Source: Deltaproteobacteria bacterium (lineage in GTDB: Bacteria > Desulfobacterota > Desulfarculia > Adiutricales > Adiutricaceae). Taken from it: a DNA stretch of 51,257 bases. The DNA lies in the NCBI GenBank assembly GCA_031264145.1, contig JAISEK010000024.1, positions 1 through 51,257 on the forward strand, given 5' to 3'. Within the stretch, counting starts at the first letter, position 1. The number at the start of each line of letters is the position of its first letter. A program made the position numbers and the translations under genes. Of the stretch, positions 1 to 51,257 are shown one piece after another. The notes beneath the pieces were generated by a model, which was not told the origin of the DNA, ran no database searches, and saw only the letters and a list, made by a program, of their open reading frames with translations.

Positions 1-591
1 GCCCACCCCCCAAAAACAATCAATAAATCTTACAGGTTACACCACCCCGCCGACCCGCGGGTCGGCCCTTCCCCGCCCCGCCGCGACGACATCCGCTGCC
101 ACTGTCCAATCAATGCGGCGGCCCTGAAGGACAGAGGACGCCTTGCCCCCGCGCGCCCTGGCGGCCTAGGCCGCGCAAGCTTTATGCTACTTTTGAGTCA
201 CCAACTTCCCGTTACATATTCCGAAGACGATATCTTCCTGATAAATCAAACCTAACTTTACGAGACGACACCTACCAGGAGCTTTTGAAACGTTCTGGCA
301 TCTTTACGGCATCGAAACACCTGGCAAAATGACCTAGACCGTGCTACTATAAGGCCATAAAACCAACTTGCGAACTGCGTTTAATTTATTTGAATTTAGG
401 TTTCTCCATGCCCATTGATCAGCATAGTTAAAATAAAACTTTAACAATACGTTTAACCGTAAAACAGGACGATAAATTTCAGTAGCAATACATTTTTATA
501 ACATTATATATTAAAGCTTAATTAACTAATTTTATGAAAAATATACAATATTTTTTAAATAAATTTTTTTTATATTGTTAATGCGATATAT
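1..591. other. Gene-free leader region
   Basis: No convincing coding region on either strand. The first 180 bases are GC-rich and contain a perfect 14-base palindrome (gcggcctaggccgc) at 161-174 and a small GC hairpin around 48-66. From about 180 onward the sequence turns AT-rich, and by 480-590 it is nearly all A/T. That is the likely promoter and leader of the gene starting at 604, although no clear -35/-10 pair can be singled out in such AT-rich DNA. Confidence 0.5.
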
Positions 592-603
592 TTGGAATTT
601 ATA

Positions 604-1362
604 ATGTCAAAAATTATTTGTCCTAATTGTAAATTATCACTTAAATTACCTGCTACGAGTTTTATAGCAGAGACTGAATCACTAAATATCTGGATGAGAT
701 GCCCCCACTGTAATGAACGTTTTCACGCTAAAAAAGTTGATATAAATAAACTAATCGACAGAAACAATGATATAATTTATCATAATTTAGTTATACAAAC
801 ACAAATAAGCACCATTGTCGATACCATAAAAAAAACATACCCTGACAATCCTCTTCAGGCTTCCGATCTGCTGTACAAGCCACCGACTTCAAAATTGTTA
901 TCCAGGTTGGGCATCATTTCCTTTGCCATTATCATAATGGCCTTCCTGGCTTTAATCCCTTTGAGCTATATCGGATCTCGCCCGGATCCTCTGCCAGCTC
1001 AGCCTCGCTCCAGACAAGATCCGAGCACCTATTCCGAAAAGGAGTTGACCCGCGATTTGCAGGCCCTTCGCCAAGACGTCAGAGCTGGAAGGAAGATAGA
1101 GAGAGAAATCTCATACAGTGGACGGGAGTCAAGGATATACAAGTATTTAGTCAATTATTTATCAACTAACTACTGTCAAGAAATAGTATCTTTACGAATT
1201 TGGTCAAACAGGACTTTAGAAGGACTTAAGCTTAAAGGCGTTTGTCGCCTAAAAGATGATGATGCAGCTGAGTTATCGATTAAATGGTATAATGACAGAA
1301 TTGAAGCGGCTATTATACAAGAATTAAACCAGGTCACTATTCCACTAAAACCTACTAGTTAA
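604..1362 (+). CDS. Zinc-ribbon, single-pass membrane protein of unknown function
   Basis: A 252-residue protein from the ATG at 604; a TTG four codons upstream is in frame, but the GGA at about 594-596 suits the ATG better. Residues 6-9 (CPNC) and 33-36 (CPHC) form a classic zinc-ribbon knuckle pair, like the MJ0042-type fingers at the N-terminus of many deltaproteobacterial membrane proteins. A hydrophobic span at about 99-123 should cross the membrane once. It is followed by a proline-rich linker and a charged soluble C-terminal domain with two cysteines. The first two thirds are strikingly AT-rich compared with the rest of the window, which suggests recent transfer or relaxed codon use. 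It converges on the nitrogenase-like operon with only about 90 AT-rich bases between the stops. Function not recognised; a sensor or regulatory role is only a guess. Confidence 0.7.
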   Translation: MSKIICPNCKLSLKLPATSFIAETESLNIWMRCPHCNERFHAKKVDINKLIDRNNDIIYHNLVIQTQISTIVDTIKKTYPDNPLQASDLLYKPPTSKLLSRLGIISFAIIIMAFLALIPLSYIGSRPDPLPAQPRSRQDPSTYSEKELTRDLQALRQDVRAGRKIEREISYSGRESRIYKYLVNYLSTNYCQEIVSLRIWSNRTLEGLKLKGVCRLKDDDAAELSIKWYNDRIEAAIIQELNQVTIPLKPTS

Positions 1363-1450
1363 TTTCATAATTTACTAAGACATAGTATAATATTAATTTA
1401 GTTATCAATTTTTGTGCAATATAAATTAATTAATATATTGTTAAAATATA

Positions 1451-2956
1451 CTAATGATCAACAATATAGCTAAACGGATCTTTTTCATACCAGGATTTTC
1501 GATAAGGCAATGGACAATGTTCGGCCAGCAGATGATTGAAACTGCCGTTAAGCATTACCCGCCGCAGGTTTCTGGCAACCTCGAAAACTCCTGCGTAGCC
1601 CATGTAGGCATGAGAATTGCCAAACAGTGGCAATATAGGTATACCCTGCCTGGCCGAGATATTGTTGCTACCCGTGTGGCCCACGAAAACGTCCGGCTTG
1701 AGCCGCTGGATCAGGTTGACCTGCTCGAATGGCTGCTGGGTGCCCACTAAAAAAACAGTCCCTTCAAGGCCGGGCAGCTCCTCAAAGGCCGGTTCAGAGA
1801 AATGGTCAAAATGGTGGCCCTTAAAGCCGACTATCTCCAGGCCAAGATATCTGAGCAACTCGGCCGTGGCCACGATTCTGACCTCGCCGCCGGAAAGGAA
1901 GGCTTTCTTCCCTTGAAAAAACTCCCGATAGGGGACTATGGCCTCCTCCAGGATGGTCTCCTCGGCATCGATGAGCCGCCGGGCGCGATCAGAGAGTCCA
2001 AATCTGTCGGCGACTCCCAGAAGCCATCTGCCCGTGTTGCGAGGCCCAATCGGTATCGTGTCAATCATGAATGGTATGCCGAACAGGCTTTTCAGGTGCT
2101 CCAAAAAATAGTCGTCATGGGTCCCGCAAACGCTGACGTTTAACGCTGATTCCAGCGACTCCCTAAATTCCAGGCTCTCGGAGTAACATGGGAGAAAGCG
2201 GGTACGCAGATCCAGGACCCTGAGAAGGCGTTCCAACTCCAGTTCATCGGCCCTGGCCATGGAGGAGACATTGAGGATATTGACGGTGCGGCCCGCGATG
2301 TAACGACGCCTCATCTCTTGGAGTTCATCGTTTAATATCTTTTCATTGCTCTGGTCGTCATTCTTGCGCACAAGCGTTTTCAACAGGCCGTGGTAGACGT
2401 CATCGTAGGCCGTGGCCATGACCTTGCTTCTAAAGCCTGGACAATGGACTGGCACCAGTTTCGCCCCCACCTCCGCCTGGAGTCCGTGTAAAAGTGTATC
2501 CACATCATCGCCGACCAAGGCCGGCACGCAGGACACGGGGACGACGATTATCTCGGGTCTGAATTTCCTGTCGGCGTGGAGAATGGCTCTGGCCAATTTA
2601 TCCTCGCCACCGCCAACAACGTCGTTCTCACCCAGGTTCGTGTTGAGCCAGATCAGACCCTCGGCGGCTGGATCGCGCAAGCGGCGATATCCCTTGGCCC
2701 CGCCGGCACTGGCTATGACGCAGGAACCGCAGCCGATGGGCCCGTGCATGACAATCACGGCATTTCTAAAGGTGCTGGTTATGGCCAGGCTGAGGGTGAA
2801 TTCACAGCCATGGGTTTGACTGAACGAGCGTCTGGCCTGGTTCAGGCATCCCTGGCTGGCCGCACGGCGGGCCTCACGGCAGGTTCCGCCGAAGGCAACG
2901 CCCACTCCCAGCCGGTTCTCCCTTATCGGGGCGGCCTGGTTATCCAAGAAATTCAT
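1451..2956 (-). CDS. Nitrogenase component 1-like protein, NifD-type (second alpha subunit)
   Basis: About 501 residues from the ATG at 2956, which has an AGAGGT ribosome site six bases upstream. A TTG start at 3001 is possible but has no such site. In the 501-residue numbering, Cys51 (THGC), Cys76 (HGPIGC) and Cys143 (PVSC before GDD) match the three P-cluster cysteines of NifD. Cys277 (SVCGTHDDYF), followed by LFGIPFM and IGPRNTGRWLLGVA, lines up with the FeMo-cofactor cysteine region. The residue aligned with the NifD cofactor histidine, after GIP near the C-terminus, is not histidine. It is the last gene of the nine-gene operon, 53 bases after a NifK-like gene. By family it should form an alpha2beta2 iron-sulfur reductase, or a NifEN-like scaffold, that receives electrons from a NifH-type protein. 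The substrate is unknown. The residues differ enough from NifD that N2 reduction is not implied. Confidence 0.85.
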   Translation of the reverse strand: MNFLDNQAAPIRENRLGVGVAFGGTCREARRAASQGCLNQARRSFSQTHGCEFTLSLAITSTFRNAVIVMHGPIGCGSCVIASAGGAKGYRRLRDPAAEGLIWLNTNLGENDVVGGGEDKLARAILHADRKFRPEIIVVPVSCVPALVGDDVDTLLHGLQAEVGAKLVPVHCPGFRSKVMATAYDDVYHGLLKTLVRKNDDQSNEKILNDELQEMRRRYIAGRTVNILNVSSMARADELELERLLRVLDLRTRFLPCYSESLEFRESLESALNVSVCGTHDDYFLEHLKSLFGIPFMIDTIPIGPRNTGRWLLGVADRFGLSDRARRLIDAEETILEEAIVPYREFFQGKKAFLSGGEVRIVATAELLRYLGLEIVGFKGHHFDHFSEPAFEELPGLEGTVFLVGTQQPFEQVNLIQRLKPDVFVGHTGSNNISARQGIPILPLFGNSHAYMGYAGVFEVARNLRRVMLNGSFNHLLAEHCPLPYRKSWYEKDPFSYIVDH

Positions 2957-3054
2957 GAATACCTCTGAAGCGACTTTATTGACGGTCCTTTGATGGCTCA
3001 AGGCCTACCAGGGGATCCAAGATACGAAAAGTCCCCGGTCTCAGGATGGTGCCC

Positions 3055-4395
3055 TCAGCGTCCTGAGACCAGAAGGGAGAAGAGCTCGGCCGCCATATTC
3101 AGGCCACCGTCGTAGCCCATGCGGGATTCCTGAAAGACGACCCTGTTGGTGGCCGGAAAGGACATGATCATCAAGGGCCAGCCCCTCTCCGCGGCCAAAT
3201 CCCGCTCAAGGACGCTTCCAACCATGAAGGCCGGCCCAAGGCCATCGTAATAGCGCTGGTTTTGGTCAGGGGGGTGGATTTCCTGGAGATATGTCCTGAA
3301 AGAGGACGCATGGGGGTCAAACCGCACGGCTGGGGCCAGACCGCTCGCGAAACCCTGAAACCTCCCCGCGACCCTCAGGCGCTGTTCCTCGCCAAGCTGG
3401 TCGGTGACCATGCTCAAGGCTGGTATGTGTCCCAACTCATCGGCCAGGAACCTGGTGACCGCCGGGGCGTAGTTGGCATCGCCGATGACCAAAGCGTAAC
3501 GCTGGAGATCCACGTCGTTGTAGATATCGGCCACCCTCCCCAGGTAGTCAAAATACCGTTCCTCCTCCTCGGACACGACGCGCGAGACCAGGTCCTCGCC
3601 CAGTCCCAGGGCCTCGGATATTGCCGCCAGAAAGGCCCTGCTCTGTAGGGCGCCCACGGGAGGCGCGAGGGTCAGGTAGGGAGTTCCGTGGGTCTCCTCA
3701 AAGACCTTCGCGGCGGCTTGCCCATAAACGTCGGACAATACCAGGTTGAGCCCGGCCCGGCCCGCCTCCTTGAGGTCAGCCAACGTCTCGCCCTCGCCAA
3801 AGAAGGTGTTGGCCTTTATGCCCAGTCGGGACAATAGGCGCTTAATTTCCCTGAGGTTGCCCTTATAAAAGACATCCTGGCCTGGGACCAGCCCCCACAG
3901 ATTGACCACCTCCGGCCGTTTGGCCAGGCCCTTGGCCAGATATCCCTTGAACAGGCCGGCCAGGATGAGATCATAGCCGGTGAAGGAGTCACCGGCAAAG
4001 CCGGGCGTTGGCACGGCCAAGACGGGATACCCTTTCTGGGCCGCCTCCGCCGCCACCGAGACGATGTCGTCCCCAATCATCTCCACCGAGCAGCCGCTGA
4101 CCACCACGTACAATTCACTCTCCATAAGGTCAATCGTGGATTTGATTTGCTCCCTTAGGCGGTCCTCCCCGCCAAAGACGATGTCCTCCTCCAGGACATT
4201 GCTGCTACTCCAGCCCGCCCCGCCGCAGCAACCTCCCCCCAGGTAGCCCGCCCCGGCGTTCGTGGCCAGGTAGAGATTGTAACCGCAGCCAGACCCGGCA
4301 TGGATGATGGGCACCACTCCCTTCAATGCCCTGAGGGTGAAAAGTGCCCCTCCCAAGGCGCAGGTGAAACGCGGCCTGTCGATGAAATCATTCAT
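3055..4395 (-). CDS. Nitrogenase component 1-like protein, NifK-type (second beta subunit)
   Basis: A 446-residue NifK-family protein whose ATG is preceded by an AGGGAAG ribosome site. Cys12 (TCALGG), Cys37 (HAGSGC) and Cys102 (VSGCS before EMIGDD) are the three P-cluster-type cysteines. The C-terminal stretch FPATNR...MGYDGGLNMAAEL matches the NifK end (FPIFDR...GYQGGLN). It lacks the N-terminal extension of true NifK, so its length is closer to NifN. Unlike NifN, it keeps all three cluster cysteines. An unusual Gly/Cys-rich segment (YLGGGCCGGAG, residues 51-61) follows the second cysteine. The gene lies just before the second NifD-like gene and 347 bases after the first NifK-like gene, so the likely partner is the protein encoded at 1451-2956. 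Its role (catalytic or scaffold) cannot be decided from sequence. Confidence 0.85.
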   Translation of the reverse strand: MNDFIDRPRFTCALGGALFTLRALKGVVPIIHAGSGCGYNLYLATNAGAGYLGGGCCGGAGWSSSNVLEEDIVFGGEDRLREQIKSTIDLMESELYVVVSGCSVEMIGDDIVSVAAEAAQKGYPVLAVPTPGFAGDSFTGYDLILAGLFKGYLAKGLAKRPEVVNLWGLVPGQDVFYKGNLREIKRLLSRLGIKANTFFGEGETLADLKEAGRAGLNLVLSDVYGQAAAKVFEETHGTPYLTLAPPVGALQSRAFLAAISEALGLGEDLVSRVVSEEEERYFDYLGRVADIYNDVDLQRYALVIGDANYAPAVTRFLADELGHIPALSMVTDQLGEEQRLRVAGRFQGFASGLAPAVRFDPHASSFRTYLQEIHPPDQNQRYYDGLGPAFMVGSVLERDLAAERGWPLMIMSFPATNRVVFQESRMGYDGGLNMAAELFSLLVSGR

Positions 4396-4742
4396 GGTCT
4401 TCCCTGTTTGGGCCTGGTAGGAGCGAAAACAAGTGGCTAGTACATTGTTTGTCTTGGAATGTCGGATGAAGTCAGCTCAATTTCCGCAGTATCAACGTCG
4501 GTCTGGTCAGATTAATCCGAGCTATCTACACCCGTCACGTCAAGAAAGACAAGGTACTAGATTGCCCAGCCGCATGGCACTACCCAACCGGCATGGGGAA
4601 AGTTTCCCCGCGGCCGATTTCGCCCAAACGCCTAGCCAAACTCCTTGGACGTGAGGACGATGGCAAGACACCAGGTGAATGTTCCCAGGGACTGGCTGCT
4701 CCGACTCGGACCGGGCTGGCTAGATTGGTCTTCCTTTTTGGC
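4396..4742. other. Long intergenic gap inside the nitrogenase-like operon
   Basis: A 347-base gap separates the two NifK-like genes, in an operon whose other junctions are mostly overlaps or short gaps. No conserved open frame is evident. It contains a perfect inverted repeat (ggggaaagtttcccc) at 4595-4609, with no T-tract beside it on the transcribed strand. It could hold an internal promoter, a processing site or the scar of a lost gene. It is the natural dividing line between the two alpha/beta gene pairs. Confidence 0.45.
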
Positions 4743-6074
4743 TCAGGCCGATTTCCCCAAAACCAGGTTGTAGATGTCCTCCAGAAACCGCAGGCCCCCC
4801 TCGTAGCCAAGATAGCTGTGCCCCATAATGAGGCGATCATAGATTGGCAGGCTCACGCGCAGCAAATGTCCGTCATGGCGGGCAGCCAGATCCTTTTCCC
4901 AGGAGCTGGCCAGGATAAGGGCGCCACGCTCGGTGTCCAGGGCCTGATCCAGGCGATCCTGTATCAGGCCGCCGTCGTTTTCGAAAACCACCGGACCAAA
5001 ATCACCGGCCAGGTCCTCGAATTGCACGCTCACCTGGCATCGCTCCGATTCGGGAGGATTCTCCGTGGCGCAGATCAGACCAGGGCTGAAACCCATCTCA
5101 TTTACCAGAAAACGGCCCAAGGCCAGGGCGTAGGCACTGTCGGCAACGGCGTGAAACAATAAGGGCAACCCGTTTCTGGCCTCAGTCAGAAAATCGGCGG
5201 CCGAACCCAAATACCCATAAAATATTTCTTCCTCATCGTCGATGACCGATTTGACAATCCTCGGATCGATCTGGGCAAAATCGCCTATGGCCCGCAGAAA
5301 GCGGCTGGTCTCCACAGCTCCCACCGGCAGGGCCGGCCAGTGTAGAAAAGGGGTCCCATACCTGGTCTCCAGGGTCCTGGCCGTTTCCAGGCCAACCCAA
5401 GGCGAGAGCACAAGATTGAACCGCGCGCTTGGAATGTTTCGCCATTCCCCAAGTCCGGCCGAGTCATAGCCGAAAAGTATGTTGGCCCTGAGGCCAAGCC
5501 TCTCCAGCAGCATCTTGATTGTCCTGAGATCCCCTCTCCAGAAAGCGTCCTGACATGGAATAACCGAGAAGACATTGACCAGGCCAGGGTCGACGGGCGA
5601 CTCTTGGCCGTTCCCCAGGAACTGCTCGATGATGGCCAGCATCACCAATTCGTGCCCCAGGTAATTATTGCCCTTGAATCCACCGGTCTCGGCGTTGACG
5701 ACGGGAAAGCCTGATTGGCGATACTCCGCGGCGATGCTGGTCACGTCATCCCCGACGATATCCGAGGTGCAGCCGGTCAGGATCACGAAAAGGTCGCCAT
5801 CCATGACCTTGAGTGTCCCATCGATAGTCGAGCGCAGCTTTTGCTCTCCGCCAAAGACCACCTCGCTTTCGCTGAAATTGGTCGAGGGCACGGCTGACCC
5901 GCCTGCGTAGCCGGCTCCCTGTAGCCCTGCCTGATCGCCCAGGGCCCCGGAGATCTTGGAGCTGCAGCCTGGCCCGGCGTGAACTATGGGGATGGCCCTA
6001 GGGATGGCCAGGACAGTCTGCTGGGCCCCGATGGCGCAGACGTAGCGCGGTTGCTCCAAGGCCTCAGAACCCAT
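4743..6074 (-). CDS. Nitrogenase component 1-like protein, NifK-type (first beta subunit)
   Basis: A 443-residue protein homologous to the NifK-like protein at 3055-4395. Cys13 (YVCAIG), Cys37 (HAGPGC) and Cys102 (LTGCT before DIVGDD) give the full P-cluster-type set. The C-terminus (LPIYDRLIMGHSYLGYEGG) closely follows the NifK ending FPIFDR...GYQGG. The start codon lies inside the upstream NifD-like gene: the two genes overlap by 11 bases, which usually signals translational coupling and a stable one-to-one complex with that protein. The segment FGGEQKLRSTIDG is the NifK-type surface after the second cysteine. By family the protein acts in the cytoplasm as the beta half of an oxygen-sensitive iron-sulfur reductase. 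The substrate is unknown. Confidence 0.87.
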   Translation of the reverse strand: MGSEALEQPRYVCAIGAQQTVLAIPRAIPIVHAGPGCSSKISGALGDQAGLQGAGYAGGSAVPSTNFSESEVVFGGEQKLRSTIDGTLKVMDGDLFVILTGCTSDIVGDDVTSIAAEYRQSGFPVVNAETGGFKGNNYLGHELVMLAIIEQFLGNGQESPVDPGLVNVFSVIPCQDAFWRGDLRTIKMLLERLGLRANILFGYDSAGLGEWRNIPSARFNLVLSPWVGLETARTLETRYGTPFLHWPALPVGAVETSRFLRAIGDFAQIDPRIVKSVIDDEEEIFYGYLGSAADFLTEARNGLPLLFHAVADSAYALALGRFLVNEMGFSPGLICATENPPESERCQVSVQFEDLAGDFGPVVFENDGGLIQDRLDQALDTERGALILASSWEKDLAARHDGHLLRVSLPIYDRLIMGHSYLGYEGGLRFLEDIYNLVLGKSA

Positions 6075-7536
6075 CGCCCGATCTCCTGAACATGAATGGA
6101 TCTTGCGTCAGCCACCAGTCGGTATAGGGCGGCCTCGAATGTCTGGCCAGGTTTCGGGCGAAATTACGGGAGCGCAGGACCCTGATAATCATTCGTCCCG
6201 TATAGACAAGCCCGTCGTAACCGATCATCAGGTTGGCATCGGATGCGAAGAAGGTTGGTATCCCCATCTTGACTCCCGCCACCGGCAGGCCCTCGTGTCG
6301 GCCCATGAGAAGATCTGGCTTGAGTTGTCCCAGGATATTGACCAACTGGTATGGCTGTTTGTTGCAGACATGGTAATGGGGCATGTCGCCAATGAGGTCC
6401 ACGGCATTGTTGAGGCTATTGGTTTCCTCATAATCGTTATCGAACCGCAAATCGTGGTGAAAGCCAGTCATGCCCAACACTTTTAGCCCCAAGTCCTGGC
6501 AGATGGCCAACATGCTGTGGCCAAAGGAGGCTCCGGCCACCGCATAAACGGAAAGTCCGGAAAGCTCCTTTCTGATTTCTTCCAGCTTCGGTCCTATGCG
6601 ACGTCTTTCCTCAATGATGACCTTCTCTGCCAAGTCTGATCTGTCGGTTATCTGGCCTACCGCCCTCAGCCAGCGATCGCTCCAGTCAAGGCCGTAGGGC
6701 GGAGGGGATGGCACTTCCGGCACCCCAAACTCCTGCTCCAGGCCCCTGGCCAGATAGGTGCCCAATGTCTCGCACATGTGGGCACTGGCCGCAGCCTCTG
6801 ACATCCTCCCGAGTTCCTCGACGCTAGACTGGTGAACCAGATAATTGGCCTCAAGGCCCAGTTTGGCCAAAAAAGGCGTGAAGGCCGGCTCATTCGTAAA
6901 ACCCATGATGTTTATCAGGTTCCTGCGCTTTACCTTGGGAGGCTTTACCAGCTTACGCAAAATTGAGTGGTAGCAGGCGTCAAAGCCAGTTGTCCAGATG
7001 CGCGACTTGAAACCCTCGCAATAGACTGGAACAATGGGCACTCCAAGTTCCGCCTCGGCTTCCTGGCTGACTTGTTCCACGTCATCGCCTATGATGCCGG
7101 AGGCGCAAGACGTGGTGATGAAAATTGCCGCTGGGCTGAAACGCTGGTTCGCCAAGCGAATCGTGCGGGCAAGCTTGTCGGCTCCACCATAAACCATGTC
7201 AGATTCGGTCAAGTTGGTGCTCAGGGCCCTGAGATTATTGGCCGGCAGGCCACGATAGCCCAAGCCCCGGCGGAATTGGGAATTAAACAGGCTGAAATCG
7301 CCGGCACAACCAATGGGGGCGTGATTGACCATGGCCCCGTCGCGGATTTGCGATATTGGCAGCATGGCCCTCTGGGCCGAGCAATCGCCACACTGGTTGA
7401 ATGTGTTGTCGTGGCAACTCAGTCCTCCAGTGCGGGACAAGCGGCACAACTCGGAAGCCGGTCCGCGATAGCTTAACACGGAGCCCAGGCGATGCTCGCG
7501 GATGATGGCTTCTGGCGCATTAAGATCAATAACCAT
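6064..7536 (-). CDS. Nitrogenase component 1-like protein, NifD-type (first alpha subunit)
   Basis: A 490-residue protein; its ATG has a GAGG ribosome site about ten bases upstream. Cys52 (GDCSAQ), Cys77 (NHAPIGC) and Cys144 (TTSC before GIIGDD) match the P-cluster ligands. Cys255 (HMCETLGTYLARG, before EFGVP) sits at the cofactor-cysteine position. As in the other alpha protein, the residue aligned with the NifD cofactor histidine, after GIPTFFAS, is not histidine. The paired motif GFHHDLRFDNDYE corresponds to the NifD/E region around GYEFxHxxDYxR. It is coupled by overlap to the NifK-like gene downstream and follows the UroD-like gene after an AT-rich 115-base gap. It is one of two alpha subunits in the operon. 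Whether one pair is catalytic and the other a scaffold, or both are enzymes, is open. Confidence 0.87.
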   Translation of the reverse strand: MVIDLNAPEAIIREHRLGSVLSYRGPASELCRLSRTGGLSCHDNTFNQCGDCSAQRAMLPISQIRDGAMVNHAPIGCAGDFSLFNSQFRRGLGYRGLPANNLRALSTNLTESDMVYGGADKLARTIRLANQRFSPAAIFITTSCASGIIGDDVEQVSQEAEAELGVPIVPVYCEGFKSRIWTTGFDACYHSILRKLVKPPKVKRRNLINIMGFTNEPAFTPFLAKLGLEANYLVHQSSVEELGRMSEAAASAHMCETLGTYLARGLEQEFGVPEVPSPPPYGLDWSDRWLRAVGQITDRSDLAEKVIIEERRRIGPKLEEIRKELSGLSVYAVAGASFGHSMLAICQDLGLKVLGMTGFHHDLRFDNDYEETNSLNNAVDLIGDMPHYHVCNKQPYQLVNILGQLKPDLLMGRHEGLPVAGVKMGIPTFFASDANLMIGYDGLVYTGRMIIRVLRSRNFARNLARHSRPPYTDWWLTQDPFMFRRSGDGF

Positions 7537-7651
7537 TATTTAAGCCTCAAAAATTAAATATTAAATGATAATTATTACGCAATAACAAACAACAAATTTA
7601 TAAAAGATTATAAATGCATATATAGGCAATTTATATCCTGCCTACAATGAG

Positions 7652-8833
7652 TCATTCTTGCCAACGTCGGACTTGCTCGGCCAAGTCGTCAGCCTGGGAA
7701 GGGTGCTGGCAATCCACGGCCAGCAACAGGCCGTTGCGATTCAGGCCGGACATGATGGTCTCAACCTGGTCGGGCTTGACCTTGGTCAAAATCAGTTTTT
7801 TGCCATGGGCCTGGATACGTCTTCCGACTTCCAGGCTTGCCCGGCTGGTGTAGTCTTTGCGATAGTCCCCATGCCTGGCGTCATATCCAGGGACCGGATT
7901 CCACTCGACCGCCAGGAGACCCTCCAGGCTCAGCACTGGGTCCAGCAGGTGTCTTTGACCGAGGCCATCAAGGTTAAATATGGCCCGATCCAGACGCTCG
8001 ATCTGCCAGGCCAGGCATGGGATGATGAATTCCTCGAACATGGAGGCAGATATCATGACCGATGACTCGCTCATCAATTTGTACCAACGGCCTTGGTAGA
8101 CAAGGGGGCTGAAGGATGACAGACCTGCAAGGTGGGCGCCGATCCAGCTGAGATTTTCCTCGAAAAACTCCAGCCAAAGACGGTCTATCTCCGCCAGGGC
8201 AGCCTTGACGGGCCCAGGTCTGGCTATCAGGTCCATCAGGAGGGACTGCCGGTTGCGCAATGACCCCAGGACATCCAGGTTGCTCCCAATGTCGGTAACG
8301 CCAACGAAATACTGCCCTTCGGACTCCTCGGCCAGGAGTCGGGTGGTGTCGCGAATTGCCTGGTACAGGGGGTTGGCCCGATTCAGCGTAAAATTGCCGC
8401 GTAGCCTCCAGTCGTGGACAATTGGCTCGACATCAAACCAAATCGTCCCCTCGGCCAGTCGATAGGGGGCGCCGATAAGACCTGCCAAATTGCCGCAGCC
8501 AAAGTCAACGAATATGGTCGGCACCGCGTCAGCCGCCCAGTATCTTGCCCTCGCCTCTCTCTGGAGGGAGGCTACCCGGTACCCAATGTCAAACCAGCGG
8601 CCTTCCAGGGTATGTGGGATCGCCGGCTCTGGCAGATCGGCCATGGCCTTTGGATCGGGGGCGACTATCACGAAATAGGCGCCTTCGTCAGCCGCGCCAT
8701 TGTCAAAGAACCGGGCCTGCCGTCCAAGCCGGCGTCGCGTTTCCAAGGGCTCCAAAAACAAGGCTTGCCTCCTTAGGGTAATTGCCCTAAAGCCGACATC
8801 GCTTGGGGCTCCCCTGTCATATCTGGTAAACAA
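7652..8833 (-). CDS. Uroporphyrinogen decarboxylase-fold protein (UroD/MtaA-type superfamily)
   Basis: A 393-residue protein related to a UroD-like family often labelled corrinoid-methyltransferase-like or, wrongly, trimethylamine corrinoid protein. The signature FNLDGLGQRHLLD (residues 286-298), followed by AVEWNPVPG (308-316), is the barrel-end motif usually seen as HLDGPG..H..IQWVPG. The histidine normally before DGPG is Asn here. The apparent start is a TTG inside the upstream ATPase gene (17-base overlap); no in-frame ATG occurs for the next 60 codons. True UroD makes coproporphyrinogen, but relatives move methyl groups between methylated substrates, corrinoids and thiols. Placed between an importer and nitrogenase-like genes, it may prepare or accept a methylated substrate. 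That is inference. It lacks an obvious HxC...C zinc site of MtaA type. Confidence 0.75.
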   Translation of the reverse strand: MFTRYDRGAPSDVGFRAITLRRQALFLEPLETRRRLGRQARFFDNGAADEGAYFVIVAPDPKAMADLPEPAIPHTLEGRWFDIGYRVASLQREARARYWAADAVPTIFVDFGCGNLAGLIGAPYRLAEGTIWFDVEPIVHDWRLRGNFTLNRANPLYQAIRDTTRLLAEESEGQYFVGVTDIGSNLDVLGSLRNRQSLLMDLIARPGPVKAALAEIDRLWLEFFEENLSWIGAHLAGLSSFSPLVYQGRWYKLMSESSVMISASMFEEFIIPCLAWQIERLDRAIFNLDGLGQRHLLDPVLSLEGLLAVEWNPVPGYDARHGDYRKDYTSRASLEVGRRIQAHGKKLILTKVKPDQVETIMSGLNRNGLLLAVDCQHPSQADDLAEQVRRWQE

Positions 8834-9569
8834 ATGGACGCAGGGCCCTATCCAGGAACCGCCTGGTTCTCTCCTCCTTCGGTTCGTGGAAAATTTGACG
8901 AGCGTCTCCCTGTTCGACTATTAGCCCCTTGTCCAGAAAAACCACCGTATCGGCGACTTCCCTGGCGAAATGCAGCTCATGGGTAACGATGATCATGGTG
9001 TTGCCCTCTTTGGCCACCTGTTTGATGGCGGCCAAGACCTCTCCCACCAACTCTGGATCCAGGGAGCTGGTGGGCTCGTCAAAAAGAATGACCTCTGGGT
9101 TGAGGGCCAGGGCCCTGGCTATGGATACCCTTTGCTGCTGGCCGCCGGATAACCGTGAGGGATAATAGTCCATTCTGTCCCCCAGACCGACTTTCTCCAA
9201 AAGTCTCAGGCTTTTCCCCTTGGCCTCAGAGGTGGGCATTTTTTTTACAGTCGTTAGACCCACCATGACGTTTTGAAGAGCCGTCATGTTCTTGAAAAGG
9301 TTATACTGTTGAAAGACCATGGCCGTGGCAGCTCGCAGGGCCATGACGGCCTTGTTGTCGGCCTTGTCCACCTCCACAGAGAGCGATCCGATCTCAATCC
9401 TTCCGCTTGATGGTTTTTCGAGAAAATTCACGCAGCGCAGTAAAGTCGACTTGCCCGACCCGCTTGGTCCCAACACGGCCATCACCTGACCCTTTTCAAC
9501 CTCCAGGCTCACGTCCCTCAGCACGTGGTGCTGATCGAAATATTTGTTCAAGGCGCTTAGGCGGATCAT
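8817..9569 (-). CDS. Polar amino-acid-type ABC transporter ATPase
   Basis: A 250-residue cytoplasmic ATPase of the GlnQ/HisP family. Walker A GPSGSGKS is at residues 34-41, the Q-loop region FQQYNLF near 86-92, the signature LSGGQ at 140-144 and Walker B ILFDEP at 161-166, followed by the D-loop SSLD and the switch histidine in VTHELHFA. It should drive uptake together with the permease encoded directly upstream; the two genes overlap by four bases. It also overlaps the following UroD-like gene, so transport and the unknown chemistry are co-expressed. The family imports amino acids, opines and sulfur compounds such as cystine. The exact substrate cannot be read from the ATPase. Confidence 0.93.
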   Translation of the reverse strand: MIRLSALNKYFDQHHVLRDVSLEVEKGQVMAVLGPSGSGKSTLLRCVNFLEKPSSGRIEIGSLSVEVDKADNKAVMALRAATAMVFQQYNLFKNMTALQNVMVGLTTVKKMPTSEAKGKSLRLLEKVGLGDRMDYYPSRLSGGQQQRVSIARALALNPEVILFDEPTSSLDPELVGEVLAAIKQVAKEGNTMIIVTHELHFAREVADTVVFLDKGLIVEQGDARQIFHEPKEERTRRFLDRALRPFVYQI

Positions 9570-10288
9570 TCGACAAGTTTCCTCTCGTAGACCCTGGCCC
9601 TCTTCTCCAGCTCGGAGAGAATTCTGGCCAGAAGAATGCAGGTTAGCCAGTAGATGATTGAAACCGAGATGTAGACCTCGAAAAATTTAAGTGTCCGGGC
9701 GCCGATAATCTGTGATTGGCCCATTATGTCCACGACCGAAATCATGAATATCAGGGATGTGTCTTTCACTGTGCTTATGAGAGTATTCCCGTAGTTTGGC
9801 AGTATCCCGAGGAGAGCCTGCGGCAAAATGACTTTGCGCATGAGTTGTCCCCTCGTAAGGCCAATGGAGATGCCGGCCTCGAACTGGCCGCGGTCGACAG
9901 TCTCTATGGCCGAACGGATGGTCTCGGACAGGTAGGCACCCAGATTCACTGCGAAGGCGCCCACGGCAAAGGCCACTGGCGGAATCAGATTGAAGTTTAT
10001 TTGCCCGAACCAACCATGGGCGCGGTAAAGATAGTCAAAGAAACGGGGTACGCCATAATATACCAGGTACAATTGGACCAAAAGAGGCGTACCCCTGATG
10101 AATGATACGTAGAAGCCTGCCATATGCCTGATGACGGGAACCTTGTATACCTTGATCAGGGCAATTGTCAGGCCTATCGCCGTGGACACAAGCATAGCCC
10201 CAAATGTCACCCCCAGGGTTACTGGCAGGCGTGAGAGTATCTTGGGCATGTTTGTGAATATGGCTTGAACATCGAGTAGCTCGTACAT
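9566..10288 (-). CDS. Polar amino-acid-type ABC transporter permease
   Basis: A 240-residue integral membrane protein of the HisM/GlnP (HEQRO) family. Several hydrophobic helices are evident, from LGVTFGAMLVSTAIGLTIAL onward. The cytoplasmic coupling loop EAGISIGLTRGQLMRKVILP is the EAA motif that docks onto the ATPase. The N-terminal LSRLPVTLGVT is typical of the family. A single permease gene implies a homodimer. It sits between two binding-protein genes (upstream) and the ATPase gene (four-base overlap), forming a complete importer. Confidence 0.92.
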   Translation of the reverse strand: MYELLDVQAIFTNMPKILSRLPVTLGVTFGAMLVSTAIGLTIALIKVYKVPVIRHMAGFYVSFIRGTPLLVQLYLVYYGVPRFFDYLYRAHGWFGQINFNLIPPVAFAVGAFAVNLGAYLSETIRSAIETVDRGQFEAGISIGLTRGQLMRKVILPQALLGILPNYGNTLISTVKDTSLIFMISVVDIMGQSQIIGARTLKFFEVYISVSIIYWLTCILLARILSELEKRARVYERKLVE

Positions 10289-10319
10289 TAAGATCTCCAG
10301 GCGTTCCTATTTATCTCCA

Positions 10320-11138
10320 CTATTTTGGCACTCCCTTGTCGGTACCGATCCACTTTATGGCCAATTGGCTCAATGTGCCGTCTTTCTTGAGTTCCTTGAT
10401 TATTGCGTCCACTTTTGACTTGAGCTCCGTGCCTTCTTCATCCTTCCTGAAGGCGAAGACATTGTCATAGACCAAAACAGGTTCGCCCACAATCTGGACA
10501 TTCAAATCTTTCTCCTGCAGTACCCTGTTGATGTTGGTATATTCCTCGACCCAAGCGTCCACCCGCCCGTCGGCCACCTCTATCAAGGGGTCAGCCATGT
10601 TTCCCGAGGCCTTGACGAAACGGATGTCAATCTGGCCGCCATGCTCATCGTTCCATTTTTGTAGCCCCGCAGCCACGCCGGTGCCCACGACGGCAGCCAA
10701 AGTCTTGCCGCGTAAGTCCTCCAGGGAATTTATGTCGGTCCGGCCTTTCTTGACGGCCAAATAGTTCTGGCTCTGAAAATAGGGCTCGGAGAGGTTATAT
10801 TTCTCAGCGCGTTCCTCCGTCCAATTGAACCCCACGGCGACCATCTGGGTCTTGTTGGACTCCAGTCCCAAAAGAATCCCGTCCCAGGCACTGACAGAGA
10901 ATTCCAGCTTGTACTCAGGCAATCGTTCAAAGATGCCCCGTACCACCTCAACGTCATATCCGGTCAAACGATCGGACTCGTCAATGAAAAAAAATGGCGG
11001 AAAATCGGGCTGTGTGGCCACGTAAATTGTTTTGTGGCCGTCCTGCGCCACGACAGGGTCAGGGTAAAAGGACGACAATACAAGCGCGAGAATAGTCAAA
11101 AAGGCAAGACGCGTGGGTAAATATCTGTCGTTTGCCAT
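10320..11138 (-). CDS. Periplasmic solute-binding protein, family 3 (amino-acid type), copy 2
   Basis: A 272-residue SBP_bac_3 protein with an AAGGAG ribosome site. Residues 1-32 form a Sec signal peptide ending in VVAQ. The mature start VATQPDFPPFFFIDESDRLT is the typical ligand-pocket entry of this family (usually TxxxYPPFxFxDxxGxxxGYDV), followed by GYDVEVV and GLESNKTQMVAVG. It is clearly paralogous to the next binding protein upstream, sharing phrases such as AVKKGRTDINSLEDL and QPDFPPF. It delivers the solute to the single permease of this operon. Two binding proteins for one permease suggest either two related ligands or two affinities. Confidence 0.92.
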   Translation of the reverse strand: MANDRYLPTRLAFLTILALVLSSFYPDPVVAQDGHKTIYVATQPDFPPFFFIDESDRLTGYDVEVVRGIFERLPEYKLEFSVSAWDGILLGLESNKTQMVAVGFNWTEERAEKYNLSEPYFQSQNYLAVKKGRTDINSLEDLRGKTLAAVVGTGVAAGLQKWNDEHGGQIDIRFVKASGNMADPLIEVADGRVDAWVEEYTNINRVLQEKDLNVQIVGEPVLVYDNVFAFRKDEEGTELKSKVDAIIKELKKDGTLSQLAIKWIGTDKGVPK

Positions 11139-11172
11139 GAGTTCTCCTTTTCCGGACGATAGCTAATCTGCC

Positions 11173-11979
11173 TTATTCAGGCACCCCGGCTTCGCTGCCC
11201 GTCCACTCAAGGGCAAGGGCTTTTAAGGTGCCATCGGACTTCAACCTGTCAAGACCGGCATTAATTTTGTCTTTAAGGGTCAGTCCCAGTTCGTCCCTTC
11301 GGAAGACGTATATGATTGGGAGCTTTAAAATTGGCTCGCCGACCGTCTGTATATCCAGGTTTCGCTCTCTGACGACATGGTTGAAGTTGGCCAGATTTTC
11401 CACATAGGCGTCCACCCTGCCGTTTGCCACGTCTTGGAGTGGATCCGTGTAATTGGTGGCCTTGGTGTATTGGATTCTGATTTCGCCTCCGTTTTCCTCG
11501 TTCCATTTCTCGATGGCCAAGGCCGGGGTCGTGCCCACCACCAACTCCAATGTTTTGCCTTTGAGATCCTCCAGGGAATTTATGTCGGTCCGGCCCTTTT
11601 TGACCACCAGATGGACCAGGACGTTGTAGTAGGGGCTCGATAGATGGTATCTGGCCGCCCTCTCCTCGTTCCAGGTCATGTTGTCGGCGATAATCTGGGT
11701 CTTGTTTGATTCCAGGCCAATGGTTATCCCGTCCCAGGAGCTAGGCAAGAAGTCCAGCTTGTATTCTGGTAGATTTTCGAAAATAATACGCAAAATCTCC
11801 AAGTCATAGCCGGTCAAGCGGCCGTTACCGTCAGCGAAGCAAAACGGCGGGAAATCTGGCTGTGTCCCCACGATGACCGTTTGGGGCGCTTGCTGGGCCT
11901 TGGCCTGGCCAAATGGGATGAGAGCCATGCCAAGAGAGCAAAAAATAAGCAGAGCTGCGAACAAGCCTTTGTTTTTCAT
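11173..11979 (-). CDS. Periplasmic solute-binding protein, family 3 (amino-acid type), copy 1
   Basis: A 268-residue binding protein, the first clear gene of the operon, with a strong GGGAGGAG ribosome site. The signal peptide covers about residues 1-28 (ending AKA). The pocket motifs QPDFPPFCFADGNGRLTGYD and GLESNKTQIIADNM follow. It shares the VKKGRTDINSLEDLKGKTL block with the copy encoded 34 bases downstream, so the pair arose by tandem duplication. One difference is a cysteine in the pocket entry (FCF here, FFF in the other). The ligand is unknown; the family accepts amino acids, their derivatives and some sulfur compounds. Confidence 0.92.
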   Translation of the reverse strand: MKNKGLFAALLIFCSLGMALIPFGQAKAQQAPQTVIVGTQPDFPPFCFADGNGRLTGYDLEILRIIFENLPEYKLDFLPSSWDGITIGLESNKTQIIADNMTWNEERAARYHLSSPYYNVLVHLVVKKGRTDINSLEDLKGKTLELVVGTTPALAIEKWNEENGGEIRIQYTKATNYTDPLQDVANGRVDAYVENLANFNHVVRERNLDIQTVGEPILKLPIIYVFRRDELGLTLKDKINAGLDRLKSDGTLKALALEWTGSEAGVPE

Positions 11980-12177
11980 GGATGGTCTCCTCCCTAATTT
12001 GACCGGCCAGTTGTTTTACTCAGGAGCGACGGCCTCGTCGAAGGTCCTTTCAAAGCCAGATCATGCCAAATGTCCGTTGCCTTGGATTCACCGATCTGGC
12101 CATAGAATCTTGTTTTGAGCTCCTGTCCAAAGACATCGCGACGATAGGAAAGACGACTGGGGAGCATTAGAGCTTGT

Positions 12178-12315
12178 TCACCAGCCAGCCGTCTCCAGGT
12201 CAAGTCCCTGTTCCTTGACGATTTGGGCTAAATTATCAAGGGGTTCCACGTTGGGATTTGCCCGACCGCTAGCCATGTCCTGAATGAGGCTGGAATAAGT
12301 CCAATTGGCACCCAA
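12178..12315 (-). pseudogene. Xre/HTH-like fragment
   Basis: A 45-codon open frame, starting only with TTG, reads like the second half of an Xre-type helix-turn-helix: WTYSSLIQDMASGRANPNVE, then LDNLAQIVKEQGLDL. This resembles the recognition helix and the following helix of Cro/CI-like repressors (SGRxNPxxxxLxxLAxxL). The first helices are missing and the upstream DNA is an AT palindrome, so it is probably a remnant or a very small regulator. It lies 198 bases upstream of the first binding-protein gene and on the same strand. Confidence 0.4.
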
Positions 12316-12317
12316 TA

Positions 12318-12348
12318 TAATATTTATTTTTAATAAAAATAAATATTA
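12318..12348. repeat. Perfect AT-rich inverted repeat, 14-base arms
   Basis: Left arm taatatttattttt (12318-12331) and right arm aaaaataaatatta (12335-12348) are exact reverse complements around a 3-base centre. It sits upstream of the nitrogenase-like operon in a short AT island. It could be a regulator binding site, a weak hairpin or part of an AT-rich promoter. There is no GC core, so it is not a standard terminator. Confidence 0.55.
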
Positions 12349-12438
12349 ATAACTATATAATTAATATTTATAAAATTAAGTAGTAATACAGTATTCATAA
12401 TTGACTTATTTGATTTATGGGTGAGATCCTCCAAGAAC

Positions 12439-12477
12439 AAAAAAAGGCCAAAAACACCTGTTGGCGTTTTTGGCCTT
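12439..12477 (-). terminator. Rho-independent terminator (minus strand)
   Basis: Arms aaggccaaaaac (12444-12455) and gtttttggcctt (12466-12477) pair perfectly over a 10-base loop. On the minus strand the stem is followed by seven T residues (12445-12439). It would stop minus-strand transcription entering from about 13 kb, insulating the nitrogenase-like operon from the catabolic operon upstream on the same strand. Confidence 0.75.
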
Positions 12478-13144
12478 CGTTATCACACGATCGGATCTAG
12501 GTTGCCTAGTTATTATCCAAAGTTGCAAAAACTAAAACATCTTCACAATCCAAGGCGAAGCCTAATTGGAAGATTACTTTCAATATAACCACCGCCTCTT
12601 TCAAAGTCAAGCACATTTTAATCTGCCATCTGCATATCTTTTCGGCATCGGGCCAGTATTGCCTTTCTGGATCTGGCGCAGCCCCCCTCCCTCTCTCCCC
12701 TGCTTAGAGACTTTGAGGAGAGGCGGGGTGCCCAATCTGCTCATTCGCTCGCGCAAGATCGCGCTCACCGAGAATTGCGGCCGCCTCTCAAGCGGGTACA
12801 GGTAATTATGGCCAGTGCCGGTATCGCCAGGGCAATCCCATGTGAGACGCTCCTGGTCTATGGTGGCTTATTTGACCAGTTCATGCCAAAGACATATAAT
12901 CAATTAAACTATGGAGCAATTGTTTTTCCAGGGGGCCTGCAAATGCGCGGGGCCCCGGAAGACTGCCCCGGGCATGGTCGCGCCAGGGTGGGCCCGGGGG
13001 CGTGAACCCCCGGGCGGCTGGTATGGAGGGACGTGGCGGGGCAAGGTCTTGACGAGGGGCCCATGGCCCCGTGGTTGGCCGCGGCAGGCACTGGTCCTGC
13101 CGGGATTGCGCGTTTGCGGCGATGTATGGCTGGCCGCCGCCCGG
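12478..13144. other. Gene-free spacer between the two large minus-strand operons
   Basis: About 670 bases without a supportable gene. The first part (to about 12910) is of intermediate composition. From about 12930 it becomes as GC-rich as the backbone and leads into the 3' end of ridA. No tRNA-like fold, repeat array or recognisable pseudogene was seen. Confidence 0.4.
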
Positions 13145-13525
13145 TCAGTCGGCGGCGGCGATGACGTCGATCTCCACGTCCAGGCCATCATCCAGGCCGG
13201 CCACGGCCAGGGCGATGCGGGCCGGCGGCGAGGTCTTGAAGAACTCCCTGTAGACCTCGTTCATCTGCGGCTTTAGGCTCAGGTCGCTCAGATAGACGTT
13301 GACCTTGAGGGCCCGCTCCAGACTGGAGCCGGCGGCCTTGAGGATGGCCTCTATGTTGGAGAGGACCAGGCGGGTCTGCTCGGCGACGGAGCCCCGGACG
13401 GGCTGGCCCGTGCCTGGGTCCTCGGAGGTCTGGCCGGACACGAAGACCAGGTTCCCGTGCCTGACGGCCTGGGAGTAGGGCCCCGGCGGAGGGGCCATGG
13501 GGGTGTGTATTGTCTCTCTTTTCAA
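13145..13525 (-). CDS. ridA: RidA family enamine/imine deaminase
   Basis: A 126-residue cytosolic trimeric protein of the RidA (YjgF/UK114) family. The family signatures are present: GPYSQAV near residue 15, FVSGQT near 28, and PARIALAV at about 100-107, which supplies the arginine that binds the substrate carboxylate. RidA hydrolyses reactive enamine or imine intermediates released by PLP enzymes such as threonine/serine ammonia-lyase, giving a 2-oxo acid and ammonia. A PLP ammonia-lyase gene lies about 1.3 kb upstream in the same operon, so the pairing makes biochemical sense. It is the last gene of the catabolic operon. Length is normal. Confidence 0.95.
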   Translation of the reverse strand: MKRETIHTPMAPPPGPYSQAVRHGNLVFVSGQTSEDPGTGQPVRGSVAEQTRLVLSNIEAILKAAGSSLERALKVNVYLSDLSLKPQMNEVYREFFKTSPPARIALAVAGLDDGLDVEIDVIAAAD

Positions 13526-13613
13526 GGTTTCCTTCCTCGGCTGGGCCGCCCGGACGCCTGGGGCCCGGGCGGGGAGGTGTGGGCGCGGCCGGGGGGCCGC
13601 CAGTGGGCCAGGC

Positions 13614-14792
13614 CTACTTCCTGATGAGCTCCCTGGGGAAGCTGGCCAGGCACTCGCAGCCGGTCTCGGTGACCACGATGGGCTCGCTGCACTCGAAGCC
13701 GAAATCGTCCAGCCAGACCCCGGGCATGACGTGGATGGTCATCCCGGGCTCGAGGACGTTCTTGTCGCCGGGCCGGAGGCTCACGGTGTGCTCGCCCCAG
13801 TCCGGGGGATAGTTCAGGCCGAAGGCGTAGCCCATGCGTGACTCCTTGACCACCTTGGTGCCGCTGATGGCCCGGCGCCAGCGACCCTCGACCTCCTCGC
13901 CGGTCACCCCGGGCCTGATGAAGTCGAGGACCGCCTCGAGGCCGCCGATGACGCCCTTGGCCACCTCCTCGAGGGCGGCCGGGGCCTGACCGATGATGAG
14001 GGTCCGGGAGAGGGGGGCGTGGTAGCGGTGCTTGTTGCCGGCCAGCTCCAGGAGGACCAGGTCGCCCGTCTCGTACCGGCGGTCGACCCAGGACAGGTGG
14101 GCCGTGGAGGTCCTGATGCCCGAGGGCATGATGGGCATGATGGAGGCGTAGTCGCCGGTGAACTCGTCGGTCCCGGAGAGCTGGGCCTTCACCGTCTCCC
14201 CGGCCGCGTCGCCCTCCCTGGCCCCCGCTCGGATGGACTCGGCCGCCTTGGCCATGACCCTCTCCACGATCCTGGCCGCCTGGCGCATGTAGCCTATCTC
14301 GGCCGGGGACTTGACCAGCCTGACCCAGTTGACCAGGAGGTTGGCGTCCAGGATGGTGGCCTGGGGGAGGTTCTGGGTCAGGGACTTGAGGCACTGGCCG
14401 CTGAAGTAGTAGTTGTCGGTCTCCACCCCCAGGCGGCGGCGGTCGGCCCCGAGCTCGGCGAGCAGCGAGGCCACGAAGTCCATGGGGTGGCGGAGGTTGG
14501 ACTGGACGAAGTGGTCCTGGTAGCCCCGGATGCTCTGGTCCTGGAGCCAGCTGGTCAGGCGGGCCCCGTTGGAGTCCTGCATCCGCCCGAACCAGACGGG
14601 CTCCTCCAAGTCCATCAGGACCAGGAGGCCCTGGTGGACGTAGAACGACCAGCCGTCGTAGCCCGAGAGGTAGTTGATGTTTGCCGGGTCGGACACCAGG
14701 AGGACCTCGAGGCCCTGGCGGTACATGGCCTCCTTGGTCCGGGCCAGCCGGGCCTGGTACTCGGAAAGGGAAAACAAAGGATCCTTGTTCAT
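13614..14792 (-). CDS. Creatinase/ectoine hydrolase-like M24-fold protein, copy 2
   Basis: A 392-residue pita-bread-fold (M24) hydrolase resembling DoeA/EutD ectoine hydrolase. The N-terminal creatinase domain includes LLVSDPANINYLSGYDGWSF (residues about 31-50), typical of DoeA-like proteins. The C-terminal domain lacks the aspartates that bind metal in true aminopeptidases: the usual VDLG...SDITRT is LELAG...APLSRT here. A metal-independent amide hydrolase like creatinase is therefore likely. It is 60-70% similar by eye to the copy encoded at 17076-18242. In ectoine breakdown this family opens the cyclic amidine to N-acetyl-diaminobutyrate. Here the true substrate is not fixed by sequence, and two diverged copies may open two related compounds or form a heteromer. 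Confidence 0.85.
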   Translation of the reverse strand: MNKDPLFSLSEYQARLARTKEAMYRQGLEVLLVSDPANINYLSGYDGWSFYVHQGLLVLMDLEEPVWFGRMQDSNGARLTSWLQDQSIRGYQDHFVQSNLRHPMDFVASLLAELGADRRRLGVETDNYYFSGQCLKSLTQNLPQATILDANLLVNWVRLVKSPAEIGYMRQAARIVERVMAKAAESIRAGAREGDAAGETVKAQLSGTDEFTGDYASIMPIMPSGIRTSTAHLSWVDRRYETGDLVLLELAGNKHRYHAPLSRTLIIGQAPAALEEVAKGVIGGLEAVLDFIRPGVTGEEVEGRWRRAISGTKVVKESRMGYAFGLNYPPDWGEHTVSLRPGDKNVLEPGMTIHVMPGVWLDDFGFECSEPIVVTETGCECLASFPRELIRK

Positions 14793-14839
14793 GCGTTCTC
14801 CTGGGTTGGGGCGCCCATGGGCCGGCCTGGGGGCCGGGC

Positions 14840-15835
14840 CTAGGCGACCGGGTCTTTCTTCATGGCCTGCCCGACCAGCGAGTGGAGGAGGCCCGGGTCG
14901 ACGTTGCCGCCGGAGAGAATCAGGGCCGCGGGGCCCTTGGGCCTGGCCTTCCCGGCCAGGATGGCGGCGATGCCCACCGCCCCCGAGCCCTCGACCACCA
15001 GGCGCTCGCGGGCGAAGGCGTGGGCCATGGCCGCGGCTATCTCTTCCTCGCTGACCAGGACGATCCGGTCGAGGTATTTCTGGGTCAGGCGGAAGGTGAA
15101 ACGGTTCTCGAGCCCAATCCCGCCCAGGAGGGCGTCGGCCAGGCTGTCGCGCTCGGGAATCTCCACGGGCCGCCCGGCCTCCAGGGATCTGGCCATGGCC
15201 GGGGCCACGGCCATGGAGACGCCGACCATCTCAATCCGGGGGTTTATGGCCTTGGCCGCCAGGGCCACCCCAGAGAAGAGGCCGCCGCCCGAGAGGGGGA
15301 CGATCAGGCTGGCCAGGCCCGGGAGGCTCTCGGCGATCTCCAGGGCCATGGTCCCCTGGCCGGCGATGACCAGCGGGTCGTCGAAGGGGGCGACCATCGC
15401 CAGCCCCCGCTCGCCCTGGATCTCCAGGGCCCTCCGGAAGGCCTCGTCCTGGCTCTGGCCGAAGGCGACCACCTCGGCCCCCAGCTCCCTCATGGCCTCC
15501 AGCCGGTAGCCGGGCACCCGCTCGGAGAGGCAGACCACGGCCGGAAGATTCTCCGCCCGGGCCACGCTGGCCACGGCCCGGCCGTGGTTGCCGGTGGAGA
15601 AGGCGATGACGCCGCGGCTTTTTTCCTCCCGGGAGAGGGACAGGATTTTGTTGGCCGCCCCACGGACCTTGAAGGAGCCAGTGGGCTGGAGGGTCTCCAG
15701 CTTGAGGAAGACCTCCGCGCCTGTGAGGCGGCCAAGGGCCTGGGAGCGGATCAGGGGCGAGCGGATGGCCCGTCCCCCGATGCGGGCGCGGGCGGCGTAG
15801 ACGTCGGCCAGGGTCGGGCAGTCCGTCACGGTCAT
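14840..15835 (-). CDS. PLP-dependent threonine/serine ammonia-lyase-like protein (EutB-like)
   Basis: A 331-residue fold-type II PLP enzyme. Lys56 in PTGSFKVRGA forms the Schiff base, STGNHGRAVA is the asparagine loop and SGGGLFSG binds the PLP phosphate. There is no C-terminal ACT domain, so it is a short catabolic-type enzyme rather than biosynthetic IlvA. The family removes ammonia from hydroxy-amino acids (threonine, serine, hydroxyaspartate) and includes EutB of hydroxyectoine utilisation. The neighbours RidA, the DoeA-like hydrolases and the M20 deacylase point to a step late in breakdown of an acylated amino-acid derivative. Confidence 0.88.
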   Translation of the reverse strand: MTVTDCPTLADVYAARARIGGRAIRSPLIRSQALGRLTGAEVFLKLETLQPTGSFKVRGAANKILSLSREEKSRGVIAFSTGNHGRAVASVARAENLPAVVCLSERVPGYRLEAMRELGAEVVAFGQSQDEAFRRALEIQGERGLAMVAPFDDPLVIAGQGTMALEIAESLPGLASLIVPLSGGGLFSGVALAAKAINPRIEMVGVSMAVAPAMARSLEAGRPVEIPERDSLADALLGGIGLENRFTFRLTQKYLDRIVLVSEEEIAAAMAHAFARERLVVEGSGAVGIAAILAGKARPKGPAALILSGGNVDPGLLHSLVGQAMKKDPVA

Positions 15836-15850
15836 GGCAAAACCTCTCTT

Positions 15851-17032
<1,182 letters not shown>

Positions 17033-17075
17033 TTCCTGCTCCCTGCCCTCTTGGGGGCGGAAAGGGTGGGCGGGC

Positions 17076-18242
17076 TCACGGGGTCAGGATGCCCCTGGGG
17101 AAGCTGACCAGGGGCTCGCAGCCCCCCTCGGTGACCAGGATGGGCTCGCTGGACTCGAAGCCCAGGTCGTCCTCCCAGATCCCGGGCATGACGTGGAGGG
17201 CCATGCCGGCCTGGAGGACCGTCCCGTCGCCCGGCCGGAGGCTGACGGTCCGCTCGCCCCAGTCCGGGACGTAGCTGGCCCCGATGGAGTAGCCCAGCCT
17301 GGAGGGCTTGACCACCCCGTAGGGGGCGGTGGCCTCGCGCCAGCGGGCCTCGACCTCCTCGGCCAGGACCCCGGGACGGATGAAGCCCAGGACGGCCTCC
17401 ACGCCGGAGAGGACGGCCTTCTCGACATGGCGGAGCTTCTCGGGGGGCCGGCCCAGGAACACGGTCCGGGAGAGGGGGCAGTGGTAGCGGAGATGGACGC
17501 CGCAGAGCTCGAGGAGGACCAGGTCGCCGCTGGCGTAGGCCCTCCCCGGATCCCAGCCCAGGTGGGCGCAGGACGTCCTCTCGTTGGAGGGCATTATGGG
17601 GAAGATGGCCGGGTGGTCCCCGCTGGCCCCGTCGGCGCCCAGCAGGCAGGCCCGGTAGACCTCGGCCGCCGCCTCGCGCTCGAGGCGCCCGGGCCTCACG
17701 TTGTCCACGGCCGCCCGCATGACCCCCTGGCAGACCAGGGCCGCCTTTTTGAGGAAGCCTATCTCGGCCGGGCTCTTGACCAGGCGGCACCAGTTGACCA
17801 GGCCGGTCGCGTCCAGGGGCTCCCGGCCCAGCTCACGGGCCAGGGTGGCCTGGCACTTGGCCGTGTACCAGTAGTTGTCGGCCTCGGCGGCCACGGCCTT
17901 CCGATCCAGGCCGAGCTCCCGCAGGAGGCCGGCCACGAAGGACATGGGGTGCCTCTGGGGATTCTGGACGTAGCCGTCCTCGTAGGGCCTGATGCTCCCG
18001 GGGGCCAGGTAGGTGGTCAGGCGGGCCCCGTTGCCGTCCATGCCCCGGCCCCACCAGACCGGCTCAGGGAGGTCCAGGGAGACCAGGAGGCCCTGGTGGA
18101 CGTAGAAGGACCAGCCGTCGTAGCCGGTCAGCCAGTGCATGTTGCTGGGGTCGCTGACGATGAGGATCTCGATGCCCCTGCTGGACATCGAGTCCTTGAC
18201 CTTTTGGAGCCTTTCGGCGTATTCGTCCAGACCGAAGTTCAT
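17076..18242 (-). CDS. Creatinase/ectoine hydrolase-like M24-fold protein, copy 1
   Basis: A 388-residue paralogue of the protein at 13614-14792. It shares the N-terminal VSDPSNMHWLTGYDGWSFYV region, the metal-less C-terminal pattern (LELCG...CPLSRT) and the end ESSEPILVTEGGCE. True M24 metal ligands are absent, as in creatinase and DoeA. The two copies are separated by the ammonia-lyase and M20 genes, so they are not a simple adjacent duplication. Differences such as HWLTG versus NYLSG and the C-terminal loops suggest different substrates or a two-component enzyme. Confidence 0.85.
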   Translation of the reverse strand: MNFGLDEYAERLQKVKDSMSSRGIEILIVSDPSNMHWLTGYDGWSFYVHQGLLVSLDLPEPVWWGRGMDGNGARLTTYLAPGSIRPYEDGYVQNPQRHPMSFVAGLLRELGLDRKAVAAEADNYWYTAKCQATLARELGREPLDATGLVNWCRLVKSPAEIGFLKKAALVCQGVMRAAVDNVRPGRLEREAAAEVYRACLLGADGASGDHPAIFPIMPSNERTSCAHLGWDPGRAYASGDLVLLELCGVHLRYHCPLSRTVFLGRPPEKLRHVEKAVLSGVEAVLGFIRPGVLAEEVEARWREATAPYGVVKPSRLGYSIGASYVPDWGERTVSLRPGDGTVLQAGMALHVMPGIWEDDLGFESSEPILVTEGGCEPLVSFPRGILTP

Positions 18243-18273
18243 TCGCGTCCTCCGTTTTGTGGCCGGCCGGGCC

Positions 18274-19500
18274 TCAGGCCCAGCCGCGCCAGAGCATGGC
18301 CGAGCGGATTCTGGCCAGGGCCTTCGCCCAGGCGGCCTGGCGCATGGGCACCCCGTGCCGCGAGGCCGTCTCCCTGGCGGCCAGGAAGGCCGCCTCCATG
18401 CGCCCGGCCAGCCTTTCCCTGACCTTGGCCAGGTCCCAGTAGTCGTTGGAGAGGCCCTGGGTCCGCTCGAAGTCGCAGACCACCGCCCCGCCGCAGTTGG
18501 CCACCACGTCGGGCACGATGTGGACGCCCCCGTCCAGCAGGATCTGGTCGGCCTCGGGCGAGAGCGGGGCGTTGGCCGCCTCGACCACCAGCCTGGCCCT
18601 GACCCTGGCGGCGTTCCGGGCCGTGACGACGTCCTGGAGGGCGGCCGGGATCAGGATCTGGCAGTCGTGCTCCAGGATGTCCGAGGCAAGCCCGGGGGCC
18701 CCCCCGAAGCCGGAGACGGCCCCGGTCCCGTCGACGTGGGCGAAGAGGGCCGGGACGTCTAGCCCGTCCCTGTCGGCGACCGCCCCGGAGACATCCGAGA
18801 CGGCCACTATCCTGTAGCCCATCTCGTGGAGCCGCAGGGCGGTCACGGAGCCGACCTGGCCAAAGCCCTGGATGGCCACGCTCCCGCCGGCTAGATCCAG
18901 CTCCCTGGCGGCCAGGTCGGCGCAGATGGCCACGCCCCAGCCGGTGGCCTCGTGGCCCCCCCGGGAGCCGCCCAGCTCGAAGGGCTTGTCGTTTACGGCC
19001 GCCGGCGAGTGGCGGCCCGTGATCTGCTCGTACTCGTCGAGCATCCAGGCCATGGCCCGGGCGTCGGTCCCGATGTCGGCGCCAGGGACGTCGGCGAAGG
19101 CCCCCCTGGGGAGCAGGCGGCGCATGAAGCCCCGGACCAGGCGCTCGTACTCGTTCTCGGAGAGGGCCCGGGGATCGGCCACGATGCCGCCCTTCCCGCC
19201 GCCGGCCGGGATGTCGGCCACGGCGTGCTTGATGCTCATGAAGAGCGACAGGGCCTTTATCTCGCCAGGGCCCAGGTCGGGCCGGATCCTGGTCCCGTCC
19301 TTGGTCGGGCCGGTGGCGTCCTGGTGGAGGCTCCGGAAGGCGGCGAACATGAGCCTGCGCCCATCGTCCATCCGCAGGGGGATCGCGAACTCGGTAAACC
19401 GCATGGGAACCGACAGCCTGGCCAGCAGTTCCGGCTCAAGGTCGATGACGGCGGCCGCCTTCCTGAGGTTCAGGAGGGCCTCCGCCCAGACGTCGCTCAT
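18274..19500 (-). CDS. Glu/Leu/Phe/Val-type amino acid dehydrogenase
   Basis: A 408-residue NAD(P)-dependent amino acid dehydrogenase. The active-site segment MSIKHAVADIPAGGGKGGI contains Lys91 (substrate carboxylate) and Lys103 (catalytic). The Rossmann motif is AIQGFGQVGS. The size and the tight Gly-rich PAGGGKGG loop fit glutamate dehydrogenases and close relatives; specificity for a non-glutamate amino acid is possible. It would recover ammonia as glutamate or oxidatively deaminate the end product of the pathway. It lies 31 bases upstream of the first creatinase-like gene and follows dctP. Confidence 0.88.
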   Translation of the reverse strand: MSDVWAEALLNLRKAAAVIDLEPELLARLSVPMRFTEFAIPLRMDDGRRLMFAAFRSLHQDATGPTKDGTRIRPDLGPGEIKALSLFMSIKHAVADIPAGGGKGGIVADPRALSENEYERLVRGFMRRLLPRGAFADVPGADIGTDARAMAWMLDEYEQITGRHSPAAVNDKPFELGGSRGGHEATGWGVAICADLAARELDLAGGSVAIQGFGQVGSVTALRLHEMGYRIVAVSDVSGAVADRDGLDVPALFAHVDGTGAVSGFGGAPGLASDILEHDCQILIPAALQDVVTARNAARVRARLVVEAANAPLSPEADQILLDGGVHIVPDVVANCGGAVVCDFERTQGLSNDYWDLAKVRERLAGRMEAAFLAARETASRHGVPMRQAAWAKALARIRSAMLWRGWA

Positions 19501-19566
19501 GTCGTCCTCCTATGGCTTGGTTGTTGGCCGGCCAGGGGCCGCGGGGTGGCCCCTGGCCGCCCGGCC

Positions 19567-20595
19567 TCAGTTCCTGGCCGCCTCGAGGGCCTCCCTCTCG
19601 GCCTTGAGGGCGTCGAGGAGCCTTTGCCCGTCGGGCTTGGCCATGTCCACGAAGATGGCCTCTATCTTGGGGGCCAGGGCCCGGAAGGGCGCCTGCTCCT
19701 CCGGGGTCAGCTCGTAGAAGACCAGGCCAGGCTTATTTTGGGACATCTTGGCCTGGCGCTCGGAATTCATCTTGTCGGCCTCGGCTATGGTGTTGGCTAT
19801 GGAGTCCTGGGCCACCCTGACTATGGCCGCCTGGGTCTCCGGCGGCAGGCCCTTGAACCAGTCGTCGTTGACCACGAAGGTCGAGACGAAGGGCATCTCG
19901 AAGGGGTTGGTGAAATAGTCCTGCTGCTCGTAGAAGCTCATCTCCTCGTGGGCGAACAGGGGCTGGATGTTGGCGTCCAGCTGCTTGAGCTGGAGGGCCG
20001 AGTAGATCTCGGCGTAGGAGACCTGGAGGGGGTTGGCCCCGTAGGCCTTGTAGATCTCGGCCAGGATGGGGTCGCTCATGATGCGGATCCTGAGGTTCGC
20101 GAAATCGCCCAGGTTCCTGAGGGGCTTGTTGGAGGACCAGTACTGCCAGCCCTCGGGGAAGATGGCCAGGAGCCTCATGCCGTTGGCCTGGTAGGCACTC
20201 CCCAGGATCTCGTAGAGGGCCTTGCTCTTGGTCATGAGCTCCTTGTTGACCTCCATGTCGTTGGACCAGATGTAGGGGACCCCGAAGATCCGGACCATGG
20301 GGATGAAGGAGCCCAGGTGGGAGGTGGGCATGGCGAACTGGATGACGCCGTTCATCACCTGCTCGGCCATGTCGTTGGCGTCGCCCAGGACGCCCACCGG
20401 ATAGATCTCGACCTTGAAGTCCGGGACCGCCTTCTCGAGGTTGGCCTTGAAGTACTGGGCGAAGGTATCCTGGACGCTCCCAGTTATCTCCTCGAGGCCC
20501 ATCTTGACCTCGATGGGATCGGCCTGGGCGGGGCCGGTGCCCAGGGCCAGGCAAATCGCCAGGGCGGTGAGGGTGCCTATCGTCTTCTTAAACAT
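19567..20595 (-). CDS. dctP: TRAP transporter substrate-binding protein (DctP family)
   Basis: About 342 residues from the ATG at 20595, which has a textbook AAGGAGG five bases upstream; an upstream ATG at 20622 lacks one. The first 25 residues (MFKKTIGTLTALAICLALGTG...) are a Sec signal peptide cut after AQA. Family features include the arginine region NLRIRIMSDPI, which binds the ligand carboxylate, and DANIQPLFAHEE. It captures a carboxylate-bearing solute in the periplasm for the DctQ/DctM membrane pair encoded upstream. Ectoine TRAP systems (TeaABC, UehABC) are in this superfamily, but so are many other substrates. Confidence 0.93.
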   Translation of the reverse strand: MFKKTIGTLTALAICLALGTGPAQADPIEVKMGLEEITGSVQDTFAQYFKANLEKAVPDFKVEIYPVGVLGDANDMAEQVMNGVIQFAMPTSHLGSFIPMVRIFGVPYIWSNDMEVNKELMTKSKALYEILGSAYQANGMRLLAIFPEGWQYWSSNKPLRNLGDFANLRIRIMSDPILAEIYKAYGANPLQVSYAEIYSALQLKQLDANIQPLFAHEEMSFYEQQDYFTNPFEMPFVSTFVVNDDWFKGLPPETQAAIVRVAQDSIANTIAEADKMNSERQAKMSQNKPGLVFYELTPEEQAPFRALAPKIEAIFVDMAKPDGQRLLDALKAEREALEAARN

Positions 20596-20776
20596 AAAGC
20601 CTCCTTGGTGTTTGGCCGGCATGTCAGGCCCTTCTGGGTGCCGCAGGGCACCCTCAGCCGTCAGCTTGCCGAGCCAGATGTTCAGATTATGGTCAATTAG
20701 CCAAATAAATTCTAATCAATTTTAGATCATGAAATTAAATGTATATTATTACTGGATAAATAAATCAACATGGACA

Positions 20777-22057
20777 TCAGCGCATCGTCATGTCCCGCAG
20801 GAAAAGCGATATCTGCGGGAAGAAGATGACCAAGGCCACGGCCAGGATGTAGGCCACCAGGAAGCCCCAGACGTTCTTGATGGTCGAGAAGTAGTTCTGC
20901 CTGAAGACGGCCATGGCCGTGAATATGTTGCAGCCGAAGGGCGGCGTGACCGCACCGATGGCCGCCTGCATGGTCACGATGATGCCCACCAGGATCGGGT
21001 CGAGGCCGGTGGCGATGACCTGCGGGTGGAAGATGGGGGAGAGGATCATGATGGCCACTATGGAGTCCACGAACATGCAGGCGATGAAGTAGGAGATGGC
21101 GATGATGGTCATCAGATACACGCCCGAGGGATTGGGGCCCAGGATGTCGGGGAGGATCCGGTCGGGTACCTTCGCGTAGCCGACCAGCCAGGAGAAGACG
21201 GCCCCCATGGCCAGGAGGATGAAGACCACGCCGGTCACGAGGCCGGTCGAGAGGGCAATCTTGTAGATGTCCTTCAGCTTCAGGTTCCTGTAGATCAGGA
21301 CCTCGACGACGAAGGCGTAGAGGACGGCCAGGGCCGAGGCCTCGGTGGGGCTGGCCAGGCCCCGGTATATGCTGCCCAGGACCAGGACCGGGAATCCCAG
21401 GGCCAGGAGACCCTTCCTGAAGGCCTGGAGACGCTCGGACCAGGAGGCCTTGGGATGGGGCCTGAGGTTCATGCGGGCGGCGGCGAAGTAGCAGTAGATG
21501 GAGAAGAGGACGAAGACCAGAAGGCCCGGGCCGACCCCGGCGATGAAGAGTTCCCCGACCGAGCTGCCGGTGACCACCCCGTAGATGATCATGGCGATGC
21601 TGGGCGGGATCAGCAGGGCGATGCCGGCCGCGTTGATCATGAGCCCGGTGGCGAAGGACTCGCTGTAGCCGTCCTCGATCATCCTGGGCCTGAGGCTCCC
21701 GCCGATGGCCACCACCGTGGCCTGGCAGGAACCCGAGACAGCCCCGAACACGGTGCAGGCGGCCACGGCCGTGATGGCCAGACCGCCCCGGAGATGCCCC
21801 AGGAAGCCCAGGACCAGGTCGGTCAGGCGGCGGGCGGCCTGCCCGCTGGAGATGATGTCCGCGGCGAAGATGAACATCGGGACGGCCACCAGGGAAAGCG
21901 GCTTGACCCCGGCCAGCATCTGCTGGGTCAGGTTCATCGGGTCGAGGGCGGGATAGTAGACCTCCACCGTGGCCAGTGGGGCCACGATGAGGGGCACCAT
22001 CATGGGGAAGGCGAGGACCAGGAGGATGACCATCAGGCCAAAAAGGAGGAATATCAT
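20777..22057 (-). CDS. dctM: TRAP transporter large permease (DctM family)
   Basis: A 426-residue membrane protein with about 12 predicted helices. It opens with MIFLLFGLMVILLVLAFPMM and carries the family blocks VPMFIFAADIISSG, SGSCQATVVAIG and IPPSIAMIIYG. It is the sodium-coupled transport subunit. Its start is directly after the dctQ stop. Unusually, a 180-base gap with an AT-rich stretch (about 20700-20765) separates it from dctP, which may allow a separate level of dctP expression. Confidence 0.93.
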   Translation of the reverse strand: MIFLLFGLMVILLVLAFPMMVPLIVAPLATVEVYYPALDPMNLTQQMLAGVKPLSLVAVPMFIFAADIISSGQAARRLTDLVLGFLGHLRGGLAITAVAACTVFGAVSGSCQATVVAIGGSLRPRMIEDGYSESFATGLMINAAGIALLIPPSIAMIIYGVVTGSSVGELFIAGVGPGLLVFVLFSIYCYFAAARMNLRPHPKASWSERLQAFRKGLLALGFPVLVLGSIYRGLASPTEASALAVLYAFVVEVLIYRNLKLKDIYKIALSTGLVTGVVFILLAMGAVFSWLVGYAKVPDRILPDILGPNPSGVYLMTIIAISYFIACMFVDSIVAIMILSPIFHPQVIATGLDPILVGIIVTMQAAIGAVTPPFGCNIFTAMAVFRQNYFSTIKNVWGFLVAYILAVALVIFFPQISLFLRDMTMR

Positions 22058-22058
22058 C

Positions 22059-22673
22059 TCAGGCCTCCTTGGGCGAGGAGGATTCGCCGTTCCCTTGATC
22101 CTTAATCAGCTTCTCGTCGAAGTCGCTGAAGGCCGAGGGCTCGTCCTCCATGGGGACCGAGAATGAGACCCAGGCCCCGGGACTGATTATGTTGCGGGCC
22201 AGGGCCAGGCCGTACTGGACGCCGGTCAGGAACATGCCGATGGGCATGATTATCCAGACGTACTGGACGGGCACCTGCAGGATGGGCGAGACGCGGTGGA
22301 GAGAGGCTATCTTCATCACGTAGCGCAGGGAGAGGTAGGCGACGTAGAACATGACCGCGGCCGTCATGGCGGAGACGAAGATGGCCAGGGCCTTGCGGGC
22401 CTTGCCCTTCATCGCGTCGCTCAGCATGGACATGCGGATGTTCATGCCCGTCCTGGCCGCGTAGCTGGTACCCAGGAAGGTGATGAAGAACATCAGGAAC
22501 TGGCTCAGCTCCTCGGTCGAGGGGAGCGAGGAATTGAACATGCGCAGGACCACGTTGCAGCTGAGGATGACGGACAGGCCGATGACCGACAGGGCCACGA
22601 CCTTTTCCTCGATATGGAAGACGATTCTGTCGATAAGGAAGAGCGCCGTCGAGGCCGGCGAACGCTTGGCCAT
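22059..22673 (-). CDS. dctQ: TRAP transporter small permease (DctQ family)
   Basis: About 204 residues from the ATG at 22673, preceded by GGGGGGAAAC; an ATG four codons upstream overlaps that ribosome site. Four hydrophobic helices are visible, with the family block SLPSTEELSQFLMFFITFLG in helix 2, then RTGMNIRM, and a hydrophilic, acidic C-terminal tail. It pairs with DctM, whose start abuts this stop, in the inner membrane. Confidence 0.9.
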   Translation of the reverse strand: MAKRSPASTALFLIDRIVFHIEEKVVALSVIGLSVILSCNVVLRMFNSSLPSTEELSQFLMFFITFLGTSYAARTGMNIRMSMLSDAMKGKARKALAIFVSAMTAAVMFYVAYLSLRYVMKIASLHRVSPILQVPVQYVWIIMPIGMFLTGVQYGLALARNIISPGAWVSFSVPMEDEPSAFSDFDEKLIKDQGNGESSSPKEA

Positions 22674-22740
22674 GTTTCCCCCCATTCGTGGCGGGCAGGG
22701 GCCGGAGGCCCCTGCCAGCCCTTGATATTCCCGGATGGGC

Positions 22741-23697
22741 TCAGTCCGCGGCCGGCAGGGTCAGATCCTTGGGCCCTGGGGCCGAGAGGATCAGGCCTGG
22801 TGACCGGCGCTGGACGATTTCCCGCAGGATGGCGCCGATCTGGACCTTGGCCCGGATCAGGTCGTCATGGGCCTGCTCCTTGATCCAGGGCTTGTAGATG
22901 TCGGCCTCCGAGGTCCCGGGCTCGATCTTGAAGTAGACCGGGGCCGCCACCCTGGCGATCTCCGGGGCCTCGTAGGCCCGGTACATGCCCCCGAAGGCGT
23001 CCACGATGATCATGTAGACGTCCAGGGGCATCCTCACGGCGGCCCTGATGGAGCCAAGGATGGCCAGGCTCACGTCGGAGATGGGGTTCATGGTGTTGGC
23101 CCCCAGATCCTCGAGGAGCTTGGCCCCGACAGGGCTGGACTGTCCCCCGAAGACCGACCACTTGAAGAAGGTCTCCGGCGGGACGAAGCCCTCGGCCCGC
23201 ATCTGGCCCAGGAGCCTCAGAAGGCCCTCGTCGTAGACCAGAAAGCCCCTCATCCCGGCCTCCAGGCAGCGCATCATGTCCTCTATCCAGTAGGTGACGT
23301 TGTCGCTGCCCCGGTGCCTGGGCCCCTGGGGGACCCCCTCGGGGAAGCCCAGCTCCCTCGCGCCGACGTCCCAGGACTTACGGTGGCCGACGACCATGAC
23401 CAGCTCCACCTGGCTGTCGCGGGCCAGCCGGGCCAGCTCCCTCATCTCCCCGAAGGGCATGTAGGTCGAGCCGCCCACGGTGCAGATGGCCCTGTGGACC
23501 GGGAGGTCCAGCTTCCTGGCCTCGTCAAGCATGGCCCTGAAGTTGGATAACCGCTCGATCCCGGCAATCTCGATCCGGTAGTGGGCCCCGTCGGCGAAGG
23601 CCAGGGGGCTGTCCGGCAGGGCGTGGGCGTCCCGGCCGGGGAGGCCCTTCTTTTCCATGAAGGCTTGGATTTCCTTCAGATGCTTGGCTTTGAACAT
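22741..23697 (-). CDS. TIM-barrel-like protein, possibly U32-peptidase-related; function unknown
   Basis: About 318 residues from the ATG at 23697 with a GGAG ribosome site; a longer frame upstream to 23793 has no such site. First gene of the catabolic operon. Alternating hydrophobic strands and helices (HRAICTVGG, VELVMVVGHRKSW, MRGFLVYDEGLL, PLDVYMIIVDAFGG, PVYFKIEPGTSE) suggest an eight-stranded barrel, and the ending YFKIEPGTSEADIYKPW recalls U32-family proteins. No catalytic residues can be named with confidence. Being read first with the TRAP genes, it may act on the imported compound, for example as an isomerase, hydrolase or lyase. Confidence 0.6.
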   Translation of the reverse strand: MFKAKHLKEIQAFMEKKGLPGRDAHALPDSPLAFADGAHYRIEIAGIERLSNFRAMLDEARKLDLPVHRAICTVGGSTYMPFGEMRELARLARDSQVELVMVVGHRKSWDVGARELGFPEGVPQGPRHRGSDNVTYWIEDMMRCLEAGMRGFLVYDEGLLRLLGQMRAEGFVPPETFFKWSVFGGQSSPVGAKLLEDLGANTMNPISDVSLAILGSIRAAVRMPLDVYMIIVDAFGGMYRAYEAPEIARVAAPVYFKIEPGTSEADIYKPWIKEQAHDDLIRAKVQIGAILREIVQRRSPGLILSAPGPKDLTLPAAD

Positions 23698-23803
23698 GTG
23701 TCTATCTCCATTATCTGTCTCGACCGGCCTGGTCCATGCGGGAAACTGGTCCCGTGGGCCGGAATGATGGGCCAGGCGTCCAAGGCCGGCCAAATGTATT
23801 CGC

Positions 23804-23822
23804 TATGTGTGACAAGCGTTCG
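23804..23822 (+). promoter_or_regulatory. Candidate IclR operator, box 1
   Basis: TATGTGTGACAAGCGTTCG lies about 107 bases upstream of the start of the minus-strand catabolic operon. It shares 16 of 18 positions with box 2 at 24003-24020. AT-rich DNA next to it (23823-23845) is a plausible promoter region for the operon. Inference: binding site of the divergently encoded IclR protein. Confidence 0.5.
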
Positions 23823-24002
23823 ATATATGAATAAAATATAGCAAACCCGGACCACTGTCAAGGCTTTTTCCCGGGGGAGGCGAAAAAATAATTTCTGCAC
23901 GGGCCAATATCCCGTTTTTGTTCCGATATTCTGGCACCCCTGGCCGCCTGGCGATATAATCGTCACCGGGGCCAGATTTTGGGGTACAATAGCCCGTCCC
24001 TG

Positions 24003-24020
24003 TATGCGTGACAGGCGTTC
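24003..24020 (+). promoter_or_regulatory. Candidate IclR operator, box 2
   Basis: TATGCGTGACAGGCGTTC lies 65 bases upstream of the iclR start codon, in the same orientation as box 1 and about 200 bases from it. Two direct copies in a divergent control region are a common arrangement for operon repression plus autoregulation. Confidence 0.5.
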
Positions 24021-24084
24021 AGGTTAAGAACGAAGCCCGGCCCCGGCGGCCCGCCGGGGCGAGGCACCGCGAGGACGTGGCCCG

Positions 24085-24858
24085 ATGGCTGAGAAAAAGT
24101 ACTACCAGATTTCCTCCCTGGAGAAGGGCCTCAAGATCCTGGAGGCCATCGTCGAGAACGGCCGGCTATCGGTGACCAGGGCGGCCAACCTCCTGGGGAT
24201 AAACCGGGCCAGCTCGCACAGGTTCATCACCACCCTCCGGGATTTGGGCTACGTCCGGCGCGACGGCCACGGCGACTACGAGGCCACCTTCAAGCTCCTG
24301 GGCCTGGGCATGGCCCAGGCCGACAAGTTCGAGATCAGGCGCATGGCCAAGCCCTTCATGCGGGATCTGGCGGCCGAGTTCGACGAGACCGTGAACCTGG
24401 GCATCCTGGACCGGGGCCAGGTCGTCTACCTGGACAAGGTCGAGAGCCGGGAGCTCCTGCGCATGGACTCGGGGATAGGGACATCCTGCCCCCCCCACGC
24501 CACGGCCCTGGGCAAGGCCATGGTGGCCTTCCTGCCCCAGCCGGAGCTGGACGAGTTCCTGGCCGGCGGCCCCTTCGAGGCCCTGACGGCCAACACCATC
24601 ACCCGGCCCGCTGAGATTGCCGCCGAGATGGCCCGGATCCGGACCAGGGGCTTCGCCGTCGACAACGAGGAGCTGGCCCTGCACCTCTACTGCGTGGCAG
24701 CCCCGATCTTCGACCTCAACGGCTACCCCTCCTTCGCCCTGAGCGTCTCGGGGCCGGCCAGCCGGGTCAAGACCATCAAGGGCCTGAGCGGGAGGCTCCT
24801 GGAGATCACCGGGCTCCTCACCGGGCAGCTCGGCTCCAAGGGCGGCCTGGCCCTCTGA
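24085..24858 (+). CDS. IclR family transcriptional regulator
   Basis: A 257-residue regulator with an N-terminal winged helix (residues about 8-70). The recognition region is RAANLLGINRASSHRFITTL, followed by the GYVRRDGHGDYEATFKLLGLG wing and linker. The C-terminal effector domain begins around LMRDLAAEF/NLGILDRGQVVYLDKVES and includes the family motif around CPPHATALGKAM. IclR proteins sense small aromatic or carboxylate metabolites. Encoded divergently from the TRAP/catabolic operon, it is the probable controller of that operon and of the downstream exporter gene. Confidence 0.93.
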   Translation: MAEKKYYQISSLEKGLKILEAIVENGRLSVTRAANLLGINRASSHRFITTLRDLGYVRRDGHGDYEATFKLLGLGMAQADKFEIRRMAKPFMRDLAAEFDETVNLGILDRGQVVYLDKVESRELLRMDSGIGTSCPPHATALGKAMVAFLPQPELDEFLAGGPFEALTANTITRPAEIAAEMARIRTRGFAVDNEELALHLYCVAAPIFDLNGYPSFALSVSGPASRVKTIKGLSGRLLEITGLLTGQLGSKGGLAL

Positions 24859-24997
24859 GCCCCGGGGCCAGGACCAGGGCATCGGAAACGGGGGCCCGTC
24901 CGGGACGCGGATATCGGCGACCCCTGGCCATCACCCAGACGGCCAGGCCGTCCCTGGCCCGGGCCATTTTTTTTACCTCAATCGCAATGCGAATATA

Positions 24998-25008
24998 GGT
25001 CACGCATA
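24998..25008 (-). promoter_or_regulatory. Candidate IclR operator, box 3
   Basis: The minus strand reads TATGCGTGACC directly before the GTG start of the EamA gene, matching the core of boxes 1 and 2 in ten of eleven bases. A regulator bound here would block translation-start-proximal transcription of the exporter gene, linking it to the catabolic operon. Confidence 0.45.
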
Positions 25009-25875
25009 GTGAACAAAATTCAAAAAACCGGCCTGCTCCTGGCCTTCTCGGCCCCCCTCCTCTACTCGCTCTTCAACGCCGGCTTCAAGATCCTGAGCCG
25101 GGATCTGTCGCCCCTGGGCTTTCTCTGGATCAGGGGCCTTGTCGGCATGGTCCTGGCCGGTTCCCTGGCCCTGGCCACCCGCAGCCGCCCGGCCAGGCGC
25201 CACCTGGGGATCCTAGGCCTGGCCGGCCTGTCCTCGGCCCTGAGCACGGCCTGCGTCACCACGGCCATCACGGCCATCCCCCTCTACCAGGCCATCGTCA
25301 TCCTCTATCTCTACCCGGCCCTCTCGGTCATCCTGGGCTTCCTCGTGAACGGGGAGCGCATTGGGTCCCTGGAGGCCCTGGGCCTGGCCGTGGCCTTCGC
25401 CGGCTGCGCCCTCCTGGTCTGGCCTGACCGGGCCGCCGCCGGCCCCGGCCTGGGCTGGGCCCACCTGGCTGCCTTTCTGGGCTCGCTCCTCTTCGCCCTG
25501 CCCTGCGTCCTGATCCGGCGCCTGGGCGACGACAACGACGGGCTGTGGCCCTTCTTTTCCTACAGCCTCTTCTCCGTCCTCTCGGCCTGGCCCCTGGCGG
25601 CGTCCTTCGGGGTCGGGCTGGCCCCGGCCAGCGTCTCCCTGCTGGCCCTGGGGGCGGGCCTGGCCGTCTTCGGCTCGCTGGGCCAGCTGACGACCTACGC
25701 CGCCCTGAGGTACCTGCCGGCCTTCAAGGTGGGCGTCATCGGCAGCCTGGAGGTCCTCGGCGGGGCCCTGGCCAGCCGGCTTGTCTTCGACGAGCCCCTG
25801 ACGGCCAGGGCCCTGGCCGGCGGGGCCCTGATCCTCTACGCCGCCTTCGGCTTCAGGCGAGGGGAAAAGGCCTGA
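25009..25875 (+). CDS. EamA/DMT superfamily transporter
   Basis: A 288-residue membrane protein with ten predicted helices in two EamA repeats. It opens with LLLAFSAPLLYSLFNAGFKI, and the second repeat starts near GWAHLAAFLGSLLFALPCVL. The GTG start is supported by a weak AGGT upstream. DMT proteins export amino acids or metabolites in the inner membrane. Placed after iclR and carrying a matching upstream box, it may export a by-product or excess amino acid from the catabolic pathway. Confidence 0.88.
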   Translation: MNKIQKTGLLLAFSAPLLYSLFNAGFKILSRDLSPLGFLWIRGLVGMVLAGSLALATRSRPARRHLGILGLAGLSSALSTACVTTAITAIPLYQAIVILYLYPALSVILGFLVNGERIGSLEALGLAVAFAGCALLVWPDRAAAGPGLGWAHLAAFLGSLLFALPCVLIRRLGDDNDGLWPFFSYSLFSVLSAWPLAASFGVGLAPASVSLLALGAGLAVFGSLGQLTTYAALRYLPAFKVGVIGSLEVLGGALASRLVFDEPLTARALAGGALILYAAFGFRRGEKA

Positions 25876-27559
25876 CCGGCCGACGGCGTTGCCCCCTCCT
25901 GGGCCGCCCCCTGGATTATGGCGCCTTCATCGCCCATAAGCCGTCTTCCGCCGACAATACAGGCCGACGCCTCGTCACCGTGGGCTTTTCCGGCCCTTGT
26001 CCTGAGATGCCCATTGTCCGGCATCAATTCGCCATTCTGGCCCAACATTCCGTTGGCCTCGACCGGCCACTCCCTTCCTTATTCTAAATCGTATTTAAAA
26101 ACTGACTTATAAAAGCCAAATATCGATGAATATATTTCAAATTTGTCTTGCCATAATAGTAAATTTTTGACTGCGACTTAGAATTAGCGGTCCTGGAGCC
26201 GCCAGAGAGGCCTGTCGCCCTATCCTTGGGTCGACAAATCGCTTCCCATAGCGCCGACGCCTGGCAACGCCCAGGAACCGCGGCGCAGGCCCAACTTCCT
26301 TCGCGGTGCGAGCCATTCGCTGGACGTCCCTACTGCATCAAGCGGGCCAAGAGGACCACCAGGAAACCGGGCTGGGCTATCATGGCAAAATTAAAGATAT
26401 AATTTTAATTTTCCCTGGGCAGACACCTCTTTGGGGACCCAAACCCCGTTTTTCCGGGTCCCTGGGCCATGTCAACGGCTTAAGCCAAGGCGCCCCACCC
26501 TCAGATATGGAGTGGTATTCGTCCATGGCCCGTCAACTGCGGGGCAGGACGCCTGATTGTTTGTACCAAGGACCGAGAACTGGGTGCCGAGATTGGCTCA
26601 AGCCGTTGAACTTGGGTCACGTGGAAAAAAACGACATATTTGTCGTAAAACCAAAAGATCTCCTTCCCCGGTCGCTGAAAGACAACGACCAGGCGGCTCA
26701 ATGGCGGCTTACTGGGGCCCAGCCCCCAAAGGCAGAGAGGAATCCGTCTAGGCTGGCGGGGGAGTATCTCTGGAAGGCATATTGCCAACAATTGATTAAG
26801 TTTACCGGATAACAGGCAGTTATCTTTGCTGTTTTTTATATTCTGATGACAGGCTCTCAAGTATTCTTGGGATCTTGGGATGGAATGATTGACGAGGAGT
26901 TCAGCGAGAGCGTCAGCGAACGGACAAATTGCCGTGCCAGTTGGGACACGGCGTGCCTTGAGGCTCAAAAAAGCCGACAAAAAGCCCATGCCTCAAGATG
27001 AAAACAGCGGAATCGCGGCAGACCACCCCATTCCCGCCGCCATCGGGGAAGCGCGGCGCCCCATGGCCGGAAGCGCTTGCTCCGGTGAAGAAATACCTGC
27101 GGTTGTACCCTACCGGGACTAACAAGGAAAGAGGACCACGGTCGGTTCAAGCGCGGGCATTCTGCCGCCTACCACAATCCTAACTCCAAGCCTGCCAGAT
27201 CGGCGCACGGCTTCTCTGAAAACCATGGGCATTCGTCGTGTGGCCGAAGCATTGGGGACTGTCACTGTGCGGCTGGCCGCTGGTTTTGGAGGCCAGCCAC
27301 TCCTTGGACGTCACAGGCCATGCCAGATTACACCGACGACCCGCGGAAATCCCAAACGTAGGACTGGTCAAATGGCGTCTGGCCTAGCCCATGCCTGGTT
27401 TAAGCAGATTGACGGCGCCCAATCCCATTTTCGATTGGCTTGGATTTTTATGGACTGGCGGTCTGGCCCGATAAATCCAGATCCGCCAGCTTAGCTGGCA
27501 GTCTCCTATGGTTCCCCCTTATTTGGCGGGGCAACTCTAGGTACGCCCAAGGCGAGACA
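25876..27559. other. ORF-poor accessory stretch of mixed composition
   Basis: About 1.7 kb without a gene I can support. The open frames present have no recognisable motif, overlap each other and change composition along their length. A short AT-rich island lies at about 26085-26175. The region begins just after the eamA gene and ends at the decayed toxin gene, so it looks like eroded accessory DNA. No terminal inverted repeats, transposase motifs or tRNA were seen. Confidence 0.4.
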
Positions 27560-27946
27560 CTATTTAGCGGTAATGCCGGTCAGCCAGGGATTCAGCGTCC
27601 GCAGGCCCGGCCAGCCCTGTTTGGCCAGGCGGCGGTCGCTGGTGACCAGAACGACATCCACGGCCACGGCCACGGCCACAATGGCGTCAGAAAGTTTCTG
27701 GCGGGTGCTTCGCCTCAGAGCGATGGCTACTGATTTTACTTTTTCGCCCAGCGGCACGATTGTCACCTGGTCCCGGAAAAGGCAGGCGCGCCGTTCCTGT
27801 TCAACGGTGATCAGGCACTATGACGGAATTTCCATTTCTGTGATGACGCTGGCATACAGCTCCGCTCCGGTCAGCCCCCAGGCGAAGTCAAACGCCCATC
27901 GCGCCCCTTGAAGATAGCTGATGATGAAATTGCTGCCCACAGACAT
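27560..27946 (-). pseudogene. PIN-domain toxin (VapC-like), interrupted by an amber codon
   Basis: Read through one TAG (27818-27820), the frame gives a complete PIN protein of about 128 residues: SNFIISYLQG (first strand), ELYASVITEME, then RRSTRQKLSDAIVAVAVA and VVLVTSDRRLAKQG. The acidic residue expected in the first strand (usually DTN) is changed to SN, so the metal site is incomplete, which supports loss of function. VapC proteins are RNases neutralised by a cognate antitoxin; the remnant of one lies just upstream. No frameshift is present. Confidence 0.65.
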
Positions 27947-28209
27947 CTGGCCCGCATCAGCCGTTTTCCAGGTGATCGCCCGCCGGGCTTTGGCCGGGAT
28001 TGAATGGTTTTCCGGGATATCCGAACCGGGCCTCGCCCCGTATGGCGTCAGGTTCGCCGGACGGCAGCAGGCCGCCGATTCTTTCGATCAACTCGTCGGC
28101 GGAGATCAGGGCCGCCCGTGGTTCCACCCGGATCGGCCCGGCTTCGGTTTCTTCCAACGGCTCCGTCCACTCGTCGCGCCATCTCCGCCACGAGTCCACG
28201 CCGTCGCCT

Positions 28210-28383
28210 TCAACATCTTTCAGACAGCCGGGCCGGCCCTTCGAACAGGGGCCGGCCCGGCTTTTCCGGGGTAATGGTCAGCCGAAGCTAGGCCAGCCCG
28301 ATGGGAAGATCGTCCGGCAAATCCAGGTCCAGGCGCAGGCGGCGGTCTTGCGGAATTCCAATGTTTTTGGTTATGCTCGTCGT
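28210..28383 (-). pseudogene. Antitoxin-like remnant upstream of the PIN gene
   Basis: The frame reads TSITKNIGIPQDRRLRLDLD, then LPDDLPIGLA, a TAG at 28288-28290, and LRLTITPEKPG. This has the look of small antitoxins that begin with a beta-strand IPxDRRLxLDLxLP motif. The codon at the expected start is ACG rather than ATG. With the start lost and a stop in the middle, the gene is probably dead. The 250 bases down to the toxin contain another open frame (27957-28199) of unknown meaning. Confidence 0.5.
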
Positions 28384-28580
28384 GGGTCACTTCCTGTGGC
28401 AACCAAGCAACCAGGTTTTTTTGACGGCGCATATTATTCCTGAAGCCCTTATTCCTGGGGGCCCCAGACTCAGGTCAGCAAGATTAGATGCTCGACACCA
28501 GAGTTTAGAATTAAAAGTATATGTTTTATTTTTTATGCCTTATTTTTATTTATATAGTTAAAAATATAACTATTTTCTTA

Positions 28581-28991
28581 TCAAAAATTAGTATCTGGAC
28601 TAATAAATAAAATATCATCATTAATTATAACAAATGGTTTATAACAAAGATAATAATCTAACGGTGTGGATTGATCATCAAATGAACCAACGTAACATTT
28701 TCTATTTTCTTGTAAGCATTTAATAATTTGATCCTTATATTCTTTAAAACTATAGGAATAATCAATTATCTCGTCTATATTACTGCAATCATCATTAATA
28801 CAATAATCTTTATCATCATATCTACGGTCACGATCAACTATTTTAAATAGATCATCAAAAAATGATATGAATTCATTGTCTTCATTGACTTTGAGAGCTT
28901 TAAAAAAGTTCTCTTTGGTGAATTCTCCCCTGAGAGAAATGATGTAGCTGGTTGACGAGCTGTTAGTAACAAAATCTTGTCTGATTTTCAT
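28581..28991 (-). CDS. Small acidic protein with N-terminal FVTNSSS motif
   Basis: A 136-residue protein if started at the ATG at 28991, which has a GGAGGAGGG ribosome site; the frame is open to 29069. The N-terminus KIRQDFVTNSSSTSYIIS is a conserved leader found at the very start of many otherwise unrelated small bacterial proteins. Its function is, to my knowledge, unestablished. The rest is AT-rich, Asp/Glu/Tyr-rich and without recognisable domains, ending in IINDDILFISPD. Base composition is far from the backbone, so transfer is likely. It sits in the accessory region between the dead toxin-antitoxin genes and the defence operon. Confidence 0.7.
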   Translation of the reverse strand: MKIRQDFVTNSSSTSYIISLRGEFTKENFFKALKVNEDNEFISFFDDLFKIVDRDRRYDDKDYCINDDCSNIDEIIDYSYSFKEYKDQIIKCLQENRKCYVGSFDDQSTPLDYYLCYKPFVIINDDILFISPDTNF

Positions 28992-29512
28992 ACGACCCTC
29001 CTCCCAAAACTCTGGGCTTTGGTAAGCGTTTTGTCCGATCAGAGCGCAATCGGCCTCAGGCCAAAACACGACATGGCGGCTTTTCTTGTCCCAATACTTA
29101 TATGATTATACGGACGCAAAAGTAATTTGTCAAATGAAAAAAATTAATGGTCATGACTCAAAAATTTGTTATAATCAACGGTCATATGAGTTCTGTCATC
29201 TTTCTGGAGCCTCTTGGGGAAACCGTCAAACCCATGTCTCACGCCGCCTATTACGGAGCTTTGGCTTCTCGGCATTCCCGGGATTGGCGGCCATTTGACT
29301 TCGGTTTTTTGTGGCGGCGAAACCAATCGGCAGTTCTCGACCCAAGTTGCCCGGATCAAAATTAGGCATCTTTGTCCATCACTAAGAACAAGCAAGATAC
29401 TAGCCTCCATTGCGTCGGCCTGCCTAAATCGTGAGGTGGGATCGTGGACCAGACATGGCACAATACCATTCAGGCCAATTCCGGTTCTGGGGCAGGCGGC
29501 ATAGTTCGTTTT
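28992..29512. other. Spacer without a supportable gene
   Basis: About 500 bases between two minus-strand open frames. It starts AT-rich and becomes mixed in composition. Overlapping short frames run on both strands with no motif. Nothing else was recognised. Confidence 0.35.
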
Positions 29513-29698
29513 TCATTTGCGCAAGTGGAATAAACTCAGGTAAACGTCAAAGGGATTTTCCTTATTCTCGCTGTCTAGGAACTTCGCGATGGACCGGCGA
29601 ACAAAGGTCTCGTAGCTGCGTCCCCTAACCTCATACTCATAGATGCGCAACGTCCCGAAAAAACGGCCAAGATACCTATTCAACCAGTTCGTCATCAA
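29513..29698 (-). CDS. Hypothetical 61-residue protein
   Basis: A short frame starting MMTNWLNRYLGRFFGTLRIY and ending in YLSLFHLRK; basic and aromatic-rich. The start overlaps the end of another short frame ending KKLESIDDELVE, a layout often seen in toxin-antitoxin pairs, but no family was recognised. It could equally be part of the eroded sequence around it. Confidence 0.25.
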   Translation of the reverse strand: MMTNWLNRYLGRFFGTLRIYEYEVRGRSYETFVRRSIAKFLDSENKENPFDVYLSLFHLRK

Positions 29699-29806
29699 TC
29701 GATTCCAGTTTTTTCATTTCGCCATGAGCCCGCGCGGCCCGGCTATAGTCACCAACTTCAGCCCAAGCATGCGGCTTTCCGTACCTCGCTCCGTGCCTGC
29801 CTGATG

Positions 29807-30076
29807 TTAAACTCTTACGGATTCCCGTGCGGCTCTCGCCGCCCATGCGGGATAGGAGACGAGGACATAATGCTCCGCCAGCTTCTGTTCATAGGCCGGA
29901 AGGCGACTGACCTTGGATTGAAGCGCACTGGCAAGGGGCTAGCTCAAGGTGCTCAGAATGATGTTGGCGTTGGGACAGACGCGGGCAAGATGCGCAGCCA
30001 GATACGGGGCCACAACCATTTTCCCCGTTCCGGCGGAACAACAAATCTTCAACGGCCCTTTGAGGTCTCTTTCCAC
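29807..30076 (-). pseudogene. P-loop ATPase/helicase fragment with an internal amber codon
   Basis: The frame from a GTG at 30076 reads KICCSAGTGKMVVAPYLAAH, then CPNANIILSTLS, a TAG at 29939-29941, and PLASALQSKVSRLPAYEQ to a stop at 29807. AGTGK resembles a Walker A loop (AGTGKT), followed by a strand like those of helicases or terminases. Only about 90 codons remain, and an upstream TGA closes the frame. It is a truncated remnant of a larger gene, possibly phage- or restriction-related. Confidence 0.4.
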
Positions 30077-30237
30077 AAAGCGTGTTGATCAGGATGCAGG
30101 AAGGCAATCCATTTGTCCCTTGGATACTCCAAGGCCCTTCACAATTTCTCGTTGCTGCCAATGAGCCGGAATCGGCGTTGGGTACCGTGGAGGCTGAACG
30201 CCGATACCGGCAAACGGAAGCCCATCTTCTTCTGGAA

Positions 30238-31353
30238 TTAGCACGCCGAAGTTGTTGGACCGGCAACCAACTCCAACGGGCTCCACAGCACGTCGTCATC
30301 GGTCTGAAGCGCAATGAGTTTTACATCGGTGCCACTTGGATACTTGAAGTCTAGTCCAACTCCGACGCCATTGGGAGCGTTTGCGTTCGCCTCAATCTCC
30401 TGCATGTCGGCATCATCGACCCGCAAGCTCTGGATACGCCCCCACCGCGCACCGGTGGACTCAAGGATAACAAACACGGGCTGGCCGACGAAGAGTCTCT
30501 GGGCGGGCTTGTCTACGACAACGATCTGCCGTTTTTTGTAGGGGCCGCCCCTGGTGGCCCGCAGCCTCAACTCGGTGCTGCTAGGAGACGTGAAGTGGTT
30601 GTTCTGGAGATAGCATCCGGCCACGAGTCCGAAGATCGATGTCGCCAAACTCTTGATGAAGGCAACCGCATCCTTCATCGCTGCATCACCGAGGAGGTCA
30701 GTGGGATTGCCTCCACGGTGGGCGACCTGATTACGACGCTCGACGATGTCTTCGAGGCGCTTCTCGATAACTGTTCTCTTCACGCCATTTTGTGGCGCTT
30801 TGCAACCCATGGCGTCGCAGTACCAAGCCATCATCGCATCGGCGTGACAGACGCGTTCGCAAATTTTATCGATACCAACCACGCCGAAGACAATATCGAC
30901 CTCATTCGCACGCAGGTTCTTTTCGTGGGCGATGACCGCAACCTCGTTCAGGACGTAGGATTTAGTTCCGCTCAGGCAATCGTAGAGATTCTTAACCACG
31001 CCCAGGTCGCTCATGCCGACATAGCGGCCCTTCCCAAGGGATCTCCTAAAGAGCAGTTCAGCCGACTTCCTCAGATGTTTGTCCGTCAACTTCTGTGGGA
31101 GCATCGCATAGTCGCCGATACGGCGAGCCTCAAGCTGCACATATTCTGTGATGAGGTTTTCGATGAATTTTTCAAACGACGCATACAGAGCGACAGTGAA
31201 CGCCGCATAGTCGAAGCGTCTCCGGATTGAGATGTACCGCCGCACCACGGTGTCCTTGTGATCTGCTAGGACGCGATTGACTGGGCCGATCGACTCGATG
31301 AGCGTCTTCAGCTCAACCAGGTCCGCAATGAACTCATCCAATGTAGAGCGCAC
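30238..31353 (-). CDS. HEPN-domain protein (MAE_28990 type), putative defence RNase
   Basis: A 371-residue protein whose N-terminal 230 residues are all-helical and end in the HEPN ribonuclease motif RNQVAH (Arg207, His212; R-N-x3-H). The pattern DYAAFTVALYASFEKFIENL near residue 48 fits the MAE_28990/MAE_18760 HEPN group. The C-terminal part (from about 240) is beta-rich, with RQIVVVDKPAQRLFVG and KLIALQTDDDVLWS. HEPN proteins of this group are known next to restriction-modification genes and are thought to cleave RNA on infection. It is the third gene of the operon, 18 bases after the DUF262 gene. Role as effector is inferred from family and context. Confidence 0.82.
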   Translation of the reverse strand: MRSTLDEFIADLVELKTLIESIGPVNRVLADHKDTVVRRYISIRRRFDYAAFTVALYASFEKFIENLITEYVQLEARRIGDYAMLPQKLTDKHLRKSAELLFRRSLGKGRYVGMSDLGVVKNLYDCLSGTKSYVLNEVAVIAHEKNLRANEVDIVFGVVGIDKICERVCHADAMMAWYCDAMGCKAPQNGVKRTVIEKRLEDIVERRNQVAHRGGNPTDLLGDAAMKDAVAFIKSLATSIFGLVAGCYLQNNHFTSPSSTELRLRATRGGPYKKRQIVVVDKPAQRLFVGQPVFVILESTGARWGRIQSLRVDDADMQEIEANANAPNGVGVGLDFKYPSGTDVKLIALQTDDDVLWSPLELVAGPTTSAC

Positions 31354-31371
31354 AGGTAGGCTCCGTTGTGA

Positions 31372-32685
31372 TCACTGCTTGGTCTTGGCAATCGCAGCGG
31401 CGAAGGCCTCACTCATGCAGCGGTTCCGATCCTGGGTGTCCTTGAGGTTCGTGCGACGCCCAGAGAACAATTCCCGGTTCTTCTCGTACATCGCCTTCAA
31501 CTTTTCACGCAGTACGTCCTTTTTTTCGACGAGCTTGACACGGTAGGGTGCCACATCGGGGCCACTAGCGGTGAACATGAGGGGGTCGTAGACAATCTTG
31601 GTTGGTCGCTTCTTGGAGGGATCGAGCACAGTGAACGCTTCGTTCCCAAGCATGTCCCAAAGGAAATCGACGGTCGCCTCGAACATTGTGCGGTACTCCA
31701 CGAGATCCTCTACCTGGAACTTGTTTCCCACAACAATAAACCGATCGAGAAACTCAGAAATTTTATTCAATCCCGCCTTAGACTTACCGATCTGGCGGTA
31801 GGCAAAGAAGCGCAAAACAAGTTCCACGTCCTCCATCTTCTCGAACATGTGAGTGCCCGCCTTCGTCGATTCGTTGATAGTTTCATCGACTTCTTCGTCG
31901 GCGACTTCTTCTTCGACGTCTGTTTCCTCAGGTTTCGGGTCGAGCGGGATGCCCCACATGCTTCGGAACTTACCGTTCGCAGAAAGTTCGAGGCACAGCT
32001 TGTTGAGTGGACCGTTGTAAACGGCGTTGCGTGTTTCCTGGTTGGCAAGCTTCACGCCTCCCGAGTTGAGACGTTCAAAGACCAACTTCTTCAGCATCGC
32101 AGCCTGTTCCTCGCTGGCCGCCGTCTCTTTGAGGAGAATAATCGATGAGATGTAACGGCGATCAATGCCATCGCGGACCTTCGATGGAAGCTCCGAGTAC
32201 TTCCGCCCATCAAGGTCTGACCAGTACTGCAGCCCGGTGAGCGCAAACTCGTCGGCATAGAAGCCGCTCAACGCCGTTAGACGCTGGCGCCCATCCATCA
32301 CTTCGAAACGCGCTAGGTCACGCTCATAGAGGAAGACTGGCGGCACAGGCACGTTCATAAGGAACGACTCGATCAGCCTAGACTTCCGCTCGACACTCCA
32401 GCGATGGCGGCGCTGATACTCAGGGTCAAGCTTGTAACGACGCTCCTTATCGCCGGTATCTCCCTCTATCACCTCCTCGAGCATCCCGAGGATGCCTGCA
32501 AGCGGATACCGGGCCTGCTCCGTGACGATCCGGATCTCGCCCTTAGCATAGCGACTGTTCAGTTCTTCGTCCGTCGTCTTGGGTCTGCTTTCGCCGTCAA
32601 CGAACGATATATTCTCAAAATCGAAGAGATGGCTCGCCGCTGCTTGCTGAGTCTTCCCTCCTGCCGCCGGTTTCTTCTGGCTCAT
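31372..32685 (-). CDS. DUF262 (ParB/GmrS-like) domain protein
   Basis: A 437-residue protein with an N-terminal DUF262 domain. The block YQRRHRWSVERKSRLIESFL (residues 90-109), then VPVPPVFLYE, and the core DGRQRLTALSGF (131-142) correspond to the DGQQR nucleotide-binding motif of the family. A very acidic insertion (about 252-275) precedes a helical second half. DUF262 proteins include the GTP-using part of type IV restriction enzymes (GmrSD) and partners in phosphorothioate-linked defence. No HNH/DUF1524 nuclease motif is visible, so cleavage may be left to the HEPN partner. It lies 15 bases after the methyltransferase gene. Confidence 0.88.
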   Translation of the reverse strand: MSQKKPAAGGKTQQAAASHLFDFENISFVDGESRPKTTDEELNSRYAKGEIRIVTEQARYPLAGILGMLEEVIEGDTGDKERRYKLDPEYQRRHRWSVERKSRLIESFLMNVPVPPVFLYERDLARFEVMDGRQRLTALSGFYADEFALTGLQYWSDLDGRKYSELPSKVRDGIDRRYISSIILLKETAASEEQAAMLKKLVFERLNSGGVKLANQETRNAVYNGPLNKLCLELSANGKFRSMWGIPLDPKPEETDVEEEVADEEVDETINESTKAGTHMFEKMEDVELVLRFFAYRQIGKSKAGLNKISEFLDRFIVVGNKFQVEDLVEYRTMFEATVDFLWDMLGNEAFTVLDPSKKRPTKIVYDPLMFTASGPDVAPYRVKLVEKKDVLREKLKAMYEKNRELFSGRRTNLKDTQDRNRCMSEAFAAAIAKTKQ

Positions 32686-32700
32686 TGGCTCTCTCTCTAT

Positions 32701-33789
32701 TCAGGCACGGTGGCAATAAACGTCATGCTCGGCGATGGCCTTCTTCGGTTCGGCCTGGAACTGCCGTACCTGCCGGCGCCCAAGTTCGGAATCAGGTACC
32801 GCCCTAACAGTGACCATCCTCCAGCTGGAGTCGACCAACGACTTTTTTAGGACATCCATCGGTTCGGCGGCTCGATCGTGAATCCCACCATATCTGATAA
32901 TCAGACGCACCCCTGCGGTCGCATGCGAGGCCACGTTCTTCCAGACTCTGCCCATTTCGGCGGCGAAGTGAGCTGCGCTCGAGTGCTTGAGCTGTCCCTC
33001 TGGCTGGCGGTACTCGACGTAGTCAGGACCACCGAGAAACCAAAGCCGCAGCCACTGATCCGGCAGATAGGTACGCATCCCGAAGTACGGAGGCGATGTG
33101 ACAACGAAGCGTGCCTTCGGCATATCGCTGAACGTGTCCGCCACCCGGCTGTCCCCGAGTCTCACCTCGCCTTCGACGTCCGGCAAGGGCTCGACGAGGT
33201 AGCGTTCCGCACGCATCTTGATGATCGATAGCACGTCGACGTTGTCTGGACGCATACCATGCGCGGTCCAAAACTTCACCGCATAGTTAGGCTTCGGCGC
33301 AAAGGTCCTCGGCGATTGATTCGAGAAATACGATGGAGTTCCCTTCGGGCGCGGGCCATGGAGTGCCCCGAGTATGATCGCTCGCAATAAGATGTGCGTT
33401 GGGGAAGAGCACTCGCCGAGCAATGCCTCGCGGAGCTGGCAGAGCTGCATGAAAGTACGTTCATGGTACGCAAGTCTCCAGAACTCGCCAGAAGGAACCT
33501 GTGTCGGTTCCTTTTCAGCGTCCAGGATGGCCTTGGCGCCCGCCACAACTCGACCCGGCTCAGCGTTGGCGAGTTTCGCCTTCGCGAGAGCGACCGCTAC
33601 CGGACTGCTGTCCATGCCCATCGAAGGCATCCCAAGCAAGCGGGCCGCAAAATTCGTGGTACCCCGGCCGCAGAAAGGATCGATCACCCAGTCTCCTCGC
33701 TTGCCGTGTTCCTTCAGCACGCGCAATGGAAAGTCGAGTGGGTACATTGTGTAGTACGGGCATATTTCGTTCAATGCCCCAAATCTCAT
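32701..33789 (-). CDS. DNA (cytosine-N4 or adenine-N6) methyltransferase
   Basis: About 362 residues from the ATG at 33789, which has GGAG six bases upstream; an ATG at 33816 adds nine residues but has no ribosome site. In the longer numbering, motif I DPFCGRGTT (46-54) binds S-adenosylmethionine and motif IV TSPPY (240-244) is the catalytic loop, more often found in cytosine-N4 enzymes. Motif I before motif IV gives the alpha/gamma-like order. A helical insert lies between them, which could hold target recognition. As first gene of the three-gene operon it likely marks self DNA for the DUF262/HEPN proteins. Target sequence unknown. Confidence 0.88.
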   Translation of the reverse strand: MRFGALNEICPYYTMYPLDFPLRVLKEHGKRGDWVIDPFCGRGTTNFAARLLGMPSMGMDSSPVAVALAKAKLANAEPGRVVAGAKAILDAEKEPTQVPSGEFWRLAYHERTFMQLCQLREALLGECSSPTHILLRAIILGALHGPRPKGTPSYFSNQSPRTFAPKPNYAVKFWTAHGMRPDNVDVLSIIKMRAERYLVEPLPDVEGEVRLGDSRVADTFSDMPKARFVVTSPPYFGMRTYLPDQWLRLWFLGGPDYVEYRQPEGQLKHSSAAHFAAEMGRVWKNVASHATAGVRLIIRYGGIHDRAAEPMDVLKKSLVDSSWRMVTVRAVPDSELGRRQVRQFQAEPKKAIAEHDVYCHRA

Positions 33790-34415
33790 GGATGGCTCCG
33801 ATGTGCAGATACGCATTGTCTTTTTTGCGTAGGTTGAACTACTTAATCCAGCTTCTAATGACGTTTCGGTTCTGAAAAAGAGGGAGTTAAGTATCGACTG
33901 GCAAAAACGATACTCAAAAAAAATATCCCCAGCCCTTACTTTATTTCAATATTCTAGACTGTCTTTGCGCAAAAGTCAAGGTCATGGCATAGATAGTGCG
34001 TACATATTTTTATACACATTTTTTTATTTTCATGTACAACTAAAATGTTCAATTTTCTGATCAGCTAAAATTATCTCGATGCCACATAAGCAAATTATGG
34101 ATAGTAAAATTTTTATTTCCTGAAATACGCAAAAAATGAAACTGTATATTTATTGGCATAATATTGGATCTTTTTGATCGTCTTGTTAAATATTGATTCA
34201 TATCCTCATTGGCAAGGCCGAACAATTACTGAAGGCAAAACAGGCCGGTCATGGTGACAGGGCTCCATGGTGGGGCCCGTTGTCATGGCGGTAGCAGTCC
34301 CATACATTAGATGTTGGGCAGCCCATGCACGCCAGCCATGATCGCGACTCCATCCTTTTTTCTGGTGGTCTGGAGGGGGGTTGGGCCTGGCCGGGACGGC
34401 CAGGCGGGGGATGGC
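33790..34415. other. AT-rich upstream region of the defence operon
   Basis: About 625 bases without a gene. From 33880 to about 34230 the DNA is strongly AT-rich and must contain the defence-operon promoter on the minus strand. From about 34240 the composition returns to the GC-rich backbone, so the right border of the accessory island lies near here. No repeat or tRNA was seen at the border. Confidence 0.45.
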
Positions 34416-35294
34416 CTACGGCAGGGTGTCGAAATCCAGGGCGAAATTGTTGAGGTTGATCCTGTGGATGTCGCAGATGCCCTGGTCGAGGAAGTAGAAG
34501 GCAAGCTGCCTGCGCCTGTCCTCGTGGGGCCAGTGGGCGATGCCGGCCAGGAGCCGGTCGGCCTCGGGGACGGGGAGATCCAGGGCGATGGCCAGGGCCA
34601 GGAGCGTCGGGTGGTCAGTGGGCTCCCCGTAGAGGATCTTGTCGAGGGCCGCCGGTGACATGTTCGCCAGGGCGGCCAGCCGTCTTGGCCTTAGGCCCTT
34701 TAGGGCCATCAGGTCGGCTATCCGGCTACCCACTGGACCGCCGTCGCCGCGGCCTGGGTCGGGCACGGCTGCCTGGTACTCAATATTGTAGATGTTGGAC
34801 AGGAGGTCCGGCTCCACGAACTCCCCCCTGGAGCCGAGGATGACCAGGAAGACCTCCATCGCCGGGTCCTCCAGGAGGTAGGCGCCGATGGCCTCCAGGG
34901 CCACCAGGGCCGCCTGGTCCCTGGGGTAGCCGAATATGCCGGCCGAGATGAGGGGGAAGGCCACCGACCCTATGTCGTTTCGCCTGGCCAGGCCCAGGCT
35001 CTCGGAGTAGCAGCTGGCCAGAAGCTCCCTCTCGCCGCCGCCTCCCCCGTACCAGACCGGGCCCACGGTGTGGATGATGTGTCCCGCCGGGAGGCCGTGG
35101 CCGGAGGTGATCACGGCCTGGCCGGTCTTGCAGCCCCCGATGGCCTGGCATTCCTGGGACAGCTCGCTGGCCCCGGCCGCCCTGAAGATGGCCCCGCAGA
35201 CCCCCCCGCCCATGGCCAGCTGGTTGTTGGCCGCGTTGACCACGGCGCCAACCCGCATGGCGACTATGTCATGGGTGACCAGTCTAATAGGCAC
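34416..35294 (-). CDS. Macro-domain protein with C-terminal HTH-like domain
   Basis: A 292-residue protein. Residues 1-165 form a macro domain: AVVNAANNQLAMGGGVCGAI is the ADP-ribose-binding loop and LISAGIFGYP the second phosphate loop, both as in MacroD-type ADP-ribose or O-acetyl-ADP-ribose hydrolases. Residues about 190-245 (RIADLMALKGLRPRRLAALA...) look like an Xre-type helix-turn-helix, and the tail (DDRICDIHRINLNNFALDFD-like) is uncharacterised. The gene follows the nucleosidase gene after 55 bases. Removing ADP-ribose marks or their by-products is the expected activity; the C-terminal domain may bind DNA or a partner. Confidence 0.85.
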   Translation of the reverse strand: MPIRLVTHDIVAMRVGAVVNAANNQLAMGGGVCGAIFRAAGASELSQECQAIGGCKTGQAVITSGHGLPAGHIIHTVGPVWYGGGGGERELLASCYSESLGLARRNDIGSVAFPLISAGIFGYPRDQAALVALEAIGAYLLEDPAMEVFLVILGSRGEFVEPDLLSNIYNIEYQAAVPDPGRGDGGPVGSRIADLMALKGLRPRRLAALANMSPAALDKILYGEPTDHPTLLALAIALDLPVPEADRLLAGIAHWPHEDRRRQLAFYFLDQGICDIHRINLNNFALDFDTLP

Positions 35295-35349
35295 TTTGTC
35301 CCTCCTTATGGCCAGGACCCTGGGGCCTTGCCCTGCATGGACGGCCCTT

Positions 35350-36141
35350 TCACAAAAGCGAGTCGAGGATGTGGAGCGCCTCGGCGACCCTGAGACCCAG
35401 GATGTCGGTGACCCCGCGCTCCATGGCGAAATAGTCGTCCAGGGTCTCGTCGAGGGTGTCGGCGACGACCCGTATGTTGAGCCAGGGCACGTTGGCCAGG
35501 CGGTCGCCGATGAAGGCGAAGACCCCGCTCTCCATGTCGCAGGCCAGGGCCCTGAACGTGGCCCCCTTGGACAGCTTGTTGTCCTTGCCGGCGACGAAGG
35601 CCTCCGAGGTCAAGAGGCGTCCCCTCCGGAAGCCCTCCCCCGGGAGCCGGTCCAGGAGGCCCAGCACCAGATCGTCATGGCACTCGATGGCCATCCTCTC
35701 CACGTGGCCCGGGTCAGGGGGGCGGTAGTCGAACCAGCCGTAGGGGCTCACGGTCACCTGGTCCCCCTCCTCCATGCGCCAGTCGGAGATGACGGCCGAG
35801 TTGGAGGCTATGACCTCGCCCTGCCGGAGGTCCATGGAGAGGGAGCCGGAGGTCCCGGTCCCGAGGAAGACCACCGAGCCGATCCCCGAGGCCTGCCTGG
35901 CGGCAAGTTCCCTGGACGCCGCGAAGCTCGCGTTTATCCGGCCAGGGCCGCACTCGATGACCGAGCAGCCCAGCCGGCTGAAGGCCTCCCGGCCCAGGTG
36001 CTGGCTGACCGAGCGGTACTCGTTGGGGGTTGAGGTGAACACCAGGACTTCTTTATAGCCGAATTTCGCCGCTTCAGTCAACGTCGTTCTCCTTGACCTG
36101 GCCGGGCCGTCGTCCCGGCGCGCCTTAAATTGGGCCCCCAT
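35350..36141 (-). CDS. Purine-nucleoside phosphorylase / MTA-SAH nucleosidase-like protein
   Basis: A 263-residue member of the PNP/MTAN superfamily. FLGTGTSGSLSMDLRQGEVI (about 92-111) is the phosphate/ribose site region and CDMESGVFAFIG (about 207-218) is the ribose-binding ME(S/A) motif. Size and motif spacing fit 5'-methylthioadenosine/S-adenosylhomocysteine nucleosidase or the related futalosine hydrolase. The first 18 residues are basic and may not be translated. It is flanked in one operon by the lipoprotein gene (14-base gap) and the macro-domain gene. Confidence 0.82.
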   Translation of the reverse strand: MGAQFKARRDDGPARSRRTTLTEAAKFGYKEVLVFTSTPNEYRSVSQHLGREAFSRLGCSVIECGPGRINASFAASRELAARQASGIGSVVFLGTGTSGSLSMDLRQGEVIASNSAVISDWRMEEGDQVTVSPYGWFDYRPPDPGHVERMAIECHDDLVLGLLDRLPGEGFRRGRLLTSEAFVAGKDNKLSKGATFRALACDMESGVFAFIGDRLANVPWLNIRVVADTLDETLDDYFAMERGVTDILGLRVAEALHILDSLL

Positions 36142-36155
36142 GGGCCCGTCGTCCC

Positions 36156-37487
36156 TTATTCGGCGGATCCCTGGGGATCTTCGCCAGGCCCGCCGGGGCC
36201 AGTGGGCCCGTCGCCCTCGGCGGGTGCCTCCAGGGGAGCCAGACGCTCGAAGGCAATCACCGACGGCAGCGTCTGCCCCAGCTCCTCGGCCAAAAAGCTG
36301 CCCAGGAAACTGTGGGAATAGCGTCCGGCCTGGATCTCCAGGCCCTGGGGGAGGTTCAGGGCCATCTGGGTCTCCAGGCCCCCGTCCAGGCCCAGGGCCG
36401 AGACCAGCCCCATCTTCTGGGCCAAGACCGCCAGGTCGCTCAGGGCGATGGCCCCCTTGACCAGCACGACCACGGCCCGCCCCTGGCGGTCAAGGCCCAG
36501 GACGGCCCTGCTGGCCAGGCGCTCGGACCTCTTGACCCTTGTCCGGCCCAGGCGGTCCAGGACCATGAAGGACTGGATCACGGTGCCGTAGCCTTCCTGG
36601 CCAGGGTCATCCTCGGGGACCATCTCACGGTCGAGGAGCGTGGCCCGCGGCCTCCCGGGGTCGGCCCCGAGGGAGGGATCCTGGACCCAGAAGCCCCTGT
36701 AGGCCCCGTGGGCCCGGCTCCCGATGTCCTTGCCCTGCCGCCTAAGGAGGCCCATGTAGGAGCGGTCGGGGAAGTATTGTCCTGAGTTGACCAGGACGGG
36801 GGCCCCCGGGAGCCTCCTGGCCCAGGCCCGTATGTCGCCTGGGCGTTCCCGCCAGGGCCCCTCCTCGGACTCGTGGTAGGGGGCCAGGCGGAAGAAGTCC
36901 GGGGAGGCCCTGACCAGGAACACGTCCCTGGGGCCCAGCCTGGGCCCGTAGTTGGCCCTGGTCCGGGCCCGCCAGAGGCCCGGCTCCAGGAGCTCCCACT
37001 CGAAGGGCTCCAGGTAGGGGCCGAGGGACAGGCCGTCGATGGCCCTGCCGAGACATCCCTCCATGATCCGCGCGCCGCCGCGGAGTTCCGCCGGGCCGGC
37101 CGAGTCCAGGGAAAGGTTCCCCTGCCCGAAGGGCCGGGCGTCCCTCAGGAAGCCCACGCGCCCGTCGTCCCCTGGGCCATCCAGACGGCACTCGGCCTCA
37201 ATGGCCATGGGCCAGGCCGAGAGGTCGTCGGCGAAGGCCATGGCCAGTCTCAGCGGAGGACGGCCGGCCTCCTGGGGGACCAGGGCCTCGCGCCAGACAA
37301 GACCGCCCCGGTCGCCGGAGGCCGGGGACAGCCAGGCGGCCAGCTGCCAGATCTGGGAGCGCAGGAGACCGTCGGGGGGGAAATCGCCGGGCCCCTCGGG
37401 CGGTCCAGCGGCCAGGGCGATGCAGCCGGACAGGAGGGTCAAGGGCAGGGCAGCGAAATATAAAATTTGGCAAAAAAAACGGAACAT
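36156..37487 (-). CDS. Phosphodiester glycosidase (NAGPA) family lipoprotein
   Basis: A 443-residue exported protein. A signal peptide with lipobox LLSGC (Cys at about 22) targets it to the envelope. The C-terminal NAGPA domain shows HGAYRGFWVQ, GYGTVIQSFMVLDR and the active-site motif LGLDGGLETQMAL, with the DGG usual for phosphodiester glycosidases that uncover or trim sugar-1-phosphodiesters. The C-terminal tail is a Gly/Pro-rich linker. Probable role in cell-envelope polysaccharide processing. It is divergent from folD across about 330 bases. Confidence 0.8.
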   Translation of the reverse strand: MFRFFCQILYFAALPLTLLSGCIALAAGPPEGPGDFPPDGLLRSQIWQLAAWLSPASGDRGGLVWREALVPQEAGRPPLRLAMAFADDLSAWPMAIEAECRLDGPGDDGRVGFLRDARPFGQGNLSLDSAGPAELRGGARIMEGCLGRAIDGLSLGPYLEPFEWELLEPGLWRARTRANYGPRLGPRDVFLVRASPDFFRLAPYHESEEGPWRERPGDIRAWARRLPGAPVLVNSGQYFPDRSYMGLLRRQGKDIGSRAHGAYRGFWVQDPSLGADPGRPRATLLDREMVPEDDPGQEGYGTVIQSFMVLDRLGRTRVKRSERLASRAVLGLDRQGRAVVVLVKGAIALSDLAVLAQKMGLVSALGLDGGLETQMALNLPQGLEIQAGRYSHSFLGSFLAEELGQTLPSVIAFERLAPLEAPAEGDGPTGPGGPGEDPQGSAE

Positions 37488-37815
37488 GGTAAAGTGCCAA
37501 AAAAAGACAACGTGTCGCCGGCCGCCGGAGACCCCCCAGGGTCAAGGGAAGGCCAACGGTTGATACGAAGGCCACGGGCCATCCGGCGGAAGGTCTGGGA
37601 CGGGCCATCGCGCTCGCCACGGTTCGTTTTGATTCTACCACAGTCATGCGGTGTCAACTAATTTTGACGAAACGGCGACCTCTCCGGAAAACTGGCCGTT
37701 TCGGCCCGCCCCGCCGCGAGCCGGCCCCGGCCGGGCCGCCCGCAGCCCCATGAACCAACTCCCGCCTGCCTTATAACAGGACCAGGCTATTAAAACGCAT
37801 CCCCAAGGAGCTAAA

Positions 37816-38673
37816 ATGACGGCACAAATCATCAAGGGCCTGCCAGTGGCCAACGCCATCCGCGAGGAACTCATCCCCAAGGTCAAGGAACTGACCGCCA
37901 AAGGGATCCTGCCCAAGCTGGCCGTTGTCCTGGCCGGCGGCGACGACGCCTCCAGGGTCTACGCCCAGTCGAAGGAGAAGGTCGGCGACAAGCTGGGCAT
38001 CAAGGTCGAGATCCACATCAGGCCGGACGACGTCAAGGAGGAAGACCTCCTAAGGCTCGTAGACGATCTCAACGCCGACCCCAAGGTCCACGGCATCCTG
38101 GTCGAGCTCCCGCTCCCGAAGCATATCCGCAAGGAGCTGGTCATGAACCGCCTGGATCCCAAGAAGGACGTGGACGGCGTCCACCCGGTCAACCGGGGCT
38201 ATCTCCTGGGAGGCCAGGAGCACCTGGCCCTGGTGCCGGCCACGCCCCTGTCGTGCATCGAGCTCATCCAGCGCAGCGGCGTGGAGCTCAAGGGCAAGAG
38301 GGTGGCCCTGGTCGGCAGGGGCGACACCGTCGGCCGGCCGCTGGCCAGCCTCCTGATCAAGCGCGACGCCACCATCACCGTCTGCCACACCAAGACCGTC
38401 GACATGGGCTCCATCACCAAGGCCGCCGAGATCGTCGTGGCCGCCGCCGGCAGCCCTGGCCTGGTCAAGGCCAGCATGCTCTCCCCTGGCCAGATCGTCA
38501 TCGACGCCGGCATCAACCAGCTGCCCGACAACTCCATCACCGGCGACGTCGAGGCCGGGGCGGCCGAGGTGGTCGCCTTCTTGACCCCCGTTCCCGGCGG
38601 CGTGGGCTCGCTTACCACCAGCATCATCATGAGCAACCTCCTCAAGGCCATCCAGCTGCAGGGACTCTCCTAG
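37816..38673 (+). CDS. folD: Methylene-THF dehydrogenase / methenyl-THF cyclohydrolase
   Basis: A 285-residue cytosolic bifunctional folate enzyme, started at an ATG with AAGGAG six bases upstream. It catalyses NADP-linked oxidation of 5,10-methylene-THF and hydrolysis to 10-formyl-THF. Motifs: YAQSKEK (catalytic Lys), GILVELPLPKHI, KKDVDGVHPVN (active-site Asp) and GRGDTVGRP (cofactor loop), ending in TPVPGGVGSLT. The gene is followed by fchA, which also encodes a cyclohydrolase, 111 bases downstream. An A/T-containing stretch (ccttataac...) before the start may hold the promoter. Confidence 0.97.
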   Translation: MTAQIIKGLPVANAIREELIPKVKELTAKGILPKLAVVLAGGDDASRVYAQSKEKVGDKLGIKVEIHIRPDDVKEEDLLRLVDDLNADPKVHGILVELPLPKHIRKELVMNRLDPKKDVDGVHPVNRGYLLGGQEHLALVPATPLSCIELIQRSGVELKGKRVALVGRGDTVGRPLASLLIKRDATITVCHTKTVDMGSITKAAEIVVAAAGSPGLVKASMLSPGQIVIDAGINQLPDNSITGDVEAGAAEVVAFLTPVPGGVGSLTTSIIMSNLLKAIQLQGLS

Positions 38674-38784
38674 AGATCGGCCCCGGACGGAACGCACGCG
38701 GACCAGAATTCCCCAGGCCCTGGCCCCGGACAGGCCAGGGCGGGCCAAAACGCGCCCTTTGGCAATTAAAATGAGAGGTCGATA

Positions 38785-39426
38785 ATGTCACACCACATAC
38801 CGCCAGTCTACGACATGAGCATCAGCGAGTTCCTCAAGGTGGCCGCCTCCAGCGCCCACGTGCCCGGCGGGGGCAACGTCTCGGCCGTCGTGGCCACCCT
38901 GGGGGCCTCCATGGGGGCCATGGTGGCCAGCCTCACCAAGGGCAAGAAGGGCTACGAGGAGTACCAGGATCAGAACGACGCCATCCTCAAGGCCTTCATG
39001 GACGGCATCGAGGAACTCAAGGCAATGACCATCGGCGACATAGAGGCCTTCGACGCCTACATGGCCACCTTCAAGCTGCCCAAGGACACCGACGATCAGA
39101 AGAAGGCCCGGGGCGAGGCCATCCAGGCCGCCGGCCAGAAGGCCACCCTGGCCCCCCTGAACGTCTGCCGCAAGTGCCTCGACCTCCTCAAGGAGGCCGG
39201 CAAGCTCGCCCCCTTCGGCAACAAGGGCGCCATCAGCGACTGCGGCGTCGCGGCCATCGTCCTGGAGGCGGCCATCCGGGCGGCCATGCTGTCCGTGGAC
39301 ATCAACCTCCCCAGCCTCAAGGACCAGGCCTTCGTCGACAAGGTCAAGGCCGAGCGGGCCATGATCTTCACCGAGGCCGAGGAGATCAAGGTCTCCATCC
39401 TGCACCACATGAGGACCCGCTGGTAA
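38785..39426 (+). CDS. fchA: Methenyl-THF cyclohydrolase, cyclodeaminase-type
   Basis: A 213-residue all-helical protein of the formiminotransferase-cyclodeaminase C-terminal family, with a GAGAGGT ribosome site. VPGGGNVSAVVATLGASMG near residue 30 is the characteristic substrate-binding loop, and GDIEAFDAYM and GNKGAISDCGVAA follow. In anaerobes the stand-alone form (FchA) hydrolyses methenyl-THF to formyl-THF, often in the methyl branch of the Wood-Ljungdahl pathway or in purine/glycine metabolism. Together with FolD upstream it gives overlapping cyclohydrolase capacity. Confidence 0.9.
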   Translation: MSHHIPPVYDMSISEFLKVAASSAHVPGGGNVSAVVATLGASMGAMVASLTKGKKGYEEYQDQNDAILKAFMDGIEELKAMTIGDIEAFDAYMATFKLPKDTDDQKKARGEAIQAAGQKATLAPLNVCRKCLDLLKEAGKLAPFGNKGAISDCGVAAIVLEAAIRAAMLSVDINLPSLKDQAFVDKVKAERAMIFTEAEEIKVSILHHMRTRW

Positions 39427-39582
39427 CCTGGGACTGCCCCGCCCCAAAGTTCCCATGGCCCCGGGCTTTTCCGGCCTGGGGCCTTTTCGGGCCCAATGCC
39501 TGGCCCACTTCCCCTTCGCGCCTGCCCAGGCCCCCGGATCGCCGGGAGCCACAGAAAACCAGACCCGCGTTAGATTAAAAAT

Positions 39583-39682
39583 GCCGCCGGGAGCTGGAAC
39601 TCCGGGCGGCAGGGGCATCCCCCCTGCCTTTGTCCAAAAGATTCGCCCCCGCAGGGTTTTGGTCGTCCCTGCGGGGGCTTTC
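39583..39682 (+). terminator. Tandem terminator hairpins after fchA
   Basis: First hairpin at 39583-39610 (gccgccggga / tccgggcggc with one mismatch). Second at 39645-39678 (gcccccgcaggg / ccctgcgggggc, perfect), followed by ttt. The pair should end folD-fchA transcription before rpmE. Confidence 0.7.
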
Positions 39683-39755
39683 AATTATCCGCCCCTAAAG
39701 ACGGGCTCCACCACGAACGAGCCCAACAAAAGAACAAAAAACCAAAAAACAGGCC

Positions 39756-39784
39756 TTGACTAGCCAGGCACCCTGTGGTTAAAT
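39756..39784 (+). promoter_or_regulatory. Sigma-70-type promoter for the rpmE-prfA-prmC operon
   Basis: TTGACT (39756-39761), 17 bases, then TTAAAT (39779-39784). It lies about 140 bases upstream of rpmE, after the terminator pair. Confidence 0.6.
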
Positions 39785-39925
39785 ATCAGATTGCGCTGAC
39801 GAGCCGGGCCCACCCGGCGGTCAGGCAAAGGGACCGGGACGGTCTCCCGAAAGGCGCGTCCACGGCCAAGGGCAACAACCTCGACATACCCAGGGAGGCC
39901 GCCGGCTAGAGGCGGACGAGTCGCC

Positions 39926-40153
39926 ATGAAGCAAGACATTCACCCCAACTACAAGGAAGTCACGGCCGTCTGCGCCTGCGGCAACGAGTTCGTGACCGGC
40001 TCGATCCTCGACGGCATCAAGGTGGAAATCTGCTCCGCCTGCCACCCGTTCTTCACCGGCAAGCAGAAACTGATCGACACCGCCGGCCGGGTCGAGCGCT
40101 TCCAGCGCAAGTACGCCAACGCCCCGCAGCCGACCAGCAAGAAGAAGAAGTAG
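39926..40153 (+). CDS. rpmE: 50S ribosomal protein L31
   Basis: A 75-residue ribosomal protein of the zinc-binding (C+) type. CAC (residues 16-18) and CSAC (36-39) give the four cysteine ligands. The start MKQDIHPNY and the Lys-rich end are typical. It is the first gene of the rpmE-DUF1385-prfA-prmC operon, an order common in deltaproteobacteria. Confidence 0.98.
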
Positions 40154-40171
40154 GGACCAGGGGGCCTCGGG

Positions 40172-41275
40172 ATGTCTAGGGCCGTGGACTACACCGGCGG
40201 CCTTTCTCGGAAGGCCTTGGCCCAGGCGCTCCTCCTCTGGCCCGGCCTGGCCGCGCCCGAGGGGCCACCGGCACCGCCGGTGACCCCAGGGAAAACCGTG
40301 GGCGGGCAGGCGGTCATCGAGGGAGTCATGATGAGGGGACCGGGCCGATGGGCCGTCATGGTCAGAAAGACCGACGGCTCCATCGAGGGCAGTGTCAAGG
40401 ACCACCGGGCCTGGACCAACCGAAAGCCCTGGAAGTATCCCTTCGCCAGGGGCCTGGCCGTCCTCGTCGAGTCCCTGGTCCTGGGAGTGAAGGCCCTCAG
40501 CTATTCCACGGAGGTCACGGCCGGCGACCAGATGGCCGCCGCGAGGGGCCAGGACGCGCCGAAAGCGGATGGCGACGGCCGGCCAGACGCGAAGGCCATA
40601 GGTCCCCTGGCCATCTTCCTCAGCCTCGCCCTGGGGCTGGGAATGGGCCTCTTTCTTTTCGTGGCCCTCCCCCACGTGCTCTCCATCTGGCTCGGCGTCC
40701 TGGGCGGCTTCGACGAGATGTCCCTCCTTTTCCACCTCCTCGACGGCCTTCTGAAATTCGCCATCTTCCTGGCCTACGTCTGGGGCATAGGCCTGATTCC
40801 AGACATAGCCAGGGTCTACGCCTACCATGGGGCCGAGCACCAGGCCATCCACGTGTATGAGGCCGGGCTGCCGCTCTCGCCGGCCGAAGCCAGGGCCTTC
40901 CCGACCTGGCACCCCCGCTGCGGGACGGCCTTCATCTTCCTGGTCCTGTCCGCGAGCATCCTCTTCTTCGCCATCGCCTTTCCCCTCCTGGCCCCCTTCG
41001 GCGGGCTCGAGAGGCTCCCCAGGGCCCTGGCCGGCGTGGGCCTCAAGATTCTCTTCACCCCGCTGCTGGCCGCCGTGGCCTACGAGATAACTAGGCTGGC
41101 CGGCAGGCCCGAGTCGGGCCGCCTCTGGAGGGCCCTGGTCTGGCCGGGCCTGATCCTCCAGCGCATCACCACCCGGCGCCCGGACGAGGCCCAGCTGGAA
41201 GTGGCCTTCAAGTCCCTGGAGGCGGTCCTGCCGGAAAAGGGCCAGGCCCTGGAATCCCCATGTCCCTCGAACTGA
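40172..41275 (+). CDS. DUF1385 family membrane protein (YqhQ-like)
   Basis: A 367-residue membrane protein. The N-terminal block [20 protein letters not shown], followed by [15 protein letters not shown], is the DUF1385 signature. Helices run at about 143-175, and [12 protein letters not shown] (after YAY) and [13 protein letters not shown] are further conserved blocks, followed by two C-terminal helices. The first 40 residues are variable and the start uncertain. Biochemical role unknown; it is regularly found next to rpmE and prfA. It overlaps prfA by 16 bases. Confidence 0.9.
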
Positions 41276-42348
41276 CAGAACTGGCCGATCTCGAGTCGCG
41301 ATACGTGGACCTCGAGCGCGAGCTCCAGAACCCGGACCTGATCCGCAACCAGAGATCCTACACGGCCACCGCCCGCCGCCTGGCCGAGCTGGGCCGCATC
41401 CTGGAGGTCTGGCGGAGGATCGCCAGGACCGAGGACGAGATCGAGGGGGCCAGGAGCCTTCTGGAGGACCAGAGCCAGGAGGTGCGGGAGCTGGCCCAGG
41501 CCGAGCTGGACGAGCTGGGGCTCGGCCTCGGGCGGGACCAGGAGGAGCTCAAGGCCCTCCTCTTGCCCCGCGACCCCAACGACGACAAGAACACCATCCT
41601 GGAAATCAGGGCCGGGACCGGCGGCGACGAGGCCGCCCTCTTTGCCGGGGATCTCTACCGCATGTACCACCGCTTCGCCGAGTCCCGGCGCTGGCGCTGC
41701 GACATCCTGAGCTCCAACCCCTCCGGCGGGGCCGGGGGCTTCAAGGAGATAGTCTTCTCCATCGAGGGCGACCGGGTCTACAGCCACCTCAAGCACGAGA
41801 GCGGCGTCCACCGGGTCCAGAGGGTGCCGGCCACCGAGGCCCAGGGCCGGATCCACACCTCCACCGTGACCGTGGCCGTCCTGCCCGAGGCCGAGGAGGT
41901 CGACGTGGACATCCGGCCCGAGGAAATAAGGGTGGACGTCTTCCGATCCTCCGGCCCCGGAGGCCAGAGCGTCAACACCACCGACTCGGCGGTCAGGGTC
42001 ACCCACGTCCCATCCGGCCTGGTCGTCATCTGCCAGGACGAGAAGTCCCAGCTCAAGAACAAGCTCAAGGCCCTCAAGGTCCTCCGGGCCCGCCTCCTGG
42101 ACAAGGCCAATTCCGAGCAGCGCCAGAGGATAAGCGACGAGCGCCGGGAGCAGGTCGGCACGGGCGACCGCAGCGAGCGCATCAGGACCTACAACTTTCC
42201 CCAGGGTCGGGTCACCGACCACCGGGTTGGCCTCACCCTTTACCGGCTCTCCGAAATCCTCGACGGCGACCTCGCCGAGATAATCTCCCAGGTGGGGGCC
42301 TTCTTCCAGGCCAGGCTCCTGGCCTCCGCGAGCCAGGCCCATGTCTGA
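41260..42348 (+). CDS. prfA: Peptide chain release factor 1
   Basis: A 362-residue factor that ends translation at UAA and UAG. The stop-codon-reading tripeptide PAT is at 190-192, which distinguishes RF1 from RF2 (SPF). GGQ at 234-236 ([10 protein letters not shown]) triggers peptide release, and its glutamine is methylated by PrmC, the next gene. Full length with all domains. The start lies within the DUF1385 gene and the end overlaps prmC by eight bases, showing tight coupling. Confidence 0.98.
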
Positions 42349-43336
42349 TCGGCCCTTGACCGTGGCCGGGATCCTGGCCATCACGGCCGACTTCCTGGCC
42401 AAGAAGGACCCCTCCTGCCCCCGGCTCGAGGCCGAGCTGCTCCTGGGCCGGGTCCTGGGGCTCAAGCGGGTCAGCCTCTACGTGAACTTCGAGCGCCTCC
42501 TCTCGGAGGCCGAGATCTGCCAGTACCGCGAGCTCGTTAGGAGAAGGGCCGCCCACGAGCCGGTGGCCTACATCCTGGGCCAAAAGGAATTCTACGGCCT
42601 GGATCTGTCCGTCACCCCGGACACGCTCATTCCCAGGCCGGAGACGGAGCACCTGGTGGACGAGGCCCTGAGGCTTCTGAAGGAGGCCGCCGAGGGACCG
42701 GCCCAGGAGCCGGATCTGCCCCCCGAGGAGGACCCGGAATCCGGGGATGGCGGCGAACCGCCGAAGGCCCCGGCCCCCGGGCCAGCGCGGGAGCCCGAAA
42801 CGGTCCCGGGCCAGGCCAGGCCCGTCCCCGAGCCCCTGGTGGCCGACATAGGGACAGGATCCGGGGCCATCGCCCTGGCCCTCCTCTCCGCCCACCCGAC
42901 CCTAAGGGTCGAGGCCACCGACGTTGACCCCAAGGCCCTGGCCGTCGCCTCCCTGAACGCCAAAAAGCTGGGCCTCGATGCCCGGGTCGCCTTCCATGAG
43001 GGCGACCTGGCCGCCCCCCTGGCCGGCAAGAGCCTCGATCTCGTCTGCGCCAACCTGCCGTACGTCCCGGACCGCGACATGGATTCCCTGGCCCCCACCG
43101 TGGCCCTGTACGAGCCTTCCCTGGCCCTCAGGGGCGGCCCGGAGGGCCTGGACCTGATAGCCAGGCTGCTTTCCTCCGTGAGGCCGCTTTTGAGTGAGGA
43201 GGGCTTCGTCCTCCTGGAGATCTGGCCAGACTCGCTGCCCAAGGTCCAGGCCCTGGCCGCCCAGGCCGGGCTCACCCCCATGGCGCCGGTCCTGGACTAC
43301 TCCAAGAAGGCCAGGATCTTCGTGGCCCAGGCCTAG
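42341..43336 (+). CDS. prmC: Release factor glutamine methyltransferase
   Basis: A 331-residue enzyme that methylates the GGQ glutamine of RF1 and RF2. The N-terminal helical domain contains [13 protein letters not shown], and [10 protein letters not shown] (97-106) precedes the methyltransferase fold. [11 protein letters not shown] (169-179) is the SAM site. The catalytic motif is NLPY (238-241) where most PrmC proteins have NPPY. A Pro/Glu-rich insertion of about 45 residues (118-163) separates the domains and makes the protein longer than the usual 280. It overlaps prfA by eight bases. Confidence 0.93.
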
Positions 43337-44345
43337 CGCGCCGGCATCGACACGCTCGCAGCGATGGATATTGATGCGGCGACCAAGGGGCCGACGCTGT
43401 CCGTCCGCGAGATAGCGGCTGCAGTCGGGGAATGAGTCCGCTCCATGACTGACGACGGCGTTGAGTTCTGGATCCGGGTAATTGGGCAAATAGGCAAGGA
43501 AACTGGCTACATCTGTTACAGCGCTCCAATAGCCGCCGTCCTCGGCAAGACCCGCCAGACACCCAAAGTCGACGTCATCAAAGGCGATTTTGTCCCGCCC
43601 AGGGAAATCGAGTACCGCTTCACGCTGACGCCCGCGAACAGGACAACCAGCATCCTGGCGCATGACCTTGGAAACCGTCCTGGCCGGCGAAGGACCTCTA
43701 CGACATTAACATCTATGCGACAGCACAGCCGTCTGATGCGGACGCAGTCAGCGCTCCTTGCGGAAGACTGTCGAGGGGCGGGCACAGCCAAGCAGATGGA
43801 GATATCCCCGGTGCCGTCGCACTGGTTGCGGAAGCCCTGCGATGTCTGACCTCTGGGTGCGGCACAGAAACAAATACGGCCTCGCTTCCCAGGCCGCCTG
43901 GGACACGGCAACAGGCTCAGTCAAGGCTTTGGCTGGTATGGCAAAACGAGACGATGAGGCAACGCAGGCGTCAAAAAGACCACTGCTTCTGCATTTTCAG
44001 ACGTTTTGCGCACTGCTTTGATAAAATGCGCACCCCACTCGACCCAGACGAGAAGGGTCAAGATTGACGACCATGCAAATAACCCCTGGAAAGCCTGAAA
44101 ATGGCCAGGTTCAAGACCTCTTATCAAGGCTTTATTTTAGCAGATCTCAACAAAGCAAGCTTTCTAGCTTTCTACATCAGCAACAAATTTAATCGCACCA
44201 AAATAGAGCGCACCTGACAAAACATGGCGGACAGGAGGACAGGGACCGAAATTACGCGATCATCTGGTGTTCAGCGACAGAAATTTCGCCAAGATTGCCT
44301 AGCATCGGTGTGACGAGCTCTTGGAGATTGTCGGGGGATTGTGAA
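43337..44345. other. Mixed-composition region after prmC, no supported gene
   Basis: About 1 kb in which the very GC-rich backbone gives way, right at the prmC stop, to DNA of moderate composition. A short frame directly after prmC reads AAMDIDAATKGPTLSVREIA, and another begins MTDDGVEFWIRVIGQIGKET (43445-43849). Neither has a recognisable family. From 44100 to 44290 it is AT-richer and may hold the promoter of the AlbA_2 gene. Probably the left part of an inserted segment. Confidence 0.4.
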
Positions 44346-45815
44346 ATGCTGGCCAAACTTCTGCGGCTTATCAGCGACGGCGAAGGACCTACTACCGAGT
44401 TGAAACGTTGCACGAGCGAGGTTTCGAACAGCGTTTTTGAAACCGTGTCGTCATTTTCAAACCGCTACGACGGTCACATCCTGCTGGGCGTCGAGGACAA
44501 TGCCACCATCAGCGGCGTAAACTCTCAAGCTTTAACTGGTATCAAGAAAAATTTTGCGAACACTCTCAACAACACCCAACGTTTCTCGCCCACATTGTTT
44601 CTAGCTCTTGAGGAAACGGAGATTGACGGCAAAACAGTGCTATGGTGTTACGTCCCTGCCAATTCGCAAGTCGTGATGTTCAACGGCAGAATCTACGACC
44701 GCACAGAGGACGGCGATATCGATATAACGCGCAACTCCGCAATGGTGACGCATATCCACCAGCGCAAGGCGGCAGATTATTCGGAGCGCAAGATATTTCC
44801 CTACGCAAAGGAGAGCGATTTTGAGTTTTCGCGGCTATTGGCCCTTGCACGGAGGCTTGCCGTCACCCACCGCATGGACCATCCGTGGGAAGGGATGAGC
44901 GATAGTGAAATCGTCAAAAGTGCCGGATTATTCCAAACCGACCCGGAATCAGGCAAGTCTGGCTACACGCTTGCGGCTATTCTGCTGTTCGGGCGCGAGG
45001 AGCTCATCCGTGCCTGTACGCCTAACTATATTACCGACGCTATCTGCCGACGCGAAAACCTTGACAGATACGACGACAGACTTATGGTTACGTCGAATTT
45101 GATTGACGCTTACGACCAACTCATGGAGTTTGTCGCCAAACACACGCTCGACAGGTTCTTTCTCATCGATAGTCAGCGTGTAAGCGTGAGGTCCTGGATT
45201 GCCCGAGAGCTTGTGAGCAACATTCTCGTTCACCGTGAGTACACGAGTGCCTATCCCGCTAAAATTATTATTGAGCGTGACCACATTGCGACAGAAAACT
45301 GGTGCTTGCCTAAATCTCCCGGCAAGATTGACCCGAACGCATTCACGCCATATCCAAAAAATCCGCTGCTCGCTAATTTTTTCGTCAACATCGGACGCGC
45401 CGATGTGCTTGGCTCATGCGTTCGTAATTTGTATAAATACACTAAAATTTACTCGGGTGGGGAACCTGAACTGGTTGAGGGCGATGTGTTCAGGACGATT
45501 GTGCCCCTCGAGTTAGCGGCCATATCTGTGACCGATAACGCCAAAATGTCCGATAAAACGTCCGATAACAGCGGAATGTCCGATAACGCCGGAATGTCCG
45601 ATAAATTTTCCGTGACCCATAAAAAGCACCGCGCCGCACTTCTCGCCCATCTTGCCGACAACGATGAAGTCAGCGCATCGGAAGCGGCAACTATCATCGC
45701 ACGTTCGACAAAAACAGCCCGGCGCGCGTTGCTTCGGCTTGTCGACGAATGTATTGTCGAAACTGCTGGGGGAAACCGAAACCGTACGTATAAGATGAAG
45801 CGGCAACCGGCCTGA
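44346..45815 (+). CDS. AlbA_2/Schlafen-type ATP-binding regulator
   Basis: About 489 residues from the ATG at 44346; a TTG at 44295 is an alternative start. Residues 8-140 form an AlbA_2 (Schlafen-like) domain: EGPTTELKRC, ETVSSFSNRYDGHILLGVED and VMFNGRIYDRTEDGD. The middle (about 190-360) matches the GHKL-like part of the same family, with RSWIARELVSNILVHREYT and IIIERDHIATENW. A short Met-Ser-Asp repeat linker is followed by a winged-helix end (VSASEAATIIARSTKTARRA). Family members are putative transcriptional regulators, often in accessory DNA. Lower GC than its neighbours on both sides, so probably acquired. Confidence 0.85.
   Translation: MLAKLLRLISDGEGPTTELKRCTSEVSNSVFETVSSFSNRYDGHILLGVEDNATISGVNSQALTGIKKNFANTLNNTQRFSPTLFLALEETEIDGKTVLWCYVPANSQVVMFNGRIYDRTEDGDIDITRNSAMVTHIHQRKAADYSERKIFPYAKESDFEFSRLLALARRLAVTHRMDHPWEGMSDSEIVKSAGLFQTDPESGKSGYTLAAILLFGREELIRACTPNYITDAICRRENLDRYDDRLMVTSNLIDAYDQLMEFVAKHTLDRFFLIDSQRVSVRSWIARELVSNILVHREYTSAYPAKIIIERDHIATENWCLPKSPGKIDPNAFTPYPKNPLLANFFVNIGRADVLGSCVRNLYKYTKIYSGGEPELVEGDVFRTIVPLELAAISVTDNAKMSDKTSDNSGMSDNAGMSDKFSVTHKKHRAALLAHLADNDEVSASEAATIIARSTKTARRALLRLVDECIVETAGGNRNRTYKMKRQPA
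45545..45604 (+). repeat. Four copies of AAYGTCCGATAA inside the AlbA_2 gene
   Basis: Copies at 45545-45556, 45557-45568, 45575-45586 and 45593-45604 encode the (M)SDK/SDN repeats of the linker between the ATP-binding and winged-helix parts. Spacing is 12, 18 and 18 bases, all multiples of three, so copy-number change keeps the frame. Confidence 0.85.
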
Positions 45816-46011
45816 TGGCCCCACCCAATAGGTACCAGGAGGAGGTAACGTCCGGCTCCTCGGGAATCCCCCGCCTTTCGGGGGGAGGGGCAGGACGCCA
45901 ATTCTCTGGGACCCAGGGTGTCCCGCTTAGCCGGCCTGGCCCCGACGACGGGACCATTGGTCGCCAATCGCGTTCCCCCGTCAACGGCACGGGGCGGAAG
46001 AAGGGCTTGCC

Positions 46012-48645
46012 ATGTCCCACAACCATGCCGGAACGGGCCGGGGAGGCCGTCGCCGGTCCCGGCCTGGCCCGTTTTTTCTGGCCGGTGCCTCCCTTTTGGC
46101 GGCGGCCCTGGCGGCCTCCCTTCTGGCGGCCGCCCCAGCGGACGGGCCTGGGGGCCAGGCGCCGGCCAGCGCGTCAGGGGCCCTGGAGGCCTGCCTGTCC
46201 GGCTCGGCCCTCCTGTCGGCCGGCCAGACCGATCTGGCCCAGAATTACCAGGACCGCCTCGACTTCGCCATCATCATGTGCTTCCAGGCCAGCTACGAGC
46301 GGCCCGACGATCCTCTGGTCTGGAAGCGCCTGGGTCTTCTCTCGGAGACCAAGAGCTTCTTCGTGTCCGACCCCAAGGAGCGGGCCGACCTGATGGCCGA
46401 GGCCGCCACGCATTTCGGCCACTCGGCCCGCCTGGACTACGAGCGGTCGAGCCTCGGGCCTGGCCTGGCCGGCGAGGACCCGCCCCCGCTGGGCCTCTCC
46501 GACCCCTATCTGGCCGAGCTGGTCTGGCTGGGCCGCCTAAGGCGCGGGGAGGTGACGGTCGAGGAGCTTTCCAGGCGCCACTCGGCCGAGAACCTCCAGG
46601 CCAGCCACAGGCCGGCATTCTGGGAGGAGCGGGCCCTCATGCTCCTGGCGGCCCCGCCGGCCCAGAGGGAGGAGGGGCTCTCCAAGGCCCGCGGGGACTT
46701 CCAGGAGCTTTGGGCCACCATGCCGGTGGAGATCCCCTGGCGGGGCCTCACGGACAAGTTCGGGCCCCAGAGGCTCAAGAAGATCGAGGCGCTCGAGGCC
46801 TGGGCCGCCGGCCTGGTGGCCCTGGCCGGCCAGGAGGCCGACCGGGACGCCGGCCGGGCCCTTTTCCTGGAGGCCATGGATCTTTACCGGCTGGCCCTGG
46901 GGCTCCCCCTGGACGTCTTCGAGCTCAGGGCCCTCGTCGGCCAGCTGGACCTGGCCGACGCGCCGGCCCCGGACTCGGACTCCCTCCTGGCCCTGTGGGC
47001 CCTCAAGGACACCTTCAGCCAGGAGCTCATCAAGAGGTTCCCGGGGGAAGTCGGGACCTGGTCGGCCTGGGGCCGCGAGTTCTACTCGCGGGCGGCCCGA
47101 CAGCCCGACTACCGGGTCTGGCTCGGGTTCTTCCAGGAGGCCGGGAGGAAGTTCCAGGCCTTCGTCGACAACAGCCCGGCCAAGGCCGAGGCCCTGGCCG
47201 AGTGGGGGGCGCTCCTTGAGTCCAAGACCTACCCGGATCTGGCCTACCTGAACCTGGAGGACAGGGACGACCGGCTACGGAGGACCGTGGCCGTCCTGGG
47301 CCTGGCCTCGGAGAAGTACCGGCAGGCCCTGGCCCTGGAGCCAGACCGCCAGGCCTTCACCAAGTCCCTCTCGCGGATCCTTCTGAGGCTCTCGACCTTC
47401 CTGCCCGACGGCGAGGCCGGGCCGCTGGAGGACGAGTCGGGGCGGCTGTCGCTTCTGGCCATCAGCCGGGATCCAGACACGGCCGGGGCCTGGCTCCAGA
47501 GGGGCCTGGACTGCCTGGACTTCCTGGGCCTGGGCGAGCCGGGCCCCGAGGCCCGGGACCGGCTCACGGCCGAGGCCTTCGCCGCCTTCCGCCGGTACCT
47601 CCTGTCCAACTCCGCCAACACCGGGGATCTGCGCCTCATGGCCGACAGGGTCTGGCGGGCCTCCGAGGACCTGCCTGGTCTCCGGGCCCAGGGCCTGGCC
47701 CTTCTGTCCGGCATCTGCCGGCGGCTCATCCTCCTGGAGCCCGGCGAGCCGGACCACCTGTTCGCCCTGGGCCTCTCGCTCTATTCCGTCCTGGCCGAGA
47801 GCCCCAGCTGGCCGGACGATCTGGTCTTCTCGGGGTCACTCTACGCCCGCTCGGAGTTCGACCGGGCCCTGGTCTGCTTCGAGGAGGGCCTTTTGCTCCT
47901 CTCGGACCTGGCGAGGGCCGCCCCCAGGGCCCCCCTGCCTGGGCCCGGCGAGGGCCCGGCCCCGCTGGACCGGCCCTGGGGCTGGCCCGGCCCCGAGGCC
48001 AGGGGGTTCCTGTCGGCCGAGCCCGGCCCCGGTGAGACCCTCGCCTCGGCCAGCTTCCAGGAGCGCTTCGGGACGGCGGCCAAGAGGGAGCTTGGCCGCC
48101 TGGTCGCCGTGGCCAGGCCCGAGCTCCTGCCCCCCTGGTACCAGTTCCGGCTGGCGGCCATGCTCCGGCGGCTGGCCGCCTGGGGCTACCCGCCGCCCAT
48201 CGACCAGATGGCCTTCTTCAGGCTTTCCGACGCCTTCCTGACCAGGGCCCTCGAGGGCCTGGCCGCCGCGCCCGAGGACCTCCCTGGCGCGGCGGGGCCG
48301 CGGGGAGGCCCCAGCCTGCGTTCCCTCATCCTGGCCGAGAAGGGCCTCGTGCTCGCCGAGATGGGCCTTTTGGCCGAAAAGGACTCGGCCTTCCTCCTGG
48401 AGGCGGCCGGGCGCGCCTGGGCGCAGGCCGAGGCCGACAGCCCCTCCTCCAGCCGCTACGCCCGGGCCCGCTGGGCGGCCTGGACCGCCACCCCGGAGGC
48501 CCTGGCCCCCCTTCTGGCCCACACGGCCGAGGAACAGGCCGGCCTCCTGTGGCCCTCGCTGGCCGAGGCCCGCCTGGAGCCGGCCTTCAGGGATCATTTT
48601 GACGGCCACTGGTTCAAGGCGGCCTGGTTCGGCTACGGCCGCTAG
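46012..48645 (+). CDS. Large exported helical-repeat (TPR-like) protein
   Basis: An 877-residue protein of unknown function. An Arg-rich N-terminus followed by FFLAGASLLAAALAASLLAAA (about 21-41) forms a signal peptide or membrane anchor. The rest is almost wholly alpha-helical, rich in Ala, Leu, Glu and Arg, with repeated patterns such as ALEAWAAGLVALAGQEADRD, LASEKYRQALALEPDRQAF and FDRALVCFEEGLLLLSDLAR. These resemble degenerate TPR units. A periplasmic scaffold is plausible. It ends three bases before the epimerase gene, so the two are co-transcribed. Confidence 0.75.
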   Translation: MSHNHAGTGRGGRRRSRPGPFFLAGASLLAAALAASLLAAAPADGPGGQAPASASGALEACLSGSALLSAGQTDLAQNYQDRLDFAIIMCFQASYERPDDPLVWKRLGLLSETKSFFVSDPKERADLMAEAATHFGHSARLDYERSSLGPGLAGEDPPPLGLSDPYLAELVWLGRLRRGEVTVEELSRRHSAENLQASHRPAFWEERALMLLAAPPAQREEGLSKARGDFQELWATMPVEIPWRGLTDKFGPQRLKKIEALEAWAAGLVALAGQEADRDAGRALFLEAMDLYRLALGLPLDVFELRALVGQLDLADAPAPDSDSLLALWALKDTFSQELIKRFPGEVGTWSAWGREFYSRAARQPDYRVWLGFFQEAGRKFQAFVDNSPAKAEALAEWGALLESKTYPDLAYLNLEDRDDRLRRTVAVLGLASEKYRQALALEPDRQAFTKSLSRILLRLSTFLPDGEAGPLEDESGRLSLLAISRDPDTAGAWLQRGLDCLDFLGLGEPGPEARDRLTAEAFAAFRRYLLSNSANTGDLRLMADRVWRASEDLPGLRAQGLALLSGICRRLILLEPGEPDHLFALGLSLYSVLAESPSWPDDLVFSGSLYARSEFDRALVCFEEGLLLLSDLARAAPRAPLPGPGEGPAPLDRPWGWPGPEARGFLSAEPGPGETLASASFQERFGTAAKRELGRLVAVARPELLPPWYQFRLAAMLRRLAAWGYPPPIDQMAFFRLSDAFLTRALEGLAAAPEDLPGAAGPRGGPSLRSLILAEKGLVLAEMGLLAEKDSAFLLEAAGRAWAQAEADSPSSSRYARARWAAWTATPEALAPLLAHTAEEQAGLLWPSLAEARLEPAFRDHFDGHWFKAAWFGYGR

Positions 48646-48648
48646 CCC

Positions 48649-49608
48649 ATGGGAGGCAACTTGAGCGACGACGCGCGATTCCCCATCCCCTCCCCGGTCC
48701 TGGTCACCGGCGGGGCCGGCTTCATAGGCTCCCACCTGGTCGAGGCCCTGGTCGGCCGGGGCCTCCTGGTCAGGGTCGTCGACGACCTCTCCGGCGGCCG
48801 GCTTTCCAACCTCGCTGGGGTCATGGGCCAAATCGAGTTCCATGAGGGCGACATCAGGGACCGGGCCCTCGTGAGGGGACTCCTGGCCGGCGTCGGCGTG
48901 GTCTTCCACCTGGCCGGCATGTCCTCGGTCCCCCGGAGCCAGGCCGACCCCTCGCTGTGCCTGGACGTGAACGGCCAGGGCACCCTCAACGTCCTGGAGC
49001 TGTCGGCCCTGGCCGGGGTCGGGCGCCTGGTCTTCGCCTCCTCCAGCGCCGTCTACGGCGATCTTCCCGCCCCGCACCGCGAGGACATGGCCCCCAGCCC
49101 GGACACCCCCTACGCCGCCCTGAAGCTCCTGGGCGAGCACCTGGGCCACTACTTCCGGGGAGCCATGGGCCTGAGGACCATTTCTCTTCGGTTCTTCAAC
49201 GTCTACGGACCCAGGCAGTCGGCCGACGGGGCCGATGCCGGGGTCATCCCCATCTTCGTCCGGGCCCTGGCCTCCGGGGAGGCCCCGGTGATCCACGGCG
49301 ACGGCCTCCAGACCCGCGACTTCGTCCATGTCTCCGACGCCGTGGCGGCCGCCCTGGCCGCCGCCGCCTGCCCCGGCCCGGCGGAGGACGTCTTCAACGT
49401 GGCCACCGGCCGCAGCGCGTCCATCCTGGAGGTCCTCGGGATCCTGGGGACCTTCTTTCCCGGGGGGCCCGCCCCGGTCCACGCCCCGTCCAGGATCGGC
49501 GACCCGCCCTTCTCCGAGGCCGCCGTGGGCCGGGCCCGGGACTTCCTGGGCTTCACGGCCAGGACCGGCCTCCGCGAGGGCCTGGCCGGCCTCCTCGGGG
49601 CCTGGTGA
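48649..49608 (+). CDS. NAD-dependent sugar epimerase/dehydratase (GalE-like)
   Basis: A 319-residue extended SDR enzyme. GGAGFIGSHL (21-30) binds NAD, ASSSAVYG (130-137) supplies the catalytic Ser, and YAALK (155-159) the Tyr and Lys. RFFNVYGPRQ and GDGLQTRDFVHVSD are the usual substrate-domain blocks of UDP-sugar 4-epimerases and dTDP/UDP-sugar dehydratases. A TTG at 48661 with GGGAGG in front is an alternative start. It likely makes a nucleotide sugar for envelope polysaccharide; exact sugar not determined. Confidence 0.92.
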   Translation: MGGNLSDDARFPIPSPVLVTGGAGFIGSHLVEALVGRGLLVRVVDDLSGGRLSNLAGVMGQIEFHEGDIRDRALVRGLLAGVGVVFHLAGMSSVPRSQADPSLCLDVNGQGTLNVLELSALAGVGRLVFASSSAVYGDLPAPHREDMAPSPDTPYAALKLLGEHLGHYFRGAMGLRTISLRFFNVYGPRQSADGADAGVIPIFVRALASGEAPVIHGDGLQTRDFVHVSDAVAAALAAAACPGPAEDVFNVATGRSASILEVLGILGTFFPGGPAPVHAPSRIGDPPFSEAAVGRARDFLGFTARTGLREGLAGLLGAW

Positions 49609-49738
49609 CCGGGCCCGTGGCCCCCGCATGGAGGACGACATGTCGTGGGTTCGGCATTACGGCCGCCATATATGGTGTACCTGCCTTGCCAATATTCCTC
49701 TTTGGCCGATTTTCGCCGCCCGAAGAGAGTAAAATGCC

Positions 49739-49766
49739 TTGACTTTCAAACGTTTTGATCTATATT
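49739..49766 (+). promoter_or_regulatory. Sigma-70-type promoter
   Basis: TTGACT (49739-49744), 16 bases, TATATT (49761-49766). First of three promoter-like sites in the gene-free stretch before pal. Confidence 0.5.
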
Positions 49767-49838
49767 AGCTCACGGCCCCCCAGGGCGGGCGGCCATCCTG
49801 GCCGCAGGAACGAGGACGGGCCAGGGGCAACAAAACGA

Positions 49839-49867
49839 TTGACAGCCGGCAGTCCTGGCCTTATAAT
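49839..49867 (+). promoter_or_regulatory. Perfect-consensus sigma-70 promoter
   Basis: TTGACA (49839-49844), exactly 17 bases, TATAAT (49862-49867): the full consensus. Transcription would start near 49874 into 430 bases without a supported gene, so it may drive a small RNA or the long pal leader. Confidence 0.75.
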
Positions 49868-50301
49868 GCCGTCAGCTTGTCTGATATAGGCCATCATTGG
49901 CCCCGCCTTCCCTCGCGTAGGCCCGGAAAACTTGAGGTCAGCCCTGGACAGAGAGCCAGTGAAGAGCTTCGTTGCCTGTCGGCCCCCCTGGGATCTTGGG
50001 CGGAATTTTTGCTTTTTGCGCCAAAACAGACTAGAATAGCCCATGCCTTGCCCGGCCGGAATGCCCCATGACGAGAGGACCTGCCTTGGGCACCGGCAAG
50101 GATCGGCGTCAAACGAAACGGGCGGTGACTGGCTTCCCGGACTCTCCCGCTGGCCAAGGCCCGCGGATCATTTTCACGGGGCCCCTGGCCCCCCTGTTGC
50201 GCGATGAAGAAAATCCCTAACCGGCGATGGCGACTGGCCCGGGAATTTCAGGCCCCAGACAGGGTCTCATATTTGCCAAAACTCAATTGGAGGATTCGAG
50301 C
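49868..50301 (+). other. Transcribed leader or small-RNA candidate region upstream of pal
   Basis: No gene is supported. The part from about 49874 to 50018 can form pairings such as ccgcc / ggcgg (about 49900 and 50000) and gacag / ctgtc, and ends in a T-rich run (atttttgcttttt). This fits a small RNA of about 140 bases, but the fold was judged by eye only and no known RNA family was recognised. The remainder (50040-50300) would be the 5' leader of pal. Confidence 0.3.
50009..50037 (+). promoter_or_regulatory. Promoter-like site upstream of pal
   Basis: TTGCTT (50009-50014), 17 bases, TAGAAT (50032-50037). Would give pal a leader of about 260 bases. Confidence 0.4.
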
Positions 50302-50745
50302 ATGAAGAGAGTTTTATTACTGGCTGCCCTCGCTCTTTGCCTGGGGCTGGCGGTCGTTGGCTGCCGTTCCAAGACTGGAACCACGGATACGGTAACGGAT
50401 GTGGCCAGGGACGCCTTTTTGAACACGAACGTCCTTTTTGACTTCGACCGCTACAACATCCGGCCGGACCAGGTCGACGTCATCCAGTCCAAGGTGGCCT
50501 ATCTCCAGGCGAACTCCTCGGTGAGGGCCGTCATCCAGGGCCACTGCGACGAGCGCGGCACCGAGGCCTACAACGAGGCCCTGGGCGATCGCCGGGCCAA
50601 GGCCGCCTACAACTTCCTGGTCGACCATGGCATCAGCGGCTCCAGGCTGTCCACCGTCTCCTACGGCAAGGACTTCCCGCTGGATCCGGGCCACAACGAG
50701 AGCGCCTGGCAGCGTAACCGCCGCGCCCAGTTCGTGCTGCCGTAG
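50302..50745 (+). CDS. pal: Peptidoglycan-associated lipoprotein (Pal/OmpA family)
   Basis: A 147-residue outer-membrane lipoprotein from the ATG at 50302, with GGAGG upstream. Signal peptide with lipobox VVGC (Cys at 21). The OmpA_C domain begins at VLFDFDRYNIRPDQ and carries IQGHCDERGTEAYNEALGDR, the classic Pal peptidoglycan-binding block, then RNRRAQFVLP. It links the outer membrane to peptidoglycan, normally with the Tol proteins, whose genes are not in this window. A near-copy of the gene and its leader follows at 51072. Confidence 0.93.
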   Translation: MKRVLLLAALALCLGLAVVGCRSKTGTTDTVTDVARDAFLNTNVLFDFDRYNIRPDQVDVIQSKVAYLQANSSVRAVIQGHCDERGTEAYNEALGDRRAKAAYNFLVDHGISGSRLSTVSYGKDFPLDPGHNESAWQRNRRAQFVLP

Positions 50746-50830
50746 CCTGGGATCTCCCGGCGCCTAGCCCTCCAGGGGCAGCCGGGAAGACCTTTCCCGG
50801 CCAGGCCGCCAGCCGGCCTTGCGCAATTCA

Positions 50831-50874
50831 AGGGGCCGGGGCTCACCCTATGGGGAGCCCCGGCCCCTTTTTTT
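50831..50874 (+). terminator. Rho-independent terminator after pal
   Basis: A perfect 14-base stem (aggggccggggctc at 50831-50844 with gagccccggcccct at 50855-50868) with a 10-base loop, followed by an uninterrupted T run to 50874. Confidence 0.93.
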
Positions 50875-51071
50875 CCGGGACCGGCGGCACCTGGCCTCAC
50901 GGACAAGGCCCGCGGAACCATGGTTTTCCCTGGTCCCCCGTGCCTCCCCGCCCTGCCCCGCCGTCACGTGCGACAGGAAAAATCACTGGCCGGCCTGGTG
51001 ACGGCCTGGCCCGGGAACCTCAGGCCCGGGCAGGGCCCCATATGCGCCAACCGCAATCGGAGGATACAGAC

Positions 51072-51257
51072 ATGGGCAGACCCCTCTCTCTGGCCGCCCT
51101 CGTCCTTTGCCTGGGGCTGGCCGCCGCTGGCTGCCGTCCCAACGCCAAAACCGCGCCGCCGGGTCTGGACAGGGACAGATTTTTGCACCAAAACGTCCTT
51201 TTTGACTTCGACCGCCACGACATCCGGCCGGACCAGGTCCCGGCCATCTACTTCAAG
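51072..51257 (+). CDS. Second Pal/OmpA-type lipoprotein, cut by the window end
   Basis: 62 codons are visible; the gene continues beyond the window. The signal peptide PLSLAALVLCLGLAAAGC and the start of the OmpA domain (VLFDFDRHDIRPDQVPAI) closely follow the first pal. The region between, with its KTAPPGLDRDR, is shorter. The leader before the start (tggcccgggaacctcaggcc..., GGAGGATACAGAC) also matches the leader of the first copy, so gene and control region were duplicated together. Confidence 0.85.
   Translation, partial: MGRPLSLAALVLCLGLAAAGCRPNAKTAPPGLDRDRFLHQNVLFDFDRHDIRPDQVPAIYFK

Follow-up and report, generated by a model that had tools for sequence, protein, structure and literature searches.

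Our analysis of a 51,257-nucleotide stretch of a deltaproteobacterial contig (the window) points to an organosulfur-scavenging system with two nitrogenase-like reductases at its centre, which we hold at a probability of roughly 0.6. In the best reading of the sequences, an imported organosulfur compound would undergo reductive C–S cleavage, and the resulting thiol or sulfide would enter cysteine synthesis. To our knowledge, reactions have been assigned to few nitrogenase-like enzymes apart from those of tetrapyrrole synthesis, and two such enzymes linked to cysteine synthase lead to testable predictions on anaerobic organic-sulfur use and possible hydrocarbon release. What is new here is the twin cassette, a paired arrangement shared by at least six related genomes and for which we found no published description in the literature, together with a clade of alpha subunits (the D2 clade) that lacks Arg428 of MarD. 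A preliminary description of this DNA had held the layout to be absent from known relatives; that view stands for the twin cassette, but importer coupling and UroD neighbours of MarHDK-like genes were each already known, as were Mar-type enzymes. IsrBHDK with ssuABC is an importer-coupled nitrogenase-like enzyme (PMC11423573), and UroD-type methyltransferases occur beside MarHDK-like genes (PMC10418091).

The nine-gene region

Nine open reading frames, all on the minus strand, span positions 1451 to 11979 of the window, in agreement with the earlier observation. In transcription order they encode SBP1, SBP2, permease, ATPase, a UroD-like protein, D1, K1, K2 and D2, with intergenic gaps of 34, 31, −4, −17, 115, −11, 347 and 53 bp. 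The first four, comprising two family-3 periplasmic binding proteins (SBP1, 11173–11979; SBP2, 10320–11138), a PAAT-type permease (9566–10288) and a PAAT-type ATPase (8817–9569), match the Pfam families SBP_bac_3 (twice), BPD_transp_1 and ABC_tran. The closest natural PDB relative of SBP1 is B. subtilis YtmK (TcyK). The top NCBIfam models are the cystine permease PRK15100 for the permease (181 bits, under the cut-off of 300) and TcyN for the ATPase (321 bits, under the cut-off of 406); both scores lie below the equivalog cut-offs, leaving the importer outside the TcyJKLMN type proper, and its parts appear closest to the Tcy cystine family.

The UroD-like protein (7652–8833) matches nothing in Pfam, NCBIfam or the PDB. 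Profile comparison places it remotely in the UroD superfamily (95% probability, E = 2e-8), and its homologues give weak PF01208 matches. The H-x-C...C motif of the zinc-dependent UroD-fold methyltransferases (MtaA/Mlp type) is absent from it and from five homologues, so that, of the UroD/methyltransferase fold proposed earlier, the superfamily placement survives and the methyltransferase motif does not. An AlphaFold model of the protein alone had a pLDDT of 36 and was discarded. We also rejected the gene as a marker of the system, its intact homologues in genomes G008, G010 and G021 having no D or K gene on the stretches examined; in the congener G005, a D2 remnant follows a disrupted UroD gene. 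No general linkage ties the UroD-like gene to reductase genes, and its product would be an accessory of this species, outside the conserved core. In type I mlp clusters (PMC10418091), homologues of UroD-fold methyltransferases likewise lie close to nitrogenase-like genes of group IV-A and have a proposed methyl-sulfur role, but the protein described here lacks the zinc motif and the window operon encodes no corrinoid protein. Another locus of the same genome, C66, fits the type I mlp picture better than the window operon does.

Between the UroD-like gene and D1 lies a 115-bp AT-rich spacer (7537–7651; 22% GC), possibly a separate promoter region, and with this gap the nine genes may form more than one transcript. 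Promoter matches numbered 21, versus 10 in shuffles, and are unspecific; an Rfam search of the window returned no riboswitch. The 347-bp gap between K1 and K2 (4396–4742) contains no recognised gene, and a search within it for a NifH remnant found none. The window operon has no reductase (H) gene, B gene or cysteine synthase of its own. Elsewhere in the genome, a NifB-like gene is present at locus C78 and NifH-like genes at C66 and C78. An Isr identity for the C78 locus was rejected, since the D subunit encoded there retains the full set of three P-cluster cysteines.

Two pairs of reductase subunits

All four reductase proteins match PF00148 (215–247 bits, cut-off 28.6), and alignment to the sequences of the cryo-EM MarDK structures locates three P-cluster cysteines in each, bearing out the earlier assignment of two NifD-like and two NifK-like proteins. 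Judged by PDB match, the pair formed by the MarD-type alpha subunit D1 (6064–7536) and the MarK-type beta subunit K1 (4743–6074) is a close relative of MarDK. The two proteins are 43% and 47% identical to their MarDK counterparts (PDB 9fmg/9d9u) and match them at 444 and 451 bits, any other PDB entry reaching at most 121 and 93. The P-cluster cysteines are C52/C77/C144 in D1 and C13/C37/C102 in K1, and the cofactor ligands Cys255 and His414 of D1, together with Arg413, correspond to MarD Cys270, His429 and Arg428, the roles of the MarD residues being taken from PMC12552129. Within the D1 clade, Cys270, Arg428, His429, His375 and Trp195 (MarD numbering) are kept in 11 of 11 members. MarD His194 and Cys73-Gln74 are not kept in D1, and because of this its substrate may differ from that of MarDK.

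The second pair consists of the beta subunit K2 (3055–4395) and the alpha subunit D2 (1451–3001), the latter probably starting at the ATG at 2956 rather than the TTG at 3001, because its homologues align there. Its best PDB match is likewise MarDK, at 215 (D2) and 257 (K2) bits, and its P-cluster cysteines are C66/C91/C158 in D2 and C12/C37/C102 in K2. D2 has the cofactor ligands Cys292 and His442 but no equivalent of Arg428, the residue next to His429 that has been proposed to mark Mar enzymes. The pattern holds throughout the D2 clade, where Cys270 and His429 are present in 24 of 24 members and Arg428 in none of the 24. The proposed hallmark of methylthio-alkane reductases is lost while every ligand of the large clusters stays, so the D2 clade offers a natural experiment on the way in which the protein surroundings of a single cofactor determine its chemistry.

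In IQ-TREE phylogenies, which superseded first FastTree trees, the D1 clade (99/95) is separate from the characterised Mar clade (100/100), with a weak sister grouping of the two (81/41), and the D2 clade (94/97) lies outside Mar plus Nfa. By this placement, the clade of D2K2 is a separate one with no characterised member. Resolution is poor in the K tree (K1 66/96, K2 77/100), which has a support role only; NifK was left out as a contrast, its alignment to MarK being unreliable near the N-terminus. Neither pair thus falls inside a characterised clade, in line with the preliminary description, although MarDK is the best PDB match of D1K1 by a margin of more than 300 bits. Canonical NifDK, AnfDK, VnfDK or NifEN identity is not indicated by NCBIfam, the best scores being 152 bits for D1 and 145 for D2 versus a nifE cut-off of 505. 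The Rhodospirillum rubrum system MarBHDK (PDB 9fmg, 9d9u) shares with D1K1 the P-cluster and [Fe8S9C] ligands, the Arg428-His429 pair and a sulfur-assimilation context. It differs in having cognate H and B genes, which the window operon lacks, whereas the window cassette includes another alpha/beta pair, joined in relatives by a cysteine synthase.

Conservation of the twin cassette

The nine-gene order was found only in this genome; what is conserved is the set of four reductase genes. A core of the form D1-K1-X-K2-D2 is present in the window's genome and five others, representing five genera in all (G000, G006, G014, G031, G013 and G011), and a sixth relative, G020, has a copy split over two contigs. 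The position X holds a cysteine synthase in G006 (TIGR01139, 403 bits, cut-off 351) and G014 and a NifH gene in G011; elsewhere nothing was recognised there. A cysteine synthase gene also adjoins the D2-clade pairs of G012, G019, Sporomusa and Paenibacillus. A D1-clade pair of Kineothrix (L224) is accompanied by a PAAT importer and a Cys/Met PLP enzyme, and that of G639 (L248) by cysteine synthase, NifB, NifH, a FeMo-Co-binding protein and a PAAT importer; H and B genes thus stand beside D1K1 in G639, as they do in the G011 locus. NifB-like and NifH-like genes were found in 9 of 9 genomes checked, the NifB-like match in G006 (74% complete) being a C-terminal stretch only.

Cysteine synthase, cystathionine-lyase-type enzymes, NifB-like enzymes and cystine-type (Tcy) importers recur around the pairs. 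The first two and the importers favour the sulfur-containing substrate that had been suggested; for methylated amines, which had been named among the growth tests, we found no support.

Proposed function and alternative readings

We propose the following model. The substrate of the cystine-type (Tcy/PAAT) importer would be a small organosulfur compound, probably similar to an amino acid. The [Fe8S9C] cluster would be made by the NifB-like enzyme encoded elsewhere in the genome, and NifH-like protein(s) from C66 and/or C78 would supply electrons in trans. Given its clade and residues, D1K1 may reductively cleave a C–S bond; D2K2, which matches D1K1 in its cysteines and cluster histidine but not in its active-site wall, may act on another sulfur species or catalyse a subsequent step. 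Cysteine synthase, whose gene in relatives often lies between the pairs or next to one of them, would assimilate the liberated thiol or sulfide.

Is the second pair catalytic at all? D2K2 could instead be a NifEN-like scaffold that matures the D1K1 cofactor, making the cassette a compact DKEN-type system. The two alpha/beta pairs in one cassette do resemble nifDKEN, the D1 and D2 branching orders are compatible across the cassette genomes, and D2 has lost Arg428. Yet D2-clade pairs occur without a D1-type pair in G019 and G046, D1K1 occurs without D2K2 in Kineothrix and G639, K2 has all three cysteines where NifN has one in our alignment, and MarDK, according to PMC12552129, carries the cluster that NifB produces and passes through no EN maturation; we consider a scaffold rather improbable. 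It is possible, if unlikely, that the two pairs lie side by side yet have independent functions, with the Tcy importer and the UroD-like protein in an unrelated transcription unit. The spacer before D1 and the occurrence of UroD homologues away from D/K genes are consistent with this, and the G014 cassette has no adjoining importer, so that uptake and reduction may belong to separate pathways. On the other hand, five genera share the core order, D1-clade pairs adjoin PAAT importers in Kineothrix and G639, as does a D2-clade pair in G002, and the disrupted UroD gene of G005 lies before the D2 remnant there.

Action on imported sulfonates, as by the isethionate reductase IsrBHDK of Rhodobacter capsulatus, is highly unlikely. 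That group IV nitrogenase-like enzyme also stands beside a dedicated sulfur-compound ABC importer, ssuABC (PMC11423573), and importers of the NMT1/Ssu type border the G011 cassette as well as loci C40 and C78. However, IsrD keeps one of three P-cluster cysteines and neither the cofactor Cys nor His (PMC11423573), all of which are intact in D1 and D2, and the importer adjoining the window cassette is of a different family, the PAAT/Tcy type. Fixation of N2 by one or both pairs, a role put forward for the Nfa enzyme (group IV-A) of Endomicrobium proavitum (PMC9147875), has in its favour that the window's own genome lacks canonical nif genes and that Nfa enzymes are related to the D1 clade in our tree. 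We regard it as extremely unlikely: MarDK shares these ligands and has no N2-reducing activity (PMC12552129), the neighbours are sulfur-assimilation genes and importers, and G006 and G014 carry canonical-scoring nif genes alongside the cassette. The Nfa/group IV-A systems of Endomicrobium and Heliophilum (NflDK1) have related subunits, the same cofactor ligands and multiple nfl pairs per genome, but form a separate clade, and no fixed twin cassette is described for them in PMC9147875. Two unassigned NflDK pairs of Heliophilum fasciatum (L110 and L133 of G063) are D2-clade members in our tree, without a D1K1 partner in the same cassette.

Returning to organosulfur scavenging, we speculate, at a low probability, that the cassette could be a two-step reductive desulfurase, in which D1K1 would convert an imported thioether to a thiol (e.g., methanethiol) and D2K2, as a catalytically distinct [Fe8S9C] enzyme, would break the second C–S bond, yielding sulfide for the cysteine synthase encoded between the pairs in relatives. 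Both pairs would then draw on one NifH, a sharing that G011, with its single NifH gene, would need.

Operon layout and conservation of the cassette

The cassette built from the nitrogenase component 1-like alpha/beta pairs D1/K1 and D2/K2 is a new variant among group IV nitrogenase-like systems: it is conserved and brings together two different putative [Fe8S9C] reductases with a link to cysteine synthesis. ORF scanning and Pfam searches recovered all nine genes that the preliminary description had placed at 1451-11979, transcribed from the minus strand in the order SBP1, SBP2 (periplasmic binding proteins), permease, ATPase, UroD-like gene, D1, K1, K2 and D2. D1 and K1 overlap by 11 bp, K1 and K2 lie 347 bp apart, D1 is preceded by a 115-bp spacer of 22% GC, and the D2 start codon is most likely the ATG at 2956. 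GC content is 55.8% in 1451-11979 versus 63.8% in positions 13001-50000 of the window. Adjoining the operon, an amino-acid-related gene run (13145-18242, minus strand) encodes a RidA-like protein, two M24 (creatinase-type) peptidases, a PALP-family enzyme, threonine-dehydratase-like by inspection, and an M20 peptidase; the product of a convergent plus-strand gene (592-1362), 256 aa long, matches zinc ribbons weakly and no family above cut-off.

Is this arrangement confined to one genome, the finding that the preliminary description held would count against it? The full nine-gene order was seen in the window only and in none of the compared genomes, but the core D1-K1-X-K2-D2, where X is whatever gene stands between K1 and K2, recurs across five genera of one family, window included. 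X is cysteine synthase in genomes G006 and G014 and NifH in G011, whose cassette run also holds a cysteine synthase, a NifB-like radical SAM protein and Ssu-type importers. G031 and G013 have no recognised X and carry a second D1, tandem or decayed, and in G020 the core is split over contigs. The tandem duplication of D1 inside or beside the cassette is seen at loci L245, L246 and L247 (G031, G020 and G013), with the second copy decayed in G013. In G011, the gene for the NifB-like radical SAM protein (C19:19340-20185; L151:19349-20000) showed one in-frame TGA in our scan. In G014, a cobalamin riboswitch (69.6 bits; L244:17588-17789, minus strand) beside other genes precedes the cassette by about 9 kb.

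Relation of the two pairs to methylthio-alkane reductase

In PDB searches, D1 and K1 matched methylthio-alkane reductase (MarD/MarK) at 444 and 451 bits, the next best match of any kind reaching at most 121 and 93 bits, respectively; the same enzyme was the best PDB match of D2 and K2, at 215 and 257 bits. Identity to MarD is 43% for D1 and 30% for D2, and identity to MarK is 47% for K1 and 34% for K2. All scores of the four subunits against Nif, Anf, Vnf, NifEN, Bch and Cfb models fell far under the cut-offs. A tree of the kind suggested in the preliminary description, computed for alpha subunits in IQ-TREE with NifD, AnfD and Bch references (main reference labels checked by NCBIfam), separates the D1 clade (support 99/95; 11 proteins from the family of this genome, Kineothrix and G639) and the D2 clade (94/97; 24 proteins) from the characterised Mar clade (100/100). 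The D2 clade lies outside the D1, Mar and gut/Nfa (100/99) clades, the grouping of D1 with Mar is weak (81/41), and the branching orders of D1 and D2 are compatible among cassette members.

According to the cryo-EM study of MarD (PMC12552129), Cys270 and His429 ligate the cluster, Trp195 and His375 belong to the substrate site, and Arg428 is a hallmark of the enzyme. In our alignment all five are present in 11/11 D1-clade proteins. The D2-clade proteins (24/24) retain the three P-cluster cysteines, Cys270 and His429, lack Arg428 and have Tyr for Phe199; Trp195 is mostly Met or Val. D1 also keeps its three P-cluster cysteines, and K1 and K2 keep the three MarK cysteines, bearing out the cluster cysteines first noticed in these proteins. 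Because the ligand residues are kept, both D1K1 and D2K2 should, judging from the alignments, hold P- and [Fe8S9C]-clusters.

Could D2K2 serve only as a NifEN-like scaffold? Each pair is found alone elsewhere, which argues against such a role: D2-clade pairs occur without any D1-type pair in G019 and G046, as does D1K1 without D2K2 in Kineothrix and G639. The G639 locus is self-contained, comprising cysteine synthase, NifB, NifH, D1, K1, a FeMo-Co-binding protein and an amino-acid-type importer; roughly 1.4 kb beyond it lies a PLP enzyme of the Cys/Met type.

Sulfur context, cofactor supply and proposed mechanism

A sulfur role of the cassette is well supported by context. A gene for cysteine synthase separates or flanks the pairs in G006 (assignment confirmed above the model cut-off), G014, G011, G012, G019, Sporomusa and Paenibacillus, and Kineothrix encodes a cystathionine-lyase-type enzyme downstream. 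The nearest models of the importer permease and ATPase are those of cystine Tcy, with scores under the equivalog cut-offs, and YtmK is the best natural PDB relative of SBP1. In a termite spirochaete, cysteine synthase has been noted beside group IV nifDK (PMC13067680).

The window operon contains neither an H gene nor an H-gene remnant, and its genome has no canonical nif genes. NifB-like and FeMo-Co-binding genes lie on contig C78 of this genome, and NifH-like genes on C66 and C78. NifB-like and NifH-like genes were present in 9/9 genomes checked, the NifB-like match in G006 (74% complete) covering a C-terminal stretch only.

The UroD-like protein is treated here as a local accessory. It matched nothing in Pfam, NCBIfam or PDB; profile comparison related it to zinc UroD-fold methyltransferases (95% probability, E=2e-8), and the zinc motif is absent from it and its homologues. 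On the stretches compared, the intact homologues in related genomes of the family do not adjoin D/K genes, and distant homologues in G037 and G039 stand beside a corrinoid protein. The congener G005 carries the relic of a UroD and D2 locus (C132; L138:6200-7400): its UroD-like gene is broken, and what remains of D2, a decayed N-terminal piece, comes immediately after it.

The sequences establish which genes are present, the clades they fall into, the retained ligands, the neighbours that recur, and the occurrence of NifB-like and NifH-like genes at other places in the genome; we propose the following model. The importer would provide the substrate, NifH encoded in trans would deliver electrons, and the reaction would be a reductive C-S cleavage whose product may pass to cysteine synthase. 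We speculate that D1K1 could convert thioether to thiol and D2K2 thiol to sulfide, a split that, if true, would explain the retention of both pairs together around cysteine synthase. Full-text searches of the open-access literature found no description of the twin cassette.

Other nitrogenase-like loci

The genome of the window has ten nitrogenase component-1 genes, none canonical-nif-scoring; nif-type genes with high scores do occur in its congeners G001, G002 and G006. A second operon (L094; C66:8000-27900) encodes a MetNIQ-type importer, a cysteine-synthase-like PLP enzyme, a glutamine-synthetase-like ligase, UroD, a D2-clade alpha/beta pair, a 739-aa 4Fe-4S protein weakly similar to reductive dehalogenase/QueG, a corrinoid protein, UroD, NifH and UroD; a locus in G003 (C32, L218) resembles it. 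At L096 (C78:25000-44000), NifH, an alpha/beta pair, NifB-like and FeMo-Co-binding genes accompany an Ssu/NMT1-type importer. The alpha group of L096 (n=5) is another uncharacterised clade, in which the three P-cluster cysteines and Cys270 remain but the counterparts of His429 and His375 are gone. At L095 (C40:1-16000), an NMT1-type importer accompanies one more D2-clade pair; G003 has a comparable locus (C36, L217). Sporomusa sp. KB1 (L077, L158-L162, L270) has 24 component-1 matches in one genome, comprising Mar-like, D2-clade and C78-clade pairs, several of which adjoin UroD, corrinoid and cysteine synthase genes.
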